A DNA stretch of 64,000 nucleotides, from positions 1 through 64,000 of the forward strand of contig NZ_LZZS01000019.1 in assembly GCF_014170335.1 (NCBI RefSeq). Reading direction: 5' to 3'. The DNA comes from Achromobacter sp. UMC46. GTDB taxonomy: Bacteria; Pseudomonadota; Gammaproteobacteria; Burkholderiales; Burkholderiaceae_B. The notes below the pieces were generated by a model. The model did no database searches. It was given only the letters and a program-made list of their open reading frames with translations, and was not told the origin of the DNA. Position numbers and translations under genes: made by a program. Position 1 is the stretch's first letter, and each line of letters begins with the position of its first letter. This document shows, piece by piece, positions 1-64,000 of the stretch.

Positions 1-11
1 CCCCGCAGCTG

Positions 12-1916
12 CTAAGCCGCATCCCCCGCAGCAGGACTCACTTCCCCCAGATACCGGCAATCCAGCTCCAGGCTCAACTCGTCCATCCCCAGGATATCGA
101 TCTCCACCGCCGTCCCCCGTTCCAATTCGGGCATTCCGCCCACCCGGGTCACCAGCGGCGCATTCGCGAACCGCACCAGATCGTCGCGCAGCACGTGTGC
201 CACTGTCCGGGTCACGCCGTTCTGCTTCAGCCAGCGCAGGCACCAGTAGCGTTCCATCGCACTCTGGAACTCCGCCCATGCCGCGTATTGGGCGTCGAAC
301 GCGCCGATGATCGCGAACAGGTCCGCGTCGCGCGGTTTGAACGGGGCCACCAGGCGGGCCGACACGCCATGCTCCACCGCAGCGATCAGCTGCCATTGGT
401 TGACCAGGTCGACATAGCGGCGCAGCGGCGACGTGCTCCAGGCGTATTGCGGCACGCCGATCGCCTCGTGCGGCAAAGCCTGCGTGCTCATGCGCACGCG
501 GCCCGCCTGTTGCGAACGGTAGATGCCCGGCACGCCGTGCTGATGCAGCAGGCCGCCCCACTGGTTGTTGGCCAGGATCATGTATTCGGCCACCATGCGG
601 TCCAGCGGCGCATTGCGCTGGCGCGGCACCAGGCGCACCGGCGTGTCCGGGTCGTCCGGATTGCCGTCCAGGTAGAAGCTGTATTCCACCCGCGAATTGT
701 TCTCGGGCTTGCCGCGCACCTTCTCGCGCTGCGCCGACAGCGCCAGCGCCAGCTTCCACAGCGGACGCAGCCAGTGGCCGTAGGGGATGTCGGCCGACGG
801 GTCGGCCAGGCTAGCCTCCGTGACCTGGGCATCCAGCATGTTGTGGCGCAGGTTCTCGCGCACCACCACGCGCTCCAGGCGCGTCTCGGACTCGATGACC
901 TCGCCCGTCTCCGAGTCGGCCACGACATACAGCGACAGCACCGGCACTTCGCGGCCGGCGTCCAGCGAAAACGCCTTGATGACGCTGTCAGGCTGCATCG
1001 GGATCTTGTCGCCCGGCATGTAGACCGTGGACAGGCGGGCGCGGGCCAGCTTGTCGAACTCGCTGTCGCGGGTCACGGTCAGGCCGGGGGCGGCCACGTG
1101 GACGCCCACGCGCAGGCGCCCGTCGGGCAATTCCGTGACGGACAGCGCGTCGTCGATTTCGGTGGTCGTGACATCGTCCACCGAATAGATCTCGGCATCC
1201 GACAGCGGCAGTTCGCGGTCGACGGGCGGCAGTTCCAGATCGGGGAACGCCAGCCCGCGCGGGAAGTTCACCGCCAGGAAGCGGCGCTTGTGCAACGCCA
1301 GCGCATGCGGCCAGGCGCCCAGCTCAAGCAGCAGGCGGTCCGGCGTCTTGCCCAGCTTGGCGCACGCGGCGTCCAGGGCCTTCCATTGCTGCGTATTCTT
1401 GTCCGGGCGGATCAGCAGGGACTCCGCGGCCTGGGCGATGGGTTCGGGCAGCCGGCCGGCGGCCATCTCGTCGACCCATTCCTGCTGCTGCTCGGCCTGG
1501 CGCTGCTTCTTGTCCAGCGCAGCCAGCGCGGCCGCCAGGATATCGGGCGGGGCAGGGCGGTAACGGCCCTTGCCGCGACGATGGAAATAGGCCGGCGCGC
1601 CGTGCAGGCGCATCAGCAGCGCGGCCTGCTCTACGGGCGTGGGGGCATGGCCGAAGTAGTCGGCGGCCAGGGCGGGCGTGTCGAACTCTTCCTGCGGCGC
1701 GCATTCCCACAGGAATTGCAGGTCCAGGGCCTCGGCGGCCGTAGCCGCCTGGCTCATCAGCGCCGCCGGCTCGGGCGCCGCGAAGTTGAACAGGGTGTTG
1801 GCGCGCTTGATCTTGCTGCGCTTGCCGGACTCCGACTCCACCTGCAGGCTGGCGTCGGTCTCGGACAGGATATTGCCGGCCTTGAAGCTGCCGTCGTCTT
1901 CGTAAAACACATACAT
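12..1916 (-). CDS. RNB-domain (RNase II family) exoribonuclease
   Basis: Predicted 634-residue 3'-5' exoribonuclease of the RNase II/R family, acting on RNA in the cytoplasm. The RNB signature with its acidic metal-binding residues (TTEIDDALS) lies near residues 250-260, and the arginine-rich catalytic block TSPLRRYVDLVN near 493-504. Length is close to E. coli RNase II (about 640). An open frame continues about 100 codons upstream, but I chose the ATG at 1916 because the protein then begins MYVFYEDDGSF, a typical OB-like start, while the upstream residues are low-quality out-of-gene translation. It is last in a minus-strand run with the esterase and Mpl genes. Family assignment is firm; whether it is functionally RNase II or a relative is not resolved. 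Confidence 0.9.
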   Translation of the reverse strand: MYVFYEDDGSFKAGNILSETDASLQVESESGKRSKIKRANTLFNFAAPEPAALMSQAATAAEALDLQFLWECAPQEEFDTPALAADYFGHAPTPVEQAALLMRLHGAPAYFHRRGKGRYRPAPPDILAAALAALDKKQRQAEQQQEWVDEMAAGRLPEPIAQAAESLLIRPDKNTQQWKALDAACAKLGKTPDRLLLELGAWPHALALHKRRFLAVNFPRGLAFPDLELPPVDRELPLSDAEIYSVDDVTTTEIDDALSVTELPDGRLRVGVHVAAPGLTVTRDSEFDKLARARLSTVYMPGDKIPMQPDSVIKAFSLDAGREVPVLSLYVVADSETGEVIESETRLERVVVRENLRHNMLDAQVTEASLADPSADIPYGHWLRPLWKLALALSAQREKVRGKPENNSRVEYSFYLDGNPDDPDTPVRLVPRQRNAPLDRMVAEYMILANNQWGGLLHQHGVPGIYRSQQAGRVRMSTQALPHEAIGVPQYAWSTSPLRRYVDLVNQWQLIAAVEHGVSARLVAPFKPRDADLFAIIGAFDAQYAAWAEFQSAMERYWCLRWLKQNGVTRTVAHVLRDDLVRFANAPLVTRVGGMPELERGTAVEIDILGMDELSLELDCRYLGEVSPAAGDAA

Positions 1917-1989
1917 GGTGGGGATCGTCCTGGGCGGCGCGCACGCGCCGCCTTGCGCAGCTATATAGAGTGTTGAGGTCTGGTACTGA

Positions 1990-2592
1990 TTATTGGGGGC
2001 GAACCTGCCTGGCGCCAAGGGCGAATTCAAGCACCTCGGGCATCCATTGCGCGAAATCGGATAAACCGTGGTCGCTGCCTTGCACGATACGCTGGCGGCA
2101 ACCCGCATAGCGATCGCGCATTTCGCGCCAATCCAGCACCTCGTCGCCGGTCGCCGCCACCAGGAAGTACCGGTCGGGCTGCGTGATGCGAGGGGCATGG
2201 ATGGCCGCCAGTTCGTCCACATATTCGGGCAAAAAGACGAACGGCGCGTCGGAATGATACATGTGGTGTTCGCCGACCTGGGTGGCCAGGTCGCGCGCGG
2301 CCTCCACGGCCGGGTTCAGCAGCACCGCCTGGCAGCCCAGTTGTTCGGCCAGCCAGGTGGCGTAGAAACCGCCCAGCGACGAGCCGATCACGGTCAGCGC
2401 CCGGGGGCTGTCCGCGCTTTCCAGCTGGCGCCGGGCGATGCCCATGGCCAGGTCGATCGCCTCCCGCGGGCTGGCGGGCAACTGCGGGCAGGCCCAGTCG
2501 GCTTCCAGGCCGCGCTGGGCCATGGCGTCGGCCATCATCCGGGCCTTCATCGAGGTCGGCGAGGAACGGAAACCATGCAGGTAGAGAATCAT
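1990..2592 (-). CDS. YqiA/UPF0227-family alpha/beta-hydrolase esterase
   Basis: A 200-residue single-domain alpha/beta hydrolase. The N-terminus MILYLHGFRSSP gives the oxyanion-hole HGF. The nucleophile elbow G70-S-S-L-G74 places the catalytic serine at residue 72, and a late GSDHGLSDF segment supplies the histidine. Size and motifs match the YqiA esterase family, which hydrolyses short acyl esters in vitro; the physiological substrate is unknown. It lies 29 bp downstream of mpl and 73 bp upstream of the ribonuclease start on the same strand, so co-transcription is likely. Confidence 0.85.
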   Translation of the reverse strand: MILYLHGFRSSPTSMKARMMADAMAQRGLEADWACPQLPASPREAIDLAMGIARRQLESADSPRALTVIGSSLGGFYATWLAEQLGCQAVLLNPAVEAARDLATQVGEHHMYHSDAPFVFLPEYVDELAAIHAPRITQPDRYFLVAATGDEVLDWREMRDRYAGCRQRIVQGSDHGLSDFAQWMPEVLEFALGARQVRPQ

Positions 2593-2621
2593 GTCGTGCT
2601 CGTCCGGTGTCGGGCCGCCGT

Positions 2622-3992
2622 TCAGCCGCGCGCCTGCAAGGCGTCCAGCAGTTTGCCGTGGATCCCGCCAAAGCCGCCGTTGCTCATGACCAGGATCTGG
2701 TCGCCAGGGCGGGCCGCGGCGGTCACGGCGGCCACCAGGGCGCCGATGTCATCGTAGCTGGACGCGCGGTCGCCCAGGGGCGCCAGGACGTCGGCCGGAT
2801 TCCAGCCCAGCGCATGCTTGCCGCTGTGCGCGCCGAAGCAGAACACCAGGTCGGCGTCGGCCAGGGCGTCGGGCAGGCGGGCGGCCATGGTGCCCAGCTT
2901 CATGGTGTTGGAGCGGGGCTCCAGCACGGCCAGGATGCGCGCCGGCCCGACCTGGCGGCGCAACCCTTCCAGCGTGGTGGCGATGGCGGTGGGGTGGTGG
3001 GCGAAATCGTCGTAGACCTTCACGCCGGCCACCGTGCCGCGCAGTTCCATGCGGCGCTTGACGCCGCCAAAGCGGGTCAGCGCGTCGATGCCTTGTTCCA
3101 CCGGTACGCCGACGTGCTCGGCGGCGGCCAGCGCCGCCAGCGCATTCATGCGGTTGTGCTCGCCCGTCAGGTTCCAACGTACGGTGCCGGCCGCCTTGCC
3201 CTCGCGCAGCACGCCGAACGCGCCGTTCGCATCGGGCGGCGTGGCTTGCCAGCCGCCATCGGCGCCGAACGTGACGGTTTCCGACCAGCATCCGCGCGCA
3301 ATCACGCGGTCAAGCGCCTCGGAATGCGTCGGACGCACGATGCGGCCCGACCCCGGAATGGTCCGCACCAAGTGGTGGAATTGGGTTTCGATGGCCGCCA
3401 GATCGGGGAAGATGTCGGCGTGGTCGTATTCCAGATTGTTCAGGATGGCGGTGCGCGGGCGGTAATGGACGAACTTCGAGCGCTTGTCGAAGAAGGCCGT
3501 GTCGTACTCGTCGGCTTCGATCACGAAAGGGCGCCGCGCCGGATCGTAGCGGGCCGATACCTGCAGGTCCTGCGCCACGCCGCCAATCAGGAAGTTGGGC
3601 GCCAGGCCCGCGGCCTCCAGCACCCAAGCCAGCATCGAACTGGTGGTGGTCTTGCCGTGGGTGCCCGCCACCGCCAGCACGTGCTGGCCAGGCAGGACGT
3701 TGTCGCCCAGCCATTGCGGGCCGGACACGTAGCGGGCGCCCGATTCCAGAATGGCTTCCATCAGCGGATTGCCGCGGCTGACCACGTTGCCGATCACGTA
3801 CAGGTCGGGCTTGAGCGCCATCTGCTCGACGCCGAAGCCTTCGATCAGCGCGATTCCCTGTTCGGACAGCTGCGTGCTCATGGGCGGATACACGCCCGCA
3901 TCGCAACCAGTGACCTTATGCCCGGCGGCCCGCGCGATCAGCGCCAAGCCACCCATGAACGTACCGCAGATGCCAAGAATATGCAGGTGCAT
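2622..3992 (-). CDS. mpl: UDP-N-acetylmuramate:L-alanyl-gamma-D-glutamyl-meso-diaminopimelate ligase
   Basis: A 456-residue Mur-ligase that joins the recycled tripeptide L-Ala-gamma-D-Glu-meso-DAP to UDP-MurNAc, returning cell-wall fragments to peptidoglycan synthesis in the cytoplasm. The start MHLHILGICGTFMGGLA is characteristic of Mpl. The ATP-binding P-loop GTHGKTTTSSML is near residue 110, followed by the Mur central-domain residues (IEADEYDTAFFDKRSKF) and a C-terminal domain with VLEPRSNTMKLG. The length equals the family norm. It heads the minus-strand group with the esterase and ribonuclease genes. AnmK and an M23 endopeptidase elsewhere in the window serve the same recycling economy. 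Confidence 0.95.
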   Translation of the reverse strand: MHLHILGICGTFMGGLALIARAAGHKVTGCDAGVYPPMSTQLSEQGIALIEGFGVEQMALKPDLYVIGNVVSRGNPLMEAILESGARYVSGPQWLGDNVLPGQHVLAVAGTHGKTTTSSMLAWVLEAAGLAPNFLIGGVAQDLQVSARYDPARRPFVIEADEYDTAFFDKRSKFVHYRPRTAILNNLEYDHADIFPDLAAIETQFHHLVRTIPGSGRIVRPTHSEALDRVIARGCWSETVTFGADGGWQATPPDANGAFGVLREGKAAGTVRWNLTGEHNRMNALAALAAAEHVGVPVEQGIDALTRFGGVKRRMELRGTVAGVKVYDDFAHHPTAIATTLEGLRRQVGPARILAVLEPRSNTMKLGTMAARLPDALADADLVFCFGAHSGKHALGWNPADVLAPLGDRASSYDDIGALVAAVTAAARPGDQILVMSNGGFGGIHGKLLDALQARG

Positions 3993-4026
3993 TGAAAACT
4001 CTCCTGTCCTGCATTGTATATATAGA

Positions 4027-4097
4027 GGGCCCCCACGCTGCGCGCGCTTCGCGGGCTTGCTGCCCCCCGAGGGGGGCGTTTTTGTCTTGGGGCGGCC
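4027..4097. repeat. 71-bp intergenic repeat, copy A
   Basis: GC-rich unit with an internal hairpin core (CTGCCCCCCGAGGGGGG) followed by GTTTTTGTCTTGGGGCGGCC. It is nearly identical to copy B 83 bp downstream. It follows directly on a TATATATAGAGGGC tract (4017-4030) upstream of mpl. It is non-coding and resembles the small intergenic repeats seen in Bordetella and Achromobacter genomes. Confidence 0.85.
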
Positions 4098-4109
4098 TAG
4101 CGAAAGAAA

Positions 4110-4180
4110 GGGCCCCCACGCTGCGCCCGCTTCGCGGGCTTGCTGCCCCCCGAGGGGGCCGTTTTTGTCTTGGGGCGGCC
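4110..4180. repeat. 71-bp intergenic repeat, copy B
   Basis: Second tandem copy, same length and orientation as copy A, differing at only a few positions. It lies between the divergent mpl and thioredoxin-like genes, ending 38 bp before the latter's start codon. Confidence 0.85.
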
Positions 4181-4218
4181 CGGCGACAAAAAACAGCGGC
4201 AGCGGTTATGATCGCGCC

Positions 4219-4752
4219 ATGAATCGACGCCTACTTCTTTCCGCCGGCGTGGCGGTGGCCGCCACGGTTGCGGGCGCTTTTACCTGGATGGGCCGCAAGT
4301 CCCAGGATTCCGCAGCGCCCGCCGGGGCTGGCGATCCCGTCGCCGGGCTGATGCAGCTGCAGATGCCGGATCTGAATGGGGCGACCCATAGGCTGGCCGA
4401 TTGGAAAGGCCAGCCGATGGTGGTCAATTTCTGGGCGACCTGGTGCGCGCCGTGCGTCAGGGAAATGCCTGAACTCGACGCCTTGCAGAAAAAATACCCG
4501 CACGTCCGATTTGTCGGCATCGGTGTCGATTCGGCGGCGAACATGCAAAAATTCGTCGAGAAAGTGCAAGTTTCCTACCCGCTTTGGGTCATCGGCGCCG
4601 GGGCGATCGATACTCTGCGCAAGCTTGGTAATCCCAGTGGCGGTCTGCCTTTTACCATCGTTTTCAACGCGGATGGCGGAATTAACCGGAAGATACTAGG
4701 TGAAATTCAGCCCGACGACCTGAGCCAAACCCTATCTGGTTTGAAGGCGTAA
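4219..4752 (+). CDS. TlpA-like thiol-disulfide oxidoreductase, membrane anchored
   Basis: A 177-residue thioredoxin-fold protein. Residues 1-23 form a signal or anchor sequence (MNRRLLLSAGVAVAATVAGA). The redox motif WCAPC has cysteines 76 and 79, and the cis-proline region GGLPFT follows near residue 150. This layout is typical of TlpA/ResA-type periplasmic reductases that reduce disulfides, for example in cytochrome c or oxidase assembly. The specific partner is unknown. The open frame extends far upstream through the 71-bp repeats, but the ATG at 4219 is chosen because the signal peptide begins there. The aroQ-accBC genes follow on the same strand. Confidence 0.88.
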   Translation: MNRRLLLSAGVAVAATVAGAFTWMGRKSQDSAAPAGAGDPVAGLMQLQMPDLNGATHRLADWKGQPMVVNFWATWCAPCVREMPELDALQKKYPHVRFVGIGVDSAANMQKFVEKVQVSYPLWVIGAGAIDTLRKLGNPSGGLPFTIVFNADGGINRKILGEIQPDDLSQTLSGLKA

Positions 4753-4841
4753 GTCTGTTGGACAAATAGTAGGAATTGGCGTAAAAAGCTGGTTTATCGG
4801 CTGTTTTGCCAACAATTGGCAATCCACTCATCGGCAAGCGC

Positions 4842-5276
4842 ATGGCGCAAAACATACTGGTATTGCATGGCCCGAACCTGAACCTGCTTGGCACCCGGGA
4901 ACCTCATATCTACGGCAGTCTGACCCTGCCCCAGATCAATGAGCGCCTGGAGCTGCTTGCAGGCGAATTGGGCGCCAAGCTGACAGCTTGGCAAGGCAAT
5001 CACGAAGGCGCGCTGGTTGACCGCATTCAGGCGGCCCGGCAAGACGGCACAGACTTCATCATCATCAACGCGGCGGCTTATACGCACACCAGCGTCGCAA
5101 TTCGCGATGCGCTGGCTGGGGTCGCGATCCCATTTATTGAAGTACATTTGTCCAATCTGTATAAGCGAGAGCCCTTCAGGCATCACTCTTATCTGTCCGA
5201 CTTGGCGATAGGCCTTATCAGCGGCCTCGGCGCGGATGGCTACGAGGCGGCTCTGCGTTACGCAGTGCGGCACTGA
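4842..5276 (+). CDS. aroQ: Type II 3-dehydroquinate dehydratase
   Basis: A 144-residue enzyme converting 3-dehydroquinate to 3-dehydroshikimate in the shikimate pathway; the type II enzyme forms dodecamers in the cytoplasm. Diagnostic N-terminus [17 protein letters not shown], catalytic Tyr24 in [14 protein letters not shown] in the middle, and the catalytic histidine in IEVHLSN near residue 102. I chose ATG 4842 rather than an upstream in-frame start because the conserved family N-terminus begins there. It lies upstream of accB, an order common in Burkholderiales. Confidence 0.95.
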
Positions 5277-5363
5277 TCTCGCACCAACTCACCGCTTTTA
5301 CATCTTATACGGCGCGGACCCCACGCTGGGACGCCGCCGACACTATCTCGGGAAGCAGCTTCT

Positions 5364-5819
5364 ATGGACCTTCGAAAACTCAAAACCCTGATCGACCTGG
5401 TGGCTGAATCGGGTATCGCCGAGCTGGAAATCACCGAAGGCGAAGGCAAGGTACGCATCGTCAAGTTCTCGCAGACCTTGCAGCCGGTGGCTTACCACCA
5501 GCCCGAAGCCGGCGCCCACGGCGCGCCCGTGGCCCAGGCCGCCGCGCCTGCCGCCCCGGTCGCCGAAGCCCCCCCGGTCATCCAGGGCCATGTCGTGAAG
5601 GCGCCGATGGTCGGCACGTTCTACCGTTCGCCGAACCCGGGCGCCGCCCCGTTCATCGACGTGGGCGCCACCGTCAAGGAAGGCGATCCGCTGTGCATCA
5701 TTGAAGCCATGAAGCTGCTCAATGAAATCGAGGCCGACAAGTCCGGCGTCATCAAAGAAATCCTGGTCGAAAACGGTGAGCCCGTCGAGTACGGTCAACC
5801 CCTCTTCGTCATTGGCTGA
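5364..5819 (+). CDS. accB: Biotin carboxyl carrier protein of acetyl-CoA carboxylase
   Basis: A 151-residue BCCP subunit that carries the carboxylated biotin between biotin carboxylase and carboxyltransferase in the first step of fatty-acid synthesis. The N-terminal segment [20 protein letters not shown] is typical. A flexible Ala/Pro linker spans about residues 50-75. The biotinyl domain carries EAMKLLNEI with the biotinylated lysine at residue 117. It ends 9 bp before accC, so the two are clearly one transcription unit, as in most proteobacteria. Confidence 0.97.
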
Positions 5820-5828
5820 TAGCTGAAA

Positions 5829-7175
5829 ATGTTCGAAAAAATCCTGATCGCCAATCGGGGCGAAATCGCCCTGCGCATTCAGCGCGCTTGCCGTGAGCTG
5901 GGCATCAAAACCGTGGTCGTGCACTCCGAGGCTGACCGCGAAGCCAAGTACGTGCGCCTGGCCGATGAATCCGTGTGCATCGGGCCCGCGCCGTCGCGTG
6001 ACAGCTACCTGAACATGCCCGCCATCATTTCGGCGGCCGAAGTCACGGATTCCGAGGCAATCCACCCGGGTTACGGGTTTTTGTCCGAAAATGCCGACTT
6101 CGCCGATCGCGTCGAAAAGAGCGGCTTCGTGTTCATCGGTCCGCGTCCCGACACCATTCGCCTGATGGGCGACAAGGTCAGCGCCAAGCGCGCCATGATC
6201 GAAGCGGGCGTGCCGGTGGTGCCGGGTTCCGAGGGCGCGTTGCCCGAAGATCCGCAGGAAATCATCCGCATTGCGCGCGAAGTCGGTTATCCGGTCATCA
6301 TCAAGGCGGCAGGCGGCGGCGGTGGCCGCGGCATGCGCGTGGTGTACACCGAGGCCGCGCTGCTGAACGCCGTCACGATGACGCGTTCGGAAGCGGGCGC
6401 CGCGTTCAACAACCCGGAAGTCTATATGGAGAAGTTCCTCGAGAACCCTCGCCATGTGGAAATCCAGGTGCTGGCCGATGGCGGCCGCAACGCCGTCTGG
6501 CTGGGCGAACGCGACTGCTCCATGCAACGCCGCCACCAGAAAGTCATCGAAGAAGCGCCGGCTCCGGGCATCGCCCGCCGCGCGATCGAGCGCATCGGCG
6601 ACCGTTGCGCCGACGCCTGCCGCAAGATGGGCTATCGCGGCGCCGGCACGTTCGAATTCCTGTTCGAGAACGGCGAGTTCTATTTCATTGAAATGAACAC
6701 CCGCATCCAGGTCGAACATCCGGTCACCGAACTGATCACCGGCATCGATCTCGTGCAGCAGCAGATCCTGGTCGCCGCCGGCGAGAAGTTCACGCTGCGC
6801 CAGCGCGATGTCCAGTTCAAGGGCCACGCGATCGAATGCCGCATCAACGCGGAAGATCCTTTCCGCTTTGTGCCCAGCCCCGGCCGCATCACCAACTGGC
6901 ATACGCCGGGCGGTCCGGGCGTGCGTATCGATTCGCATGCGTACAACGGCTACTTCGTGCCGCCGAACTACGATTCGATGATCGCCAAGGTCATCACGTA
7001 CGGCGACACGCGTGATCAGGCCCTGGCCCGCATGCGCATCGCGCTGTCGGAAATGGTGGTGGAAGGCATTTCCACCAACATCCCGCTGCATCGCGAACTG
7101 CTGCAGGACGCCCGTTTCATCGAAGGCGGCACCAGCATCCACTATCTGGAAAACAAGTTGGCTCAGCGTCCCTGA
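5829..7175 (+). CDS. accC: Biotin carboxylase subunit of acetyl-CoA carboxylase
   Basis: A 448-residue ATP-grasp enzyme that carboxylates biotin on AccB with bicarbonate and ATP. The start [21 protein letters not shown] is diagnostic. The glycine-rich ATP loop ([12 protein letters not shown]) lies near residue 160, and the catalytic block [14 protein letters not shown] near 285-300. Length matches E. coli AccC (449). It is separated from accB by 9 bp and followed by an intrinsic terminator at 7185-7206, before prmA. Confidence 0.97.
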
Positions 7176-7184
7176 CCGACCACT

Positions 7185-7206
7185 AGGGGCCTCGCGGCCC
7201 CTTTTT
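7185..7206 (+). terminator. Intrinsic terminator after accC
   Basis: Seven-bp stem AGGGGCC/GGCCCCT with a TCGC loop, then a T5 run. It ends the accBC unit 10 bp after the accC stop codon; read-through to prmA remains possible. Confidence 0.75.
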
Positions 7207-7313
7207 GCCTTTGGGCGAACCGAAGGCAATCCCCTTCCGGGGCCTTTTAATTGTTTTACGGTCATCGGGCCGCGGCATCCACCGCGGCCCGATGGCCAGA
7301 TGGAAGAATAATC

Positions 7314-8240
7314 ATGCGTGAACTCGTGCTCCATTGCCTAGAGGCGCAGGCCGAAGCGTTGTCCGACGCGCTGCTGGAAGCGGGCGTGCTGTCCGTTTCC
7401 GTGGAAGACGCCGACTTCGGCACCGACGACGAACGTCCGCTGTTCGGCGAGCCCGGCACCGAGCCCGACGTGCAGGCCTGGGACCGCAACCGCGTCGTCG
7501 CCTTGCTGCCCGACGGAGCCGATCCCGCGCAGATCATGGAAGAGGCCGCCGCGGCTGGGGAACTCGACCCGGCGCTGTTTGCCGGCTGGAGCCTGCGCGA
7601 CGTGCCCGACGCCGACTGGGTGCGCCTGACGCAATCGCAGTTCGGCCCCATCCACATCGCCGAACGCCTGTGGATCGTGCCCAGCTGGCACCGCGACAGC
7701 CCCGACGTGCCTGGTTTCGATCCGGCCGCCACGGGCGACGGCGCGATCCATATCGAACTGGATCCGGGTCTGGCCTTCGGCACCGGCAGCCATCCCACGA
7801 CCCACCTGTGCCTGGCCTGGCTGGAAGCCGAGCTGCTGGCCGGCGCCACGTTGCTGGACTATGGCTGCGGGTCGGGCATCCTGGCGATCGCCGCCCGCAA
7901 GCTGGGCGCGGGCCCGACGCTGGCCGTGGACATCGACGCGCAGGCGGTGCAAAGCACGGCCTACAACGCCGACGTCAACCGCGTCGAACTGCAGGCCATG
8001 TTGCCCGACGCGCTGGCGGACGGCACCTTCCAGGTCGTGGTCGCCAACATCCTGTCCAATCCGCTGAAGGTGCTGGCGCCGATGCTGGCCGGCCGCGTCG
8101 CCGCTGGCGGCCATCTGGTGCTGTCCGGCGTGCTGGAACGCCAGGCCGAAGAGGTGGCCGCCGCCTATGCGCCCTGGATCGCCATGTCGGTCTGGCGCGC
8201 GCGCGACGGCTGGGTGTGCCTGCACGGCCAGAAGGCCTGA
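7314..8240 (+). CDS. prmA: Ribosomal protein L11 methyltransferase
   Basis: A 308-residue SAM-dependent methyltransferase that trimethylates ribosomal protein L11. The N-terminal substrate-binding domain ([20 protein letters not shown]) is followed by the linker [17 protein letters not shown] and the SAM motif [13 protein letters not shown] near residues 182-194. The post-motif NILSNPL near 245 replaces the usual NPPY-like element, as in known PrmA proteins. I chose ATG 7314 over an upstream in-frame codon because the family start is there. accC lies upstream and the DUF3426 protein downstream, the usual betaproteobacterial order. Confidence 0.95.
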
Positions 8241-8263
8241 GCGCCGTTCAGCAGGATCGCAAC

Positions 8264-9649
8264 ATGGCTCTGACCACCCGCTGCCCCCAGTGCGGCACCT
8301 CGTTCAAGGTGGTGCCTGACCAGCTTCGGGTCCGCAATGGCCTGGTTCGCTGCGGCGCGTGCTCGACCGTCTTCGACGGCCGGGCCTGCCTGCTGCCGGA
8401 AACTGGCGCGCCGGCCGCCTCTCCGACGATGCCGCCGGCTGCGCGAACGGTACCGGCCGCGCCGGCGGTACCTCCGGTGGTGACGCCTGCCGCGGCCGCT
8501 GCGGCACCAGTACTGGCCACGCCGCCTGCGGAGACGCCGCCGCCGCTGTCGCGCCCGTCGGCGGAGCCGCCCCGCCAGATCGCCCCATGGGAAGACGAGC
8601 CCGTTCGGGTTTCGCCTTTGCCCGTTCCGCCTCCGCCCGTTCCGCCTCCGCCCGTTCCGGCCCCCGCCGCGCCCGCCATTCCGCCCGCCGTGCTGCGCGG
8701 CCGCGAAGCGATCCGCCAGCGCGTCGAGCCCGACGCGGCCCTGCCGGAAACTGACTTCGACGACGATGACGGCGAGGACGACAGCGATCAGCAGGACAGC
8801 GACCGCCACGCCGCCTTCGTCCGCCATCCGGAACCAGTGCGCGACCCTGCGCCGCGCTGGGTGCCGCCGTCTCCGCCGGCGTCGCGCAGCGACCCCGTCA
8901 TCGCATCGCGTGCAAGCGAACCGGTCATCGATTGGGATGCCCGCCGCCGCGCCGCCGGGCAGGCCGAGCCGTCCTTCTCAGCGGATGATGACCGCGACGA
9001 CCACGACGGCGACGAGCTTGACCACGAGTTTGACGACGCAGGCGACGATGGGCGCGAACCCGTGCTGGGCGATACGCGCACCCGCTATTCCAGCGCGACC
9101 GACGTGGGTCGCGCTCCGCCCGAATTCCTCGACCAGGACCGCCAGGAGCGCCGCGGTTTGTTGCGTAAAGTGTGGGGCTACGCCTGCTTGCTGGGCCTGA
9201 TCGCGCTCGGCCTGCAAGCGGTGTATGCCTACCGCACCGACATCGCCAATTCCGTGCCGGTCTTGCGGCCGGTGCTGGACGCCGTTTGCAAGCCCCTGGG
9301 TTGCACGGTCGGCTATGCCCGGCGCCTGGAGCGCATCGCGATTTCCTCATCGTCGCTGCAGCCGCCGCCCGGCGCGGCCGCCATCGACGACGGTCGCAGC
9401 CGCCTGGTGCTGAACCTGGTGCTGCGTAACCGCTACGACAAGCCGCAGCATTGGCCGGCCCTGGTGCTGGACCTGACCGACCTGTCCGATACCGTGGTCG
9501 TGCGCAAAGTGCTGATGCCCGAAAATTACCTGACGCCAGAACAGTTGAGCGGCCCGTTCGGCCCGGCTGGCGAGCTCAAGATTTCCGTCCCCATTGAAGT
9601 GACCGGCGTGCAGGTCAATGGGTACCAACTCGACAAGTTCTTTCCTTAA
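8264..9649 (+). CDS. Zinc-ribbon and DUF3426 domain membrane protein
   Basis: A 461-residue protein of the MJ0042 zinc-ribbon/DUF3426 class. Cysteines 7, 10, 30 and 33 (CPQC...CGAC) form the N-terminal zinc ribbon. A long disordered region rich in Ala, Pro and Asp follows (about residues 45-300), with VPPPP repeats encoded by three near-identical 15-bp units at about 8621-8665 and an acidic DDDDGEDD stretch. One transmembrane helix lies near 303-325. The C-terminal about 130 residues form the DUF3426 domain, presumably periplasmic. Its position right after prmA is conserved in betaproteobacteria. The function of this family is not known to me. Confidence 0.88.
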   Translation: MALTTRCPQCGTSFKVVPDQLRVRNGLVRCGACSTVFDGRACLLPETGAPAASPTMPPAARTVPAAPAVPPVVTPAAAAAAPVLATPPAETPPPLSRPSAEPPRQIAPWEDEPVRVSPLPVPPPPVPPPPVPAPAAPAIPPAVLRGREAIRQRVEPDAALPETDFDDDDGEDDSDQQDSDRHAAFVRHPEPVRDPAPRWVPPSPPASRSDPVIASRASEPVIDWDARRRAAGQAEPSFSADDDRDDHDGDELDHEFDDAGDDGREPVLGDTRTRYSSATDVGRAPPEFLDQDRQERRGLLRKVWGYACLLGLIALGLQAVYAYRTDIANSVPVLRPVLDAVCKPLGCTVGYARRLERIAISSSSLQPPPGAAAIDDGRSRLVLNLVLRNRYDKPQHWPALVLDLTDLSDTVVVRKVLMPENYLTPEQLSGPFGPAGELKISVPIEVTGVQVNGYQLDKFFP

Positions 9650-9661
9650 AGGATGATAAGC

Positions 9662-10603
9662 ATGGCAACCCCTGTTCTGGTTTGCGGCTCGATGGCGTTC
9701 GACACGATCGCGGTGTTTGAAGGTCGGTTCAAAGAGCACATTCTTGCTGATCGCATCCAATCGCTCAGCGTGTCCTTCCTGGTGCCCAGCATGCGCAAGG
9801 AATATGGCGGCTGCTCGGGCAACATCGCCTACAACATGAACCTGCTGGGCGGAAAACCCGTGCCGGTGGCGACGGTGGGCGAGGACGCCGGCGAATACAT
9901 GGAGCGCTTGTCGGGCCTGGGCATCGACACGAGCCGTGTCAAGGTCATCCCCGACACCTTCACCGCGCAGTGCTTCATCACGACCGACCTGGACGACAAC
10001 CAGATCACCGCTTTCCACCCGGGCGCGATGTCGTTCGCCGCGGACAATGACCTGAGCGACGCGGACGCGGCCTGGGCCATCGTGGCGCCGGACGCCAAGG
10101 AAGGCATGTTCGCCCACGCCGAACGCCTGCACCGCCGCGGCATCCCTTTCATCTTCGACCTGGGCCAGGCCATGCCCTTGTTCGACGGCGCCGACCTGGA
10201 GCGCATGCTCAAGCTGGCGCAGGCGTTGACCGTCAACGATTACGAAGCGGGCATCGTCGAGCAGCGCACGGGCCGCAGCGTGGCCGACATCGCCGCCACG
10301 CTGCAAGCGGTGGTGGTGACGCGCGGCGCCGAAGGCGCGACGTTGTTCGTCGACGGCAAGACCGTCCAGATCGCCCCGGTGCGCGCCTCGCAGGTTGTCG
10401 ATCCGACGGGCTGCGGCGACGCGCAACGCGGCGGCTTGCTGTACGGCCTGACCAGCGGCTGGAACTGGGAAGACAGCTGCCGCCTGGGCAACGTCATGGG
10501 CGCGATCAAGATCGCATCGCGCGGCCCGCAGAACCACGCGCCGTCGCGCGCGGACATCGACGCCGTGCTGCACGCGACCTACGGCATCCATCTGCCCGCT
10601 TGA
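9662..10603 (+). CDS. PfkB-family carbohydrate/nucleoside kinase
   Basis: A 313-residue ribokinase-fold kinase. It has an N-terminal substrate lid (VLVCGSMAFDTIAVFEGRF), the GGCSGNIAYNMNLLGG substrate loop near residues 45-60, and the C-terminal anion-hole and catalytic motif DPTGCGDA near 247-254. The motif has Cys where most family members have Ala. Relatives are annotated as adenosine kinase-like; the substrate cannot be read from the sequence. The ATG at 9653 is possible, but AAAGGA sits nine bases before ATG 9662, which I prefer. It follows the DUF3426 gene with a 12-bp gap, and a terminator lies 21 bp downstream. Confidence 0.85.
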   Translation: MATPVLVCGSMAFDTIAVFEGRFKEHILADRIQSLSVSFLVPSMRKEYGGCSGNIAYNMNLLGGKPVPVATVGEDAGEYMERLSGLGIDTSRVKVIPDTFTAQCFITTDLDDNQITAFHPGAMSFAADNDLSDADAAWAIVAPDAKEGMFAHAERLHRRGIPFIFDLGQAMPLFDGADLERMLKLAQALTVNDYEAGIVEQRTGRSVADIAATLQAVVVTRGAEGATLFVDGKTVQIAPVRASQVVDPTGCGDAQRGGLLYGLTSGWNWEDSCRLGNVMGAIKIASRGPQNHAPSRADIDAVLHATYGIHLPA

Positions 10604-10624
10604 TTCCTTTCGCTCCTGGGGAAC

Positions 10625-10662
10625 CGCGATGCGGCGGGATGGTCGAAGCCGCATCGCGTTTT
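10625..10662 (+). terminator. Intrinsic terminator after the PfkB kinase gene
   Basis: Perfect 11-bp stem CGCGATGCGGC/GCCGCATCGCG (10625-10635 with 10648-10658), a 12-base loop and a TTTT tail. Confidence 0.8.
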
Positions 10663-10811
10663 CGAAAGGCGGCCTGGCGGCCGTCCTGATCAGAATGCTG
10701 TTTTTCCGCTTTTGGCTGTGAGTTTCAGTGTGTTGCAGCCGCGGGTGCCGCTTCTTCAGGGCAGAGTATTATGATCAACAGTCGTCGGCAATGCCCGATC
10801 GAGGAGTCCAA

Positions 10812-11315
10812 ATGAACCAAAGCAAATCTCTTTCCCTGGTGACGCCGCGTACTGGCCGGTGGTTGGCCATCGCAGCCGTCGTGACGTCGATGGCTGTCCT
10901 GGGCGGTTGCGCCAATCGCAGCGCGTCCAGCGGCGTGTACAGCTACGACCAAGCCCAGCGTGAGCAGATCGTCCGTACCGGCACGGTCACGGGCGTGCGC
11001 CCGATCGTGATCCAGAACGACAAATCCAGCGGTGTCGGCATGTTGGCCGGCGGCGCATTGGGCGGCGTGGCGGGTAACGCCGTCGGGGGCGGCACAGGCC
11101 GCACCATCGCCACCGTCGGCGGCGCCATTCTGGGCGCCTTGGCCGGCAACGCCGTGGAAAACCGCGTCGGCACGAATTCTGGCCTCGAAATCACCGTGCG
11201 CCTGGACAACGGCGAAACCCGGGTGGTCGCGCAAGAGGCGGATGTGCCGGTCAGCGTGGGCCAGCGCGTCCAGGTGATCAGCGGCGCCGGTCCGACCCGC
11301 GTCACCCCGATGTAA
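10812..11315 (+). CDS. Glycine-zipper outer-membrane lipoprotein (SlyB/Pcp-like)
   Basis: A 167-residue lipoprotein. Residues 1-32 are a lipoprotein signal peptide ending in the lipobox V-L-G-G-Cys33. A double glycine-zipper segment (about residues 75-115, MLAGGALGGVAGNAVGGG and GGAILGALAGNAVE) is the 2TM motif found in SlyB/Pcp proteins, which sit in the inner leaflet of the outer membrane. A short C-terminal beta domain (ITVRLDNGETRVVAQE) follows. GAGGAG precedes the chosen ATG. It is a single-gene unit with a terminator immediately downstream. In enterobacteria SlyB helps stabilise outer-membrane proteins under stress; the role here is inferred only. Confidence 0.85.
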   Translation: MNQSKSLSLVTPRTGRWLAIAAVVTSMAVLGGCANRSASSGVYSYDQAQREQIVRTGTVTGVRPIVIQNDKSSGVGMLAGGALGGVAGNAVGGGTGRTIATVGGAILGALAGNAVENRVGTNSGLEITVRLDNGETRVVAQEADVPVSVGQRVQVISGAGPTRVTPM

Positions 11316-11332
11316 TCGGGAAAGCCTTCCGG

Positions 11333-11360
11333 AAAGCCCGCGTAAGCGGGTTTTTTTTTG
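11333..11360 (+). terminator. Intrinsic terminator after the SlyB-like gene
   Basis: Stem AAGCCCGC/GCGGGTTT with a GTAA loop and a run of nine T residues: strong rho-independent form. Confidence 0.85.
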
Positions 11361-11653
11361 CCTGGGCCAGGCAGGGCAGGCGCCTGCGGCGGGGCTTTTT
11401 TTTGCCCGAAAATTTGCCGCCGGATTATTGGGGCCAGGATCAAGACGGACCGGGCAGGGCGGGGGATTTGTCGTTCTGCCGCAACGCAGCACCCGGGATT
11501 TACCCGCAGGCGTTACGTCTGCCAGCCTTTTCTCGCGTTTTACCCCAAAAGTTTCATGGCGATTCAACGGGCAAAGTGCAATGATTGCGCCTGCGATCGG
11601 CATTGCGATTCGATTTTGATGTAACCAAGTGCGTCTTGATGCCGCTCTGGATC
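11361..11653. other. Non-coding stretch upstream of the dlt operon
   Basis: About 300 bases of locally AT-richer sequence between the SlyB-like terminator and the dlt leader hairpin. No supportable gene: possible frames are short, lack family resemblance and lack ribosome binding sites. It should contain the dlt promoter, but I could not pick -10/-35 elements with confidence. Confidence 0.5.
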
Positions 11654-11684
11654 GCTGAAGCCGTCAGTTGAGCTTCAGCATTTT
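11654..11684 (+). promoter_or_regulatory. Terminator-like hairpin in the presumed dlt leader
   Basis: Eight-bp inverted repeat GCTGAAGC/GCTTCAGC (11654-11661 with 11672-11679) followed by ATTTTTC. It has the form of an intrinsic terminator yet lies 70-100 bases upstream of dltC on the sense strand. It is either the end of an upstream transcript or an attenuator in the operon leader; the start site is not known. Confidence 0.5.
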
Positions 11685-11753
11685 TCTGTATCCTCGTCTA
11701 CCTGAATCCCAGGGGATGGGGATGTTTTGCCGACGAGGCAACCTGCACTATCT

Positions 11754-11993
11754 ATGCATACCGAGCAAGAACTCCACACCAAGATCGGCGAGATCGTCGA
11801 GTCGATCGTCATGAAGAAAGTCACCCCCGATACGCAGTTGATTGCCACTGGCCTGGTTGATTCCCTGGCTGCGGTGGACATCACGCTGGCGGTCGAGTCG
11901 GAGTACGGATGCAGCATCCCGGCTCCCGAGATCGCCGAGCACCTTCAGTCGGTCCGCACGCTTGCCGGCTATGTCGCTGCCCATACTTCGTAA
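11754..11993 (+). CDS. dltC: D-alanyl carrier protein
   Basis: A 79-residue acyl-carrier-fold protein that receives D-alanine from DltA on a phosphopantetheine arm. The attachment serine is Ser37 in GLVDSLAAVDI; the surrounding LVDSL differs from fatty-acid ACP (GADSL/LDTVE) and fits peptidyl or D-alanyl carriers. I chose the ATG at 11754, giving a length equal to DltC (about 78). It is first of five genes on the plus strand; dltD starts inside its 3' end, implying translational coupling. Identity as DltC rests on the domain together with dltD, X, B and A next to it. Bordetella pertussis has a related 'dra' locus. Confidence 0.88.
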   Translation: MHTEQELHTKIGEIVESIVMKKVTPDTQLIATGLVDSLAAVDITLAVESEYGCSIPAPEIAEHLQSVRTLAGYVAAHTS

Positions 11994-13158
11994 TACGCAG
12001 TTGTGGTCCCATGTCGCGGCCGCCGCGACCGCCGTGGCACTGGCGTTCGGGGCGTATTGCGGCGCGGATGACTTGCTCAGCCGCCTCGTGACGCCGTTGC
12101 CGGCGCCGGCAACGGCCGCTGCCGACAAGAGCAACTATCTGCCCAATCTGGGGCCGGACTGGGGCACGCAGCACGTCAACCTGAATCGCCTGGGCAACGC
12201 CCTGAGCGACGGCACGCTGGTGGTGCTGGGGTCGTCCGAGCTGTCCAGCCATGACCTGCGCTTCGTGCCCTACCGCTTTTTCCCGGAAGAACTGAAGGTG
12301 CCGACGCTGGCCTATGGCCACGCCATGTTCCAGTCCTACGGCATCGTCAGCGTGCTGGAATCCGTGGCGGATTCGCTGACGCCGAACACGCGGCTGGTGA
12401 TCATGGTGTCGCCCGCCTGGTTCGCCTCGGGCGGCCAGCTGCCGCGCAGCGCGTTCGCCGAGCACGTGACGGGCCCGGTCTGGGATCGCCTCTGGGACCA
12501 GCCGAACACCCGCGAGCAGATGCAGAACTGGATCAGCGACAACGCCAACTGGGGCCTGTTGTGGCTGATCGCCAATGGCCAGGTGGCCGAACTCAAGGAC
12601 AAGCTGGCGCTGTGGTGGCACGCCCGCAAAGAGCCCGCGCCCGATCGGCCGCGCAGCAAGCTGTCGGTGCCGGCGCACCGTTTCGTGTCCTGGCCGTCAT
12701 CCGCCCGCCTGAACGAAGGGCAGTGGGGCAGGCTGACGCATCAGGCGCGCGAAGTCGAACGCGACCTGGGCGGCAACAACCCCTACGACGTCCGCGACGA
12801 CTACTACAAGCAGTACCTGGCGCCGTTGTATTCGCCGGCGCGCAACGAGTTCGCCGACGTGGACCCGATCACCCGCACTGAACTGGGTGACCTGTCGCGC
12901 GTGATGGCCTTGCTGCAAAGGCGCAAGGTGAAGGCGTATTTCGTCATTCAGCCGTTCAATCCCAAGCTCATCCTGGACGTCGAGCGATTCGATCCGGTGG
13001 TGGCTGCCATTACGGGCATGTGCCAGCGGTATCAGATGGGTTGCCTGGATCTCTACAGCATCCCGTTCGAACCCGGCATGGTGCGCGACGACATGCATCT
13101 GGCCGAGCTCGGCTGGGCGATGGCGGACCAAGGCATTGCGGAGTATTTTTCCCGATGA
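11971..13158 (+). CDS. dltD: D-alanyl transfer protein DltD
   Basis: A 395-residue membrane-anchored, extracytoplasmic SGNH-like hydrolase/transferase. An N-terminal helix (about residues 10-30) anchors it. The nucleophile region VVLGSSELSSHDLRF is near residue 90, YGHAMFQSYG follows, and the C-terminal catalytic pair is in DDMHLAELGW near residue 375. In Gram-positive bacteria DltD passes D-alanine from the membrane complex to lipoteichoic acid. The start at 11971 overlaps dltC by 23 bp and gives a proper anchor. The stop codon overlaps the dltX start (ATGA). The acceptor in this organism is unknown, since teichoic acid is not expected. Confidence 0.9.
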   Translation: MSLPILRNTQLWSHVAAAATAVALAFGAYCGADDLLSRLVTPLPAPATAAADKSNYLPNLGPDWGTQHVNLNRLGNALSDGTLVVLGSSELSSHDLRFVPYRFFPEELKVPTLAYGHAMFQSYGIVSVLESVADSLTPNTRLVIMVSPAWFASGGQLPRSAFAEHVTGPVWDRLWDQPNTREQMQNWISDNANWGLLWLIANGQVAELKDKLALWWHARKEPAPDRPRSKLSVPAHRFVSWPSSARLNEGQWGRLTHQAREVERDLGGNNPYDVRDDYYKQYLAPLYSPARNEFADVDPITRTELGDLSRVMALLQRRKVKAYFVIQPFNPKLILDVERFDPVVAAITGMCQRYQMGCLDLYSIPFEPGMVRDDMHLAELGWAMADQGIAEYFSR

Positions 13159-13307
13159 AATTTTTTCGCAAAGAGGGCGCCGGGCGCCGTTTCTTCTGGC
13201 ACTTGTGCCTGTACATCGGGGTGATCCTGGTGTTCGTGCTTCAGGCGCAGCCCACCACGGGCAGCGGCGGACCGATCAAGGTCGAATTCCAGTATCAGCA
13301 GTTCTGA
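13155..13307 (+). CDS. dltX: DltX-like small D-alanylation membrane protein
   Basis: A 50-residue protein: a basic, aromatic N-terminus (MKFFRKEGAGRRFFWHLC), one transmembrane helix (about residues 14-30), a short extracytoplasmic linker and the C-terminus V-E-F45-Q-Y47-Q-Q-F50. Gram-positive DltX proteins have the same size, topology and a terminal FIYNEF-type motif whose tyrosine carries D-alanine between DltB and DltD. The F-x-Y-x-x-F spacing is kept here. The ATG overlaps the dltD stop by four bases, and dltB starts 8 bp after its end. Longer in-frame starts would run into dltD and lack family sense. It is easily missed by automatic annotation because of its size. Confidence 0.85.
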   Translation: MKFFRKEGAGRRFFWHLCLYIGVILVFVLQAQPTTGSGGPIKVEFQYQQF

Positions 13308-13314
13308 GCACGCC

Positions 13315-14442
13315 ATGGAACTGTTCGCAAGCTTGAGCTTTTTCGGCGGGGCCCTGTTCGGGGGCCTTGGCCTGTTGGCATACCGCTCCTTCGGCATGCC
13401 GTTCCGTATCGGCTATCGCCACATCATCGGCGTGGTCTGCCTGGGCGTGTGGATGGCGGTGTTCTGGGCGCGTCCCTATCAGCCCATCGCGCTGCTGGCC
13501 ATTTCGGGCAGTGCGCTGTGGGCCATGCGCCGCAACTACATCCCCACCTGGCTTGCCGTCGTCATCACGATGACGCCGCTGCTGCTGGTGAAGACGGGCG
13601 CGTCGCATCTTGGCGCCATGCTCGGGCTGTCGTTCGCGACCTTCCGCGCCATCGACGTGCTGCTGTTCGCGCAGCGCAACGAACGCGTGTCGCCGCTGGA
13701 CTACTTCATCTACCTGTTCTTCCCGCTGACGCTGCTGGCCGGCCCGATGTACCGCTGGCGCAATTTCCAGGCGGACCTGAAGCGCGGCTACGAAGGCGTG
13801 AACCTGAGCACCTGGCTGACCGGCCTGGAACTCATCATGCTGGGCGTCATCCAGAAATTCGGCCTGGCTGAACTGATCTGGCGCTACGGCCTGTCCACGC
13901 TGGACGCGCACGACTATTCGTTCACGGGCGTGGCGCTGAACGCGTCGCTCTACAGCGCCTACCTGTTCTTCGACTTCGCCGGCTATTCGACGATGGCGAT
14001 CGGCATCGGCATGCTGTTCGGCTTCACGCTGCCGATCAACTTCCGCAATCCGCTGGCCACGCTGAATCCGCAGGACTTCTGGCGCCGCTGGCACATCAGC
14101 CTGTCGGAGTGGCTGCGCGACGTGGTGTTCATGCCGATCTACAAGGCGTTGAGCAAGACCAAATTCTTCGGCCGCCACCGCATGGCGGCGCAGAACATCG
14201 GCATTTTCGCGACGCTGCTGGCCATGGGCGTGTGGAACGGCCTGTCGCTACATTACATCGTCAGCGGCCTGATGTTCGGCGCGTATTCGGTGGGCCACAA
14301 CCTGCTGATCAACGCCTCGCGCACCCGCCCCGCCATGCAGGCCGCCCTGGCGCAGCCCGTCATGCGCTTCCTGGGCCGCGTGCTTACCTTGATCCTGGCC
14401 GCGTTGGCGCTGTACGTGTTCAGCGGCCGCAGCCCCATCTGA
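13315..14442 (+). CDS. dltB: D-alanyl transferase DltB (MBOAT family)
   Basis: A 375-residue polytopic membrane O-acyltransferase. Hallmarks are LLAGPMYRWRNFQADLK near residue 145, FFDFAGYSTMAIGIGMLFGF near 220-240, the MBOAT core NPQDFWRRWHISLSEWLRD near 245-265, and the invariant active-site histidine 313 in NGLSLHYIVSG. DltB forms a tunnel through the inner membrane and takes the D-alanyl group from DltC on the cytoplasmic face. It sits between dltX and dltA. The Dlt identity over alginate-type MBOATs is supported by the neighbours and by the short length. Confidence 0.92.
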   Translation: MELFASLSFFGGALFGGLGLLAYRSFGMPFRIGYRHIIGVVCLGVWMAVFWARPYQPIALLAISGSALWAMRRNYIPTWLAVVITMTPLLLVKTGASHLGAMLGLSFATFRAIDVLLFAQRNERVSPLDYFIYLFFPLTLLAGPMYRWRNFQADLKRGYEGVNLSTWLTGLELIMLGVIQKFGLAELIWRYGLSTLDAHDYSFTGVALNASLYSAYLFFDFAGYSTMAIGIGMLFGFTLPINFRNPLATLNPQDFWRRWHISLSEWLRDVVFMPIYKALSKTKFFGRHRMAAQNIGIFATLLAMGVWNGLSLHYIVSGLMFGAYSVGHNLLINASRTRPAMQAALAQPVMRFLGRVLTLILAALALYVFSGRSPI

Positions 14443-14458
14443 CGCCGGGAGTTTCGGC

Positions 14459-15907
14459 ATGCGTTTCGACCTGAAGTCTTTCCAATTCGTCGACACCGGC
14501 GTGGCGCCCGACGCGCTGGCCGTCGCCGCCGCGGATCGCAACCTCACCTGGGCGCAGTTGCGCTCGGAAGCCGTCGCCTGGGCCGACGAGGCCCGCGGCA
14601 ACGGCGCGGCGCCGGATGTGCCGGTGGCGATCTACGGCCATAAGGAAGCGTCGTTCTTCGTCGCGATGGTCGGCGCCTTGCTGATCGGCGCGCCGTTCGT
14701 GCCGGTGGACACCATCTACCCGGCCGAACGCCTGCGCCGCATCGTCGAGATCGTCCGCGCGGCCGCCGTCTACGACGCCGCGTCCGGCACGTTCAGCGCG
14801 GGCGAAGGCGCCGAACTGGCCGAGCGCGGCCTGGCCTATGTCATGTTCACGTCCGGCAGCACGGGCGACCCGAAGGGCGTGCAGATCGGCCGCGAAAGCG
14901 TCGGCCTGCTGGGCGACTGGATGCTGGGCAGCTTCGGCTTGGGCGACGCGCCGGTGTTCATGAACCAGGCGCCGTTCAGTTTCGATCTGTCCATGTACGA
15001 AGTGTTCGCCACCTTGGCCTCGGGCGGCGCCTGCGTGCTGAACGCGCGCGAGCAGATCGCGGCCGCGGGCACGTGGATGCCGCGTCTGGCCGGGCACGGC
15101 GTGACGGTCTGGGTGTCGACCCCGTCGTTCGCGCATCAGCAATTGGCCAACCGCGATTTCTCGCCGGCCACCTTGCCCGCGCTGCGCACCTTCCTGTTCT
15201 GCGGCGAGCCGCTGCCTTCGGCCTTGGCGAAGAAGCTGCGCCAGCGCTTTCCCGGCGCCGTCATCCTGAATACCTACGGCCCGACGGAAGCCACGGTCGC
15301 GACCACCTGGATCGAAGTCACCGATGCCGTCCTGGCCGCGCATGACCCGCTGCCGGTGGGGCACGCCAAACCCGACAGCGTGCTGATCGTGGACGAAGGC
15401 GAGATCTGCATCGTGGGCGACCACGTCATGCGGGGCTACCTGAACCGTCCCGACCTGAACGAGGCCAAGCTCTACACCTACGCCGACGGCCGCCGCGCGT
15501 TCCGCACGGGCGACCTGGGGCAGATGGAAGCCGGAGGCCTGCTGTTCTGCCGCGGCCGCATGGATGACCAGATCAAGCTGAACGGCTATCGAATCGAACT
15601 GGCCGAGATCGACGAGGCCCTGCATGGCCTGCCGGGCGTGGAGGGCGGCGCATGCGCGGTCCTGCGGCGGCCGGACGGGACGGCGGTGCGTCTGATTGGT
15701 TTCGTGGCGGGGGCGGGCGACGCGTCAGAGGACGCGCGCTTCCTGGCGCCTGATGCGCTGGCCGGATGGAAAGAGCGGCTGGCGCAGCGCCTGCCGCCCT
15801 ACATGGTGCCGTCCGAGCTGGTCGCTTGCCCGACGCTGCCGATGTCGAACAACCACAAGATCGACCGCAAGAAGCTGGTCGAGATCTACGCCGGCATCCC
15901 GGCGTAG
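14459..15907 (+). CDS. dltA: D-alanine:D-alanyl carrier protein ligase
   Basis: A 482-residue adenylation enzyme that activates D-alanine with ATP and loads it on DltC. It shows the adenylation core motifs in order: MFTSGSTGDPKGV near residues 127-139, SFDLSMYEVF near 178, NTYGPTEATVATTW near 271-284, FRTGDLG near 347, and the C-terminal lysine in NNHKIDRKKL near 468. Length is close to Gram-positive DltA (about 500). A GGGAG ribosome binding site precedes the ATG. It is last in the operon, unlike Gram-positive operons where dltA comes first. A convergent hairpin follows at 15920-15938. Confidence 0.93.
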   Translation: MRFDLKSFQFVDTGVAPDALAVAAADRNLTWAQLRSEAVAWADEARGNGAAPDVPVAIYGHKEASFFVAMVGALLIGAPFVPVDTIYPAERLRRIVEIVRAAAVYDAASGTFSAGEGAELAERGLAYVMFTSGSTGDPKGVQIGRESVGLLGDWMLGSFGLGDAPVFMNQAPFSFDLSMYEVFATLASGGACVLNAREQIAAAGTWMPRLAGHGVTVWVSTPSFAHQQLANRDFSPATLPALRTFLFCGEPLPSALAKKLRQRFPGAVILNTYGPTEATVATTWIEVTDAVLAAHDPLPVGHAKPDSVLIVDEGEICIVGDHVMRGYLNRPDLNEAKLYTYADGRRAFRTGDLGQMEAGGLLFCRGRMDDQIKLNGYRIELAEIDEALHGLPGVEGGACAVLRRPDGTAVRLIGFVAGAGDASEDARFLAPDALAGWKERLAQRLPPYMVPSELVACPTLPMSNNHKIDRKKLVEIYAGIPA

Positions 15908-15919
15908 CCCATCCGAAGG

Positions 15920-15938
15920 GCGGGGCACGATGCCCCGC
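15920..15938. terminator. Hairpin between convergent dltA and yggT
   Basis: Stem GCGGGGCA/TGCCCCGC with a CGA loop, without a clear T run. It sits in the 34-bp gap between convergent genes and could serve both. Confidence 0.5.
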
Positions 15939-15941
15939 GCC

Positions 15942-16502
15942 TTACAGCCCCATCATGCGTTGGCTGAGATTGTTCAGCACCATCAGCAGCACTTGCGCCA
16001 CGATCAGCAGCACCAGCGGCGAAAAGTCGATCGCGGTGCGCGGCAGCAGGCGGCGGATCGGGTCCAGCATGGGCGCGGTCAGTGATTGCAGCAATGGCAT
16101 CATGGGCGCCATCGGGTTGACCCACGACAGCACGGCCTGGATCAGCGTCAACCACACCACCAGGTTCAGCGCCCATTTGATGGCCATCAGCAGGGCGGAA
16201 CCCAGGGCGGCGGGCAGCAGGGACGCGGGGATCAGCGCGCCGATGGACACCAGCCAGATCAGCACGATATAGGCCAGCGCGGCCAGCCAGGTCGCGACAA
16301 GGCTCGTCCAGTCGATCTTGTTGCCGGCGGGGATGATCTTGCGCAGCGGCATCACCAGCCAGTTCGTGAACTGGTAGATCGCACGGGAAAGCGGGTTGAA
16401 GGGGTGAAGGCGGATCGCGTGCATCCAGGCGCGGGCAATCAATGCGGCGCCGAACAGCGTGAACACGATTTCGAGGAGAAAGCGGAAGATATCACCGAGC
16501 AT
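15942..16502 (-). CDS. YggT-family integral membrane protein
   Basis: A 186-residue protein with two YggT repeats: helices near residues 5-30 and 60-95, a linker, and helices near 95-120 and 155-180. Each repeat carries the family signature of a PLR/DPIRRLLP segment (VMPLRKIIP and LDPIRRLLP). Family members are membrane proteins linked to osmotic or ion stress and, in plants, to thylakoid complex assembly; the bacterial function is unclear. A GTG twelve bases upstream is an alternative start; ATG 16502 places the first hydrophobic helix properly. It is downstream of the histone-like gene, separated by a terminator. Confidence 0.85.
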   Translation of the reverse strand: MLGDIFRFLLEIVFTLFGAALIARAWMHAIRLHPFNPLSRAIYQFTNWLVMPLRKIIPAGNKIDWTSLVATWLAALAYIVLIWLVSIGALIPASLLPAALGSALLMAIKWALNLVVWLTLIQAVLSWVNPMAPMMPLLQSLTAPMLDPIRRLLPRTAIDFSPLVLLIVAQVLLMVLNNLSQRMMGL

Positions 16503-16576
16503 GGACGCGATCACCGAAAAAAGAAGGAATCAATTGTCTCACGGCATGACGGTTCTGCGCCGCGGCGGCGGGCACG

Positions 16577-16604
16577 AAAAAGCCGCCCGGCATGCCGGGC
16601 GGCT
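16577..16604 (-). terminator. Terminator of the histone H1-like gene
   Basis: Perfect palindrome AGCCGCCCGG/CCGGGCGGCT around CATG; read on the minus strand it is followed by TTTTTCG, a good rho-independent terminator. Confidence 0.8.
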
Positions 16605-16634
16605 CTGGTGAAGCCAGGGCTTCAACCGTCCTGA

Positions 16635-17345
16635 TTACGGACGGCCACCCGTCGGGAACGGCCACGACGCGGCGGGGTTCAGCGCGGTCTTCGCGCCCGG
16701 GGCAGCTGCCGTCGACGACGGAGGCGTAGCGGGCTTCTTCGGAGCGGCTTTCTTGGCAGCAGGCTTCTTGGCAGCGGCGGGCTTGGCAGCAGCAGCCGGC
16801 TTGGCGGCAGCAGGAGCCTTCTTCGCAGCAGGAGCCTTCTTGGCAGCGGGAGCCTTCTTGGCTACGGCCTTCTTGGCAACCGCCTTCTTGGCAGCAGGCG
16901 CCTTTTTGGCAGCGGCCTTTTTGGCGGGGGCCTTCTTGGCTACCGCTTTCTTGGCAACAGCCTTCTTGGCAACCGCCTTCTTGGCGACAACCTTCTTGGC
17001 TACCGCTTTCTTGGCGACGGCCTTCTTGGCAACCGCCTTCTTGGCGACGACCTTCTTGGCTACTGCCTTCTTGGCAACCGCCTTCTTGGCGACAACCTTC
17101 TTGGCTACCGCTTTCTTGGCGACGGCCTTCTTGGCTACCGCTTTTTTGGCGACGACCTTCTTGGCTGCCGGCTTCTTGGCGGCAACCTTCTTCACAGCCG
17201 GCTTCTTGGCGGCTGCGACTTTCTTGACTGCTACCTTCTTGACAGCGGCTTTCTTGGCCGGGGCGGCCTTTTTAGCGACTGCCTTCTTGGCGGCGGCGGG
17301 CTTCTTCACCGCTGCTTTCTTTACGGCTTTCTTGGCTGTTGCCAT
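16635..17345 (-). CDS. Histone H1-like lysine/alanine-rich DNA-binding protein
   Basis: A 236-residue, very basic protein made almost wholly of Lys-Lys-Ala/Val/Pro pentapeptide units ([15 protein letters not shown]), with a short non-repetitive tail (residues about 205-236). It resembles the C-terminal domain of eukaryotic histone H1 and the BpH1 protein of Bordetella pertussis, a nucleoid protein whose length varies between strains. Two starts compete: AAGGAG lies seven bases before ATG 17345 but only one base before ATG 17351, so 17345 is preferred. Codons alternate (GCC/GCG/GTT/GTC), so the DNA repeat is less perfect than the peptide repeat. Confidence 0.9.
16925..17170 (-). repeat. 15-bp tandem codon repeat array inside the H1-like gene
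   Basis: About sixteen consecutive 15-bp units, each encoding a KKAVA- or KKVVA-type pentapeptide, with KKVVA returning every three or four units. This gives a higher-order period of 45-60 bp. The array is prone to slippage and recombination and should vary in copy number between strains. Confidence 0.8.
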
Positions 17346-17495
17346 GGTCATGCTCCTTAGGTTCAGGGGTCCCAGAACTTAAACCCGTGCCCCGACTCGC
17401 CAACAAGGCGAACCGTGCCCGGGCTATTCATCGGCGCATGCCGCTGTTCTGTGCGAGCAACAGCTACTACGGTTTGCGCTAATGAATTCGGCACA

Positions 17496-17544
17496 GCCAT
17501 TTGATATGGCCCCCGCTCCTTTGGCGCGAGCCATTTCAAATGGC
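17496..17544. promoter_or_regulatory. Pair of GCCAT-centred palindromes upstream of the H1-like gene
   Basis: GCCATTTGATATGGC (17496-17510) and GCCATTTCAAATGGC (17530-17544) are near-perfect 15-bp palindromes 34 bp centre to centre. They lie 150-200 bp upstream of the H1-like start and behind nrdB. They look like a two-site operator; the regulator is unknown. Confidence 0.45.
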
Positions 17545-17606
17545 GCCGATCGGCTGCCTGATCACAGGCTGGGCCGACCGCTTGTTCTACGTGTTCGAAA
17601 TGTCTC

Positions 17607-17670
17607 CGCGCCGCGCCTTCGGCTCGCTGCCCCCCAAGGGGGTGCGTTTTGCCTTGAAGCAGTTCGGCGA
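17607..17670. repeat. Diverged copy C of the 71-bp intergenic repeat
   Basis: The segment CGCGCCTTCGGCTCGCTGCC, the CCCCCAAGGGGG hairpin and GCGTTTTGCCTTG parallel the order of elements in copies A and B, with clear divergence. The rest of the 17352-17769 gap holds only this copy, the palindrome pair and a small hairpin near 17719-17740; no gene is seen. Confidence 0.55.
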
Positions 17671-17769
17671 CAAAACACCCTGACCGAGGAGAGCGCCATC
17701 AAGCCTGTCGCGAACGCGACGCTCCGTCACTCTGGAGCGTGCCCGCGCCGGGCCTGATGACGAACTGCT

Positions 17770-18969
17770 TTACTCCCAGCTCAGCGTGCCACCGGTTTGG
17801 TATTCGATCACGCGAGTTTCAAAAAAGTTGCGTTCCTTTTTAAGATCGATCATTTCCGCCATCCACGGGAAGGGATTTTCTTCCTGCGGGTACAGCGGTT
17901 CGATACCGATTTGCTGGCAACGACGGTTGGCGATGAAGCGCAGGTAGGATTTGAACATAGGTGCGTTCAAGCCCAACACGCCGCGCGGCATCGTGTCTTC
18001 GGCGTAAGCGTATTCGAGTTCGACCGCTTTGCGGAAGAGTTCTCGAATTTCTTCGCGGAATTCCGGCGTCCACAGATGCGGATTTTCCAGTTTGACGGTG
18101 TTGATCAGGTCGATGCCGAAGTTGCAGTGCATGGATTCATCGCGAAGGATGTACATGTACTGCTCGGCCGCGCCGGTCATCTTGTTCTGGCGGCCAAGCG
18201 CCAGGATCTGCGTGAAGCCCACGTAGAAGAACAGGCCTTCCATCAGGCATGCGAAGACGATCAGGGACTTCAACAGCGTCTGGTCGGCTTCGGGCGTGCC
18301 CGTCTTGAAGTGGGGGTCCGCGATCGCGTCGATGAACGGGATCAGGAACTCGTCTTTGGCGCGGATGGACGGAACTTCGTTGTAAGCGTTGAAGATCTCG
18401 GCTTCGTCCAGGTCCAGGCTTTCGACGATGTATTGATAGGCGTGCGTGTGGATCGCTTCTTCGAATGCCTGGCGCAGCAGGAATTGGCGGCATTCAGGCG
18501 CCGTGATGTGGCGGTAGGTGCCCAGCACGATGTTGTTCGCGGCCAGCGAGTCGGCCGTGACGAAGAAACCCAGGTTGCGCTTGACGATGCGGCGCTCGTC
18601 CTCGGTGAGCCCGTTCGGGTTCTTCCAGAGGGCGATGTCGCGCGACATGTTGATCTCTTGCGGCATCCAGTGGTTGGCGCAAGTGGCCAAATACTTTTCC
18701 CACGCCCACTTGTACTTGAAAGGCACAAGCTGGTTGACGTCGGTTTCGCCGTTGATGATGCGCTTGTCAGCAACCTTTACACGTTGCGAGGTGGCGGCGC
18801 CGCTCGTGGCCAGGCCTGCCGCGTGTTCAGGCGCGGCGGGCGTGGGCATGGCGGTGTCGCCGAATACACCGGTCGCCGCCCGGACTTCGGGCGCAGCCTG
18901 CCCACCGCCCGCGGGTGCGGGGGTCTTTGCAGGTTGCGTGGCGAGGGTGTCGTCTTCCCAATTAATCAT
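17770..18969 (-). CDS. nrdB: Class Ia ribonucleotide reductase, beta subunit
   Basis: A 399-residue radical-generating subunit of aerobic ribonucleotide reductase. The ferritin-like core carries the diiron ligands in [15 protein letters not shown] near residues 164-178 and in the following helices ([22 protein letters not shown]). The C-terminal tail [18 protein letters not shown] is the part that docks to NrdA. The N-terminus has a non-conserved Ala/Pro/Thr-rich extension of about 60 residues (residues 8-62). CCGGAG precedes the start. It lies 21 bp downstream of nrdA and so shares its NrdR-controlled promoter. Confidence 0.95.
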
Positions 18970-18990
18970 GATTCAATTCTCCGGAGGCGG

Positions 18991-21921
<2,931 letters not shown>

Positions 21922-22061
21922 GGAAGCTCCTGTGCGAAAACGCGTAGATAGCGACATGACGACGGTCATGTCCGGTACGAATGTGGATCTTTTGAGGGGG
22001 TCGGAACGCTTGGACGGGCTAGTCCAAAAGGCGTGGCCGACGAGAATCAGCGCTTAGGCGA

Positions 22062-22077
22062 CCACAACATATAGTGT
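22062..22077. promoter_or_regulatory. NrdR box 1 upstream of nrdA
   Basis: CCACAACATATAGTGT; on the minus strand ACACTATATGTTGTGG, an excellent fit to the NrdR box pattern (ACACwATATmTTGTGT-like). It is the box proximal to nrdA. Confidence 0.85.
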
Positions 22078-22092
22078 AGCACCCCTCGTTGG

Positions 22093-22108
22093 ACACTAAT
22101 TCTAGTGA
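22093..22108. promoter_or_regulatory. NrdR box 2 upstream of nrdA
   Basis: ACACTAATTCTAGTGA, a more diverged palindrome, begins exactly 31 bp from box 1. That three-helical-turn spacing is typical of cooperative NrdR binding. Confidence 0.8.
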
Positions 22109-22171
22109 TCGAGAACTACAGGGACAAGAAGAAGATATGACGAAGCTCACAAAAGATTGTTACTAAATGCA

Positions 22172-22199
22172 CTGGGCGCGCCCAGTAAGGCGCGCCCAG
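22172..22199 (-). terminator. Hairpin downstream of the indolepyruvate oxidoreductase gene
   Basis: Eleven-bp perfect stem CTGGGCGCGCC/GGCGCGCCCAG with a six-base loop, 25 bp past the stop codon on the minus strand. The T run is weak (TGCATTTAG). Confidence 0.65.
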
Positions 22200-22223
22200 G
22201 ACAGGACCGCTCAGAGCGAATGT

Positions 22224-25200
22224 TTATGCGGTTTTCCGCAGGGGCATGTCGCGCGGGGCCGGTGCCGTATAGCTCTGCATCAATCGACCCAATTCCGTCC
22301 GATACTTCTCGACGTTCGAAGCCTTCACGTGGCCGTAGCCGCGGATGGTTTCTGCAAGGCCGGCGATTGTAGCTGCTTGCGCGAGCTTGTCCCGGGTCAA
22401 CCCTACAAGCAGCCGGTCTATGGTCTGGCGGTATTCGCCGATCAGCGCGCGCTCCATCTTGCGCTCGGCGGTGCGGCCGAAGGGATCGAACCAGGTGCCA
22501 CGCAAGCCCTTCATGCGAGTCAGCAGTTTCAGCGCGGTCATGGTGCGCGGGCCGAGCGTCATCTTGCGCGGCACGCCGGTGCGCGGGTCTTTGCGCGCAA
22601 AGATCGGCGGCGCCATGTGGAAGCGCAGGCTGTAGTCGCCTTCGAACTGGCCCTTCAACTGCGCCTGGAACGCTTCGCCCGTGTACAGGCGCGCTACTTC
22701 GTACTCGTCCTTGTAGGCCATGAGCTTGAACAGGCCGCGGGCCACCGCCATCGCCAGGCGCGGGGTCTTGGCATCGGGCGCCAGTTCGCGCTCGCGGGCC
22801 GCGATGGCCTCGACCACGTCCTGGTATTCGCGGGCGTAGCCGGCGTTCTGATAGGCGGTCAGGTCCGCGATGCGGCGCGCCACGGCGCGTTCGAAGGTCT
22901 CGGGCACGTGCAACTGCACGACCTGGGCGCGCGGGCGCAGCGCGCTGTCCAGCGCGTCGGGCTGATGCGCCGCCAGGCGGCCGCTGTCGAACGCGGCGCG
23001 ATTGGCCGCGACCGCCACGCCGTTCAGTTCGATGGCGCGGTTGATGGCGGCCTGCGACAACGGCACGCCGCCGCGCTGCCACGCATAGCCCAGCATGAAC
23101 ATGTTGGACAGGATGCTGTCGCCGAACAGGGCCAGTGCCGCTTCGTGCGCGTCGATGGCGGCCGTGTTGGCCTCGCCCGCCGCGTGGCGGATCTTGGCCA
23201 GCAGCGCTTCGGGGCGCATGGCGGCATCGGGGTTGCGGGTGAAGTCCGAGACCGGCGCCACGTAGGTGTTGACGGTGACTTGCGTGTGCCCGCGGCGCAG
23301 CGCGCCCAGCGAATCCGGCGCCACCGAGGCCACCGGGTCGCACAGGATGGCGGCATCGGCCTGCTGCCAGTCCAGGCGCACGGGGCCCGCCGATGCGCCG
23401 GCGGGCGCCAGGCGGATGTGGCTGACGACCGTGCCGCCTTTTTGCGCCAGGCCGGTCAGGTCCAGCACCGCGGCCGACAGGCCTTCCAGGTGCGCGGCCA
23501 TCGACACGATGGCGCCGATGGTGATGACGCCGGTGCCGCCCATGCCCGCGACCAGCAGGCGGTAGGGGCGGTCAAGCGCGGGCGTGGCGGGCAGCGGCAG
23601 CTGCGCGATCAGGCCTTGCAGGCGCTCTTGGTCGGTCTTGGGCGCCGCGCTCTTCCTGGGCTTGCCGCCCATGACGGACACGAAGCTGGGGCAGAAGCCT
23701 TCCGCGCAGGAGTAGTCCTTGTTGCAGCTGGACTGGTCGATGGCGCGCTTGCGGCCATACGGCGTTTCCAGCGGCACGACCGACAGGCAGTTGGACTGCA
23801 CGCCGCAATCGCCGCAGCCTTCGCACACGGCGCTGTTGATCAGCATGCGGCGCGCCGGGTCGGGGAACTGGTTCTTCTTGCGGCGGCGGCGCTTTTCGGC
23901 GGCGCAGGTCTGGTCGTGGATCAGCACGGTCACGCCGGGGATTTCTCGCAGCTCGCGTTGCACGGCGTCCAGTTCGCGGCGGTGGTGCACCAGGATGTTC
24001 GGGCCCAGGTCCACGCCCTGGTACTTTTCGGGCTCGTCGCTGGTGACGACGATGCGCGCCACGTTTTCGCCGCGCAGCTGCTGGCAGATCTGCGGCACCG
24101 AGATCGGCCCGTCCACCGGTTGCCCGCCGGTCATCGCGACGGCGTCGTTGAACAGGATCTTGTAGGTGATGTTGGCGCCGGCGGCCACGGCCTGGCGGAT
24201 CGCCAGGTAGCCGGAGTGGTAGTAGGTGCCTTCCCCCATGTTCTGGAAGATGTGCGGCATCTTGGTGTAGCGGGACAGGCCGATCCAGTCGACGCCTTCG
24301 CCGCCCATCTGCGTCAGGCCGCCGGTGTCGCGGTCCATCCAGGCGGCCATGTAGTGGCAGCCCACGCCGGACAGCGCCTGGCTGCCTTCGGGCACTTTGG
24401 TCGACGTGCTGTGCGGACAGCCCGAACAGAAGTAGGGGCGGCGGCGCATGCCGTCGGCGTCGTTGGACAGCGCGGCCTGGCATTCGAACGCCGCCAGGTC
24501 CGCGGCCAGCGGCAGGCCCGCCGTGCGGGTCAGCCAGCCGACCAGCGGCTGCGCCAGCAGCGACGGGCGCAATTGGCCGGCGGACGGCACCAGGGTTTCG
24601 CCGTCGAAGCCCTTCTTGCCGATGACGGAGGGGCGGTCGGGCCGGTTGAACAGCAGGTCCTTGATCTGGCTTTCGACCACCGCGCCTTTTTCTTCGATCA
24701 CGAGGATGTGCGACAGGCCGCGCGCAAACTCCAGCAGCCGTTCGCCGTCCAGCGGCCAGGTCAGGCCGGGCTTGTAGATGCGCACGGGAGCATTGGCGGT
24801 GACGGTGTCCACGCCCAGGCGCGACAGCGCTTCCATCGTGTCCAGATGGGCCTTGCCGACGGTCACGATCCCGACCGTGGCCTTGGGGGCGGGACAGGTC
24901 AGGCGGTCGATGCTGTGGCGGCGCGCGAACGCGGCCACGGCCTTCATGCGCAGGTTCATGCGCGTTTCGACGGCCAGCGACAGGAAGTCGCGCGCCGAAT
25001 ATTCCAGCGATTCGGGCGGCATGTCCGGATCGGCGGGCATGTCGTAGGCGTGCACGGCGGCAGGCGTGAACGAGTGGCCGCTTTCGATGGTCTCGGACAC
25101 GGCCTTGAACGCGACCCAGGTGCCGGAATAGCGCGACAGCGCCCAGCCCCACAGCGCGAAGGTTTCGTATTCGTCGATGGAGGTGGGATGCACGATGGGC

Positions 25201-25730
25201 ATCTGCCAGCCGATCAAGGACGCTTCGCTGGCGTGCGGAATCGACGACGAGACGGCGGTGTGGTCATCGCCCACCACCACCAGCACGCCGCCGTGGCGCG
25301 ATGCGCCTGCGGCATTGCCGTGATGCAGCGCGTCGCCGGCGCGGTCCACGCCGGGGCCCTTGCCGTACCACATGGCGAAGACGCCATCGACATTGCGGTC
25401 TGCGCGCACGCCGGCCTGCTGCGTCCCCATGACGGCGGTGGCCGCCATGTCTTCGTTGATGCCGGGCAGGAATGAGATCTTGCCGGCGTCCAGCGCCTTC
25501 TTGGACTTCCACATCGCCATGTCGACGCCGCCCAGGGGCGACCCGCGGTAGCCCGACACGAAACCGGCGGTGTTCAGGCCGCGTTCGCGGTCGATCCGGG
25601 CCTGCGTCAGCATGATGCGCACGAGCGCCTGCGTGCCGGTCAGGAAGATGCGGCCGGACTCCCGGGTCAGATTGTCGGCAAGCTGGTAGTCGAGGTCCAG
25701 CTGGGGTTCGGGGGCGGGCGTGCCGTCCAT
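22224..25730 (-). CDS. Indolepyruvate ferredoxin oxidoreductase family protein, alpha-beta fusion
   Basis: An 1168-residue thiamine-diphosphate and iron-sulfur 2-oxoacid oxidoreductase, expected to decarboxylate aryl-pyruvates such as indolepyruvate to the aryl-acetyl-CoA while reducing ferredoxin. The N-terminal pyrimidine-binding region starts LTRESGRIFLTGTQALVR. A cysteine motif CSGCPHSTS lies near residue 435, and a TPP-binding region GGEGVDWIGLSRY near 475. A ferredoxin-like cluster CEGCGDCGVQSNC is near 635-647, and the gamma-like domain (LLVAGMGGTGVITIG) near 720 is fused to the C-terminal part. Separate iorA and iorB in archaea correspond to this single chain. It is divergently transcribed from an Lrp-type regulator 130 bp away. 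Confidence 0.9.
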   Translation of the reverse strand: MDGTPAPEPQLDLDYQLADNLTRESGRIFLTGTQALVRIMLTQARIDRERGLNTAGFVSGYRGSPLGGVDMAMWKSKKALDAGKISFLPGINEDMAATAVMGTQQAGVRADRNVDGVFAMWYGKGPGVDRAGDALHHGNAAGASRHGGVLVVVGDDHTAVSSSIPHASEASLIGWQMPIVHPTSIDEYETFALWGWALSRYSGTWVAFKAVSETIESGHSFTPAAVHAYDMPADPDMPPESLEYSARDFLSLAVETRMNLRMKAVAAFARRHSIDRLTCPAPKATVGIVTVGKAHLDTMEALSRLGVDTVTANAPVRIYKPGLTWPLDGERLLEFARGLSHILVIEEKGAVVESQIKDLLFNRPDRPSVIGKKGFDGETLVPSAGQLRPSLLAQPLVGWLTRTAGLPLAADLAAFECQAALSNDADGMRRRPYFCSGCPHSTSTKVPEGSQALSGVGCHYMAAWMDRDTGGLTQMGGEGVDWIGLSRYTKMPHIFQNMGEGTYYHSGYLAIRQAVAAGANITYKILFNDAVAMTGGQPVDGPISVPQICQQLRGENVARIVVTSDEPEKYQGVDLGPNILVHHRRELDAVQRELREIPGVTVLIHDQTCAAEKRRRRKKNQFPDPARRMLINSAVCEGCGDCGVQSNCLSVVPLETPYGRKRAIDQSSCNKDYSCAEGFCPSFVSVMGGKPRKSAAPKTDQERLQGLIAQLPLPATPALDRPYRLLVAGMGGTGVITIGAIVSMAAHLEGLSAAVLDLTGLAQKGGTVVSHIRLAPAGASAGPVRLDWQQADAAILCDPVASVAPDSLGALRRGHTQVTVNTYVAPVSDFTRNPDAAMRPEALLAKIRHAAGEANTAAIDAHEAALALFGDSILSNMFMLGYAWQRGGVPLSQAAINRAIELNGVAVAANRAAFDSGRLAAHQPDALDSALRPRAQVVQLHVPETFERAVARRIADLTAYQNAGYAREYQDVVEAIAARERELAPDAKTPRLAMAVARGLFKLMAYKDEYEVARLYTGEAFQAQLKGQFEGDYSLRFHMAPPIFARKDPRTGVPRKMTLGPRTMTALKLLTRMKGLRGTWFDPFGRTAERKMERALIGEYRQTIDRLLVGLTRDKLAQAATIAGLAETIRGYGHVKASNVEKYRTELGRLMQSYTAPAPRDMPLRKTA

Positions 25731-25783
25731 AGTGAATGCTCCTGGTATTTGGCACCATGATAGGTTCGCGGAGCATTCGATTT

Positions 25784-25837
25784 ATTGCGTTTTTGGATCG
25801 TGCTATCCCTATAATACGCAATGAATATTTCGTATTC
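25784..25837. promoter_or_regulatory. Lrp-type regulator promoter and operator region
   Basis: A TATAAT -10 box (25810-25815) faces the regulator gene. It is framed by the inverted repeat ATTGCGT (25784-25790)/ACGCAAT (25816-25822) and followed by the palindrome GAATA-TTTCG-TATTC (25823-25837). The layout suggests autoregulation and joint control of the divergent oxidoreductase gene. A TTGCGT at 25785 could be a -35 with a long 19-bp spacer. Confidence 0.55.
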
Positions 25838-25860
25838 GACAAAAACCAGGAGACATCGCG

Positions 25861-26310
25861 ATGGACAAGACCGATATCGGCATCCTCAAGGCCTTGCAGG
25901 AGGACGGCCGGGCTTCGGCGCAGCAGTTGTCGGAGAAGGTGGGGCTGTCGGCCGCGCCGGTGTGGCGGCGCGTGAAGGCGATGGAGGCCAGCGGGGTCAT
26001 CCAGGGCTATAGCGCGCAGGTTGACCGCAGCAAGGTGGGGCTGGGCTGCATGTTCGCGCAGATCAGCCTGGAGCGGCATGCCTCCAGCACGGTCGAGAAC
26101 TTCGAGCGCTCGGTGCGCGACGCGCCCGAGATCCTGGAGTGCTATGCGGTCACGGGGGATTCGGATTTCCTGTTGAAGATCCTGGTGGAAAGCCCCGAGG
26201 CCTACGACCGTTTCCTGCACCGGTTCCTGTTCAACATGCCGGGCATCCGCCAGACGCGCACCATCGTGGCGCTGCGCGAAATCAAGCACGAACAGCGCCT
26301 GCCGCTGTGA
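25861..26310 (+). CDS. Lrp/AsnC-family transcriptional regulator
   Basis: A 149-residue feast/famine regulator. The winged helix-turn-helix spans about residues 4-50 (DKTDIGILKALQEDGRASAQQLSEKVGLS is the classic opening), and the C-terminal RAM ligand-binding domain about 65-145, ending in a TRTIVALREIKHEQ strand. Such proteins bind an amino acid or related acid and act as oligomers. AGGAG lies eight bases before the ATG. The divergent arrangement with the indolepyruvate oxidoreductase makes that gene the likely target and an aromatic amino acid or keto acid the likely effector; both are inference. Confidence 0.92.
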   Translation: MDKTDIGILKALQEDGRASAQQLSEKVGLSAAPVWRRVKAMEASGVIQGYSAQVDRSKVGLGCMFAQISLERHASSTVENFERSVRDAPEILECYAVTGDSDFLLKILVESPEAYDRFLHRFLFNMPGIRQTRTIVALREIKHEQRLPL

Positions 26311-26320
26311 AGCGCACCGC

Positions 26321-26340
26321 GCCCTCTATATATAGAGGGC
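26321..26340. terminator. Perfect 20-bp palindrome between convergent genes
   Basis: GCCCTCTATATATAGAGGGC is a perfect inverted repeat in the 76-bp gap between convergent genes (Lrp regulator and Bug receptor). It may act as a bidirectional terminator, though no T run follows. Half-copies occur at 4017-4030 (TATATATAGAGGGC) and, more weakly, at 1961-1970. Confidence 0.55.
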
Positions 26341-26386
26341 GCGGCGTTTGCGGTGAAAGACCCGCAGGCGGGCGATGGATCGGCGT

Positions 26387-27352
26387 TTATTGGGGTTGGA
26401 TGCCCGAAATGCGGATCCATTCCTTCCAGCGCGCCGTGTCCTCCTTCACGAAGGCGTCGAAACGGGCCACGTCCATCGATTCCGGGGTCAGACCCAGGGC
26501 GCGCAGCTTCTTCGCCGTGGCGTCGTCCTTGACCGCCGCCTGCAGATAGCCGTTCATCTTCGCCACGATGTCCGGCGACGTGTTCGCCGGCGCCGACAGG
26601 CCCAGCCAGCCGGCGACGACGAAGTCCGGGTAGTAGGTCGCCATGGTCGGCACGGTGGGCCAGGCGGCGTGCGGCTGGGCGCCGGTGACGGCGATGGGGA
26701 CGAGCCCCTTGCCGTCGATCTGCCCCATGGCGGTCAGGTAGTCCACGAACGCGAAGCTGATCTGCTTGCCGCGCAGGTCGGTGATGATCTGCGTGATGTT
26801 CTTGTAGGCCGCGCCAGTGATATTGATGTCGGCGCGCTGCTTGAACAGTTCGGACGGCACCTGCGAGGACGAGCTGTAGTAGCCGAAGAAGACCTCGCCG
26901 GGATGCTTCTTGGCGTAGTCCACCAGCTCGGGCACCGTGCGGTAGGGGCTGCCGGGCGCCACGACGCCTACCGTGCCGAAGGTGCCCAGCAGGCCGACCT
27001 GCCGGAAATCCTTTTGCGCGTCGTAGGGCAGGCTCTTGTACAGGAACTGGTTGGCGGCGTGCGTCGAGTTCGTGGACAAGAGGAAGGTGTAGCCGTCCGC
27101 TGCCGCGTTCTTGGACGCGTTGGTGCCGACGATGCCGCCGGCGCCGGGACGGTCTTCGACGATCACCGTCTGTCCGGTCTGTTCGCCCAGGTATTGGGCG
27201 AAGGTGCGGGCGGTAAGGTCCGCAGCGCCGCCCGGCGCGGACGGCACGATGATCGTCACGGGTTTTTCGGGCCAGCCTGCCGCCTGCGCGGAGGCGGCCA
27301 GCACGAGGCCGGCGCTGATCAACGCCGGGCGAAGAAAACGGGGTATGGACAT
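26387..27352 (-). CDS. Bug/TctC-family tripartite tricarboxylate transporter substrate-binding protein
   Basis: A 321-residue periplasmic solute receptor. A Sec signal peptide ends near AQA at residues 22-24. WPEKPVTIIVPSAPGGAADLTAR and the VEDRPGAGGIVGTN loop are signature Bug elements that grip carboxylate ligands. No tctA or tctB membrane partner is adjacent. That is usual in Bordetella and Achromobacter, which carry many orphan Bug receptors. The ligand is unknown, probably an organic acid. The downstream end converges on the Lrp-type gene across a 20-bp palindrome. Confidence 0.9.
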   Translation of the reverse strand: MSIPRFLRPALISAGLVLAASAQAAGWPEKPVTIIVPSAPGGAADLTARTFAQYLGEQTGQTVIVEDRPGAGGIVGTNASKNAAADGYTFLLSTNSTHAANQFLYKSLPYDAQKDFRQVGLLGTFGTVGVVAPGSPYRTVPELVDYAKKHPGEVFFGYYSSSSQVPSELFKQRADINITGAAYKNITQIITDLRGKQISFAFVDYLTAMGQIDGKGLVPIAVTGAQPHAAWPTVPTMATYYPDFVVAGWLGLSAPANTSPDIVAKMNGYLQAAVKDDATAKKLRALGLTPESMDVARFDAFVKEDTARWKEWIRISGIQPQ

Positions 27353-27432
27353 GCTTGTCTCCTGAGTGCGCTAGCCGCGTGCTTGCGCGGTCGGGTGTCG
27401 TTGTTTTGTCGTTGTAGCGGTGCGAGGGCGAT

Positions 27433-28004
27433 TCAGCCGAACTGTTCGCGGTGCCACACCAGGATGGCGCCGGCGCTGACGCGCCAGTGGTCCGCATACA
27501 TCATGCAGTGCGGTTGCCCGGCCAGCACGGCGTGGGAAAAACCGTAGCGCCGCGCGATCGCCTGGTCCTGCCCGGGCGGATGGCGGTCATGGGTGTCCAG
27601 CCCGGCCTCCAGGCACAGGCCGGGCGCGTCGAACGCGGCGGCGCCGATCGCCACGCGCAGCAGGTAGCGGTCATTCAGCACTTGCGGGCTTTCGGCGCAC
27701 AGGCGCTGCGTGACGGCGCTGACGTCGCGGCCGGGCGACGTGGCCAGGAAGCGCGCGCGGATTCGTCCAGCGCCGCGCAGGCCAGGCCGGCGGCGGCGAA
27801 GTAGTCCAGATAGTGCGCGTAGCACCAGGCGCCGTGATAGGCGCCCGGCACGAACAGCAGGCCGGGCCGGCCGTCTTGCGGCGGCGCGCCGGCAATCAGG
27901 CGGCCTTGGCCGGCGCGGCGGGCGGGCAGGCGGTCGGCCAGGCTGAAATCCAGCGGGTCCGTGGCGACGGGGGCGGAAGCGGGAGAGGGGGCGGCAGCGA
28001 TCAT
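27433..28004 (-). pseudogene. Broken alpha/beta-hydrolase gene (internal deletion and frameshift)
   Basis: Two minus-strand reading frames carry the two ends of one alpha/beta hydrolase. The upstream piece (28004 to about 27760) reads MIAAAPSPASA...RPGLLFVPGAYHGAWCYAHYLDYF...CAALDE, the oxyanion-hole end. The downstream piece (about 27760 to 27433) reads RFLATSPGRDVSAVTQRL...GQPHCMMYADHWRVSAG, the catalytic-histidine end. The frame changes near 27750-27770. About 190 residues remain where such enzymes have about 280-300, and the nucleophile-serine segment (GxSxG) is absent. So this is a deletion, not merely a one-base sequencing error. It is divergent from the LysR gene, which probably once regulated it. 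Confidence 0.75.
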
Positions 28005-28038
28005 CTTGCGGCCATCTTAAGTGCGACCCTATGATCAG

Positions 28039-28072
28039 AAAACTTTATTTTTCCTATGATTGGATAAGTTTT
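28039..28072. promoter_or_regulatory. Inverted repeat between hydrolase pseudogene and LysR gene
   Basis: AAAACTT (28039-28045) and AAGTTTT (28066-28072) form an inverted repeat around an AT-rich centre in the 85-bp divergent gap. A LysR-type operator is plausible. Confidence 0.45.
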
Positions 28073-28089
28073 CCAAATCGAGCTGCCCA

Positions 28090-28989
28090 ATGCGATCCTT
28101 GCCCGACCTGTCCATCACGCACTACCGGCACTTCTTGCTGGTGGCCGAGCTGCGCAGTTTCCGCGCGGCGGCCGCCCGGGCCTTCCGTTCGCAACCGGCG
28201 CTGTCCCTGTCCATCCGCGAAATGGAGCAGCGCCTGGGACAGCCATTGTTCGAACGCGGCAACCGCAATACGCTGACGCGTTTCGGGCAGGACTGCCTGC
28301 CGCTGGCGCGCGAACTGGTCGAGCATCACGATCGCGTGGCGGGCGCGCTGTCGGGGCTGGCCAGCAACGGCGCCGGCACGCTGACGATGGCTTCCGTCGC
28401 CACGGTGGCCACGCACTGGCTGCCCGAATTGGTGGCGTCCTACCGCGAACACTATCCGGCGGTGGCGCTGCGCCTGTTCGACGACAACTCGGAAGGCGTC
28501 GAGCGCATGGTGCTGGCGGGCGAGGTCGAGCTGGGCGTGTGCAGTCCGGTGCTGCAGGACCGCCGCCTGTCGTTCGAACCGTTGCTGCGCGACGCTTTCG
28601 GCCTGGTCTGCCATCGCGGTCACGCGCTCGCCGGACGCAAATCGGTGACCTGGCGCGAGATCGCCGGCTTGCCGCTGGTGGGCACCGTGGCGCACCGCCA
28701 GCTTGCCGGCTATCCGCAGGCGGCCTTCATGATGGATCGGCAGGTGTTCGTGTCCAACATGATGTCGCTGCTGGCCATGCTGGAACGCGGCGTGGGCGTG
28801 ACGGTGCTGGCGCGCTTGGGCGTGCCGCCGGACTCGCCCGGCCTGGCTTTCGTGCCGCTGTCGCGGCCGCGCATCGAGCGCCAATTGGGCATCACGCGGC
28901 TGGCGGGGCGCAGCCTGTCGCCGGCGGCCGCGCGCATGGAGGAAATGCTGCGTGCGAAAGCGGTGCGAGGCGGCCGCAGTGTCGCTTGA
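28090..28989 (+). CDS. LysR-family transcriptional regulator
   Basis: A 299-residue regulator. The N-terminal winged helix-turn-helix (about residues 8-66, SITHYRHFLLVAELRSFRAAA...RSQPALSLSIREMEQRLGQPLFER) is typical. The C-terminal periplasmic-binding-like effector domain covers about 90-295. An in-frame TTG thirty bases upstream is possible, but ATG 28090 fits the family start. It is transcribed away from a broken alpha/beta-hydrolase gene, so its adjacent target is probably lost and it may now be an orphan regulator. The effector is unknown. Confidence 0.9.
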   Translation: MRSLPDLSITHYRHFLLVAELRSFRAAAARAFRSQPALSLSIREMEQRLGQPLFERGNRNTLTRFGQDCLPLARELVEHHDRVAGALSGLASNGAGTLTMASVATVATHWLPELVASYREHYPAVALRLFDDNSEGVERMVLAGEVELGVCSPVLQDRRLSFEPLLRDAFGLVCHRGHALAGRKSVTWREIAGLPLVGTVAHRQLAGYPQAAFMMDRQVFVSNMMSLLAMLERGVGVTVLARLGVPPDSPGLAFVPLSRPRIERQLGITRLAGRSLSPAAARMEEMLRAKAVRGGRSVA

Positions 28990-29178
28990 AACCAACGCAT
29001 TCGTGCGGTTTTCGAGGCTAAAGCCGGGCCTTTCAATGTTCGACTGTTGCGCAATTGCACACCGCGCGGATCGTCGTTGATTCTTCCCTGGCGGCTCTTT
29101 AGAGTGCGTGATGTTTGCTGCGCGAAGGGCGTGCCGGTGTGATCGGCGCGACGCGTCGACAGACGTGTTGAGGAAGAC

Positions 29179-29685
29179 ATGAGCAGTGTGTATTTGCGTT
29201 CGGCCGGCATCGCCTGCGCCGTTCTGGTCCTGGCCGGTTGCGTCGCCAGGAAGCCCGCCGTCATCACCGAGGCCCAGCCTGCGGAACCGCCCAAGCCGGT
29301 GGCTTGCGTGCCGGCCCAAAACGGCGATCCGATGATCGGCACCTGGTTATCGAACAGCAAGCCCCGCGACGTCAGCGGCGACCTGCAATCGCTGATCGTG
29401 TTGTCGGCCGATGGCTCGATGGCCTACGAAACCCTGCTGAAGATCGGCCGCAAGGCGCGGCCCGCCCTGCGCGAGACCGGGTGCTGGACGGTGGTCGACG
29501 GCATCTACACGATGCGCACCACGAAATCTGCCGGCGAACTGGTGGACGCGAACGATCCGATCTACCTGAATCGCTACCGCGTCGAAAAGGTCGAAAAGGC
29601 CAAACTGACGCTGCGCGAACTGAAGACCGGCGGCCAGGTCGTCACCGCGCGCCGCATGCCCCAGGGCTACCGCCTGCCGTATTGA
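29179..29685 (+). CDS. Small lipoprotein of unknown function
   Basis: A 168-residue protein with a lipoprotein signal (residues 1-20; lipobox L-V-L-A-G-Cys). A proline-rich linker (EAQPAEPPKPVACVP) is followed by a single globular domain of about 120 residues. That domain begins GDPMIGTWLSNSKPRDVSGDLQSLIVLSADGSMAYETLL, reminiscent of lipocalin-like or META-type beta domains that read GTW...L.F..DG. A GAGGAAG site precedes the ATG. I do not recognise the family. It is likely attached to the outer membrane. It stands alone between the LysR and MFS genes. Confidence 0.75.
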   Translation: MSSVYLRSAGIACAVLVLAGCVARKPAVITEAQPAEPPKPVACVPAQNGDPMIGTWLSNSKPRDVSGDLQSLIVLSADGSMAYETLLKIGRKARPALRETGCWTVVDGIYTMRTTKSAGELVDANDPIYLNRYRVEKVEKAKLTLRELKTGGQVVTARRMPQGYRLPY

Positions 29686-29723
29686 CCGCTGCGCTCTGAC
29701 CGCTACGCTCTGACCGTTGCGCC
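29683..29723. repeat. 14-bp triplicated repeat at the lipoprotein stop codon
   Basis: TGACCGCTGCGCTC, TGACCGCTACGCTC and TGACCGTTGCGCC follow one another, the first TGA being the stop codon of the lipoprotein gene. It is probably a slippage product with no function visible. Confidence 0.7.
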
Positions 29724-29813
29724 GGGCGGACACCCCCGTCCGGCCGCTTCGCCAAGTCGGCCGGGCTGCGGTAAGGTGCGGGCTTCGACTTTCGCCTCGC
29801 TGCCCGCCCCCCC

Positions 29814-31013
29814 ATGCCCGCCATGTCCTCCGAAGCACGCGCCATCGCGCTGCTTGCCCTGGCCGCTTTCGTCAGCGCCAGCGCCTTCCGCATCTGTGAT
29901 CCCATGCTGCCGCAACTGGCGGCGGAATTCGGCACGACCACCGGCCAGGCCGCGCGCGCCGTGACGGCGTTCGCCGTGGCCTACGGGGTGCTGCAGATGT
30001 TCTTCGGTCCGGTGGGCGACCGCTACGGCAAGTACCGCGTCGTCAGCGTGGCGACCGTGGCCTGCGCGCTGGGCAGCGCGGGCGCCGTGATGGCCGAATC
30101 GCTGGATGTGCTGGTGCTTTGCCGCGCGCTGTCGGGCGCGGCGGGGGCGGGCATCGTGCCGTTGTCCATGGCCTGGATCGGCGACAACGTGCCGTATGAA
30201 CGGCGGCAGGCGACGCTGGCGCGCTTTCTGACCGGCACCATCCTGGGCATGTCGGCCGGGCAATTGGCCGGCGGCCTGTTCGCGGACACCATCGGTTGGC
30301 GCTGGGCCTTTGCCGCGCTCGTCGTGGGGTATCTGGCCGTGGGCGTGCTGCTGCATCTGGAAGTGCGGCGCCAGCAGGTGTCCGGCTTCGGCCGGGTGGA
30401 AGCGGGCGCGGTCAAGCAGGGGTTCGTGGCGCAGGCGCGGCTGGTGCTGGGCACGCCCTGGGCCCGCATCGTGCTGGCGACCGTCTTCGCGGAAGGCCTG
30501 CTGGTCTTCGGCGCGCTGGCGTTCGCGCCGTCCTATCTGCATGAACGCTTCGACATCTCGCTGACCGCCGCGGGCGCGCTCGTAGCGGTGTACGCCGTGG
30601 GCGGCCTGATCTACACGGTGGTGGCCGGCCGCATCCTCAAGCGCCTGGGCGAACGCGGCCTGGCGGTCGCGGGCGGCCTGGTGCTGAGCGTGGCCTTCCT
30701 CTCCTACCTGCTGGGCCCCGTCTGGATGTGGAGCCTGCTTGCCAGCGTCCTGGCCGGTTTCGGCTACTACCTGCTGCACGCCACGCTGCAGACCAACGCG
30801 ACGCAGATGGTGCCGTCGGCGCGCGGCACGGCCGTCGCCTGGTTCGCGTCCTGTCTGTTCATGGGGCAGGCGGCCGGCGTGGCCCTGGCGGGCGCCGTGG
30901 TGGACGAGATCGGCGCGGCCGCGCTGTTCGGGGGTTCTGCCGTACTGCTGCCGCTGCTGGGCGCGTTCTTCGCGCGCGCGCTGAAGGCGCGGGCGGCCAT
31001 TCAACAGGCCTGA
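29814..31013 (+). CDS. Major facilitator superfamily transporter
   Basis: A 399-residue polytopic inner-membrane protein with about twelve predicted helices. The loop 2-3 motif GPVGDRYGKYRVVS (near residue 64) is the MFS motif A, and a second-half counterpart (GRILKRLGERGLAVAG) lies near residue 265. Overall the sequence resembles drug/sugar efflux permeases of the arabinose-efflux type; the substrate is unknown. An ATG nine bases further in (MSSEARA) is an alternative start. It is followed by a 15-bp-stem hairpin before the convergent gltX. Confidence 0.9.
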   Translation: MPAMSSEARAIALLALAAFVSASAFRICDPMLPQLAAEFGTTTGQAARAVTAFAVAYGVLQMFFGPVGDRYGKYRVVSVATVACALGSAGAVMAESLDVLVLCRALSGAAGAGIVPLSMAWIGDNVPYERRQATLARFLTGTILGMSAGQLAGGLFADTIGWRWAFAALVVGYLAVGVLLHLEVRRQQVSGFGRVEAGAVKQGFVAQARLVLGTPWARIVLATVFAEGLLVFGALAFAPSYLHERFDISLTAAGALVAVYAVGGLIYTVVAGRILKRLGERGLAVAGGLVLSVAFLSYLLGPVWMWSLLASVLAGFGYYLLHATLQTNATQMVPSARGTAVAWFASCLFMGQAAGVALAGAVVDEIGAAALFGGSAVLLPLLGAFFARALKARAAIQQA

Positions 31014-31019
31014 AACGAC

Positions 31020-31055
31020 ACGGGCCCGGCGCATCCTGGGATGCGCCGGGCCCGT
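31020..31055. terminator. Bidirectional hairpin between MFS gene and gltX
   Basis: Perfect 15-bp inverted repeat ACGGGCCCGGCGCAT/ATGCGCCGGGCCCGT with a six-base loop, in the gap between convergent genes. There is no T run. Confidence 0.7.
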
Positions 31056-31074
31056 GGCCGGTCGGCCGCGCGGG

Positions 31075-32481
31075 TTAGATCGCGGCCAGGCGGGCCAGCA
31101 CCGTCTGCTTGCCCAGCAGGGCCAGCACGGCGTCGACGGCGGGCGTCTGCGTCTGGCCGGTGACGGCTACGCGCAGCGGGATCGCCAGTTGCGGCATCTT
31201 CAGGCCACGGTCGGCCAGCACCGCCTTGATCAGGGCGGACAGGGCCTCGCGGGTCCAGTCGGTGTCCTGCGCGCGCTGGGCGAAATCGGCCAGCGCTTCG
31301 CGGGCCGGCGCGGTCAGGTGCTGTTCGACGAGCTCGGCCGCGGCGGGCTTGAACTCGGCGCAGAACAGCATGGCGCCGTCAGCCAGCTGCTCCAGCGTTT
31401 CAGCGCGGTCCTTCAAGAGGCCCATGACGCCCGGCAGGTCGATCTTTTCCGGATGGCCGCCCCGGTTCGCCACGCGCGGGGCCACGCGCTCGGCCAGTTC
31501 CGCGTTGTCCATCTGCTTGATGTAGTGGGCGTTGACCCAGTTCAGCTTCTTCGGATCCCATTGCGAGGCCGACTTCGACAGGTGCTTGGTGTCGAACCAC
31601 GACACCAGCTGTTCGCGCGAGAAGAGCTCGTCGTCGCCGTGGCTCCAGCCCAGGCGGGCCAGGTAGTTGATCATGGCCTCGGGCAGGTAGCCGTCGTTGT
31701 CGTATTCCATGACGTTGACCGCGCCGTGGCGTTTGGACAGTTTTTCGCCGTCCGGGCCCAGGATCATCGGCACGTGGCCGTATTCCGGCAGCGCCGCGCC
31801 CAGCGCGCGCAGGATGTTGATCTGGCGCGGGGTATTGTTGACGTGGTCGTCGCCGCGCAGGACGTGGGTGATGCCCATGTCCCAGTCGTCGACCACGACG
31901 CAGAAGTTGTATGTCGGCGTGCCGTCCGGGCGCGCGATGATCAGGTCGTCCAGTTCGGTGTTGTCGAAGCTGATCGTGCCTTTGACCATGTCGTTCCAGG
32001 AGGTGGCGCCTTCCTGGGGATTCTTGAAGCGCACGACGGGCTTGCGGCCGTCGGGGATGGCGGGCAGCGTCTTGCCGGGTTCCGGGCGCCAGGTGCCGTC
32101 GTAGCGCGGCTTGTCGCCGCGGGCGCGGGCGGCCTCGCGCATGGCTTCCACTTCTTCGGGCGAGCTGTAGCAGTGGTAGGCGGTGCCGGCGGCCAGCATC
32201 TGCGCGACCACTTCGCGGTAGCGGTCCATGCGCTGCATTTGATAGAAGGGGCCTTCATCGGGCTGCATGCCCAGCCATTCCATGCTGTCCAGGATGGCCT
32301 GCACTGCTTCCGGCGTGGAGCGTTCGACGTCCGTGTCTTCGATGCGCAGCACGAACGTGCCCTGGTGGTGGCGCGCGAAGGCCCAGGAGAACAGCGCGGT
32401 GCGCGCGCCGCCCAAGTGCAGGAAGCCCGTGGGCGAAGGCGCGAAACGGGTACGAATGGGGGAGGAGGCGTTGGAGGTCAT
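31075..32481 (-). CDS. gltX: Glutamyl-tRNA synthetase
   Basis: A 468-residue class I aminoacyl-tRNA synthetase charging tRNA-Glu. The HIGH-type motif is in [22 protein letters not shown] (residues about 9-30) and the KMSKS-type loop reads [10 protein letters not shown] near 245, the normal GltX form. An upstream in-frame start adds ten residues, but ATG 32481 gives the standard N-terminus. I see no zinc-binding Cys cluster, which is normal for the short proteobacterial type. Its terminator hairpin is shared with the MFS gene. Confidence 0.96.
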
Positions 32482-32601
32482 AGGTGGCAATGATAGCGGC
32501 TGCGGCGCCACAAAGCGGCGTCAGGCAGGGTCCACATCAAGCGGACGACGGGATTGTCTTGTTACGATGAACGGTATTTTAGATTAGGGCCAGCCACCCC
32601 T

Positions 32602-35043
32602 ATGCTGCGACACGCTCTTGCCCCGATGTTCGAACCCAGTTCGCTGGTGATCGTTGCCGACCGGCCCCTGCCGGCGGCGGGTTCCCTGTCGCCCGCGCTC
32701 AAGGCGAAAACCACCGTAGTGGCCTGCGAAGTGGGGGCCGCGCCCGAGCTGCCCTCGGCCCTGGAAGGGCTGGCGCCCGGCGAGCGGCCTGATCTGGCCC
32801 TGGTTTGCGTGTCGCCGGCGGTGCTGCCGGAAACGCTGCGGCGCCTGTCGCCGCTGGCGCCGCGCTCGGTGATCCTGCTGCCGCACGAACTGCCCGACCC
32901 GTATCCGCGCGGCACGCTGGCTCTTTGCCGGGCCTGGGCCGAAGAGAACCGCTGCGAACTGCTGGGGCCGCGCTCGTTCGGCGCCCAGCGTCCCCATGCC
33001 GGCCTGAACTTCAGCCAGCACCCGGTGCTGGCGCGCGCCGGCCGCGTTGCGCTGCTGGCGCAGTCGCGCTCGATCATGGCGGCGGTCATGGATTGGGCCG
33101 AAGACGTGCACATCGGCTTTTCCACCGCCGTGTCGCTGGGCGACGAGGCGGTGGTGGGGCTGTCGAAAGTGCTGGACTACCTGGCCAGCGACCCGCGCAC
33201 CGACAGCATCGTGCTGTACCTGGAAGACGTGGGCCCGGCGCGCGAATTCATGAGCACGCTGCGCGCTGCCGCCAGCGTCAAGCCGGTCATCGTGCTGAAA
33301 GCCGGCCGCGCCGACGGCGACAGCGCCGACGCCATCTTCGACGCCGCCTTGCGCCGCGCCGGCGCGGTGCGGGTGCGCTACTTCGTGCAGCTGTTCTCGG
33401 CCGTGAAGGTGCTGGGCTACACGCGGCGCCCCAAGGGTCGGCGCGTGGCGCTGATCTCCAACGGCAACGGCCCGCCGCAGCTGGCCATGGACCTGATCGG
33501 CCCGGACGCCGCGGTGCTTCGCGCCGAACTGGCGCCCGCCACGCGGCGCGCGCTGGAGGGCATGCTGGAGCCTGACGCGGTCAGCGCCAACCCCGTCATC
33601 ACCTATATGCCGATGACCCCGGAGCGCATCCGCGCCATCCTGGAAGCAGTGCTGGACGATACGGGCGTGGACGGCGTGCTGGTGCTGCTGGCGCCCGACG
33701 CGCTGGCCGACATGCCCGCCGTCGCGCGCGAACTGGCGCTGATCGCGCCCAAGGCGAAAAAGCCGGTCGTCAGCTGCTTCATGGGCGACGCCGGCATGCG
33801 GCCCTTGCGGCGCATGCTGGACGACGCGGGCACGTCCGCCTTCCGCACGCCCGAATCCGCCGCCGACGCGTTCGGCGTGCTGGCGTCGCACCATTACAAC
33901 CAGCAGCTGCTGCTGCAGACGCAGCCGCAGGAACCCCCCAGCCATGTGCCCGACCTGGCCGCGGCGCGCGAAGTCATCGCCCGCGTGCGCGCCGACTGCC
34001 GGCGCGAACTGAACACGGCCGAGATCCGCACCCTGCTGGGCCTGTTCTACGTGCCGCTGCGCGACATGCCGGTGGACGTGGCCGCGGTCGAACCCGAATC
34101 CCGCCCGATGGCGATCCGCGTGCGGCGCGACCCGCAATTCGGCCCGGTCATCCGCTTTGGCGCGGGCGGCCCCGACGCCATGCTGTCCGCGTCCGACCGC
34201 GGCATGGACCTGCCGCCGCTCAATGGCTTCCTGGCCCGGCAACTGATCGAACGCAGCCGGCTGTGGCGCCGCGTGCTGGCGCCGCGCATTGGCCATATCG
34301 CCGCCGAATCCCTGCAGCAGGCGGTGGTGCTGGTGTCTGAAATGGTGTCGGAACTGCCCGACATCGAAACGCTGGACATCGACCCCCTCTACGCCGGCGA
34401 GACGCATCTGCGCGCGGGCGGGCTGCGCCTGTTGCTGACGGAAACCCCGGGCTGCGAAACGCCGCAGACCTCGGGCTATCCGCACATGGCGATCCACCCG
34501 TATCCGGCGCGCCTGGTGCAGGTGCGCCGTTTCGGCGACGGCATCCCGTGGGTGCTGCGTCCCATCCGTCCGGAAGACGGCGAGGCCCTGCAGGAATTCA
34601 TCCGCGGCCTGTCGGAACGGTCGCGCTACATGCGCTTCGTGTCGATGATGCGCGAGCTGACCCCGCGCATGGTGTCGCGCTACACCCAGGTGGATTACCA
34701 CCGCGAATTGGCCCTGGTGGCGGCGACCCAAGTGCCCAACCCGGCCAACCGCGGCCATCCGCGCGAGGTCATCGTGGGTTTTGCGCACTACCTGCGCAAC
34801 CCCGACGGGCGGGGCGCGGAATACGCGCTGGTGATCGGCGACGACTGGCAGCGGCGCGGCCTGGGCCGCCAGTTGATGACGGCGCTGATCGATGCGGCGC
34901 GCGAGCAAGGGCTGGAATACATCGACGGCCTGGTGCTGTCGACGAACCGGCCCATGCTGGCGCTGATGACCAGCCTGGGCTTCACCAACGATTCCGATCC
35001 CGAAGACCCGACGATGCGCCGGGTCTGGCTGGGTCTGACCTGA
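32602..35043 (+). CDS. Pat-like protein lysine acetyltransferase: acyl-CoA synthetase-like plus GNAT domains
   Basis: An 813-residue protein with the domain order of E. coli PatZ/YfiQ. First comes a CoA-binding Rossmann-like domain (about residues 5-130), then succinyl-CoA-ligase-like domains (about 140-440, with SLGDEAVVGLSKVLDYL and ISNGNGPPQLAMDLI). A shortened ATP-grasp-like region (about 460-620) follows, and a C-terminal GNAT acetyltransferase domain (about 645-810) has the acetyl-CoA loop QRRGLGRQL near 750. PatZ acetylates acetyl-CoA synthetase and other proteins. The ATP-grasp part lacks the usual lysine/HKSDVGG motif that I would expect in an active ADP-forming ligase, so it is probably regulatory only. 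Confidence 0.85.
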   Translation: MLRHALAPMFEPSSLVIVADRPLPAAGSLSPALKAKTTVVACEVGAAPELPSALEGLAPGERPDLALVCVSPAVLPETLRRLSPLAPRSVILLPHELPDPYPRGTLALCRAWAEENRCELLGPRSFGAQRPHAGLNFSQHPVLARAGRVALLAQSRSIMAAVMDWAEDVHIGFSTAVSLGDEAVVGLSKVLDYLASDPRTDSIVLYLEDVGPAREFMSTLRAAASVKPVIVLKAGRADGDSADAIFDAALRRAGAVRVRYFVQLFSAVKVLGYTRRPKGRRVALISNGNGPPQLAMDLIGPDAAVLRAELAPATRRALEGMLEPDAVSANPVITYMPMTPERIRAILEAVLDDTGVDGVLVLLAPDALADMPAVARELALIAPKAKKPVVSCFMGDAGMRPLRRMLDDAGTSAFRTPESAADAFGVLASHHYNQQLLLQTQPQEPPSHVPDLAAAREVIARVRADCRRELNTAEIRTLLGLFYVPLRDMPVDVAAVEPESRPMAIRVRRDPQFGPVIRFGAGGPDAMLSASDRGMDLPPLNGFLARQLIERSRLWRRVLAPRIGHIAAESLQQAVVLVSEMVSELPDIETLDIDPLYAGETHLRAGGLRLLLTETPGCETPQTSGYPHMAIHPYPARLVQVRRFGDGIPWVLRPIRPEDGEALQEFIRGLSERSRYMRFVSMMRELTPRMVSRYTQVDYHRELALVAATQVPNPANRGHPREVIVGFAHYLRNPDGRGAEYALVIGDDWQRRGLGRQLMTALIDAAREQGLEYIDGLVLSTNRPMLALMTSLGFTNDSDPEDPTMRRVWLGLT

Positions 35044-35086
35044 TCCTGATCCGGCGGGCCTGACCCTGCGCGGGATCAGGCTGCCG

Positions 35087-35779
35087 TCAGGCGGTCTTCC
35101 TGGCCGCCTGGCGGGGCGTCAGCCGCGCCTCCACCTCGTCCACCGACAGCACGTCGCCGAAGAACAGCATCCAGCCGTAGAGCGAATGCTCGTGCTCGGC
35201 AGGGGTGACCGCGGCCAGCGCGTCGTCCACCATGATCGTGCGGAAGTCCCGCATCATGGCGTCGCGCGCGGTGGATTCGCAGCACACGTTGGTGACGGTG
35301 CCGGCGATCAGCAGCGTGTCCACGCCCAGCCCGCGCAGCAGGGGTTCCAGCTCGGACGAGCCGGGCGCCATCGCGCTATAGAAGCGCTTGACCACGCGCA
35401 GGTCGGTGTCGTGCGCATGCAGGTCCGGGTGCAGCAGGAAGCCCGGCGAATCGCGGCGCAGCGTTTCCAGCCGGCGCGCGCTGCGTTCGGGCGTCAGCAT
35501 CACGCCGTGGTGGTGCGACCAGAAGGCGTCGGCGTTGTCCGAGGCCGTCTGCACCCAGACGACCGTGCCGCCGGCCGCGCGCACGGCGTCGCACAGCCGG
35601 TTCACCGGCGCGATGATCTCGCGCGCCGGCGCGCATTCGCCCTGGTAGCCGGGCAGCGTGAAGTACTGCTGCATGTCCACCACGACCACCGCCGTGCGGG
35701 CGGCGGGCAGTTCGTCATACGGATGCAGGCAGCCCTGCCGGGCCACGACGCGATCCTTCACCCATTGCGGGAATTCCAT
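35087..35779 (-). CDS. Isochorismatase-family cysteine hydrolase
   Basis: A 230-residue hydrolase with the Asp-Lys-Cys triad: Asp35 in VVVVDMQQYF, a lysine in LRVVKRFYSAM near residue 130, and Cys166 in VTNVCCESTARDA (Cys167 adjoins it). Relatives hydrolyse small amides or imides such as N-carbamoylsarcosine, ureidoacrylate or biuret. It is the distal gene of a four-gene unit with an ABC importer, only 9 bp after the permease gene, which suggests that the imported compound is its substrate. The substrate itself cannot be read from the sequence. Confidence 0.85.
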   Translation of the reverse strand: MEFPQWVKDRVVARQGCLHPYDELPAARTAVVVVDMQQYFTLPGYQGECAPAREIIAPVNRLCDAVRAAGGTVVWVQTASDNADAFWSHHHGVMLTPERSARRLETLRRDSPGFLLHPDLHAHDTDLRVVKRFYSAMAPGSSELEPLLRGLGVDTLLIAGTVTNVCCESTARDAMMRDFRTIMVDDALAAVTPAEHEHSLYGWMLFFGDVLSVDEVEARLTPRQAARKTA

Positions 35780-35788
35780 GGCCGTTCC

Positions 35789-36625
35789 TTATCCGTAACG
35801 CCGCGCCACGGCGGCTTCGACGCGGTAGATGATCAGGTACATCACGCTGGAGATCAGCGCCAGCATGGCGATGGCCGTCATGACGATGTTCAACTTGAAC
35901 ACCTGGCTGCCGTTCATGATGAGGAAGCCCAGGCCGGAATCCGCCGACTGGAATTCGCCTACGATGACGCCCACCAGCGCCAGGCCGATGTTCATCTTCA
36001 CGGCCGCGATCAGGGTGGGCACGCTGCCGGGCAGCACCACCTTGGTCAGCACCTGCCAGCGGCTGGCGCCGAACGTGTGGGCCAGCTTGACCTTGTTCAG
36101 GTCGATGCCCCGGAAGCCCGCGTACACCACCATGATGGTGACGAAAACCGCGATGGCGACGGCCATGCCGTACACGGCGTAGTCCGAACCCAGCCACAGG
36201 TAGAAGATCGGCACGAAAGCGATCTTGGGCATGGCGTTGGCCACCACCAGGAACGGGTCCAGCACCTTGTACAGGAAGTCCGACCACCACAGCGCGGCGG
36301 CCACCACGATGCCGATCGCCATGCTCAGGGTGAAGCCGACCAGCGTGGCCGACAGCGTGGTCATGATGTGCTTGCCCAGCTGGCCGTTGTTCCACAGTTC
36401 GATGAAGGTGGGCCACAGCGCGCTGGGGTAGCTGGTCAGCAGCGGGTTCAGAACGTGCATGCGCGGCAGGATCTCCCACGCGCACAGGAAGACCACCATC
36501 AGCAGCACCTGCGTCAGGCGGATGTTGCGCTTGCGGGCGCGGTCGCGGCGCAGGTAGTCCAGGTACTTCTCGCTGGGCGCGGGCACGGCGCGCAGGGGGA
36601 CGGTATTGGCGATGGGCGCATTCAT
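35789..36625 (-). CDS. ABC transporter permease, SsuC/TauC type
   Basis: A 278-residue inner-membrane permease with about six helices and the BPD_transp_1 EAA-like loop (GFRGIDLNKVKLAHTFGASRWQVLTKVVLPGSVPTLIAAVKM, near residues 170-210). The family imports nitrate, sulfonates, taurine, pyrimidines or other small organics. It lies 3 bp after the ATPase gene and 9 bp before the cysteine hydrolase, clearly one operon. Confidence 0.9.
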   Translation of the reverse strand: MNAPIANTVPLRAVPAPSEKYLDYLRRDRARKRNIRLTQVLLMVVFLCAWEILPRMHVLNPLLTSYPSALWPTFIELWNNGQLGKHIMTTLSATLVGFTLSMAIGIVVAAALWWSDFLYKVLDPFLVVANAMPKIAFVPIFYLWLGSDYAVYGMAVAIAVFVTIMVVYAGFRGIDLNKVKLAHTFGASRWQVLTKVVLPGSVPTLIAAVKMNIGLALVGVIVGEFQSADSGLGFLIMNGSQVFKLNIVMTAIAMLALISSVMYLIIYRVEAAVARRYG

Positions 36626-36628
36626 GGG

Positions 36629-37441
36629 TCAACCCTCCACGTGGACGTCCAGCTCGTCCCAGAGCTGTTTGAAATAGGCGTTGAATTCCGGCCGGGAACG
36701 CGCCTGGAAGGGCGTCGGCCGCGCGCCGTCGCCGTAGTGGATGCGGTGCTGGCTTTTCAGCCGGCCGGGCCGGCGCGACAGCACGATGACGCGGTCCGTC
36801 ATGGCGATGGCTTCGCCGATGTCGTGCGTGACCAGCACCACGGTCTTGCCCTCGCGCCGCAGAATGTCCACCACTTCGTCCGAGATCGCCAGCCGCGTCT
36901 GCGAATCCAGCGCCGAAAAGGGTTCGTCCAGCAGGATCACGTCCGGCTCGGTCACCAGCGTGCGCGCCAGCGCCGCGCGCTGGCGCATGCCGCCCGACAA
37001 TTGCCGCGGCGTGTGCGACAGGAACGCGCCCAGCCCGCATTTTTCCAGCAGATGCACGGCACGCGCCTCGCTGCGCGCATCGCGCCGGCCCTGGATCTCG
37101 GCGCCCAGCATCACGTTGTCCAGGATGGTGCGCCATTCGAACAGGTAGTCCTGCTGCAGCATGTAGCCGATGCGCGGATTGGGCTTGGTCACGCCCTGGC
37201 CATCGATCATCACGGCGCCCGAGGTCGGCGGGATCAGCCCGGCGATCAGCGACAGCAGCGTGCTCTTGCCGCAGCCGCTTTGCCCGATCAGGCTGACGAA
37301 TTCGCCCGGCGCCAGCGTGAACGACACGTTGGACAGCGCCTCGGTTTCGCCCTCGGTCGTGAAGTACGACAGGCAGACGTCGCGCAGCTCGATCTTCGCC
37401 ATGGCGGCGGCCGGCTTCAGGTTATGGACGGCGGCTCCCAT
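36629..37441 (-). CDS. ABC transporter ATP-binding protein, SsuB/TauB type
   Basis: A 270-residue nucleotide-binding subunit. Walker A GQSGCGKST is near residue 57, the signature LSGGMRQRAALAR near 150, and Walker B VILLDEPFSALD near 172, with the H-loop in VLVTHDIGEA. The ATG at 37441 overlaps the receptor gene's stop (TGATG), implying translational coupling; an alternative internal start is MAKIELRDV. It powers the SsuC-type permease next to it. Confidence 0.92.
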   Translation of the reverse strand: MGAAVHNLKPAAAMAKIELRDVCLSYFTTEGETEALSNVSFTLAPGEFVSLIGQSGCGKSTLLSLIAGLIPPTSGAVMIDGQGVTKPNPRIGYMLQQDYLFEWRTILDNVMLGAEIQGRRDARSEARAVHLLEKCGLGAFLSHTPRQLSGGMRQRAALARTLVTEPDVILLDEPFSALDSQTRLAISDEVVDILRREGKTVVLVTHDIGEAIAMTDRVIVLSRRPGRLKSQHRIHYGDGARPTPFQARSRPEFNAYFKQLWDELDVHVEG

Positions 37442-38445
37442 CACGGCGCCTTCTTGGCGAAATCGGCCACCACCACGTCTTCGTACTTCACGCGGGCGGA
37501 GTCCTTCATGACGGCGCTGGCGATCAGCATGTCCTGCAGCTTCGATATGGCCTCAGCCGTCACCAGCGGCGACGTCTTCCAGATCTGGTATTGCTTGTAG
37601 CGTTCGATCGCTTCGGTCACCGCGCCCTGATCCATGCCAGGGAAGAAGGTCATGATCTGCGGGGTCAGCGTCGCGGCGGGCGTGTCCTTCACGTACTTCT
37701 CGGCGCGCGCGACCACGTCGGTCCAGGCCTGGATGACCTTGGGGTTGTCGCGGATGTATTTGTCGGTGGCGGTGAAGACGGTGTAGTCCACCTGGCCCAC
37801 TTCATGGCCGACGGAAGCCACGATATAACCCTTGCCATTGCGCACCAGTTCGCCGGCTTCGGGCTCCAGGAAGATGCCGTATTCGCCCTGGCCCGCCATC
37901 CACGCCCCGGCGCGCGCCGGGATGCCGATGTTGTTCAGCAGTTTCACGTCCTTCTGCGGATCCAGGCCGTGTTTGCGCAACGCGGCTTCCAGGAACACGA
38001 TGGGGTTGGACCCGGGGCGGAAACCGATGACATCCTTGCCTTTGAGCATGGACCAGTCGAACTTGTCGATGGGTTTGCGCGCCAGCAGGAAAAAGCCGTC
38101 GGTGGCCGTCAGTCCCGCGAAGATCTTCGGCTTGACCGGCGACTCGCTGTTCTGCACATAGATGGATGCTTCGGGCCCGATCAGCACGATGTCGGCGCTG
38201 CCCGACAGCAGGGCGGTCATGCCTTTGTCCGTGCCCTGGGACGTCTTCATGGACACGTCCAGCCCGGCGTCCTTGAAGTAGCCCTGCGACAGGGCCACGT
38301 ACTTGGGCACGTAGAGGATGGAGCGCACCACCTCTTCGTAGCGGACCTTCACGGGGGGATTCAGGGCTTCGGCCCGGGCGGCCAGCGGAACAATCAGCGC
38401 AAGCAGCGCCGCGCCCGCCAGGCGGGGCAGTGGCAAGGATTTCAC
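37441..38445 (-). CDS. ABC transporter substrate-binding protein, NMT1/SsuA-like
   Basis: A 334-residue periplasmic receptor. The start is a GTG at 38445: AGGAG stands 7 bases before it and it gives a clean Sec signal peptide (KSLPLPRLAGAALLALIVPLAARA). The frame further upstream is junk. The mature protein has the NMT1/THI5-like fold with SILYVPKYVALSQGYFKDAGLDV near residues 45-70 and GFRPGSNPIVFLEAAL near 145. First gene of the ABC-hydrolase operon. The ligand is unknown; a neutral or anionic nitrogen compound is plausible from the hydrolase partner. Confidence 0.88.
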   Translation of the reverse strand: MKSLPLPRLAGAALLALIVPLAARAEALNPPVKVRYEEVVRSILYVPKYVALSQGYFKDAGLDVSMKTSQGTDKGMTALLSGSADIVLIGPEASIYVQNSESPVKPKIFAGLTATDGFFLLARKPIDKFDWSMLKGKDVIGFRPGSNPIVFLEAALRKHGLDPQKDVKLLNNIGIPARAGAWMAGQGEYGIFLEPEAGELVRNGKGYIVASVGHEVGQVDYTVFTATDKYIRDNPKVIQAWTDVVARAEKYVKDTPAATLTPQIMTFFPGMDQGAVTEAIERYKQYQIWKTSPLVTAEAISKLQDMLIASAVMKDSARVKYEDVVVADFAKKAP

Positions 38446-38569
38446 GGACTTTCTCCTGCGTCTTGTATGGCACGCCGAAACCCGGCGCAACACGGCCAAT
38501 GGGATGGAATCGACAACAACAACAGGGAAGCCCGAACGATCACTGCCCGGGCCGTCAGGCATGGATCGA

Positions 38570-38598
38570 ATACTATATTCAATACAAACGGGCGACAA
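38570..38598 (-). promoter_or_regulatory. Candidate promoter of the ABC-hydrolase operon
   Basis: On the minus strand TTGTCG (38593-38598) and TAGTAT (38570-38575) are 17 bp apart, about 125 bp upstream of the GTG start. The adjacent ATACTATATTCAATAC is partly palindromic. Confidence 0.4.
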
Positions 38599-38728
38599 GT
38601 ATTTTGAGATTGGCGTTTTTCTCTATGGACGAGCGCCAGCCCAGCCCGGAAAATTCGGGGCTGGAATACCGCTTGGTATACAAGATTGATTTATCGGGTG
38701 GGCAGGGCGCGCCACCCGGAGGCCTGTG

Positions 38729-39406
38729 TCAGGCCAGGACGCCGTTCAGGAAACGCGAGATGTCGGCCACTTCTTCGGCGCAGACCGAATGCGGCATCGG
38801 GTACGTGTGCCAACGCACGTCGTAGCCCAGCCGCTGCAGTTCGGCCAGCGACGCCTCGGCACGCGCCAGCGACACGACCGGGTCGTACTGGCCATGGGCC
38901 ATGAAGATCGGCGTGGCGTTGTTGGCGCTGTGGCGTTCGGCTTCGGCGGTGTCCACCAACGGCAGGTAACCCGACAGCGCCATCATGCCCGCCAGCTTTT
39001 CCGGCAGGCGCAGGCCCGTGTGCAGGGTCATGGCGCTGCCCTGCGAAAACCCGGCCAGCACGATGTTCGACGTGGGGATGCCGCGGGCGTTTTCACGCGC
39101 GATCAGCTTGTGGATGGCGGCTTCCGAGGCGCGGATGCCCTTGGCGTCTTCCACGCGCACCAGGTCCATCACCAGGATGTCGTACCAGGAGCGCATCGCC
39201 ATGCCGTTGTTGATCGTCACGCGCTGGACCGGCGCGTTCGGGAACACGAAACGCACGCCCAGGCCCGCGGGCAGGTCCAGTTCCGGCACGATGGGCGCGA
39301 AGTCATTGCCGTCGGCACCCAGGCCGTGCAGCCAGATCACGGCGTGCGTGGGATGGGGGGCGGTTTCGATCTCGATGCAATCGAGCAGGTCGGTGGAAGC
39401 GTTCAT
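38729..39406 (-). CDS. Carboxylesterase/phospholipase family alpha/beta hydrolase
   Basis: A 225-residue serine hydrolase. The oxyanion-hole segment VIWLHGLGADGNDF is at residues 24-36, the nucleophile Ser121 in GFSQGSAM, the acid in GQYDPVV near 172, and the histidine in PMPHSVC near 210. It matches the EstB/YpfH type of carboxylesterases that cleave short-chain esters; some relatives are acyl-protein thioesterases. The native substrate is unknown. It is preceded on the same strand by darP with a 36-bp gap. Confidence 0.9.
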   Translation of the reverse strand: MNASTDLLDCIEIETAPHPTHAVIWLHGLGADGNDFAPIVPELDLPAGLGVRFVFPNAPVQRVTINNGMAMRSWYDILVMDLVRVEDAKGIRASEAAIHKLIARENARGIPTSNIVLAGFSQGSAMTLHTGLRLPEKLAGMMALSGYLPLVDTAEAERHSANNATPIFMAHGQYDPVVSLARAEASLAELQRLGYDVRWHTYPMPHSVCAEEVADISRFLNGVLA

Positions 39407-39442
39407 GGACGGCCGGCAGGAAAAATCAGGGAAGGGGGGAGA

Positions 39443-39994
39443 TCAGAGCGTCAGGGTCTTGAGCGCCTGGAACAGCGCGCGATAGTGCTTTTTCTGCGGT
39501 TCCTGGCCTTGCAGCAGCACGGCGTTGCCCTGCTTTTCCTTGCGCGCGGCGCGGATCAGCGTGCGCAATTGTTGCGCATCGGCCTGCGGGTTGTTCGCCA
39601 GCAGCTTGGTCAGCAGGTCGTCGTCGTCCAGCAGGCGGTCGCGCAGCGTTTCCAGCCGGTGCATGGCGGCGGTCTCTTCGCGCGAGCCGTTTTCCCAGAC
39701 ATCGAGCTGGGCGCGGATCTCTTCGGCGGGGGCGTCGCGCATCAGCTTGCCCACGAAATGGATCTGCCGGCGGCGGCCTTCGCGGCCGGTGGTGCGCTGC
39801 GCCATGCGGATCGCCTCATAGAGGCGTTCGGCCAGCGGCAGTTGCTTGAGGCGTTCGGGGGACAGTTCGATCAGCTGTTTGCCCAGGTCCAGCAAGGCGT
39901 GCATGTCACGCTTGACTTGGGACTTGCTGGGACGGTCGTAGCCGTTTTCATCGTAACCGTCGTCGACGGATTCTTCTTCAGTATGGGAATTCAT
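39443..39994 (-). CDS. darP: Ribosome biogenesis factor DarP (YjgA, DUF615)
   Basis: A 183-residue basic, helical protein. The acidic N-terminus ([20 protein letters not shown]) leads into [33 protein letters not shown], the family signature, and later [19 protein letters not shown]. coli DarP helps late assembly of the 50S subunit, near the peptidyl transferase centre. Its divergent pairing with pmbA, with starts 59 bp apart, is the usual arrangement in beta- and gammaproteobacteria. Confidence 0.93.
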
Positions 39995-40052
39995 GGAAAA
40001 CTGCGCAATGACAGACTTGGCTATGATAACCGTCTCTGCAAATTGGACAGCA

Positions 40053-41417
40053 ATGGTTAAATCCTCCTCATCCTTGCCGCTGGCGGCGAATCACGCGCGT
40101 TTTTCCGAACTCGTCGAACAAACCCTCGCCTACGCGCGCCAGATCGGCGCCTCGGACGCCGCGGCGGAAGTCTCGGAAAGCCTGGGCCTGTCGGTCTCGG
40201 TGCGAAAGAACGACATCGAAACCGTTGAGCAGACGCGCGACCGTTCGCTGGACCTGACGGTCTACGCCGGCCAGAGCCGCGGGTCGGCCTCGACCTCCGA
40301 CTTTTCCGAAGCGGCCCTGCGCCAGACGGTCGAGGCCGCCTGGCACATCGCCCGCCATACCGCTGCCGATCCGGCTGCCGGCCTGCCTGACGCCGACCAG
40401 CTGGCCACCGAATTCCCCGACCTGGATCTGCACCGCGCCTGGAGCGTGTCCACCGAAGAGGCAGCCGAACTCGCCTTGCGCGCCGAACGCGCCGCGCGCG
40501 AAGTCGATCCGCGCATCACCAATACCGACGGCGCCTCCGTGGGCACCTACGAAGGCCAGTTCGTGATGGGCAACACCCGGGGCTTCCTGGGCGGCTACCC
40601 GTATTCGCGCCACAGCCTGTCCGTGGCCCCCATCGCGGGCCGCGGCAACGGCATGCAGCGCGACTACTGGTACACCTCCGAACGCGATCCGGCCAACCTG
40701 GCCTCGCCAGAGGCCATCGGCCGCTATGCCGCCGAACGCACGCTCAGCCGCCTGTCGGCGCGGCGCATTCGCACCGGCAAGTTCCCCGTCCTGTTCGAAG
40801 CGCCGCTGGCGCTGGGGCTGGTCGGCGCGCTGACCCAGGCCGTCAACGGCGGCGCGCTCTACCGCAAAGCCAGCTTCCTGATGGACTCGCTGGGCAAGCC
40901 GATCTTCCCCAAGCACATCAACCTGACCGAAGATCCCCACATCCCCGGCGCCATGGGCAGCTCGCCCTTCGACGACGAAGGCGTGCGCACGCGCCGCCGC
41001 AGCGTGGTCTCGGCCGGCGTGCTGGAAGGCTATTTCCTGTCGTCCTACACGGCGCGCAAGCTGGGCATGACCACCACCGGCAACGCCGGCGGTTCGCACA
41101 ACCTGGTGTTCAGCTCCACGCTGACCAAGCGCGGCGACGACTTCGAAGCCATGTTGAAGAAGCTGGGCACGGGCTTCCTCGTCACCGAACTGATCGGCCA
41201 GGGCGTCAACTACGTCACGGGCGACTACTCGCGCGGCGCGTTCGGCTACTGGGTCGAAAACGGCAAGATCCAGCATGCGGTCCAGGAAATCACCATCGCC
41301 GGCAATCTGGCCGACATGTTCCAGCAGATCGTCGCCGTGGGCGCGGACACCATTTCGCGCGGCACCAAGACCACCGGCTCGATCCTGATCGAGCAAATGG
41401 CCATCGCGGGGACCTGA
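40053..41417 (+). CDS. pmbA: Metalloprotease PmbA/TldE subunit
   Basis: A 454-residue TldE/PmbA protein. Motifs include [24 protein letters not shown] near residue 45-70, [20 protein letters not shown] near 155-175 and [11 protein letters not shown] near 345. TldD-TldE heterodimers degrade unfolded peptides and mature some bacteriocin-like peptides; TldE is the non-catalytic partner, so the HExxxH motif is expected in tldD, which is not in this window. The ATG at 40053 gives a family-like length; ATG 40023 would add ten residues. Confidence 0.92.
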
Positions 41418-41587
41418 TCCCCCGACCGGCGCGCAGCGGCGGCGGCCGCGGCGCGCCTTGGCCTTCCCTGTCTTTGCATTCCCTTACCGGCTCGGGATTT
41501 CCTCTAGCGATTCCAACCGCCGCCAACGTGTAATATCCGGCGGGTATTGCTCAAAGTCCCAGGTGTTGCTGTAAGGAGCAAAGAGAG

Positions 41588-42685
41588 ATGCAACGACGTT
41601 CATTCTTGAAGCACGCCGGACTCGGCGCCGTCGCCACCGGCGCCGCCGTCAGCACGCCTGCGTTCGCGCAGGACATGCCGTCCTTGAGCTGGCGCCTGTC
41701 GTCTGCTTTCCCCGCCGCCCTGGACCTGCGCATCGGCGCCGGCGAGCATTTCTGCAAATTCGTCTCGGAAGCCACGGGCGGCAAATTCAACATCCGCCAC
41801 TTCCCCGACGGCGAGATCGTGCCGGCCTCCGACCTGCTGGAAGCCGTCTCGACCAACAAGGTGGAATGCGGCCATGGCTCGTCTCGTCTGTTCTTCGCCA
41901 AGAATCCCGCCTTCTGCTTCGACGCCGCGGTGCCCTTCGGGTTGAACGCACGCCAGATGAACGCCTGGATGAGCGAAGGCGACGGCCTGCGCCTGACCCG
42001 CGAGCTCTTCAAGCCGGAAAAGATCATCAACTTCCCGCTGGGCAACACCGGCGCGCAGATGGGCGGCTGGTACGTCCGCGAAATCAAGCGGCTGACCGAC
42101 CTGAAAGACCTGAAAATGCGCGTGGACGGCCTGGCCGCCGACGTGCTCGGGCGCATGGGCGTGTCGCCGCAGCCGGCGGATCCGGCCAAGCCGTTGGCCC
42201 AGGCCTTCGAAAAAGACGGCCTGCAAGCCGTGGCCGGCGCGGGCGCCTATGACGACGAAAAGCTGGGCCTGAATAAGGTAGCTAAGTATTACTACGCACC
42301 CGGCTGGTGGGCGGGTGGTGAACAGCTGTCGCTCTATATCAACGACGAAGCCTGGAACAAGCTGCCCAAGCATTACCAGGCGGTCGTGCAGGCCGCCTCG
42401 CTGGCCGCGCATGTCGCCCTGACCGCGCGCTACGACGCCCGCAACCCGGCCGCGTTGGCGCAATTGACGGCAAGTGGCGCGCAAGTGCGCACATTTCCGC
42501 GCGCCATCCTGGACGTGGCGTTCGAGACCACGCAGCTGGCCTACAAGGACTTGGCGGCCAAAGACCCCAAGTTCAAGGCCATATTCGACAGTTACATGGG
42601 CTTTCGCGACAGCGAGATGCCTTGGTTCCGCTTGACCGAAAACGCTTACGGCCAGTACCTGGGCGTGGCATTGTCGGGCAGGTAG
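41588..42685 (+). CDS. TRAP transporter substrate-binding protein, orphan, Tat-type signal
   Basis: A 365-residue periplasmic DctP/TakP-like receptor. The N-terminus MQRRSFLKHAGLGAVATGAA carries an RRxFLK twin-arginine motif and an AFA cleavage site near residue 27. The body shows the TRAP signature LKMRVDGLAADVLGRMGVSP near residue 177 and the GPGWWAGGEQLSLYIN-like ligand segment (APGWWAGGEQLSLYI) near 238. TakP-type receptors bind 2-oxoacids. No dctQ or dctM membrane gene is adjacent. A GGAGCAAAGAG site precedes the start. Confidence 0.88.
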   Translation: MQRRSFLKHAGLGAVATGAAVSTPAFAQDMPSLSWRLSSAFPAALDLRIGAGEHFCKFVSEATGGKFNIRHFPDGEIVPASDLLEAVSTNKVECGHGSSRLFFAKNPAFCFDAAVPFGLNARQMNAWMSEGDGLRLTRELFKPEKIINFPLGNTGAQMGGWYVREIKRLTDLKDLKMRVDGLAADVLGRMGVSPQPADPAKPLAQAFEKDGLQAVAGAGAYDDEKLGLNKVAKYYYAPGWWAGGEQLSLYINDEAWNKLPKHYQAVVQAASLAAHVALTARYDARNPAALAQLTASGAQVRTFPRAILDVAFETTQLAYKDLAAKDPKFKAIFDSYMGFRDSEMPWFRLTENAYGQYLGVALSGR

Positions 42686-42946
42686 CAAGGAGGTCCGCCG
42701 CAGGCTGAACGGCATTCGGCGGAGCGTAGGGTTTTTGCTAGTAATACCGCGTTTTTTACAAAAAAATGGGCGGTTTTCAGGCTTTTCTCGAACCACATTC
42801 GAGTTTCGGCCTGATACAAAGGAGTAATATCCCGGGTCTTGACGCGCAATCATGGCGCCTTTAGGCGGCATAAGACGTCAATCCGGCGGGATTACACCAG
42901 CCCGGATTACCAATATTCCGAGACAGACTTTAAGGTGGTATCAACC

Positions 42947-44101
42947 ATGCAATCCAAGACCAAGAAGCTGCTGGCCGCGCTGATCGCCGCCGGTATCGTC
43001 CCGGCTGCGCACGCGGCTGACATCAAGCTGGGTGTGGCGGAAGCCCTGTCCGGCGGCGCCGCCCAGTACGGCGTCTCGATCCGCAATGGTTTCCAGCTTG
43101 CCGCTGATGAAATCAACGCTGCGGGCGGTATCAACGGCAACAAGCTCGTGCTGGTGGTCGAGGACGAACAAGGCAAGAAAGAAGAAGCGATCAACGTCTT
43201 CAAGAAACTGATCTTCAAGGACAACGTCCTGATGGTCTTCGGCCCGACGCTGTCGAACTCGGCCCAAGCCGCCGACCCGGTCGCCCAGGCCGCCAAGACG
43301 GTCGCCTTCGGCACGTCCAACACCGCCGACGGCATCACCTCCATCGGCAACTACGTGTTCCGCAACTCGGTCACCGAAGCCGACGTGCTGCCGGCCACCA
43401 TCTCCACCGTCAAGGCCAAGACCGGCCTGAAGAACGTGGCGGTGCTCTACGGCAACGACGACGTCTTCACCAAGAGCGGCTACGACAACTTCAAGAAGGC
43501 CCTGGAAGACCAGAAGATCCCGGTCACCACGACCGAAACGTTCGCCAAGGGCGACGTGGACTTCAAGGCCCAGCTGACCAAGATCAAGGGCACCAACCCC
43601 GACGCCATCGTGCTGTCCGCACTGCTGGCCGAAGGCGCCCCGATCATGGTTCAGGCCCGCCAACTGGGCCTGAACGTGCCGGTCATCGGCGGCAACGGCA
43701 TGAACTCGGTCAAGATTTTCGACCTGGCCCCTGGCGGCGCATCGAACAATCTGTGGATCGGCAGCCCGTGGTCGATCGAGAACAAGGCCCCCGAGAACGT
43801 CAAGTTCATCGACGCCTACAAGGCCAAGTTCAACGGTTCGCCCGACCAGTTCGCAGCGCAGTCGTATGACGCCATGTACATCGTGGCCCAGGCGCTGAAG
43901 AACACCAAGCTCACCGGCGAACTGCCCAAGGACCGCGCTGCCCTGCGCGATGCCCTGCCTGCCGTGACCTGGACCGGCGCCACCGGCGCGTTCAAGTTCC
44001 GTCAAGCCAACGACCGCGCCGGCAAGCCTGCCGGCTATGACGCCGACCAGGCGCCGATCGTCAGCGTGACCAAGGACGGCAAGTACGTCATCGAGAAGTA
44101 A
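42947..44101 (+). CDS. Branched-chain amino acid-type ABC transporter substrate-binding protein
   Basis: A 384-residue periplasmic receptor of the LivJ type, with a Sec signal peptide (residues 1-24, MQSKTKKLLAALIAAGIVPAAHA). The opening IKLGVAEALSGGAAQYGVSIRNGFQLAADEINAAGGING is diagnostic of the family. The bilobed fold continues to IVSVTKDGKYVIEK. It heads a complete importer (permeases, two ATPases) but is separated from them by a 16-bp-stem terminator hairpin, which should make the receptor more abundant than the membrane parts. The ligand could be Leu/Ile/Val or another amide or acid. Confidence 0.93.
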   Translation: MQSKTKKLLAALIAAGIVPAAHAADIKLGVAEALSGGAAQYGVSIRNGFQLAADEINAAGGINGNKLVLVVEDEQGKKEEAINVFKKLIFKDNVLMVFGPTLSNSAQAADPVAQAAKTVAFGTSNTADGITSIGNYVFRNSVTEADVLPATISTVKAKTGLKNVAVLYGNDDVFTKSGYDNFKKALEDQKIPVTTTETFAKGDVDFKAQLTKIKGTNPDAIVLSALLAEGAPIMVQARQLGLNVPVIGGNGMNSVKIFDLAPGGASNNLWIGSPWSIENKAPENVKFIDAYKAKFNGSPDQFAAQSYDAMYIVAQALKNTKLTGELPKDRAALRDALPAVTWTGATGAFKFRQANDRAGKPAGYDADQAPIVSVTKDGKYVIEK

Positions 44102-44128
44102 GCAGTACGCATCCCCGCGCGGGGGGAT

Positions 44129-44168
44129 GCGCCTTGCGGACAGCGCCGCTGTCCGCAAGGCGCTTTTT
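44129..44168 (+). terminator. Strong hairpin between receptor and permease genes
   Basis: Perfect 16-bp stem GCGCCTTGCGGACAGC/GCTGTCCGCAAGGCGC (44129-44144 with 44148-44163), a GCC loop and a TTTTTAT tail. It is an intrinsic terminator or attenuator inside the importer operon. Confidence 0.85.
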
Positions 44169-44174
44169 ATCGTA

Positions 44175-44243
44175 GGGCCGTCCCAAGACAAAAATGGCCT
44201 CCCTAGGGAGAGCTAGACCACGCAGCGGGCGCGTGGAGGCCCT
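44175..44243. repeat. Diverged copy D of the 71-bp intergenic repeat, inverted
   Basis: GGCCGTCCCAAGACAAAAAT, the CTCCCTAGGGAG core and the CACGCAGCGGGCGCGTGGAGGCCC end are the reverse complement order of copies A and B with many changes. It lies between the terminator and the permease start. Confidence 0.6.
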
Positions 44244-44265
44244 CATAGATCTGGAAAGTCCCATC

Positions 44266-45147
44266 ATGTTCGAACAACAATTCGTCAATGCCTTGTCGCT
44301 GGGCTGTGTATATGCACTGTTCGCGCTGGGCTTCACGCTGATCTTCGGCGTGCTCGGGGTGATCAACCTGGCGCACGGCGCCGTCTTCATGGTTGGCGCC
44401 TACGCGGCACTGTTCGTCGTCCAGCAATTCGGCCTGCCCCTGTGGGGTGCGCTGATGGTCGCGTTCTTCGTGGCCGGCTTCACCGGGGTCATCATCGACT
44501 ACCTGGTGCTCAAGCCCCTGCGCAAGCGCAACGCGCCGCACTTGATCCCCATGATCGCCACGATTGGCGTGGGCATCATCCTGAACAACGGCGCCCAGAG
44601 CATTTTCGGCGCCAGCAACCTGCGCTTCCCGCACGGCACCGTGCCCGAGGAAGTCATCGAAGTCGCGGGCCTGCACCTGACCGTCATCGAGCTGGGCATC
44701 ATCTTCCTGTCGTTCGCGCTGATGGCCGTGCTGATGTACGTCATGCGCCGCACGCAGTTCGGCCGCGCGCTGCGCGCCATCGCCGAATCGCCCAAGGCCG
44801 CCTGGCTGCTGGGCATCAACGTCGAAAAGCTGTTCGTCACCACCTCGTTCGCCGCGGCCGCCCTGGGCGGCGTGGCCGGCGTGCTGATCGGGCTGTATTC
44901 GAACGCGCTGTTCCCGTTGATGGGCCAGCCGATGCTGCACAAGGGCATCGCGGTCATCATCCTGGGCGGCATGGGCGACATCCGCGGCGCCATGCTGGGC
45001 GGGCTTTTCCTGGGCTTCGCCGAGGTGCTGTCCGTCGCGTACGTCGGCTCCACCATGCGCGATGCGGTGGCTTTCGGCCTGCTGTTCCTGATCCTGCTGG
45101 TGCGCCCGCAAGGTCTGTTCGGCAAAGTGGTTCAACGCAAGGCTTAA
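44266..45147 (+). CDS. LivH-type ABC transporter permease
   Basis: A 293-residue polytopic permease. The start MFEQQFVNALSLGCVYALFALGFTLIFGVLGVINLAHG is the classic LivH opening, and GGMGDIRGAMLGGLFLGFAEVL near residues 235-258 is the coupling region. The ATG at 44266 is chosen over a long upstream frame that runs through the repeat. It forms the membrane channel with the LivM-type protein encoded 3 bp downstream. Confidence 0.93.
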   Translation: MFEQQFVNALSLGCVYALFALGFTLIFGVLGVINLAHGAVFMVGAYAALFVVQQFGLPLWGALMVAFFVAGFTGVIIDYLVLKPLRKRNAPHLIPMIATIGVGIILNNGAQSIFGASNLRFPHGTVPEEVIEVAGLHLTVIELGIIFLSFALMAVLMYVMRRTQFGRALRAIAESPKAAWLLGINVEKLFVTTSFAAAALGGVAGVLIGLYSNALFPLMGQPMLHKGIAVIILGGMGDIRGAMLGGLFLGFAEVLSVAYVGSTMRDAVAFGLLFLILLVRPQGLFGKVVQRKA

Positions 45148-45150
45148 AGA

Positions 45151-46032
45151 ATGAGCGGATTCGAAAACTTCTGGGCCATCTACGGCAACCTGGTGCTCAC
45201 GCTGGGCACCAACGCGTTGCTGGCCCTCTCCATCTGGCTGACCCTGGCTTGCGGCATGCTGGCCATGGCCAACGCCGCTTTCATGGGCATCGGGGCGTAC
45301 ACCGCCGCGCTGCTCACCATGAACTACGACGTCCCATTCACGGTCGCGCTGGCCGGCGGCATGGCGGCGCCCGCGCTGGTGGCGGCGCTGATCGGCTTGC
45401 CGACCTTGCGATTGTCAGGGGTCTATCTGGCCATGGCCACGCTGGGCTTCGGTGAAGTCGTGCGCGTGACCATCCTGAACACCGAGTCCCTCACCGGCGG
45501 TGCGCTGGGCCTGAACGGCATCCCGCAGCTGACGCAGTGGTGGCATGTGGTGCTGTCGGTCGTCATCGTCCTGTTCGTGCTGTGGCGCGTTCGCGCCTCC
45601 AAGATCGGCCGCTCGTTCGACGCCATCCGCGGCGACGAAACGGCCGCGGGCCTGATGGGCATCGACGTGCGCGCCAACAAGATGCTGGCCTTCGTGGCAG
45701 GCGCCATGATCGCCGGCCTGGCCGGCGCCCTGAACGCGCACCTGACCTTCTTCATCGGCCCCAACGAATACGGCTTCGACCGTGGCGTTGAAATCCTGAC
45801 CATGGCCATCCTGGGCGGCATCGGCGGCCTGGCCGGTCCGGTGCTGGGCAGCTTCATCATTACGGTGCTGCCCGAGCTGCTGCGCGGCTTCGCGGATTTG
45901 CGCCTGATCGCGAACGGAGTGATTCTGGTGGTGATTGTGTTGTTCCTGCCGCAAGGCATCTGGGATCCAGCGCGCTTCAAGCGCTGGATGCGACAAGGCC
46001 GGGGCGGCCAGGGAGGCAAGCGCCATGCTTGA
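45151..46032 (+). CDS. LivM-type ABC transporter permease
   Basis: A 293-residue permease. Signature segments are GMLAMANAAFMGIGAYTAAL near residue 35, RLSGVYLAMATLGFGEVVRV near 90, and ILGGIGGLAGPVLGSFIITVLPELLRGF near 215-245. The C-terminus is basic (FKRWMRQGRGGQGGKRHA). The following ATPase gene starts 8 bp before its stop, so the two are translationally coupled. Confidence 0.93.
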   Translation: MSGFENFWAIYGNLVLTLGTNALLALSIWLTLACGMLAMANAAFMGIGAYTAALLTMNYDVPFTVALAGGMAAPALVAALIGLPTLRLSGVYLAMATLGFGEVVRVTILNTESLTGGALGLNGIPQLTQWWHVVLSVVIVLFVLWRVRASKIGRSFDAIRGDETAAGLMGIDVRANKMLAFVAGAMIAGLAGALNAHLTFFIGPNEYGFDRGVEILTMAILGGIGGLAGPVLGSFIITVLPELLRGFADLRLIANGVILVVIVLFLPQGIWDPARFKRWMRQGRGGQGGKRHA

Positions 46033-46813
46033 GCTTTCCTCCGTCTCCAAGAGCTTCGGCGGCCTGCATGTGCTGCATGACGTCAGCCTGTCCGTGCCCG
46101 AAGGCGCGATCTTCGGCCTGATCGGCCCCAACGGCGCCGGCAAGACCACGGTGTTCAACCTGATCACCGGCCTGTTGCCGCCCAGCGGCGGCACGATCAC
46201 GTTCAACGGCCAAAGCGTCCTGGCCAAGAAGCCGCACAGCATCACGCGCATGGGCATCGCCCGCACGTTCCAGAACATCCGCCTCTTCAAAGAGATGACG
46301 CTGCTGGAAAACGTGGTGGTCGGCGCCTATCGCCACATGAACTACGGCTTCCCCAGCCTGCTGCTGGGCCTGCCGGGCTACCGCGAGCACGAAAAGCGCG
46401 CCCGCGAGCGCGCCCACGAACTGCTGACGTGGATGCGCCTGGACCACAAGGCCAACGACCTGGCCGACAACCTGTCCTACGGCGAACAGCGCCGCCTGGA
46501 GTTGGCGCGCGCGTTGGCCACCGAACCGAAGTTGCTGCTGCTGGACGAGCCGGTCGCCGGCATGAACACCGGCGAACGCGCCGAACTCATGCGCGAGATC
46601 CTGGCCATCCGCGACCGCGGCTACACCATCCTGATGATCGAGCACGACATGCGCTTCGTCATGGGCTTGTGCGAACGCATCGCGGTGCTGAACTTCGGCA
46701 AGATCATCGCTTGCGGCGGTCCCGAAGAGATCCGCAACAACGAGCAGGTCATCGAGGCCTATCTGGGCCGCGAAGACGACGAAGACACCGAACAAGCGGA
46801 GGCCGCCAAATGA
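46025..46813 (+). CDS. LivG-type ABC transporter ATP-binding protein
   Basis: A 262-residue ATPase. Walker A GPNGAGKTTVFN is near residue 38, the LivG-specific ITRMGIARTFQNIRLF near 72-88, the signature LSYGEQRRLELARAL near 155, and Walker B LLLLDEPVAGMN near 175. It overlaps livM by 8 bp and the next ATPase gene by 4 bp (ATGA). Confidence 0.94.
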   Translation: MLELSSVSKSFGGLHVLHDVSLSVPEGAIFGLIGPNGAGKTTVFNLITGLLPPSGGTITFNGQSVLAKKPHSITRMGIARTFQNIRLFKEMTLLENVVVGAYRHMNYGFPSLLLGLPGYREHEKRARERAHELLTWMRLDHKANDLADNLSYGEQRRLELARALATEPKLLLLDEPVAGMNTGERAELMREILAIRDRGYTILMIEHDMRFVMGLCERIAVLNFGKIIACGGPEEIRNNEQVIEAYLGREDDEDTEQAEAAK

Positions 46814-47520
46814 GCGCGATGCTGGAAGTCCGCGGACTCGAGGTCAACTACGGCCACATCGAAGCTGTCCGCGGCATCGACCTGGACCTGAACGCCAACG
46901 AAATCACCGCGCTGGTCGGCGCCAACGGCGCCGGCAAATCGACCACGCTGCTGGCGCTGTCGGGCTTGCTGCCCAAGGCGCGCGGCCGCATCCTGTTCGA
47001 AGGCGAAGACGTCACCAACCTGGCGCCGCACCAGCTTGTGGCGCGCGGCATCGTGCAGGTGCCGGAAGGCCGGGCCATCCTCACCACCATGACGGTGCTG
47101 GAAAACCTGGAGCTGGGCGCCTACCGCCGGGGCCTGAAGAACGTGGATTCCGACCTGGAATACGTGTTCAACCTGTTCCCGCGCCTGAAAGAACGGATCA
47201 CCGGCATCGCCGGCAACCTGTCGGGCGGCGAACAGCAGATGCTGGCCATCGGCCGGGCCCTGATGGCCAAGCCGCGCCTGTTGCTGCTGGACGAACCGTC
47301 GATGGGCCTGGCGCCGATCGTCGTGCAGGAGATCTTCCGTTCGCTGCGCGCCATCAACGCCGACGGCCTGACCCTGTTCCTGGTGGAGCAGAACGTGCGC
47401 CAGGCGTTGAAGATCGCGCAAAACGGCTACGTGCTGGAAAACGGCGCCATGGCGCTGACGGGTACGGGCCGCGAACTGCTGGGCCACCCCCGCGTGCTGG
47501 AAGCGTATCTGGGCGCCTGA
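46810..47520 (+). CDS. LivF-type ABC transporter ATP-binding protein
   Basis: A 236-residue ATPase, the second nucleotide-binding subunit. Walker A GANGAGKSTTL is near residue 38, followed by LVARGIVQVPEGRAILTTMTVLENL near 75-100, the signature LSGGEQQMLAIGRAL near 137, and LLLLDEPSMGLAPIV for Walker B near 157. The start overlaps the stop of the LivG-type gene. A terminator hairpin follows 11 bp after the stop codon. Confidence 0.94.
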   Translation: MSAMLEVRGLEVNYGHIEAVRGIDLDLNANEITALVGANGAGKSTTLLALSGLLPKARGRILFEGEDVTNLAPHQLVARGIVQVPEGRAILTTMTVLENLELGAYRRGLKNVDSDLEYVFNLFPRLKERITGIAGNLSGGEQQMLAIGRALMAKPRLLLLDEPSMGLAPIVVQEIFRSLRAINADGLTLFLVEQNVRQALKIAQNGYVLENGAMALTGTGRELLGHPRVLEAYLGA

Positions 47521-47531
47521 TGGCGCCCCGC

Positions 47532-47556
47532 ATTCGGGGACTTGTCCCCGAATTTG
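47532..47556 (+). terminator. Terminator after the Liv-type importer operon
   Basis: Nine-bp stem ATTCGGGGA/TCCCCGAAT with a CTTG loop; the tail TTGCTT is only moderately T-rich. Confidence 0.65.
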
Positions 47557-47634
47557 CTTGTACGCTGGCTGCAACATGGCTTGCGGCCAGCCACCGCCTG
47601 ACTACTTTCCGCTTGCCCATTTTTTGAGCAACCG

Positions 47635-47643
47635 TGTTAGAAT
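47635..47643 (+). promoter_or_regulatory. Extended -10 promoter of rplM-rpsI
   Basis: TGTTAGAAT forms an extended -10 (TG-n-TAGAAT) with a TTGCCC at 47613-47618 as a possible weak -35 (19-bp spacer). A start near 47650 leaves a leader of about 175 bases before rplM. Confidence 0.55.
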
Positions 47644-47649
47644 TTCAGG

Positions 47650-47827
47650 CTTTCCCTCATTTTGACCATTGCACGGGCGGGTAATAACGCTTAGGCGGGA
47701 CGTCGATAAAGGTAAAACCCCGAGCCGAAATCCATGGGTTGCGGTTCATCAGGTTTTTGCCCAGTTGGGGAAAGAACACTGGTTAGACGTTCTAGCCAGC
47801 AAGAACTTTTTATTCTTAGGAACCATC
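47650..47827 (+). other. Untranslated leader of rplM-rpsI
   Basis: About 175 bases with no supportable gene. A frame does run into rplM from 47669, but the L13 family start is ATG 47828. L13 is known to autoregulate its operon in E. coli through the leader mRNA; a similar structure here is inferred from the leader length only. Confidence 0.4.
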
Positions 47828-48256
47828 ATGAAGACCTTTGTGGCCAAGCCGCATGAAGTCCAACGTGACTGGTTTGTGATCGACGCCAAGGGCAAAGTCC
47901 TCGGTCGTGTGGCCAGCGAAGTCGCACGTCGTCTGCGTGGCAAGCACAAACCTGAATTCACGCCGCACGTTGATACGGGCGATTACATCGTCATCATCAA
48001 CGCATCCGATATCGTCGTTACCGGTACCAAGGCGAAGGACAAGAAGTACTTCCGCCACACCACGTACCCGGGCGGTATCCGCGAAACGAACTTCGAGAAA
48101 ATGCAAGAGCGTTTTCCCGGTCGCGCCATTCAGAAGGCCGTCAAGGGCATGCTGCCCAAGGGTCCTCTGGGCTACGCCATGATCAAGAAGCTGAAGGTCT
48201 ATGCTGGTGCCGAGCACCCGCACACCGCCCAGCAGCCCAAGACGCTGGATATCTAA
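47828..48256 (+). CDS. rplM: 50S ribosomal protein L13
   Basis: A 142-residue ribosomal protein matching L13 in length and sequence: [23 protein letters not shown]...[28 protein letters not shown], then [14 protein letters not shown] and [30 protein letters not shown] precedes the ATG. It is co-transcribed with rpsI, the universal bacterial arrangement, ending 9 bp before it. Confidence 0.98.
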
Positions 48257-48265
48257 GGAAACGCC

Positions 48266-48658
48266 ATGATCGGTAACTGGAATTACGGAACCGGCCGTCG
48301 CAAAACTTCGGTGGCTCGCGTTTTCATCAAGAAGGGCACGGGTAAGATCGTTGTCAACGGCAAGCCCGTCGACGAGTTCTTCGCCCGCGAAACTGGCCGC
48401 ATGATTGTGCGCCAACCGCTGGAACTGACCGGCCACCTGGAATCGTTCGACATCAAAGTCAACGTCCACGGCGGCGGTGAAACCGGCCAGGCCGGCGCAG
48501 TCCGTCACGGCATCACGCGTGCCCTGATCGACTACGACGCGACCCTGAAGCCCGCACTGTCGCAAGCTGGCTTTGTGACCCGCGATGCCCGTGAAGTCGA
48601 ACGTAAGAAGGTCGGCTTCCGCAAGGCACGTCGGCGCAAGCAGTTCAGCAAGCGTTAA
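48266..48658 (+). CDS. rpsI: 30S ribosomal protein S9
   Basis: A 130-residue S9. The start [26 protein letters not shown], the [19 protein letters not shown] centre and the C-terminus [17 protein letters not shown] (the tail that reaches the P-site tRNA) are diagnostic. It is the last gene of the rplM-rpsI unit, followed within 10 bp by a strong terminator. Confidence 0.98.
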
Positions 48659-48667
48659 TGTTGCTGC

Positions 48668-48697
48668 AAAAAACCCGCTTCGGCGGGTTTTTTGTTT
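48668..48697 (+). terminator. Terminator of rplM-rpsI
   Basis: Stem AAAAAACCCGC/GCGGGTTTTTT closed by a TTCG tetraloop with a further T run: textbook intrinsic terminator. Confidence 0.92.
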
Positions 48698-48858
48698 TTG
48701 GGCGTCACGCGCGCAATCGCTCGCGACGCTTCGCGCGGAACTCTGCGCACCCACGTCAGGTCGGACAACGGGGTTAGTGCACCAAATTTGGCACGGTGCC
48801 ACATGACCCCTTTTTCGAGCGATACAATCTAGCCTCGTTCTACGAAGAGCACACCATC

Positions 48859-49923
48859 ATGGCCCAAGCATCGAACACCCGTATCAAGGTTGGTATCGTC
48901 GGCGGCACCGGTTATACCGGCGTCGAGCTGCTGCGCTTGCTGTCGCAGCATCCCAATGTGGAATTGACCGCCATCACGTCCCGCAAGGAAGACGGGCTGC
49001 CGGTCGCTGATATGTATCCGAACCTGCGTGGCCGCGTGAACCTGGCGTTTTCGGCGCCGGAAAAGGCCTCGCTGACGGATTGCGACGTAGTGTTCTTCGC
49101 GACACCCCACGGCGTGGCGATGGCGCAGGCCCAGGAACTGATCGCCGCAGGCACCCGCGTCATCGACCTGGCCGCCGATTTCCGCCTGCAGGACATCCCG
49201 ACCTTCGAACGCTGGTACAAGATTCCCCACACCTGCCCGGACATCCTGGCCGAATCCCAGTATGGCCTGGTGGAACTGAACCGCGAAGCCATCTCCAAGG
49301 CCCGCGTCATCGGCAACCCCGGCTGCTATCCGACCACCGTGCTGCTGGGCCTGGCCCCGTTGCTGGAAGGCGGCAAGGCGCTGGTCGATGCGCAATCCCT
49401 GATCGCCGACTGCAAGTCGGGCGTGTCGGGCGCCGGCCGCAAGGCGGAAGTGGGGTCGCTGTTCTCGGAAGCCTCCGACAACTTCAAAGCCTACGGCGTG
49501 GCCGGCCATCGCCATCATCCGGAAATCGTCGCCCAGCTGGAGAAGATCTCCGGCGGCAAGGTCGGCCTGACCTTCGTGCCGCACCTGGTGCCGATGATCC
49601 GCGGCATGTTCTCCACGATCTACGCTCGCATCCTGCCCGAAGCCCGCGACACGGACTTCCAGGCCCTGTTCGAGCAACGCTACGCCGGCGAACCCTTCGT
49701 CGACGTGATGCCGGCCGGCAGCCTGCCCGAAACCCGTTCGGTCCGCGCGTCGAACAACCTGCGCATCGCGATCAGCCGCCCGGGCAACGGCGACCAGCTG
49801 ATCGTCCTGGTCGTGCAAGACAATCTGGTCAAGGGCGCCGCCGGCCAGGCTGTGCAGAACATGAACCTGATGTTCGGGGTGCCGGAATCGACTGGTCTGG
49901 ACCAGGTCGCGATCCTGCCCTGA
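48859..49923 (+). CDS. argC: N-acetyl-gamma-glutamyl-phosphate reductase
   Basis: A 354-residue NADPH-dependent reductase of arginine biosynthesis. The Rossmann motif [18 protein letters not shown] is at residues 11-28, the active-site Cys156 in [10 protein letters not shown], and the catalytic histidine in [12 protein letters not shown] near residue 215. ATG 48859 is chosen over an upstream in-frame codon because the dinucleotide motif then sits at the normal distance. It is a single-gene unit or is co-transcribed with the coiled-coil membrane protein gene downstream. Confidence 0.96.
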
Positions 49924-49972
49924 TGCTTTGATCGGGCGGCAGGCCCCTGGCCGCCGCCCCTCTATGTGCTTT

Positions 49973-50719
49973 ATGTCAGCTGACGCTCCCGCCACACCGC
50001 AGTCCCGCCCCGCCGGCGGGCTGCTGCGCGTGCTTGCGGGGTTGCTGGTCGGCGTGCTGCTGGGCGGCGTTGCGGGTTATTTCCACGCCCAGCGGCAAGC
50101 CCGGCCGCAAGATGTCGTCGTGATCAGTACGGCGCAAGCCGAGGCGCAGCAAGAAGCCATGCACCAGCAGGCTACCCAGCTGCGCTACACGCAGGGCCAG
50201 CTGGATACCGCGGACGGAGAGCTCGTCATCGAGCGCTCGGCCCGCCAGGAGCTTGAAACGCAGCTGCGCGCCGCGCAGGCCGAAGTCGGCCGGGTGCGCG
50301 ACCAGCTGGCGTTCTACGAACAATTGCTGCCGCCGGGGCCCGAAGGGTCAGTCGATATCCGTGGGGTGCAGATCGACCGCGAAGGCGGCGGATTGCGCTA
50401 CAAGGTGCTGCTGATGCGCAGCGGGCGCAATGGCGGGTCGCCGTTCGCGGGCGCGCTGCGGTTCCAGGCCACGGGCGTCCTGAAGGGCGAAACCGTGACT
50501 GTCGACCTGGCGCCCCTGCAAGTCAAAGCCGAAACCGGCCCGGTGACCGCCACGGGCGAATCCACCACGGCGGCTTCGCTGGCCCTGCAGTTCGACCAAT
50601 ATCAGCGCAGCCAAGGCATTTTGGCCGTGCCCGAGGGATTTGTCCCCGAAAGCGTCACCGTCAGTGTGCTGGAAGGCGATACCGTCCGGGCTTCCCGCAG
50701 TATCAAACTGGAACTTTGA
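49973..50719 (+). CDS. Coiled-coil single-pass membrane protein of unknown function
   Basis: A 248-residue protein with a short cytoplasmic N-terminus, one helix (about residues 18-40, LLRVLAGLLVGVLLGGVAGYF) and a Gln/Glu/Ala-rich coiled coil (about 60-125, QAEAQQEAMHQQATQLRYTQGQL...). A C-terminal domain of about 120 residues (VDIRGVQIDREGGGLRYKVLLMR...) probably folds as beta strands in the periplasm. It resembles the DUF6776-type proteins of betaproteobacteria found near erpA; no function is known to me. An ATG at 49964 is an alternative start. Confidence 0.75.
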   Translation: MSADAPATPQSRPAGGLLRVLAGLLVGVLLGGVAGYFHAQRQARPQDVVVISTAQAEAQQEAMHQQATQLRYTQGQLDTADGELVIERSARQELETQLRAAQAEVGRVRDQLAFYEQLLPPGPEGSVDIRGVQIDREGGGLRYKVLLMRSGRNGGSPFAGALRFQATGVLKGETVTVDLAPLQVKAETGPVTATGESTTAASLALQFDQYQRSQGILAVPEGFVPESVTVSVLEGDTVRASRSIKLEL

Positions 50720-50805
50720 GTCTAGTCAAGCCCTGCGCTATAGTGACAGTATGCGAGCGCCGTTGCCGCTCACCGAAATATGGCCTATCCGGCCAGGAGT
50801 GAACC

Positions 50806-51177
50806 ATGAATGCAGTAACCGAAACCGTCGACCTCCAGGCCGCCCCGCCTGTTCCTCTGGTATTTACCGACTCGGCCGCCGCCAAAGTGAAGGACCTGTT
50901 GGCCGAAGAGGGCAACCCCGAGCTGAAGCTGCGCGTGTTTGTCCAGGGCGGCGGCTGTTCGGGCTTCCAGTACGGCTTCACGTTCGACGAAGTCGTGAAC
51001 GAAGACGACACCGTGCTGGATAAGGCCGGCGTTCAACTGCTGGTTGATCCGATGAGCTTCCAGTATCTGGTCGGCGCCGAGATCGACTACAAGGAAGACC
51101 TGGAAGGCGCGCAGTTCGTCATCCGCAACCCCAACGCCAGCACCACCTGCGGCTGCGGTTCCTCGTTCTCGGTGTAA
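50806..51177 (+). CDS. erpA: Iron-sulfur cluster insertion protein ErpA
   Basis: A 123-residue A-type carrier that delivers [4Fe-4S] or [2Fe-2S] clusters to apoproteins such as IspG. The three cluster cysteines are Cys51 ([13 protein letters not shown]), Cys115 and Cys117 ([10 protein letters not shown]). The sequence [31 protein letters not shown] is typical of ErpA rather than IscA or SufA. A terminator palindrome follows 19 bp after the stop codon. Confidence 0.95.
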
Positions 51178-51196
51178 TCACCGAAGCAGGAAAGGA

Positions 51197-51228
51197 AAAG
51201 CCCTTCGGCATGCCGAAGGGCTTTTTGC
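51197..51228. terminator. Bidirectional terminator between erpA and anmK
   Basis: Perfect palindrome AAAGCCCTTCGGCA/TGCCGAAGGGCTTT with T5 on the plus strand and AAAAG on the other side, serving convergent genes. Confidence 0.85.
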
Positions 51229-51266
51229 ATTGAGGCACGCCAAACCGGTTTTGGGCCGGGCGCGGT

Positions 51267-52400
51267 TCAGGCGGGATAGAGCGCGCCCAGGATGCGGGCG
51301 CCGCGGGCGCCCGTGACGGCCGGCAGGCCGGCGGGCCGGCGTTCCACAAAGGCCTGCGCCAGCCAGGCGAAGGCCAGCGCCTCGACCTGTTGCGCGGGCA
51401 CGCCCAACATATCCGTCGGTTGCACCGGGCGCTGCAGGCAGTACGCCAGTTCCCGCATCAGGCCGGCGTTGTGGGCGCCGCCGCCGCATACGAACACCTC
51501 TTGCGTGCCCGCAGCGGCCGCGTCGATAGCGTTGGCGACCGTTCTGGCGGTCAGGCGTTGCAGCGTCGCCTGCACGTCTTCCGGGGCCGGCTTGGGGCCG
51601 TCGAACGCCGCCAGACGGTCGTCCAGCCATTGCAGGTTGAACAGGTCGCGGCCGGTCGATTTAGGCGGCGGCAGCGCGAACCAGGGCTCGCTGGCGATCA
51701 GTTGCTCAAGCAGCGGCGCCACCACCTGGCCCGTGCTGGCCCAGCGCCCGTCGGCGTCATAGGGCTGCCCCAGATGGCGTTGGCACCAGGCGTCCAGGAA
51801 CACGTTGGCGGGGCCCGTATCGAACCCCCGGGCCGGCTGGCCGGGGGCAAGCAGCGTGATGTTGGCGATGCCGCCCAGGTTGAGTACCGCACGGCCATGC
51901 GGGGCGCCGAACACCGCGGCATGGAACGGGGGCACCAGCGGCGCGCCCTGGCCGCCAGCGGCGACGTCGCGGCTGCGGAAGTCCGCCACCACGTCGATGC
52001 CGGTCAGTTCCGCCAGCAGGGCGGGGGCATTGAGCTGCACGGTATAGCCGCTGTCCGGCCGGTGGCGGACGGTCTGGCCGTGCGCGCCGATGGCGGTCAC
52101 GGCGGTGGCGGCCAGGCCGGCTTGTTCAAGCAGCGCACCGACGGCTTGGGCATACAGCCGGGCCAGCGCATTGGCCGCCAGCGCGGCGCGCGCCAGCTCG
52201 TCGTCGCCGGACAGGTTCAGCGCCAGCAGTTCACGGCGCAGGTTTTCGGGCATCGGCAGGCTGGCGTTGGCAAGCACGTGCGGCGCCTGCCCGGCGTCCA
52301 GGCGGACAAGCACCCCGTCGACGCCGTCGACGCTGGTGCCGGACATCAAGCCGATGTACAGCGCGGGGTTGCCCTGCGGGCGGGATGCGGAGGAAGTCAC
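51267..52400 (-). CDS. anmK: Anhydro-N-acetylmuramic acid kinase
   Basis: A 377-residue sugar kinase that converts 1,6-anhydro-MurNAc from peptidoglycan turnover to MurNAc-6-phosphate. Diagnostic segments are [18 protein letters not shown] at residues about 15-32, [11 protein letters not shown] near 110, [13 protein letters not shown] near 195, and [13 protein letters not shown] near 310. The start is a GTG at 52400, preceded by GAGG; the open frame continues far upstream into the endopeptidase gene but without family resemblance. Works in the same recycling pathway as Mpl. Confidence 0.94.
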
Positions 52401-52418
52401 AGGCGCCTCGGAAAGAAG

Positions 52419-52455
52419 AAAGGCGGCCGGCAGAATCTGCGCGGGCCGCCTTTTT
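52419..52455 (-). terminator. Hairpin between the M23 endopeptidase gene and anmK
   Basis: Ten-bp stem AAAGGCGGCC/GGCCGCCTTT with a 15-base loop; on the minus strand it follows the endopeptidase stop by about 25 bases. Confidence 0.65.
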
Positions 52456-52480
52456 GGGACGTTTTGCCGTGGTGGGCCGG

Positions 52481-53890
52481 TTAGCGGCTGGCCACGTTGG
52501 TCAACGCGTCGGGCAAGGTCTGCTGGAACTCGGTCAGCAGCTGGATCTGTTGCTTGTACGGCGCCACGGCCTGGTTGAACGCGCGGACTTCCGCGGGCTC
52601 CAGGGCTCGGGCGACCGGCAGGTCGACGGACAGCGGGTCGATCGGCTGGTTGTCCACGCGGAACTCGTAGTGCAGGTGCGGGCCGGTGGCCCAGCCGGTG
52701 GCGCCGACATAGCCCAGCAACTGGCCTTGCGAGATCTTCGAGCCCTTGGTGATGCCTTCGGCGATGCGGCTCTGGTGGGCGTACAGCGTCGAGTACTTGC
52801 CGTGGTGCTTGACGATGACCACGTTGCCGTAGCCATTCTGCCAGCCTGAGAACTCGACTGTGCCGTCCGCGGTGGAGTGGATCGGCGTGCCCGAAGGCGC
52901 GGCGTAGTCCACGCCCTTGTGGCCCGTCCACGTCTTGTGGATGGGGTGCATGCGCATGCCGAACGTCGAGCTGATGCGGCTGAACTTCAGGGCGGTGCGC
53001 AGGAACGCGCCGCGCAGGCTGGTGCCGTCGAAGTCGTAGTAAGAGCCGCTCTTTTCGTCGGGGCTGAACCAGACGGCGCTGTAGGTCTTGCCGCCGTTGA
53101 TGAATTCCAGGGCCAGCACGCGGCCGGCGCCGGCGTAGCGGCCGTCGTGCGAACGCACTTCGTAGACCACGCGGAACTGGTCGCCCTGGCGCAAGTCGCG
53201 CAGGAAGTCGATCTTGGCGCTGAGGATGTCGGCCATCTGCATGGTGACCGAATCCGGGATGCCGGCGGAGTCCGTGGCGCCGAACAGCGACGACTTGATC
53301 GTGCCCACGGCGACGCGGGTCTGGCGGTCGGTGCTTTCGGTGACTTCCTCGGCCTTGTAGCTGTCGCCGGACGGCGCGACGTGCAGCATGCGCGTCACGA
53401 CCTGGCCGTCGGTCTCGTTGCCGGGGGTGTGGATGTAGCGCAGCCAGATCAGGTTGCCCTGATCGTCGGTCGCAGCCTGGACGGAACGGCCGGGGTACAG
53501 CTTGTAAATGCTGCGGGCGCTGGCGTCGTGCGTCAGGAAGGTCTGCAGATTCGGGGCGTCAAGTTCCAGGCGTTGCAGCACGGCCGCCAGCGTGTCGCCG
53601 GCACGGATGCGGGTTTCGCTGATGTACGGCGCGGCGCTGGGGCTGCTGACTTCGACTTGCTCGGCGGTCAGCGGCAGAACGCTCTGGATGATGCGGGACG
53701 GGGGGAGTTCGGTGCGGTCGGGTTGCTGCACCATGCCGAGGGCGGCGGCGCCAGCAAACAGACCGATAGCGGAGACGAGAAGAGTGCGACGGAAAAGTCC
53801 CGAGCGATGGGGCTTGGGCTCAACAGGCGCAAACAGGGCAGCAACTTTGCGCTTGATGCTACTCGCCAGTTCGTGGAGGCCACGATTCAT
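52481..53890 (-). CDS. M23-family peptidoglycan DD-endopeptidase (MepM-like)
   Basis: A 469-residue envelope protein. An N-terminal membrane anchor (about residues 33-52) is followed by a LysM/OapA-like region (about 85-135, [17 protein letters not shown]) and a beta domain. The C-terminal LytM/M23 metallopeptidase (about 300-420) has zinc ligands in [10 protein letters not shown] (near 323) and HLHYEF (near 404). Related MepM enzymes cut peptide cross-links so the wall can expand. It is divergent from tyrS, as in many betaproteobacteria, with anmK downstream on the same strand. Confidence 0.92.
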
Positions 53891-54157
53891 CGTGAAGATA
53901 CCCTCTCAGGTGGCATGAGCTCGCAGGGTGCGTAACACGAACGGCCCTTGCGCGCCGCGAAATCGGGGGCAGGGGCTGCTGACGCGGGGCGCATCTTGTG
54001 AACAACGGGTGGTAGGCCGAACCGCAACTGCGGACTGCGTATAGATAGCAGTTGCGTATGATTGGGCGGTATCCTAGCTGATTCGGCTAGAATTTTCGAT
54101 AGTTTTCGTCACTTTTTACACCTTTTTGTCGGCTGAAGCCGCGTTGGTCCCCCTGCC
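53891..54157. other. Divergent promoter region between M23 endopeptidase and tyrS
   Basis: 267 bases without a gene. A TAGAAT (54088-54093) facing tyrS and a small CTAGC/GCTAG hairpin (54074-54090) are visible; promoters for both genes must lie here but I cannot assign them firmly. Confidence 0.4.
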
Positions 54158-55387
54158 ATGTCATCCTCAGAAGCCCCTATCACTCCCGAAGTCGAAGCCG
54201 ATCTGCGTATAGCCAAGCGCGGCTGCGACGAGCTGCTGGTCGAGTCCGAGTTCGCCCGCAAGCTGGCCAAGAGCCGCGCGACCGGCGTGCCCCTGCGCAT
54301 CAAGCTGGGCCTGGATCCCACTGCGCCGGACATCCATCTGGGCCACACCGTGGTGCTGAACAAGATGCGCCAGCTGCAGGACCTGGGCCACAACGTCATC
54401 TTCCTGATCGGCGATTTCACCTCCACGATCGGCGATCCCAGCGGCCGCAACAGCACCCGCCCGCCGCTGACGCGCGAGCAGATCGAGTCCAACGCCAAGA
54501 CCTACTACGCGCAGGCCAGCCTGGTGCTGGATCCGGCCCGTACCGAGATCCGTTACAACTCCGAGTGGTGCGATCCGCTGGGCGCCCGCGGCATGATCCA
54601 GCTGGCGTCCCGCTACACGGTCGCCCGCATGATGGAGCGCGAGGACTTCACCAAGCGCTTCAAGGGCGGCATCCCGATTTCGGTGCACGAATTCCTGTAC
54701 CCGCTGATGCAGGGCTATGACTCGGTGGCGCTGAAGTCCGATCTGGAGCTGGGGGGCACCGATCAGAAGTTCAACCTGCTGGTCGGGCGCGAGCTGCAAA
54801 AGGAATACGGCCAGGAGCCCCAGTGCATCCTGACGATGCCGCTGCTGGTGGGTACGGACGGCGTAGAGAAGATGTCCAAGTCCAAGGGCAACTACATCGG
54901 TATTTCGGAGTCGCCCGATTCGATGTTCGGCAAGCTCATGTCGATTTCCGACACGCTGATGTGGCGTTACTTCGAGCTGCTGTCGTTCCGTTCGCTGGAA
55001 GACATCGCGGCCCTCAAGCAAGAGACCGATGGCGGCCGCAACCCGCGTGATGCCAAAGTGATGCTGGCTCAGGAAATCATCACGCGCTTCCACTCCGCCC
55101 GGGCGGCCGAGGAGGCGCTGGCGTCCTTCGAGGCGCGCTTTCGCGACGGCGCCATTCCGGAAGACATGCCCGAAGTGAATATCGGCGGCGCGCCGGTGGG
55201 CATCCTGAAGCTGCTGCGCGAAGCGGGCCTGGTCGCATCGGGGTCCGAGGCGCAGCGCAATGTGGAGCAAGGCGGCGTACGGGTCAACGGCGATCGGGTT
55301 GAAGATAAATCGTTGCAATTGCCCGCGGGGACTTACGTCGTCCAGGTGGGCAAGCGCAAGTTCGCGCGTGTTAACTTGAACCCATAA
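54158..55387 (+). CDS. tyrS: Tyrosyl-tRNA synthetase
   Basis: A 409-residue class I synthetase. The HIGH-type motif HLGH is in [22 protein letters not shown] near residues 47-68, tyrosine-pocket residues are in [19 protein letters not shown] near 205, and the KMSKS loop near 237-241. The C-terminal S4-like RNA-binding domain (about 345-409) ends [15 protein letters not shown]. The length fits the TyrZ-like proteobacterial form with S4 domain. Confidence 0.96.
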
Positions 55388-55458
55388 TTGCGAAGTTTTG
55401 ATACGCTGAGGGTACAGGCAGGGGCGGGACGCCTTTGCGGCACTTCAAGGAGCACGAC

Positions 55459-56112
55459 ATGAAACTTTCGAGTTTGTCTTTTTCCGATCACGAGTCGATT
55501 CCCGAACGCTACGCCTTCGGCAAGATCGATGCGCAATCGCACGTCGCGCTGGCAGACAACTACAACCCGCAGTTTTCGTGGGACGACGTCCCGCCGGGAA
55601 CGCAGTCGTTTGCGTTGATCTGCCATGACCCCGATGTGCCCTCGCGGCCCGACGACGTCAACCAGGAAGGCCGCGAAGTCCCGGCCGACCTGCCCCGCGT
55701 GGATTTCTTCCACTGGGTGCTGGTTGATCTTGCCGCCGACATGCGTGAAATCGACGAAGGCGCTTTTTCCAACGGCATCACGCCGCGCGGAAAGGGCGGT
55801 CCGCTGGCGCCGATGGACGCGCGCCAGGGCATCAACTCGTATTCCTCGTGGTTCGCCAATGACCACGACATGAGCGGCGACTACTTCGGCTACGACGGCC
55901 CGTGCCCGCCCTGGAACGATTCGATCGTGCACCGCTACGTCTTCACGCTGTATGCGCTGGACGTGCACAGCCTGAACCTGAACGGCTCCTTCACCGGCGA
56001 GGACGCGCTGCGCGCCATGCAAAAGCATGTGCTGGCCCAGGCGTCGGTCACGGGCACCTACACGCTCAATCCGAAGCTGGCACCCAAGCAGATCGGAGCC
56101 ACCGAGGCATAA
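55459..56112 (+). CDS. YbhB/YbcL-family (PEBP-like) protein
   Basis: A 217-residue phosphatidylethanolamine-binding-protein-fold protein. Family marks are NPQFSWDDVPPGTQSFALICHDPDVPS (near residues 36-62), FFHWVLVDLAADMREI (near 85-100) and GYDGPCPPWNDSIVHRYVFTLYALD (near 143-168). It lacks a signal peptide, so it is probably cytoplasmic. Ligand and function of bacterial members are not settled. AAGGAG precedes the chosen ATG. A strong terminator follows. Confidence 0.88.
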   Translation: MKLSSLSFSDHESIPERYAFGKIDAQSHVALADNYNPQFSWDDVPPGTQSFALICHDPDVPSRPDDVNQEGREVPADLPRVDFFHWVLVDLAADMREIDEGAFSNGITPRGKGGPLAPMDARQGINSYSSWFANDHDMSGDYFGYDGPCPPWNDSIVHRYVFTLYALDVHSLNLNGSFTGEDALRAMQKHVLAQASVTGTYTLNPKLAPKQIGATEA

Positions 56113-56134
56113 CGACAGCCTCTGGTGCACGGAT

Positions 56135-56162
56135 AAAGGGCCGCAATCGCGGCCCTTTTTTT
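56135..56162 (+). terminator. Terminator after the YbhB-like gene
   Basis: Stem AAAGGGCCGC/GCGGCCCTTT, loop AATC, then further T residues: strong intrinsic terminator. Confidence 0.9.
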
Positions 56163-56185
56163 GTAGCCCCCCCCGGCACCGTCCG

Positions 56186-56824
56186 TCAGGCGGCCGAGCG
56201 CTTCAGGCGCAGCAGCGCCAGGCCGAAGGCGACGAAGATCGAGCCCACCAGGCGGTTCAGCCAGACCACGATGCGCGGCTGGCGCAGCAGGCGGCGGGCG
56301 CGGCGTGCCAGCGCGCCGTAGGCCAGCAGCGAGACCAGCGACATCGCCATGAAGATGCCGGTCAGGATGAAGAACTGCGGCAGCAGCGGCTCGTGCGCAT
56401 TCAGGAATTGCGGGAACAGCGCCGTGAAGAACAGGATGGGCTTGGGATTCATGGCGGCTACGAACGTGGCTTCCAGGTACAGGCGGCCGGGGCGGCGCGG
56501 CGGGGCGCCGATGGCGGCGTCTTCCGGCGGCGCGATGTGGGCCCGGCCCAGCAGGTGGCGCAGGCCGACGTAGATCAGGTAGGCGGCGCCGGCGATCTTC
56601 AGCGCCATGAACAGCAGGGCGGAGGATTGCAGCACCACGCCCAACCCCAGCATCGCGGCGGCGGACAGCAGGAACAATCCGGTGACATTGCCCAGCGTGG
56701 ACGGCACGACCGCGCGCACGCCGCCCGCCGCGCCGTTGCGGATGGCAAGCATGGTGGCGGGGCCCGGGCTGATGACGCTGGCGGCAGCTACTAGCGAGTA
56801 GGTGATGAGGGTGGCGGTTTGCAT
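56186..56824 (-). CDS. LysE/RhtB-family exporter
   Basis: A 212-residue inner-membrane protein with about six helices. The opening [31 protein letters not shown] contains the family's PGP motif near residues 20-24. The middle [20 protein letters not shown] near 125-145 is the second conserved block. Family members export amino acids such as homoserine, threonine or lysine; the substrate here is unknown. Convergent with the YbhB-like gene and divergent from glyA. Confidence 0.9.
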
Positions 56825-57028
56825 GAAAGTTTCTCAAGTCGGATTGAGAGCGGTTTCCGGGCGCGGCGCGTTGGCGTGGTTTTCGCGCCCATCGCAGGTA
56901 TTTTGCCCGGCTTCGGCGCATTTTGGCGGCAATTGAAGCCGCCTGACGCGGTAAACTATCGTCCATTCTTCGGGTTTTCCCACCCGACACGGCTTTCTCC
57001 TCTCTTACCGCCTCAGGAATCCCCCGTC

Positions 57029-58279
<1,251 letters not shown>

Positions 58280-58326
58280 CGCAGCATCCCCCCGGCCCCG
58301 AGGCTATCCGCCGTAGGGGCCAGACC

Positions 58327-58363
58327 AAAGGGACGGCCCCGCCAGGCGCCGTCCCTTTGCTTT
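58327..58363 (+). terminator. Terminator after glyA
   Basis: Stem AAAGGGACGGC/GCCGTCCCTTT (58327-58337 with 58348-58358), ten-base loop, tail GCTTTCC. Confidence 0.7.
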
Positions 58364-58495
58364 CCGGGCGGCAGGCGCTATCCTCGACCGGGCCTGTCCA
58401 TGAATCGGGGACGAATAAGCCGTATTGGCGCTTCCCGCGGGGCGCATCGTTACAATATGCTCAATTATTGCTATCCGGGCCTTTAGGGAACACAC

Positions 58496-58975
58496 ATGCG
58501 GTGTCCATTTTGCGGCAATGCCGAAACACAGGTCGTAGACAGCCGGGTCTCGGAAGAGGGCGACGCCATCCGCCGCCGCCGCCGCTGCCTGTCCTGTGAC
58601 AAGCGGTTCACCACTTACGAGCGGGTGGAGCTTGCCTTGCCTTCCGTCGTGAAGCGCAACGGCAGCCGCAGCGAGTACGACCCCGCCAAGCTGCGGGCCA
58701 GCCTGAGCCTGGCGCTGCGCAAGCGGCCCGTCAGCACCGAGGACGTGGACGCCGCCGTGGCGCGCATCGAAGAGCAGTTGCTGGCAAGCGGGCTGCGCGA
58801 AGTGCCCACCGAACACATCGGCGAACTGGTCATGACCGAGCTGCGCAAGCTGGACAAGGTGGCCTACGTGCGCTTTGCGTCGGTCTACAAGAGCTTCGAG
58901 GACATCGGCGAATTCGTCGAGGCCATCCGCGAAATGCAAGGGCCCTTGCTGCCCGGCAAGCTGCGCAAGGAATAG
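58496..58975 (+). CDS. nrdR: Transcriptional repressor NrdR
   Basis: A 159-residue nucleotide-sensing repressor of ribonucleotide reductase genes. Zinc-ribbon cysteines are 3, 6, 31 and 34 ([17 protein letters not shown] and [13 protein letters not shown]), followed by an ATP-cone domain (about residues 49-140, [20 protein letters not shown]). It binds pairs of NrdR boxes when loaded with dATP/ATP. Two such boxes precede nrdA in this window at 22062-22108, so the regulator and a target are both visible. Confidence 0.97.
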
Positions 58976-59005
58976 CGCCGGCCGGGTTTGGCAAGACAGG
59001 CAGGG

Positions 59006-59027
59006 TGACGGCGCTTCGGCGCCGTCA
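59006..59027. terminator. TTCG-loop hairpin at the nrdR/regulator convergence
   Basis: Stem TGACGGCGC/GCGCCGTCA with a TTCG tetraloop, between convergent genes and overlapping the stop codon of the GlxA-type gene. Confidence 0.65.
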
Positions 59028-59990
59028 TTGCATGGCGGGCGACGAGCGCGCCAGGCTGGGCGTCTGAGGCTGGAACTTGCGCCAGACGCGGCGCATGTGC
59101 TGCGCCGAGCCGAACCCGGATTTTTCCGCCACGCGCTCCAGGTCCAGCCGGGTGTCGCGCAGCAGGTCGCGCGCCAGCGCGACGCGTATCTGATACAGGT
59201 AGTCCATCGGGGTGCAGCCAGCGTGTTCGTGGAACAGGCGCGTCAAGTGGCGCGCGCTGGTGTGCGCCTGGTCCGCCAGCGACTGCGCCGACCACGGCGC
59301 GGCCGGATTGCGCACGACGGCGTCCTGCACCCGGTGTACGCCCGGATGCATATGGCTGCGGTGCTCGAGCCAGGGCGACAGCGTGGAATCCGTGCCGGCA
59401 CGGCGCTGATAGACGACCATGTCGCGCGCCACCTCGCTGGCGACCCGCGGTCCGCAATGGCGCGACACCATGTGCAGCGCCAGGTCGATGCCCGCCGTGA
59501 TGCCGGCGCTGCTGACCAGGTTGCCATCCTCGACGAAGATCCGGTTGTCATGCACGCGCGCGGTCGGGTCGATGTCCGCCAATTGCGCGACGCACGAGTG
59601 GTGCGTGGTGCAGTCGCGGTGCCGCGTCAATCCGGCCGACGCGGCGAACAGCGCGCCGGCGCACACGGTCATCAGCGTGAAGCCGTCCGCCGGATGCCGC
59701 ACGGCCAGCCAGTCGATGATGGCATGGGCGTCGTGGCCTTCCAGGCGCGTGGGCTGGCCCACCACGCCGGAAACGATGACCAGCGCCTGGGCGGGCAAAG
59801 CAGCCGGCAGCGGCTGGATGCGGGCCAGGTGCAGTCCGGCGATACCGCTTTCCACGGCCTCGGACGGGCCGCAGAAATGCTGCTCGAACGTGCCGGGGCA
59901 GAGCTTGTTGGCCACGCGGAAGGCTTCTGCCGGACCCGCCAGGTCCAGCAGGACGATGCCCCGCGACAGCACGAAGTACACGGGAATCAT
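59025..59990 (-). CDS. GlxA-type AraC-family regulator with DJ-1/PfpI domain
   Basis: A 321-residue regulator. The N-terminal class I glutamine-amidotransferase-like domain (about residues 1-185) has the nucleophile-elbow-like FTLMTVCAGALFAASAG near 105. The C-terminal AraC domain (about 215-310) has two helix-turn-helix motifs (SLADQAHTSARHLTRLFHEHAG and DLERVAEKSGFGSAQHMRRVWR). GGAGG precedes ATG 59990. The isochorismatase-type gene lies 31 bp upstream on the same strand, which suggests the regulator is co-transcribed with, and may control, that gene. The effector is unknown. Confidence 0.9.
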   Translation of the reverse strand: MIPVYFVLSRGIVLLDLAGPAEAFRVANKLCPGTFEQHFCGPSEAVESGIAGLHLARIQPLPAALPAQALVIVSGVVGQPTRLEGHDAHAIIDWLAVRHPADGFTLMTVCAGALFAASAGLTRHRDCTTHHSCVAQLADIDPTARVHDNRIFVEDGNLVSSAGITAGIDLALHMVSRHCGPRVASEVARDMVVYQRRAGTDSTLSPWLEHRSHMHPGVHRVQDAVVRNPAAPWSAQSLADQAHTSARHLTRLFHEHAGCTPMDYLYQIRVALARDLLRDTRLDLERVAEKSGFGSAQHMRRVWRKFQPQTPSLARSSPAMQ

Positions 59991-60021
59991 GGCGCCCTCC
60001 TGGTTCCGGTCCGGGTCCGGG

Positions 60022-60585
60022 TCAGGCCGCCAGCGCGTCGGCGGCGCGGGTGACGCGGGCAAAACGGCCTTGCAGCACCAGTTCGGTGTGGTCGCGGATT
60101 TCGGCCGGCGTGTAGTGCTTGCCGGACGGGCTTTGCATGGCGAAGGTCAGCGTGGCGTCGGTCGGAAAGACCACCTTGAAGCCCGCGTCGCTGGCGTGGC
60201 GCGATGTGGTTTCGCAGCATTGTTCGGTTCGGATGCCGCTGACGATGATGCCTTCGATGCCGTTTTCCCACAGCCAGTCATGCAGCGAGCGGCCATCCGC
60301 GCTTTCGGCGTACAGCGACGAATGCACCGTCTTGTGGAAGACGGCGGTGGGCGCAATGCGCAATTCCGGCAGCGTCTTGACGTGGCCGGAAGCCAGCGAG
60401 AACGGATTGGCGGGGTCGGTGGATTTGCTGACGTGGAACACCTGCAGCACGGGAATGCCCTGAGCCGACGCCGAGTCGATCAGGCCCTGGATCTGCGCCA
60501 GGAAGGCCGGATACTCGGTTTCATCCCAAAACGGACGGTGCCGGAAAGACTCTTGGACGTCGATGACGATCAGTGCTTGTTTCAT
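60022..60585 (-). CDS. Isochorismatase-family cysteine hydrolase
   Basis: A 187-residue hydrolase with the Asp9 (ALIVIDVQESF), Lys85 (AVFHKTVHSS) and Cys123 (IRTEQCCETTSRHA) triad. The fold is shared with nicotinamidases and other small amide hydrolases, but the substrate is not evident. It stands just upstream of a GlxA-type regulator and divergent from ribD. It is distinct from the other family member at 35087-35779; the two share motifs only. Confidence 0.88.
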   Translation of the reverse strand: MKQALIVIDVQESFRHRPFWDETEYPAFLAQIQGLIDSASAQGIPVLQVFHVSKSTDPANPFSLASGHVKTLPELRIAPTAVFHKTVHSSLYAESADGRSLHDWLWENGIEGIIVSGIRTEQCCETTSRHASDAGFKVVFPTDATLTFAMQSPSGKHYTPAEIRDHTELVLQGRFARVTRAADALAA

Positions 60586-60764
60586 GTTCCGGGCTCCAGG
60601 CCAAGGGTTTCAGGGGGTACGGCGCCATTCTGATGCGGATTCCGTCCCTGCGCGAGATCGTCGCAAGACGCCGAGCGGCCCAAAACGGACATACTGTGAG
60701 CATACCCCTCCTGGCAGTGGCGGGTCGCGCCCCGCGGCGCTTCGCCGGACATACAATTCCTGCC

Positions 60765-61916
60765 ATGACGACCGAAAGCCTCCCCGACGATATCTTCTGG
60801 ATGCGACGCGCCCTGACGCTGGCAGAGAGCGTGCTGTTCACGACGGCGCCCAACCCAAGGGTCGGATGCGTCATCGTGCGCGACGGGCGCGTGCTGGGCG
60901 AAGGCGCGACCCAGCCGCCCGGCGGCCCGCATGCCGAGATCCGCGCGTTGCGCGACGCCCAGGCCCGCCAGGCACCCGTTGAAGGCGCGACGATGTACGT
61001 CACGCTGGAACCTTGCAGCCATTTCGGCCGCACGCCGCCTTGCGTGGACGCCGTCCTGGCCGCCAAGCCCGCACGGGTGGTCGTGGCCATCGGCGACCCG
61101 AACCCGCTGGTCAACGGCCAGGGCTTGGCGCGCTTGCGCGCGGCCGGCATCGAGGTCACGGTCGGCGTGTGCGCCGAGGAAGCGCTGGCAGTCAATGCGG
61201 GCTTCATCTCGCGCATGAGCCGGGGGCTGCCTTGGGTGTGGATGAAGATGGCCGCGTCGCTGGACGGCCGCAGCGCGCTGCATAACGGCATGTCGCAATG
61301 GATCACCGGCGCCGAGGCGCGTGCCGACGGCCACCATTGGCGCGCGCGCAGTTGCGTGGTGCTGACCGGCATGGGCACCGTGCTGAAGGACGACCCGCAA
61401 CTCAACGTGCGCGGCGTGCCGACGCCGCGCCAGCCGCGCAAGGCGGTGGTGGATGGCCGTTTCGAGATTTCGGAGGACGCCCGCTTGTTCGATGGCGCTG
61501 AGGTAATCATCTTCACCGCCCGCGAAGATGCCGATAAGGCCGCGCGCCTGGCGGACAAGAATGCGCGCGTGGTGGCGCTGCCGGGCCAAGCGCCCGGACG
61601 GGTGGACCTGCCGGCCATGATGCGCTGGTTTGCCCAGGAGCAATTCAACGAGGTCCACGTCGAGGCGGGGGCGGGCCTGTCCGGCGCGCTGGTCGCCGCA
61701 GGCTGCGTGGACGAACTGCTGCTGTATCTGGCGCCGGTGCTGCTGGGCGATGCGGCGGGCATGGTGCGCCTGCCCATGCTTGAACACCTGGATGCCGCCC
61801 AGCGCTACGAATTCATCGATGCCGCGCGCTTGGGCGCTGACATGCGCTTGCGCGCCAGGGTGCCCGGCACCTGGCGGCAATTGGCGCAACGCGTGGCCTT
61901 GCCGGCGCAGGCGTAA
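60765..61916 (+). CDS. ribD: Bifunctional riboflavin deaminase/reductase
   Basis: A 383-residue enzyme for two riboflavin steps. The N-terminal deaminase (about residues 1-145) has zinc motifs HAEIRAL and EPCSHFGRTPPC. The C-terminal NADPH-dependent reductase (about 150-365) shows KMAASLDGRSALHNGMSQWITG, the GTVLKDDPQLNVR segment and HVEAGAGLSGAL. The frame is open upstream, but ATG 60765 begins just before the conserved FWMRRALTLAE helix. nrdR-ribD linkage is common in bacteria; here two genes intervene. Confidence 0.95.
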   Translation: MTTESLPDDIFWMRRALTLAESVLFTTAPNPRVGCVIVRDGRVLGEGATQPPGGPHAEIRALRDAQARQAPVEGATMYVTLEPCSHFGRTPPCVDAVLAAKPARVVVAIGDPNPLVNGQGLARLRAAGIEVTVGVCAEEALAVNAGFISRMSRGLPWVWMKMAASLDGRSALHNGMSQWITGAEARADGHHWRARSCVVLTGMGTVLKDDPQLNVRGVPTPRQPRKAVVDGRFEISEDARLFDGAEVIIFTAREDADKAARLADKNARVVALPGQAPGRVDLPAMMRWFAQEQFNEVHVEAGAGLSGALVAAGCVDELLLYLAPVLLGDAAGMVRLPMLEHLDAAQRYEFIDAARLGADMRLRARVPGTWRQLAQRVALPAQA

Positions 61917-61941
61917 GTCCACGGGTCCCGCACCCGCCGTC

Positions 61942-64000
61942 CTAGCCCCGCCCGTTTGCCTTCGGCTGGCGTGGCGCCGAGCTGTGGCGCCACGCGAAAA
62001 CGCAGGCGCCGCCCGCTAAAAGCATCAGCAGCCCCGCCGCCAGCAGCAGGCCGCCGTGGTCCCGGCGCAAGCGCTCCCATGCCTTCCAGGCCTGGGTGTA
62101 GTGGAACCAGGCCGCCGCCTGGAAGTCGGGCGGCGGGCATTCGCGCCCGAATGTGGCGCTGAACGGCACCTGGGCGCCTTGCGCTATATAGCGTTGATAC
62201 AGCGCCTGGGCCCGTTCGGGCGAATCGTCGATGATGTAGCGCGCGCCTTGGCACAGCACGGCCGCGAACGCTTGCGACCGGTTCGGCAGCAGCGCCGCCG
62301 ATTCCAGCGTGTGGTCGGCCGCCACCTGCCGGTAGTGGAAGCGCGCATAGGGTTTCGCCTCGCTGGCGGCGAAGCGCAACCGTTCGTCGGGCGTCACCAG
62401 CGGCCCAGGCAGGGCCGCGTCGGCCCGCTGCGCCGGCGTGTCCTGGGGGAGCGGATCGCTGCCGTCCGTGCCCTGCCGCCACGGTTCCGGGCTGCGGCCC
62501 GCGCCGTAGGTGTAATTGCCGTCGTACACCGCAAAGTCCGGATCTTGCTCGTAGCCCATGATTTCCAGGCCATTGCGGCGGGCCAATTGCGCGGCCTTGA
62601 ACCAGGCTTCGGCCCGCGCCGTGCGGCCCCAGGCGCTGCCGGCCTGTTGCAGGGCCGCGGTGTATTCGACGGCATGCCGATGGCTGCGGGATGGCGTGAC
62701 GCGCCATGAACCGTCGTCATATGCCATGGTGGCGAAGCGGGCGTCGTCGTCTTGAGGGAAGTAGGCCAAGGCCTGGTCAATGCGGCCTTCGCGCATCAGG
62801 CGGCGGGCCAACAGGGTGCGCAAGCGGTCGCCATCGGGAATCGGATGCTTCACCATCCAGTCGTAGAAGGGCTGATAGTCGAACTGCGCAAAGCCGGCCG
62901 GCGCAGGTAGCACGGCGGATGCCGGCACCTGCTGGTCCACGTAGGCCTTGAGTTCGTCCGCCGTCAAGACGCGTTCCGCCACATAGGCCGCGTCGTTCCA
63001 GTAGGGGGAAAGAGGCCAGCCTTCCTCCTGCACGCCGTTGCCGGCATCGGGAAGCGATGCGTGCAGCAGCATGTCCAGCGCCTCCACATATTGGCCGCGG
63101 GACAGCGCCAGCACGCCTTGCTCGGCCTTCAGGCGGGCCACGCCTGGGGCTTCCAGGCCCGCGGCCGTCGGGAAGGCGCTGGCGGCGCGCGCATACGCTT
63201 GGGCGGCGGCGGGCATGTCGCCCTGGCGGATCGCGAGTTTGGCGCGGACCCACCAGGCAAGCGGCGTGTCCAGCCGGCCGGCCAGGCCTTGCGCCAGGTC
63301 ATAGCGGCCGACGCGGTAGGCCAGCGCGGCCACCCGGTCCGCATCCTCGATGCGGCTCACATCCTGCTTGGCCAGCGCCGTCGCCAGCGCTTGCAGCGCC
63401 GGGTTGGGCGTGACGTTGCGCGCGCCCGTGCCGGCATCGGCGTAGCCGCGTTGCCCGGTTTGATCGAACGTGGCGAACATGTCGAACGCGCTCTCCGGGT
63501 TGCCGTCCACGATATCGCCCACTCTTGCCAGCGCGTAGGCCACCAGCAGCCGCTGCGCGACCGGGTCGTCGATCAGCTGGCGCGCGCGCGAGGGCGTGCC
63601 CAGCGCCCAATCCGCGATCAGCCTCAAGGACGACTGGCCGCTGCGCGAACCGCGCGCCGCCTGCTCGGCGTACAGGCGGATCGCCTGTTTCAATGCGCGG
63701 GCGGGAATGGTGTCGGGGCAGGCCGTCGCGGCAAGGAAATCCTCGGCGGCGCAGGACCCATGGGTGCCAATGAGCAGCAGTCGGGCTTCTTGCCCGTAGC
63801 TGGCGACCGCCAGGCCCAAAGGATCCGGCGCACCGTCTTGCGCCAGCCGGCGGACGCGGGCATACGCGGCGGACGCGTCGCCCACGGTCATGCCTGCCGT
63901 GTCCCCGGTTTCGTTCGCGTCGATTTCAGCCAGCCCGATTTCAGCCAGCATATAAGCGGCCCAGACGCTGCGCGCCGATCCTTCGCGCCCTGGTAGCGCC
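61942..64000 (-). CDS. Large helical-repeat protein with C-terminal transmembrane helix, 5' end outside the window
   Basis: At least 686 residues. The stop codon is at 61942 and the frame stays open to the window edge. An ATG at 63951 exists, but the upstream codons still read like the protein (SARSVWAAYMLAEIGLAEID), so the true start is beyond 64000. Alanine-rich helix pairs (for example AQAYARAASAFPTAAGLEA and ALSRGQYVEALDMLLHA) suggest TPR-like repeats. A membrane helix (LLLAAGLLMLLAGGACVFAW) lies near the C-terminus, followed by a basic tail. I do not recognise the family. Convergent with ribD. Confidence 0.75.
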   Translation of the reverse strand, partial: ALPGREGSARSVWAAYMLAEIGLAEIDANETGDTAGMTVGDASAAYARVRRLAQDGAPDPLGLAVASYGQEARLLLIGTHGSCAAEDFLAATACPDTIPARALKQAIRLYAEQAARGSRSGQSSLRLIADWALGTPSRARQLIDDPVAQRLLVAYALARVGDIVDGNPESAFDMFATFDQTGQRGYADAGTGARNVTPNPALQALATALAKQDVSRIEDADRVAALAYRVGRYDLAQGLAGRLDTPLAWWVRAKLAIRQGDMPAAAQAYARAASAFPTAAGLEAPGVARLKAEQGVLALSRGQYVEALDMLLHASLPDAGNGVQEEGWPLSPYWNDAAYVAERVLTADELKAYVDQQVPASAVLPAPAGFAQFDYQPFYDWMVKHPIPDGDRLRTLLARRLMREGRIDQALAYFPQDDDARFATMAYDDGSWRVTPSRSHRHAVEYTAALQQAGSAWGRTARAEAWFKAAQLARRNGLEIMGYEQDPDFAVYDGNYTYGAGRSPEPWRQGTDGSDPLPQDTPAQRADAALPGPLVTPDERLRFAASEAKPYARFHYRQVAADHTLESAALLPNRSQAFAAVLCQGARYIIDDSPERAQALYQRYIAQGAQVPFSATFGRECPPPDFQAAAWFHYTQAWKAWERLRRDHGGLLLAAGLLMLLAGGACVFAWRHSSAPRQPKANGRG

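What the first reader, a model, noticed from the sequence alone, without database searches (positions are those of the whole stretch)
13155..13307. A 50-residue DltX with a conserved F-x-Y-x-x-F C-terminus, probably unannotated
The small gene overlaps dltD by ATGA and precedes dltB by 7 bp. It encodes one transmembrane helix and ends in F45-Q-Y47-Q-Q-F50. In Gram-positive DltX the tyrosine of the FIYNEF-type terminal motif is the relay carrying D-Ala from DltB to DltD. Keeping the spacing in a distant Gram-negative implies the same acyl-tyrosine relay without teichoic acid. Genes this short are often missed.
Basis: partly seen in the sequence, partly recalled or inferred. Interest (0 to 1): 0.85.

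Follow-up and report, generated by a model that had tools for sequence, protein, structure and literature searches.

The report
DltX-like relay protein in Gram-negatives
A tiny, real and strongly conserved membrane protein sits in the D-alanine-tailoring operon of Achromobacter, Bordetella and many enterobacteria; it looks like the tyrosine "relay" known from Gram-positive bacteria, but its partner enzyme lacks the histidine thought to be indispensable in its enzyme family.

Summary
The 50-residue frame at 13155-13307 is as described and is a real gene. In a sample of one family, DltB, DltD and this DltX occur in the same 24 of 200 genomes; in an enterobacterial sample all 11 of 149 genomes with DltB have it. 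All 80 named DltB loci carry it with an invariant Tyr, one with a damaged start. dN/dS is 0.07; dN is zero over the last 13 codons. DltX model PF12459 does not recognise it. Best reading: it works like DltX, carrying D-Ala on Tyr47 from DltB to DltD; the chemistry is inferred. "Unannotated" is only partly right.

The parts
13155..13307 (+). dltX-like gene, 50 aa, single TM helix, N-in/C-out predicted
13287..13304 (+). C-terminal hexapeptide F45-Q-Y47-Q-Q-F50; Tyr47 codon 13293-13295
   Evidence: Tyr in 80 of 80 named loci
13315..14442 (+). dltB, MBOAT of 375 aa without the C-terminal extension and hexapeptide of fused MBOATs
   Evidence: PF03062 9.4e-17; TIGR04091 2.1e-63, below its cut-off; relatives
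14092..14094 (+). DltB His260 codon (equivalent of S. thermophilus DltB His289), His in 81 of 81
14236..14238 (+). DltB Asn308 codon (equivalent of the MBOAT catalytic His, S. thermophilus His336), Asn in 81 of 81
   Evidence: controls
11971..13158 (+). dltD, SGNH transferase with GSSE and D-x-x-H kept
   Evidence: start read; PF04914 6.2e-59 on the longer frame; motifs
14459..15907 (+). dltA, D-Ala:carrier ligase-like, motif FLFCGE (F[VLF]FCGE in three of four Firmicutes DltA; for the fourth the script hit a wrong stretch)
   Evidence: TIGR01734 1.3e-114, below its cut-off
11727..11993 (+). dltC carrier protein (PP-binding); true start perhaps an internal ATG
   Evidence: PF00550 2e-08

Best explanation
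The gene encodes the acyl-shuttle microprotein of a Gram-negative Dlt (dra) pathway. DltA charges DltC with D-alanine; DltB transfers D-Ala through the inner membrane onto Tyr47 of the DltX-like protein; [quoted passage not shown] unknown). It works like Firmicutes DltX and like the hexapeptide fused to other bacterial MBOATs. In this lineage the DltB step must run with an altered active site: the canonical His is Asn308, and the other pincer residue, His260, is kept, so His260 most likely is the base (an inverted His/Asn pair). Shown here: the gene, its conservation, operon linkage, co-occurrence with DltB and DltD, and the DltB substitution. Inferred: topology, acyl-Tyr intermediate, direction of transfer, role of His260.
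For: The same 24 of 200 genomes hold DltB, DltD and DltX; 11 of 149 genomes of an enterobacterial family hold DltB and the same 11 hold DltX; a 12th gave only a weak 20-residue hit. 80 of 80 named loci, Alcaligenaceae and Enterobacterales (one titled Chryseobacterium), keep the frame upstream of dltB, ending [FY][EQ]YQ[QK]F. The start overlaps the dltD stop in 77 of the 79 loci scored (51 by four bases, 26 by one, at the start nearest the stop). Purifying selection. DltB ends without the hexapeptide in 80 of 80, whereas 30 of 31 fused MBOAT frames examined end in it, so a motif in trans is expected. The acyl-Tyr mechanism is published for DltX and PatA (PMC12148441, passages). A Dickeya dadantii dltB mutant had 99% mortality under polymyxin (PMC3544676, passages); the two Dickeya DltB among the 80 (L160, L172) are of the Asn type, so the operon appears functional despite the lost His.
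Against: No biochemistry. Homology to Firmicutes DltX is not established by profile. Loss of a His called invariant in MBOATs could mean that DltB does a different reaction. D. dadantii's own DltB was not read here; Asn is inferred from two congeners. His313 (72 of 81) and His328 (81 of 81) are also conserved; I take His328 to lie on the far side of the membrane, which is inference. The system is rare: DltD was found in 7 of 398 genomes of the phylum sample, own included and one below the cut-off.
Confidence: 0.82

Rival explanations
1. The microprotein is an assembly or bridging subunit that holds DltB and DltD together; Tyr47 is structural, and D-Ala passes to DltD by another route.
For: A single TM helix and co-occurrence with both DltB and DltD also fit a tether; DltB lacks the usual catalytic His.
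Against: The most conserved part is the periplasmic end, not the TM helix: dN 0 over the last 13 codons against dN/dS 0.10 over the preceding 27; acyl-Tyr is published in the same motif of PatA.
Confidence: 0.12
2. With the catalytic His replaced, DltB is no longer an acyltransferase but a scaffold or channel, and D-Ala reaches DltX or DltD in another way.
For: Asn in 81 of 81; in yeast Gup1 the His-to-Leu change abolished the phenotype, and HHATL with Leu is of doubtful activity (PMC5831804, passages).
Against: His260 and many core residues are invariant as for an enzyme; D. dadantii dltB is needed for polymyxin survival.
Confidence: 0.1
3. The frame is a chance or leader ORF between dltD and dltB.
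For: Short, and no family model matches beyond one chance hit.
Against: dN/dS 0.07 and 0.14 in two lineages, 80 of 80 loci, and a second copy elsewhere in the genome beside a second dltD.
Confidence: 0.01

Closest known systems
Firmicutes DltX (Pfam PF12459, DUF3687; dltXABCD operons)
   Same: About 50 aa, one TM helix, C-terminal F-x-Y-x-x-F ending at the last residue, encoded with dltABCD, DltB without its own hexapeptide.
   Different: Not matched by PF12459; motif [FY][EQ]Y[QS][QK]F instead of FIYNEF (five of five Firmicutes DltX read); gene lies between dltD and dltB, overlapping the dltD stop, instead of upstream of dltA; partner DltB has Asn for His; no teichoic acid expected in these hosts; a second DltX occurs in 38 of 43 Achromobacter genomes searched.
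Fused MBOAT/SGNH systems (PatA-PatB, AlgI-type)
   Same: Same hexapeptide logic in Gram-negatives; acyl-Tyr shown for C. jejuni PatA (PMC12148441, passages).
   Different: [quoted passage not shown] here it is a separate protein, with a carrier protein as donor. PMC12148441 states that other MBOAT/SGNH pathways lack a DltX-like microprotein.
Bordetella pertussis dra locus / Dickeya dlt genes
   Same: Same operon type; dra is reported to put D-Ala in the outer membrane and raise peptide resistance (PMC4448142 and PMC9858536, passages; Taneja 2013 itself not held).
   Different: No DltX was mentioned in the passages read; the acceptor is unresolved there.

Membership tests
DltX (PF12459) | Score above the curated Pfam cut-off | tested here: not met
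   No match in the Pfam scan at E 10 or in the six-frame search of the genome at E 10, where two of 14 control genomes (B. subtilis, L. lactis) pass the cut-off
DltX (PF12459) | About 50 aa with a single TM helix and positively charged N-terminus | tested here: met
   50 aa; hydropathy and charge; one helix (low-confidence model)
DltX (PF12459) | C-terminal F-x-Y-x-x-F with invariant Tyr | tested here: met
   Tyr in 80 of 80 loci; first residue F in 72, Y in 8 once L184 is read correctly
DltX (PF12459) | Encoded with dltA-D | tested here: met
   C-D-X-B-A in the window; D-X-B-A in five enterobacterial loci read, D-X-B-A-C on two plasmids
DltX (PF12459) | Sequence homology to Firmicutes DltX | tested here: inconclusive
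   hhalign probability 8.5%, P 0.004, motifs in register
DltX (PF12459) | Required for D-alanylation and carries D-Ala on Tyr | not testable with these tools
   Needs mutants and mass spectrometry
MBOAT acyltransferases (DltB partner) | Invariant His on TM6' | tested here: not met
   Asn in 81 of 81; His in 9 of 9 Firmicutes and 31 of 31 fused controls
MBOAT acyltransferases (DltB partner) | Second polar residue (Asn/Asp/His) on re-entrant loop 2 | tested here: met
   His260 in 81 of 81
MBOAT acyltransferases (DltB partner) | Pfam MBOAT domain | tested here: met
   PF03062 61.7 bits, cut-off 27

The most novel reading that the evidence does not exclude
Gram-negative D-alanylation is a branched acyl relay with an inverted MBOAT active site: a single DltB, using His260 (re-entrant loop) as base with Asn308 in place of the canonical His, loads two alternative DltX microproteins, each bound to its own DltD, so that D-Ala is sent to two different envelope acceptors.
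Probability: 0.3. Interest if true: 0.85.

Novelty: new variant of a known kind. Interest (0 to 1): 0.7.

Why it matters
It supplies a part of the Gram-negative Dlt/dra pathway that the Pfam and NCBIfam models tested here do not see, so work on dra/dlt may have left out the acyl carrier. It offers a natural exception to the 'invariant His' of MBOAT enzymes in an operon type with a reported resistance phenotype, making the question of which residue is the base directly testable. The second DltD-DltX pair makes the open question of the Gram-negative acceptor(s) testable by comparing two transferases that seem to be fed by one donor.

Tried and rejected
Chance ORF: rejected (conservation, dN/dS). 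Hexapeptide on DltB itself: rejected; the 80 DltB tails printed end without it. A second DltX-type DltB for the second DltD: not found; one DltB match in each of 43 Achromobacter genomes at E 1e-60, and in the window's genome only a fused MBOAT besides. Solved structure of a DltX relative: none by sequence (two chance hits, best E 0.79). The first script passes over the family loci missed 11 loci because those matches lie on the other strand; redone. The tree is the quick one, the careful search being unfinished; it shows three groups, each one side of a branch, and cannot say which two are closest. Rows left out of counts: L184 from the start-overlap count; L184 and L185 from the rows offered for the DltX fold, of which 22 loci plus the window were used; L171, L184 and L188 (Photorhabdus) from the enterobacterial dN/dS, which does include L185 and L156; Niallia L105 was searched for a DltX with none found by the simple pattern and is missing from the alignment; L106's DltA motif hit was a wrong stretch; one of 80 loci gave no DltA motif. 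Comparison of the DltB model with solved folds could not be run. Schultz et al. 2023 and Taneja et al. 2013 are not held; what I say of them comes from citing papers and recall.

Full report
Observation. The frame is exactly as described: 50 codons at 13155-13307, ATGA overlap with dltD, 7 bp before dltB, one hydrophobic stretch, C-terminus FQYQQF. Neighbours are dltC (PP-binding), dltD (PF04914 6.2e-59), dltB (PF03062; TIGR04091 2.1e-63, below its cut-off) and dltA (TIGR01734 1.3e-114, below its cut-off). The small protein itself has one chance Pfam hit (PsbL, E 0.39) and no NCBIfam hit; DltX PF12459 does not match the genome even at E 10, while two control genomes, B. subtilis and L. lactis, pass its cut-off.

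Conservation. Of 200 genomes of the family, 24 hold DltB (E 1e-30), the same 24 hold DltD (E 1e-15) and the same 24 hold DltX (alignment A2, E 0.01); the other 176 hold none of the three at those thresholds. All 24 DltB loci carry the frame 5-30 bp upstream of dltB. In a sample of 149 genomes of the enterobacterial family, 11 hold DltB and these 11 hold DltX; a twelfth DltX hit (E 0.003, 20 residues) does not reach the motif; in one of the 11 (G968, 49% complete) DltB has four in-frame stops and the DltX match is partial (model positions 8-41). A named scan found 425 relatives of DltB, of which the best 80 were kept: Achromobacter, Bordetella, Schauerella, Paralcaligenes, Candidimonas, then Pectobacterium, Dickeya, Enterobacter, Kosakonia, Buttiauxella, Photorhabdus, Serratia and others, and one record titled Chryseobacterium whose sequences group with enterobacteria. 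All 80 carry the microprotein: 79 found by script, L184 by reading; in L185 the core is present but the usual ATG frame does not run on into it. Motif counts by script: FEYQKF 33, FQYQQF 32, YEYQQF 7, FEYQQF 7, and one wrong hit for L184, whose real end is YEYQQF. The dltX start overlaps the dltD stop in 77 of 79 scored loci. The system is otherwise rare: DltD matched 7 of 398 genomes of a phylum sample, own included, one of them below the cut-off, and in a class sample of 369 genomes the 53 other genomes with a DltB match gave scores of the fused-MBOAT kind, best E 2e-32.

Selection. Over 33 Achromobacter, Bordetella and Schauerella sequences, dN/dS is 0.072 over the core 40 codons, 0.104 over the first 27 of them, and dN is 0 (dS 0.42) over the last 13; over 40 enterobacterial sequences it is 0.135. 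The Tyr codon is TAC or TAT in both groups. The N-terminus varies, about 41 to 69 aa depending on the start chosen.

Relation to known DltX. Profile-profile comparison of 13 Gram-negative rows with five Firmicutes DltX gives probability 8.5%, P 0.004, with the motifs in register. This allows homology but does not show it. What it works like is clearer than what it descends from. The published mechanism (DltB to DltX Tyr to DltD; fused hexapeptide in PatA) is taken from passages of PMC12148441; that paper states that other MBOAT/SGNH pathways lack a DltX-like microprotein. PMC5541007 (passages) notes dlt genes in a few Gram-negatives such as Dickeya. My searches bearing on a Gram-negative DltX in print (open-licence papers only; capped listings read, for example 40 of 95 papers with 'dltx' and 14 of 14) showed none in the listings, but Schultz et al. 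2023, the key paper, was not available, so novelty in print is not established.

The DltB surprise. Aligning the window's DltB with S. thermophilus DltB (residue numbers counted by hand from that alignment, chain offset 25) places its Asn308 at His336 and its His260 at His289. PMC11035591 calls His336 invariant and His289 conserved (passages); PMC12979248 says MBOAT catalysis is thought to use an invariant His and Asn, Asp or His (passages); PMC5831804 names one exception, HHATL, with Leu (passages). Asn308 is found in 81 of 81 Gram-negative DltX-type DltB and in 31 of 31 further loci, which partly overlap them. As controls, 9 of 9 Firmicutes DltB from plasmid records and 31 of 31 fused MBOATs (29 fetched from the class search, a capped list, plus L001 and L070) have His. 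His260 is kept in 81 of 81; His313 is His in 72 and Asn in 9; His328 is His in 81. Nearby, the Tyr345 equivalent is Ser317 and the next conserved His is Phe321. The active-site funnel is therefore remodelled around a divergent hexapeptide; His260 is the natural candidate base, by inference. The AlphaFold model (mean pLDDT 79.8) ends with helix 348-369 and puts residue 260 at the end of a helix and 308 just after one; confidence is low at 261-264, and no fold comparison could be run.

A second shuttle module. The same genome carries a second DltD (PF04914 150 bits; 43% identical to the first) with a second DltX (ending MEIEFQYSKF) on contig 33, where no MBOAT was found. In the genus 43 of 43 genomes have one DltX-type DltB and 38 of 43 have two DltX; of the five with one, one genome is 57% complete. 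In the genomes searched only the second DltD was not looked for. Both DltD of the window's genome keep GSSE and D-x-x-H. The simplest reading is one donor MBOAT feeding two shuttle/transferase modules; this is an inference from gene content.

Function in the host. The dra locus of B. pertussis is reported to put D-Ala in the outer membrane and raise peptide resistance (PMC4448142, passages), and D. dadantii dltB protects from polymyxin (PMC3544676, passages). The acceptor is unknown. The DltA motif FLFCGE (its Cys associated with the choice of D-Ala: recalled) is present in 39 of the 79 loci where the script matched a motif; the other 40 have Ile there, so the amino acid used by the enterobacterial branch deserves a test.

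Verdict.

Noticed in passing
L071 (G000:C33), 7359-8622 minus: Second dltD-dltX pair without dltB nearby, between mogA and a pit-type transporter gene; two DltX in 38 of 43 Achromobacter genomes with one DltB each.
   Followed up: yes
window 14236-14238 (DltB Asn308): Canonical MBOAT catalytic His replaced by Asn in 81 of 81 DltB of this lineage; Firmicutes and fused controls keep His.
   Followed up: partly
L072 (G000:C35), 5364-11477 plus: A third module: two AlgX-type SGNH genes, a fused MBOAT ending FLYFQF, a carrier protein, an AMP-binding ligase and an AlgF-like gene, i.e. a fused MBOAT that may use a carrier-protein donor; a related MBOAT was found in 17 of 41 genomes searched, own included.
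   Followed up: partly
L103, L104 (Klebsiella electrica and Enterobacter cloacae plasmids): D-X-B-A-C operons on plasmids with transposase genes on both sides, the E. cloacae plasmid typed conjugative; X annotated as hypothetical protein.
   Followed up: partly
L114-L193, dltA: DltA motif FLFCGE in 39 loci, F[VI]FIGE in 40, none matched in one; possible different substrate in the second set.
   Followed up: no
L185 and G968:C1:4057959-4059188: Degraded copies: in a Symbiopectobacterium and in a 49%-complete enterobacterial genome, dltX or dltB frames are broken.
   Followed up: no
window 16635-17351 minus: Lys/Ala-rich repeat protein of 238 aa (KKAVAKK repeats), looks like a histone H1-like protein (name recalled).
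   Followed up: no
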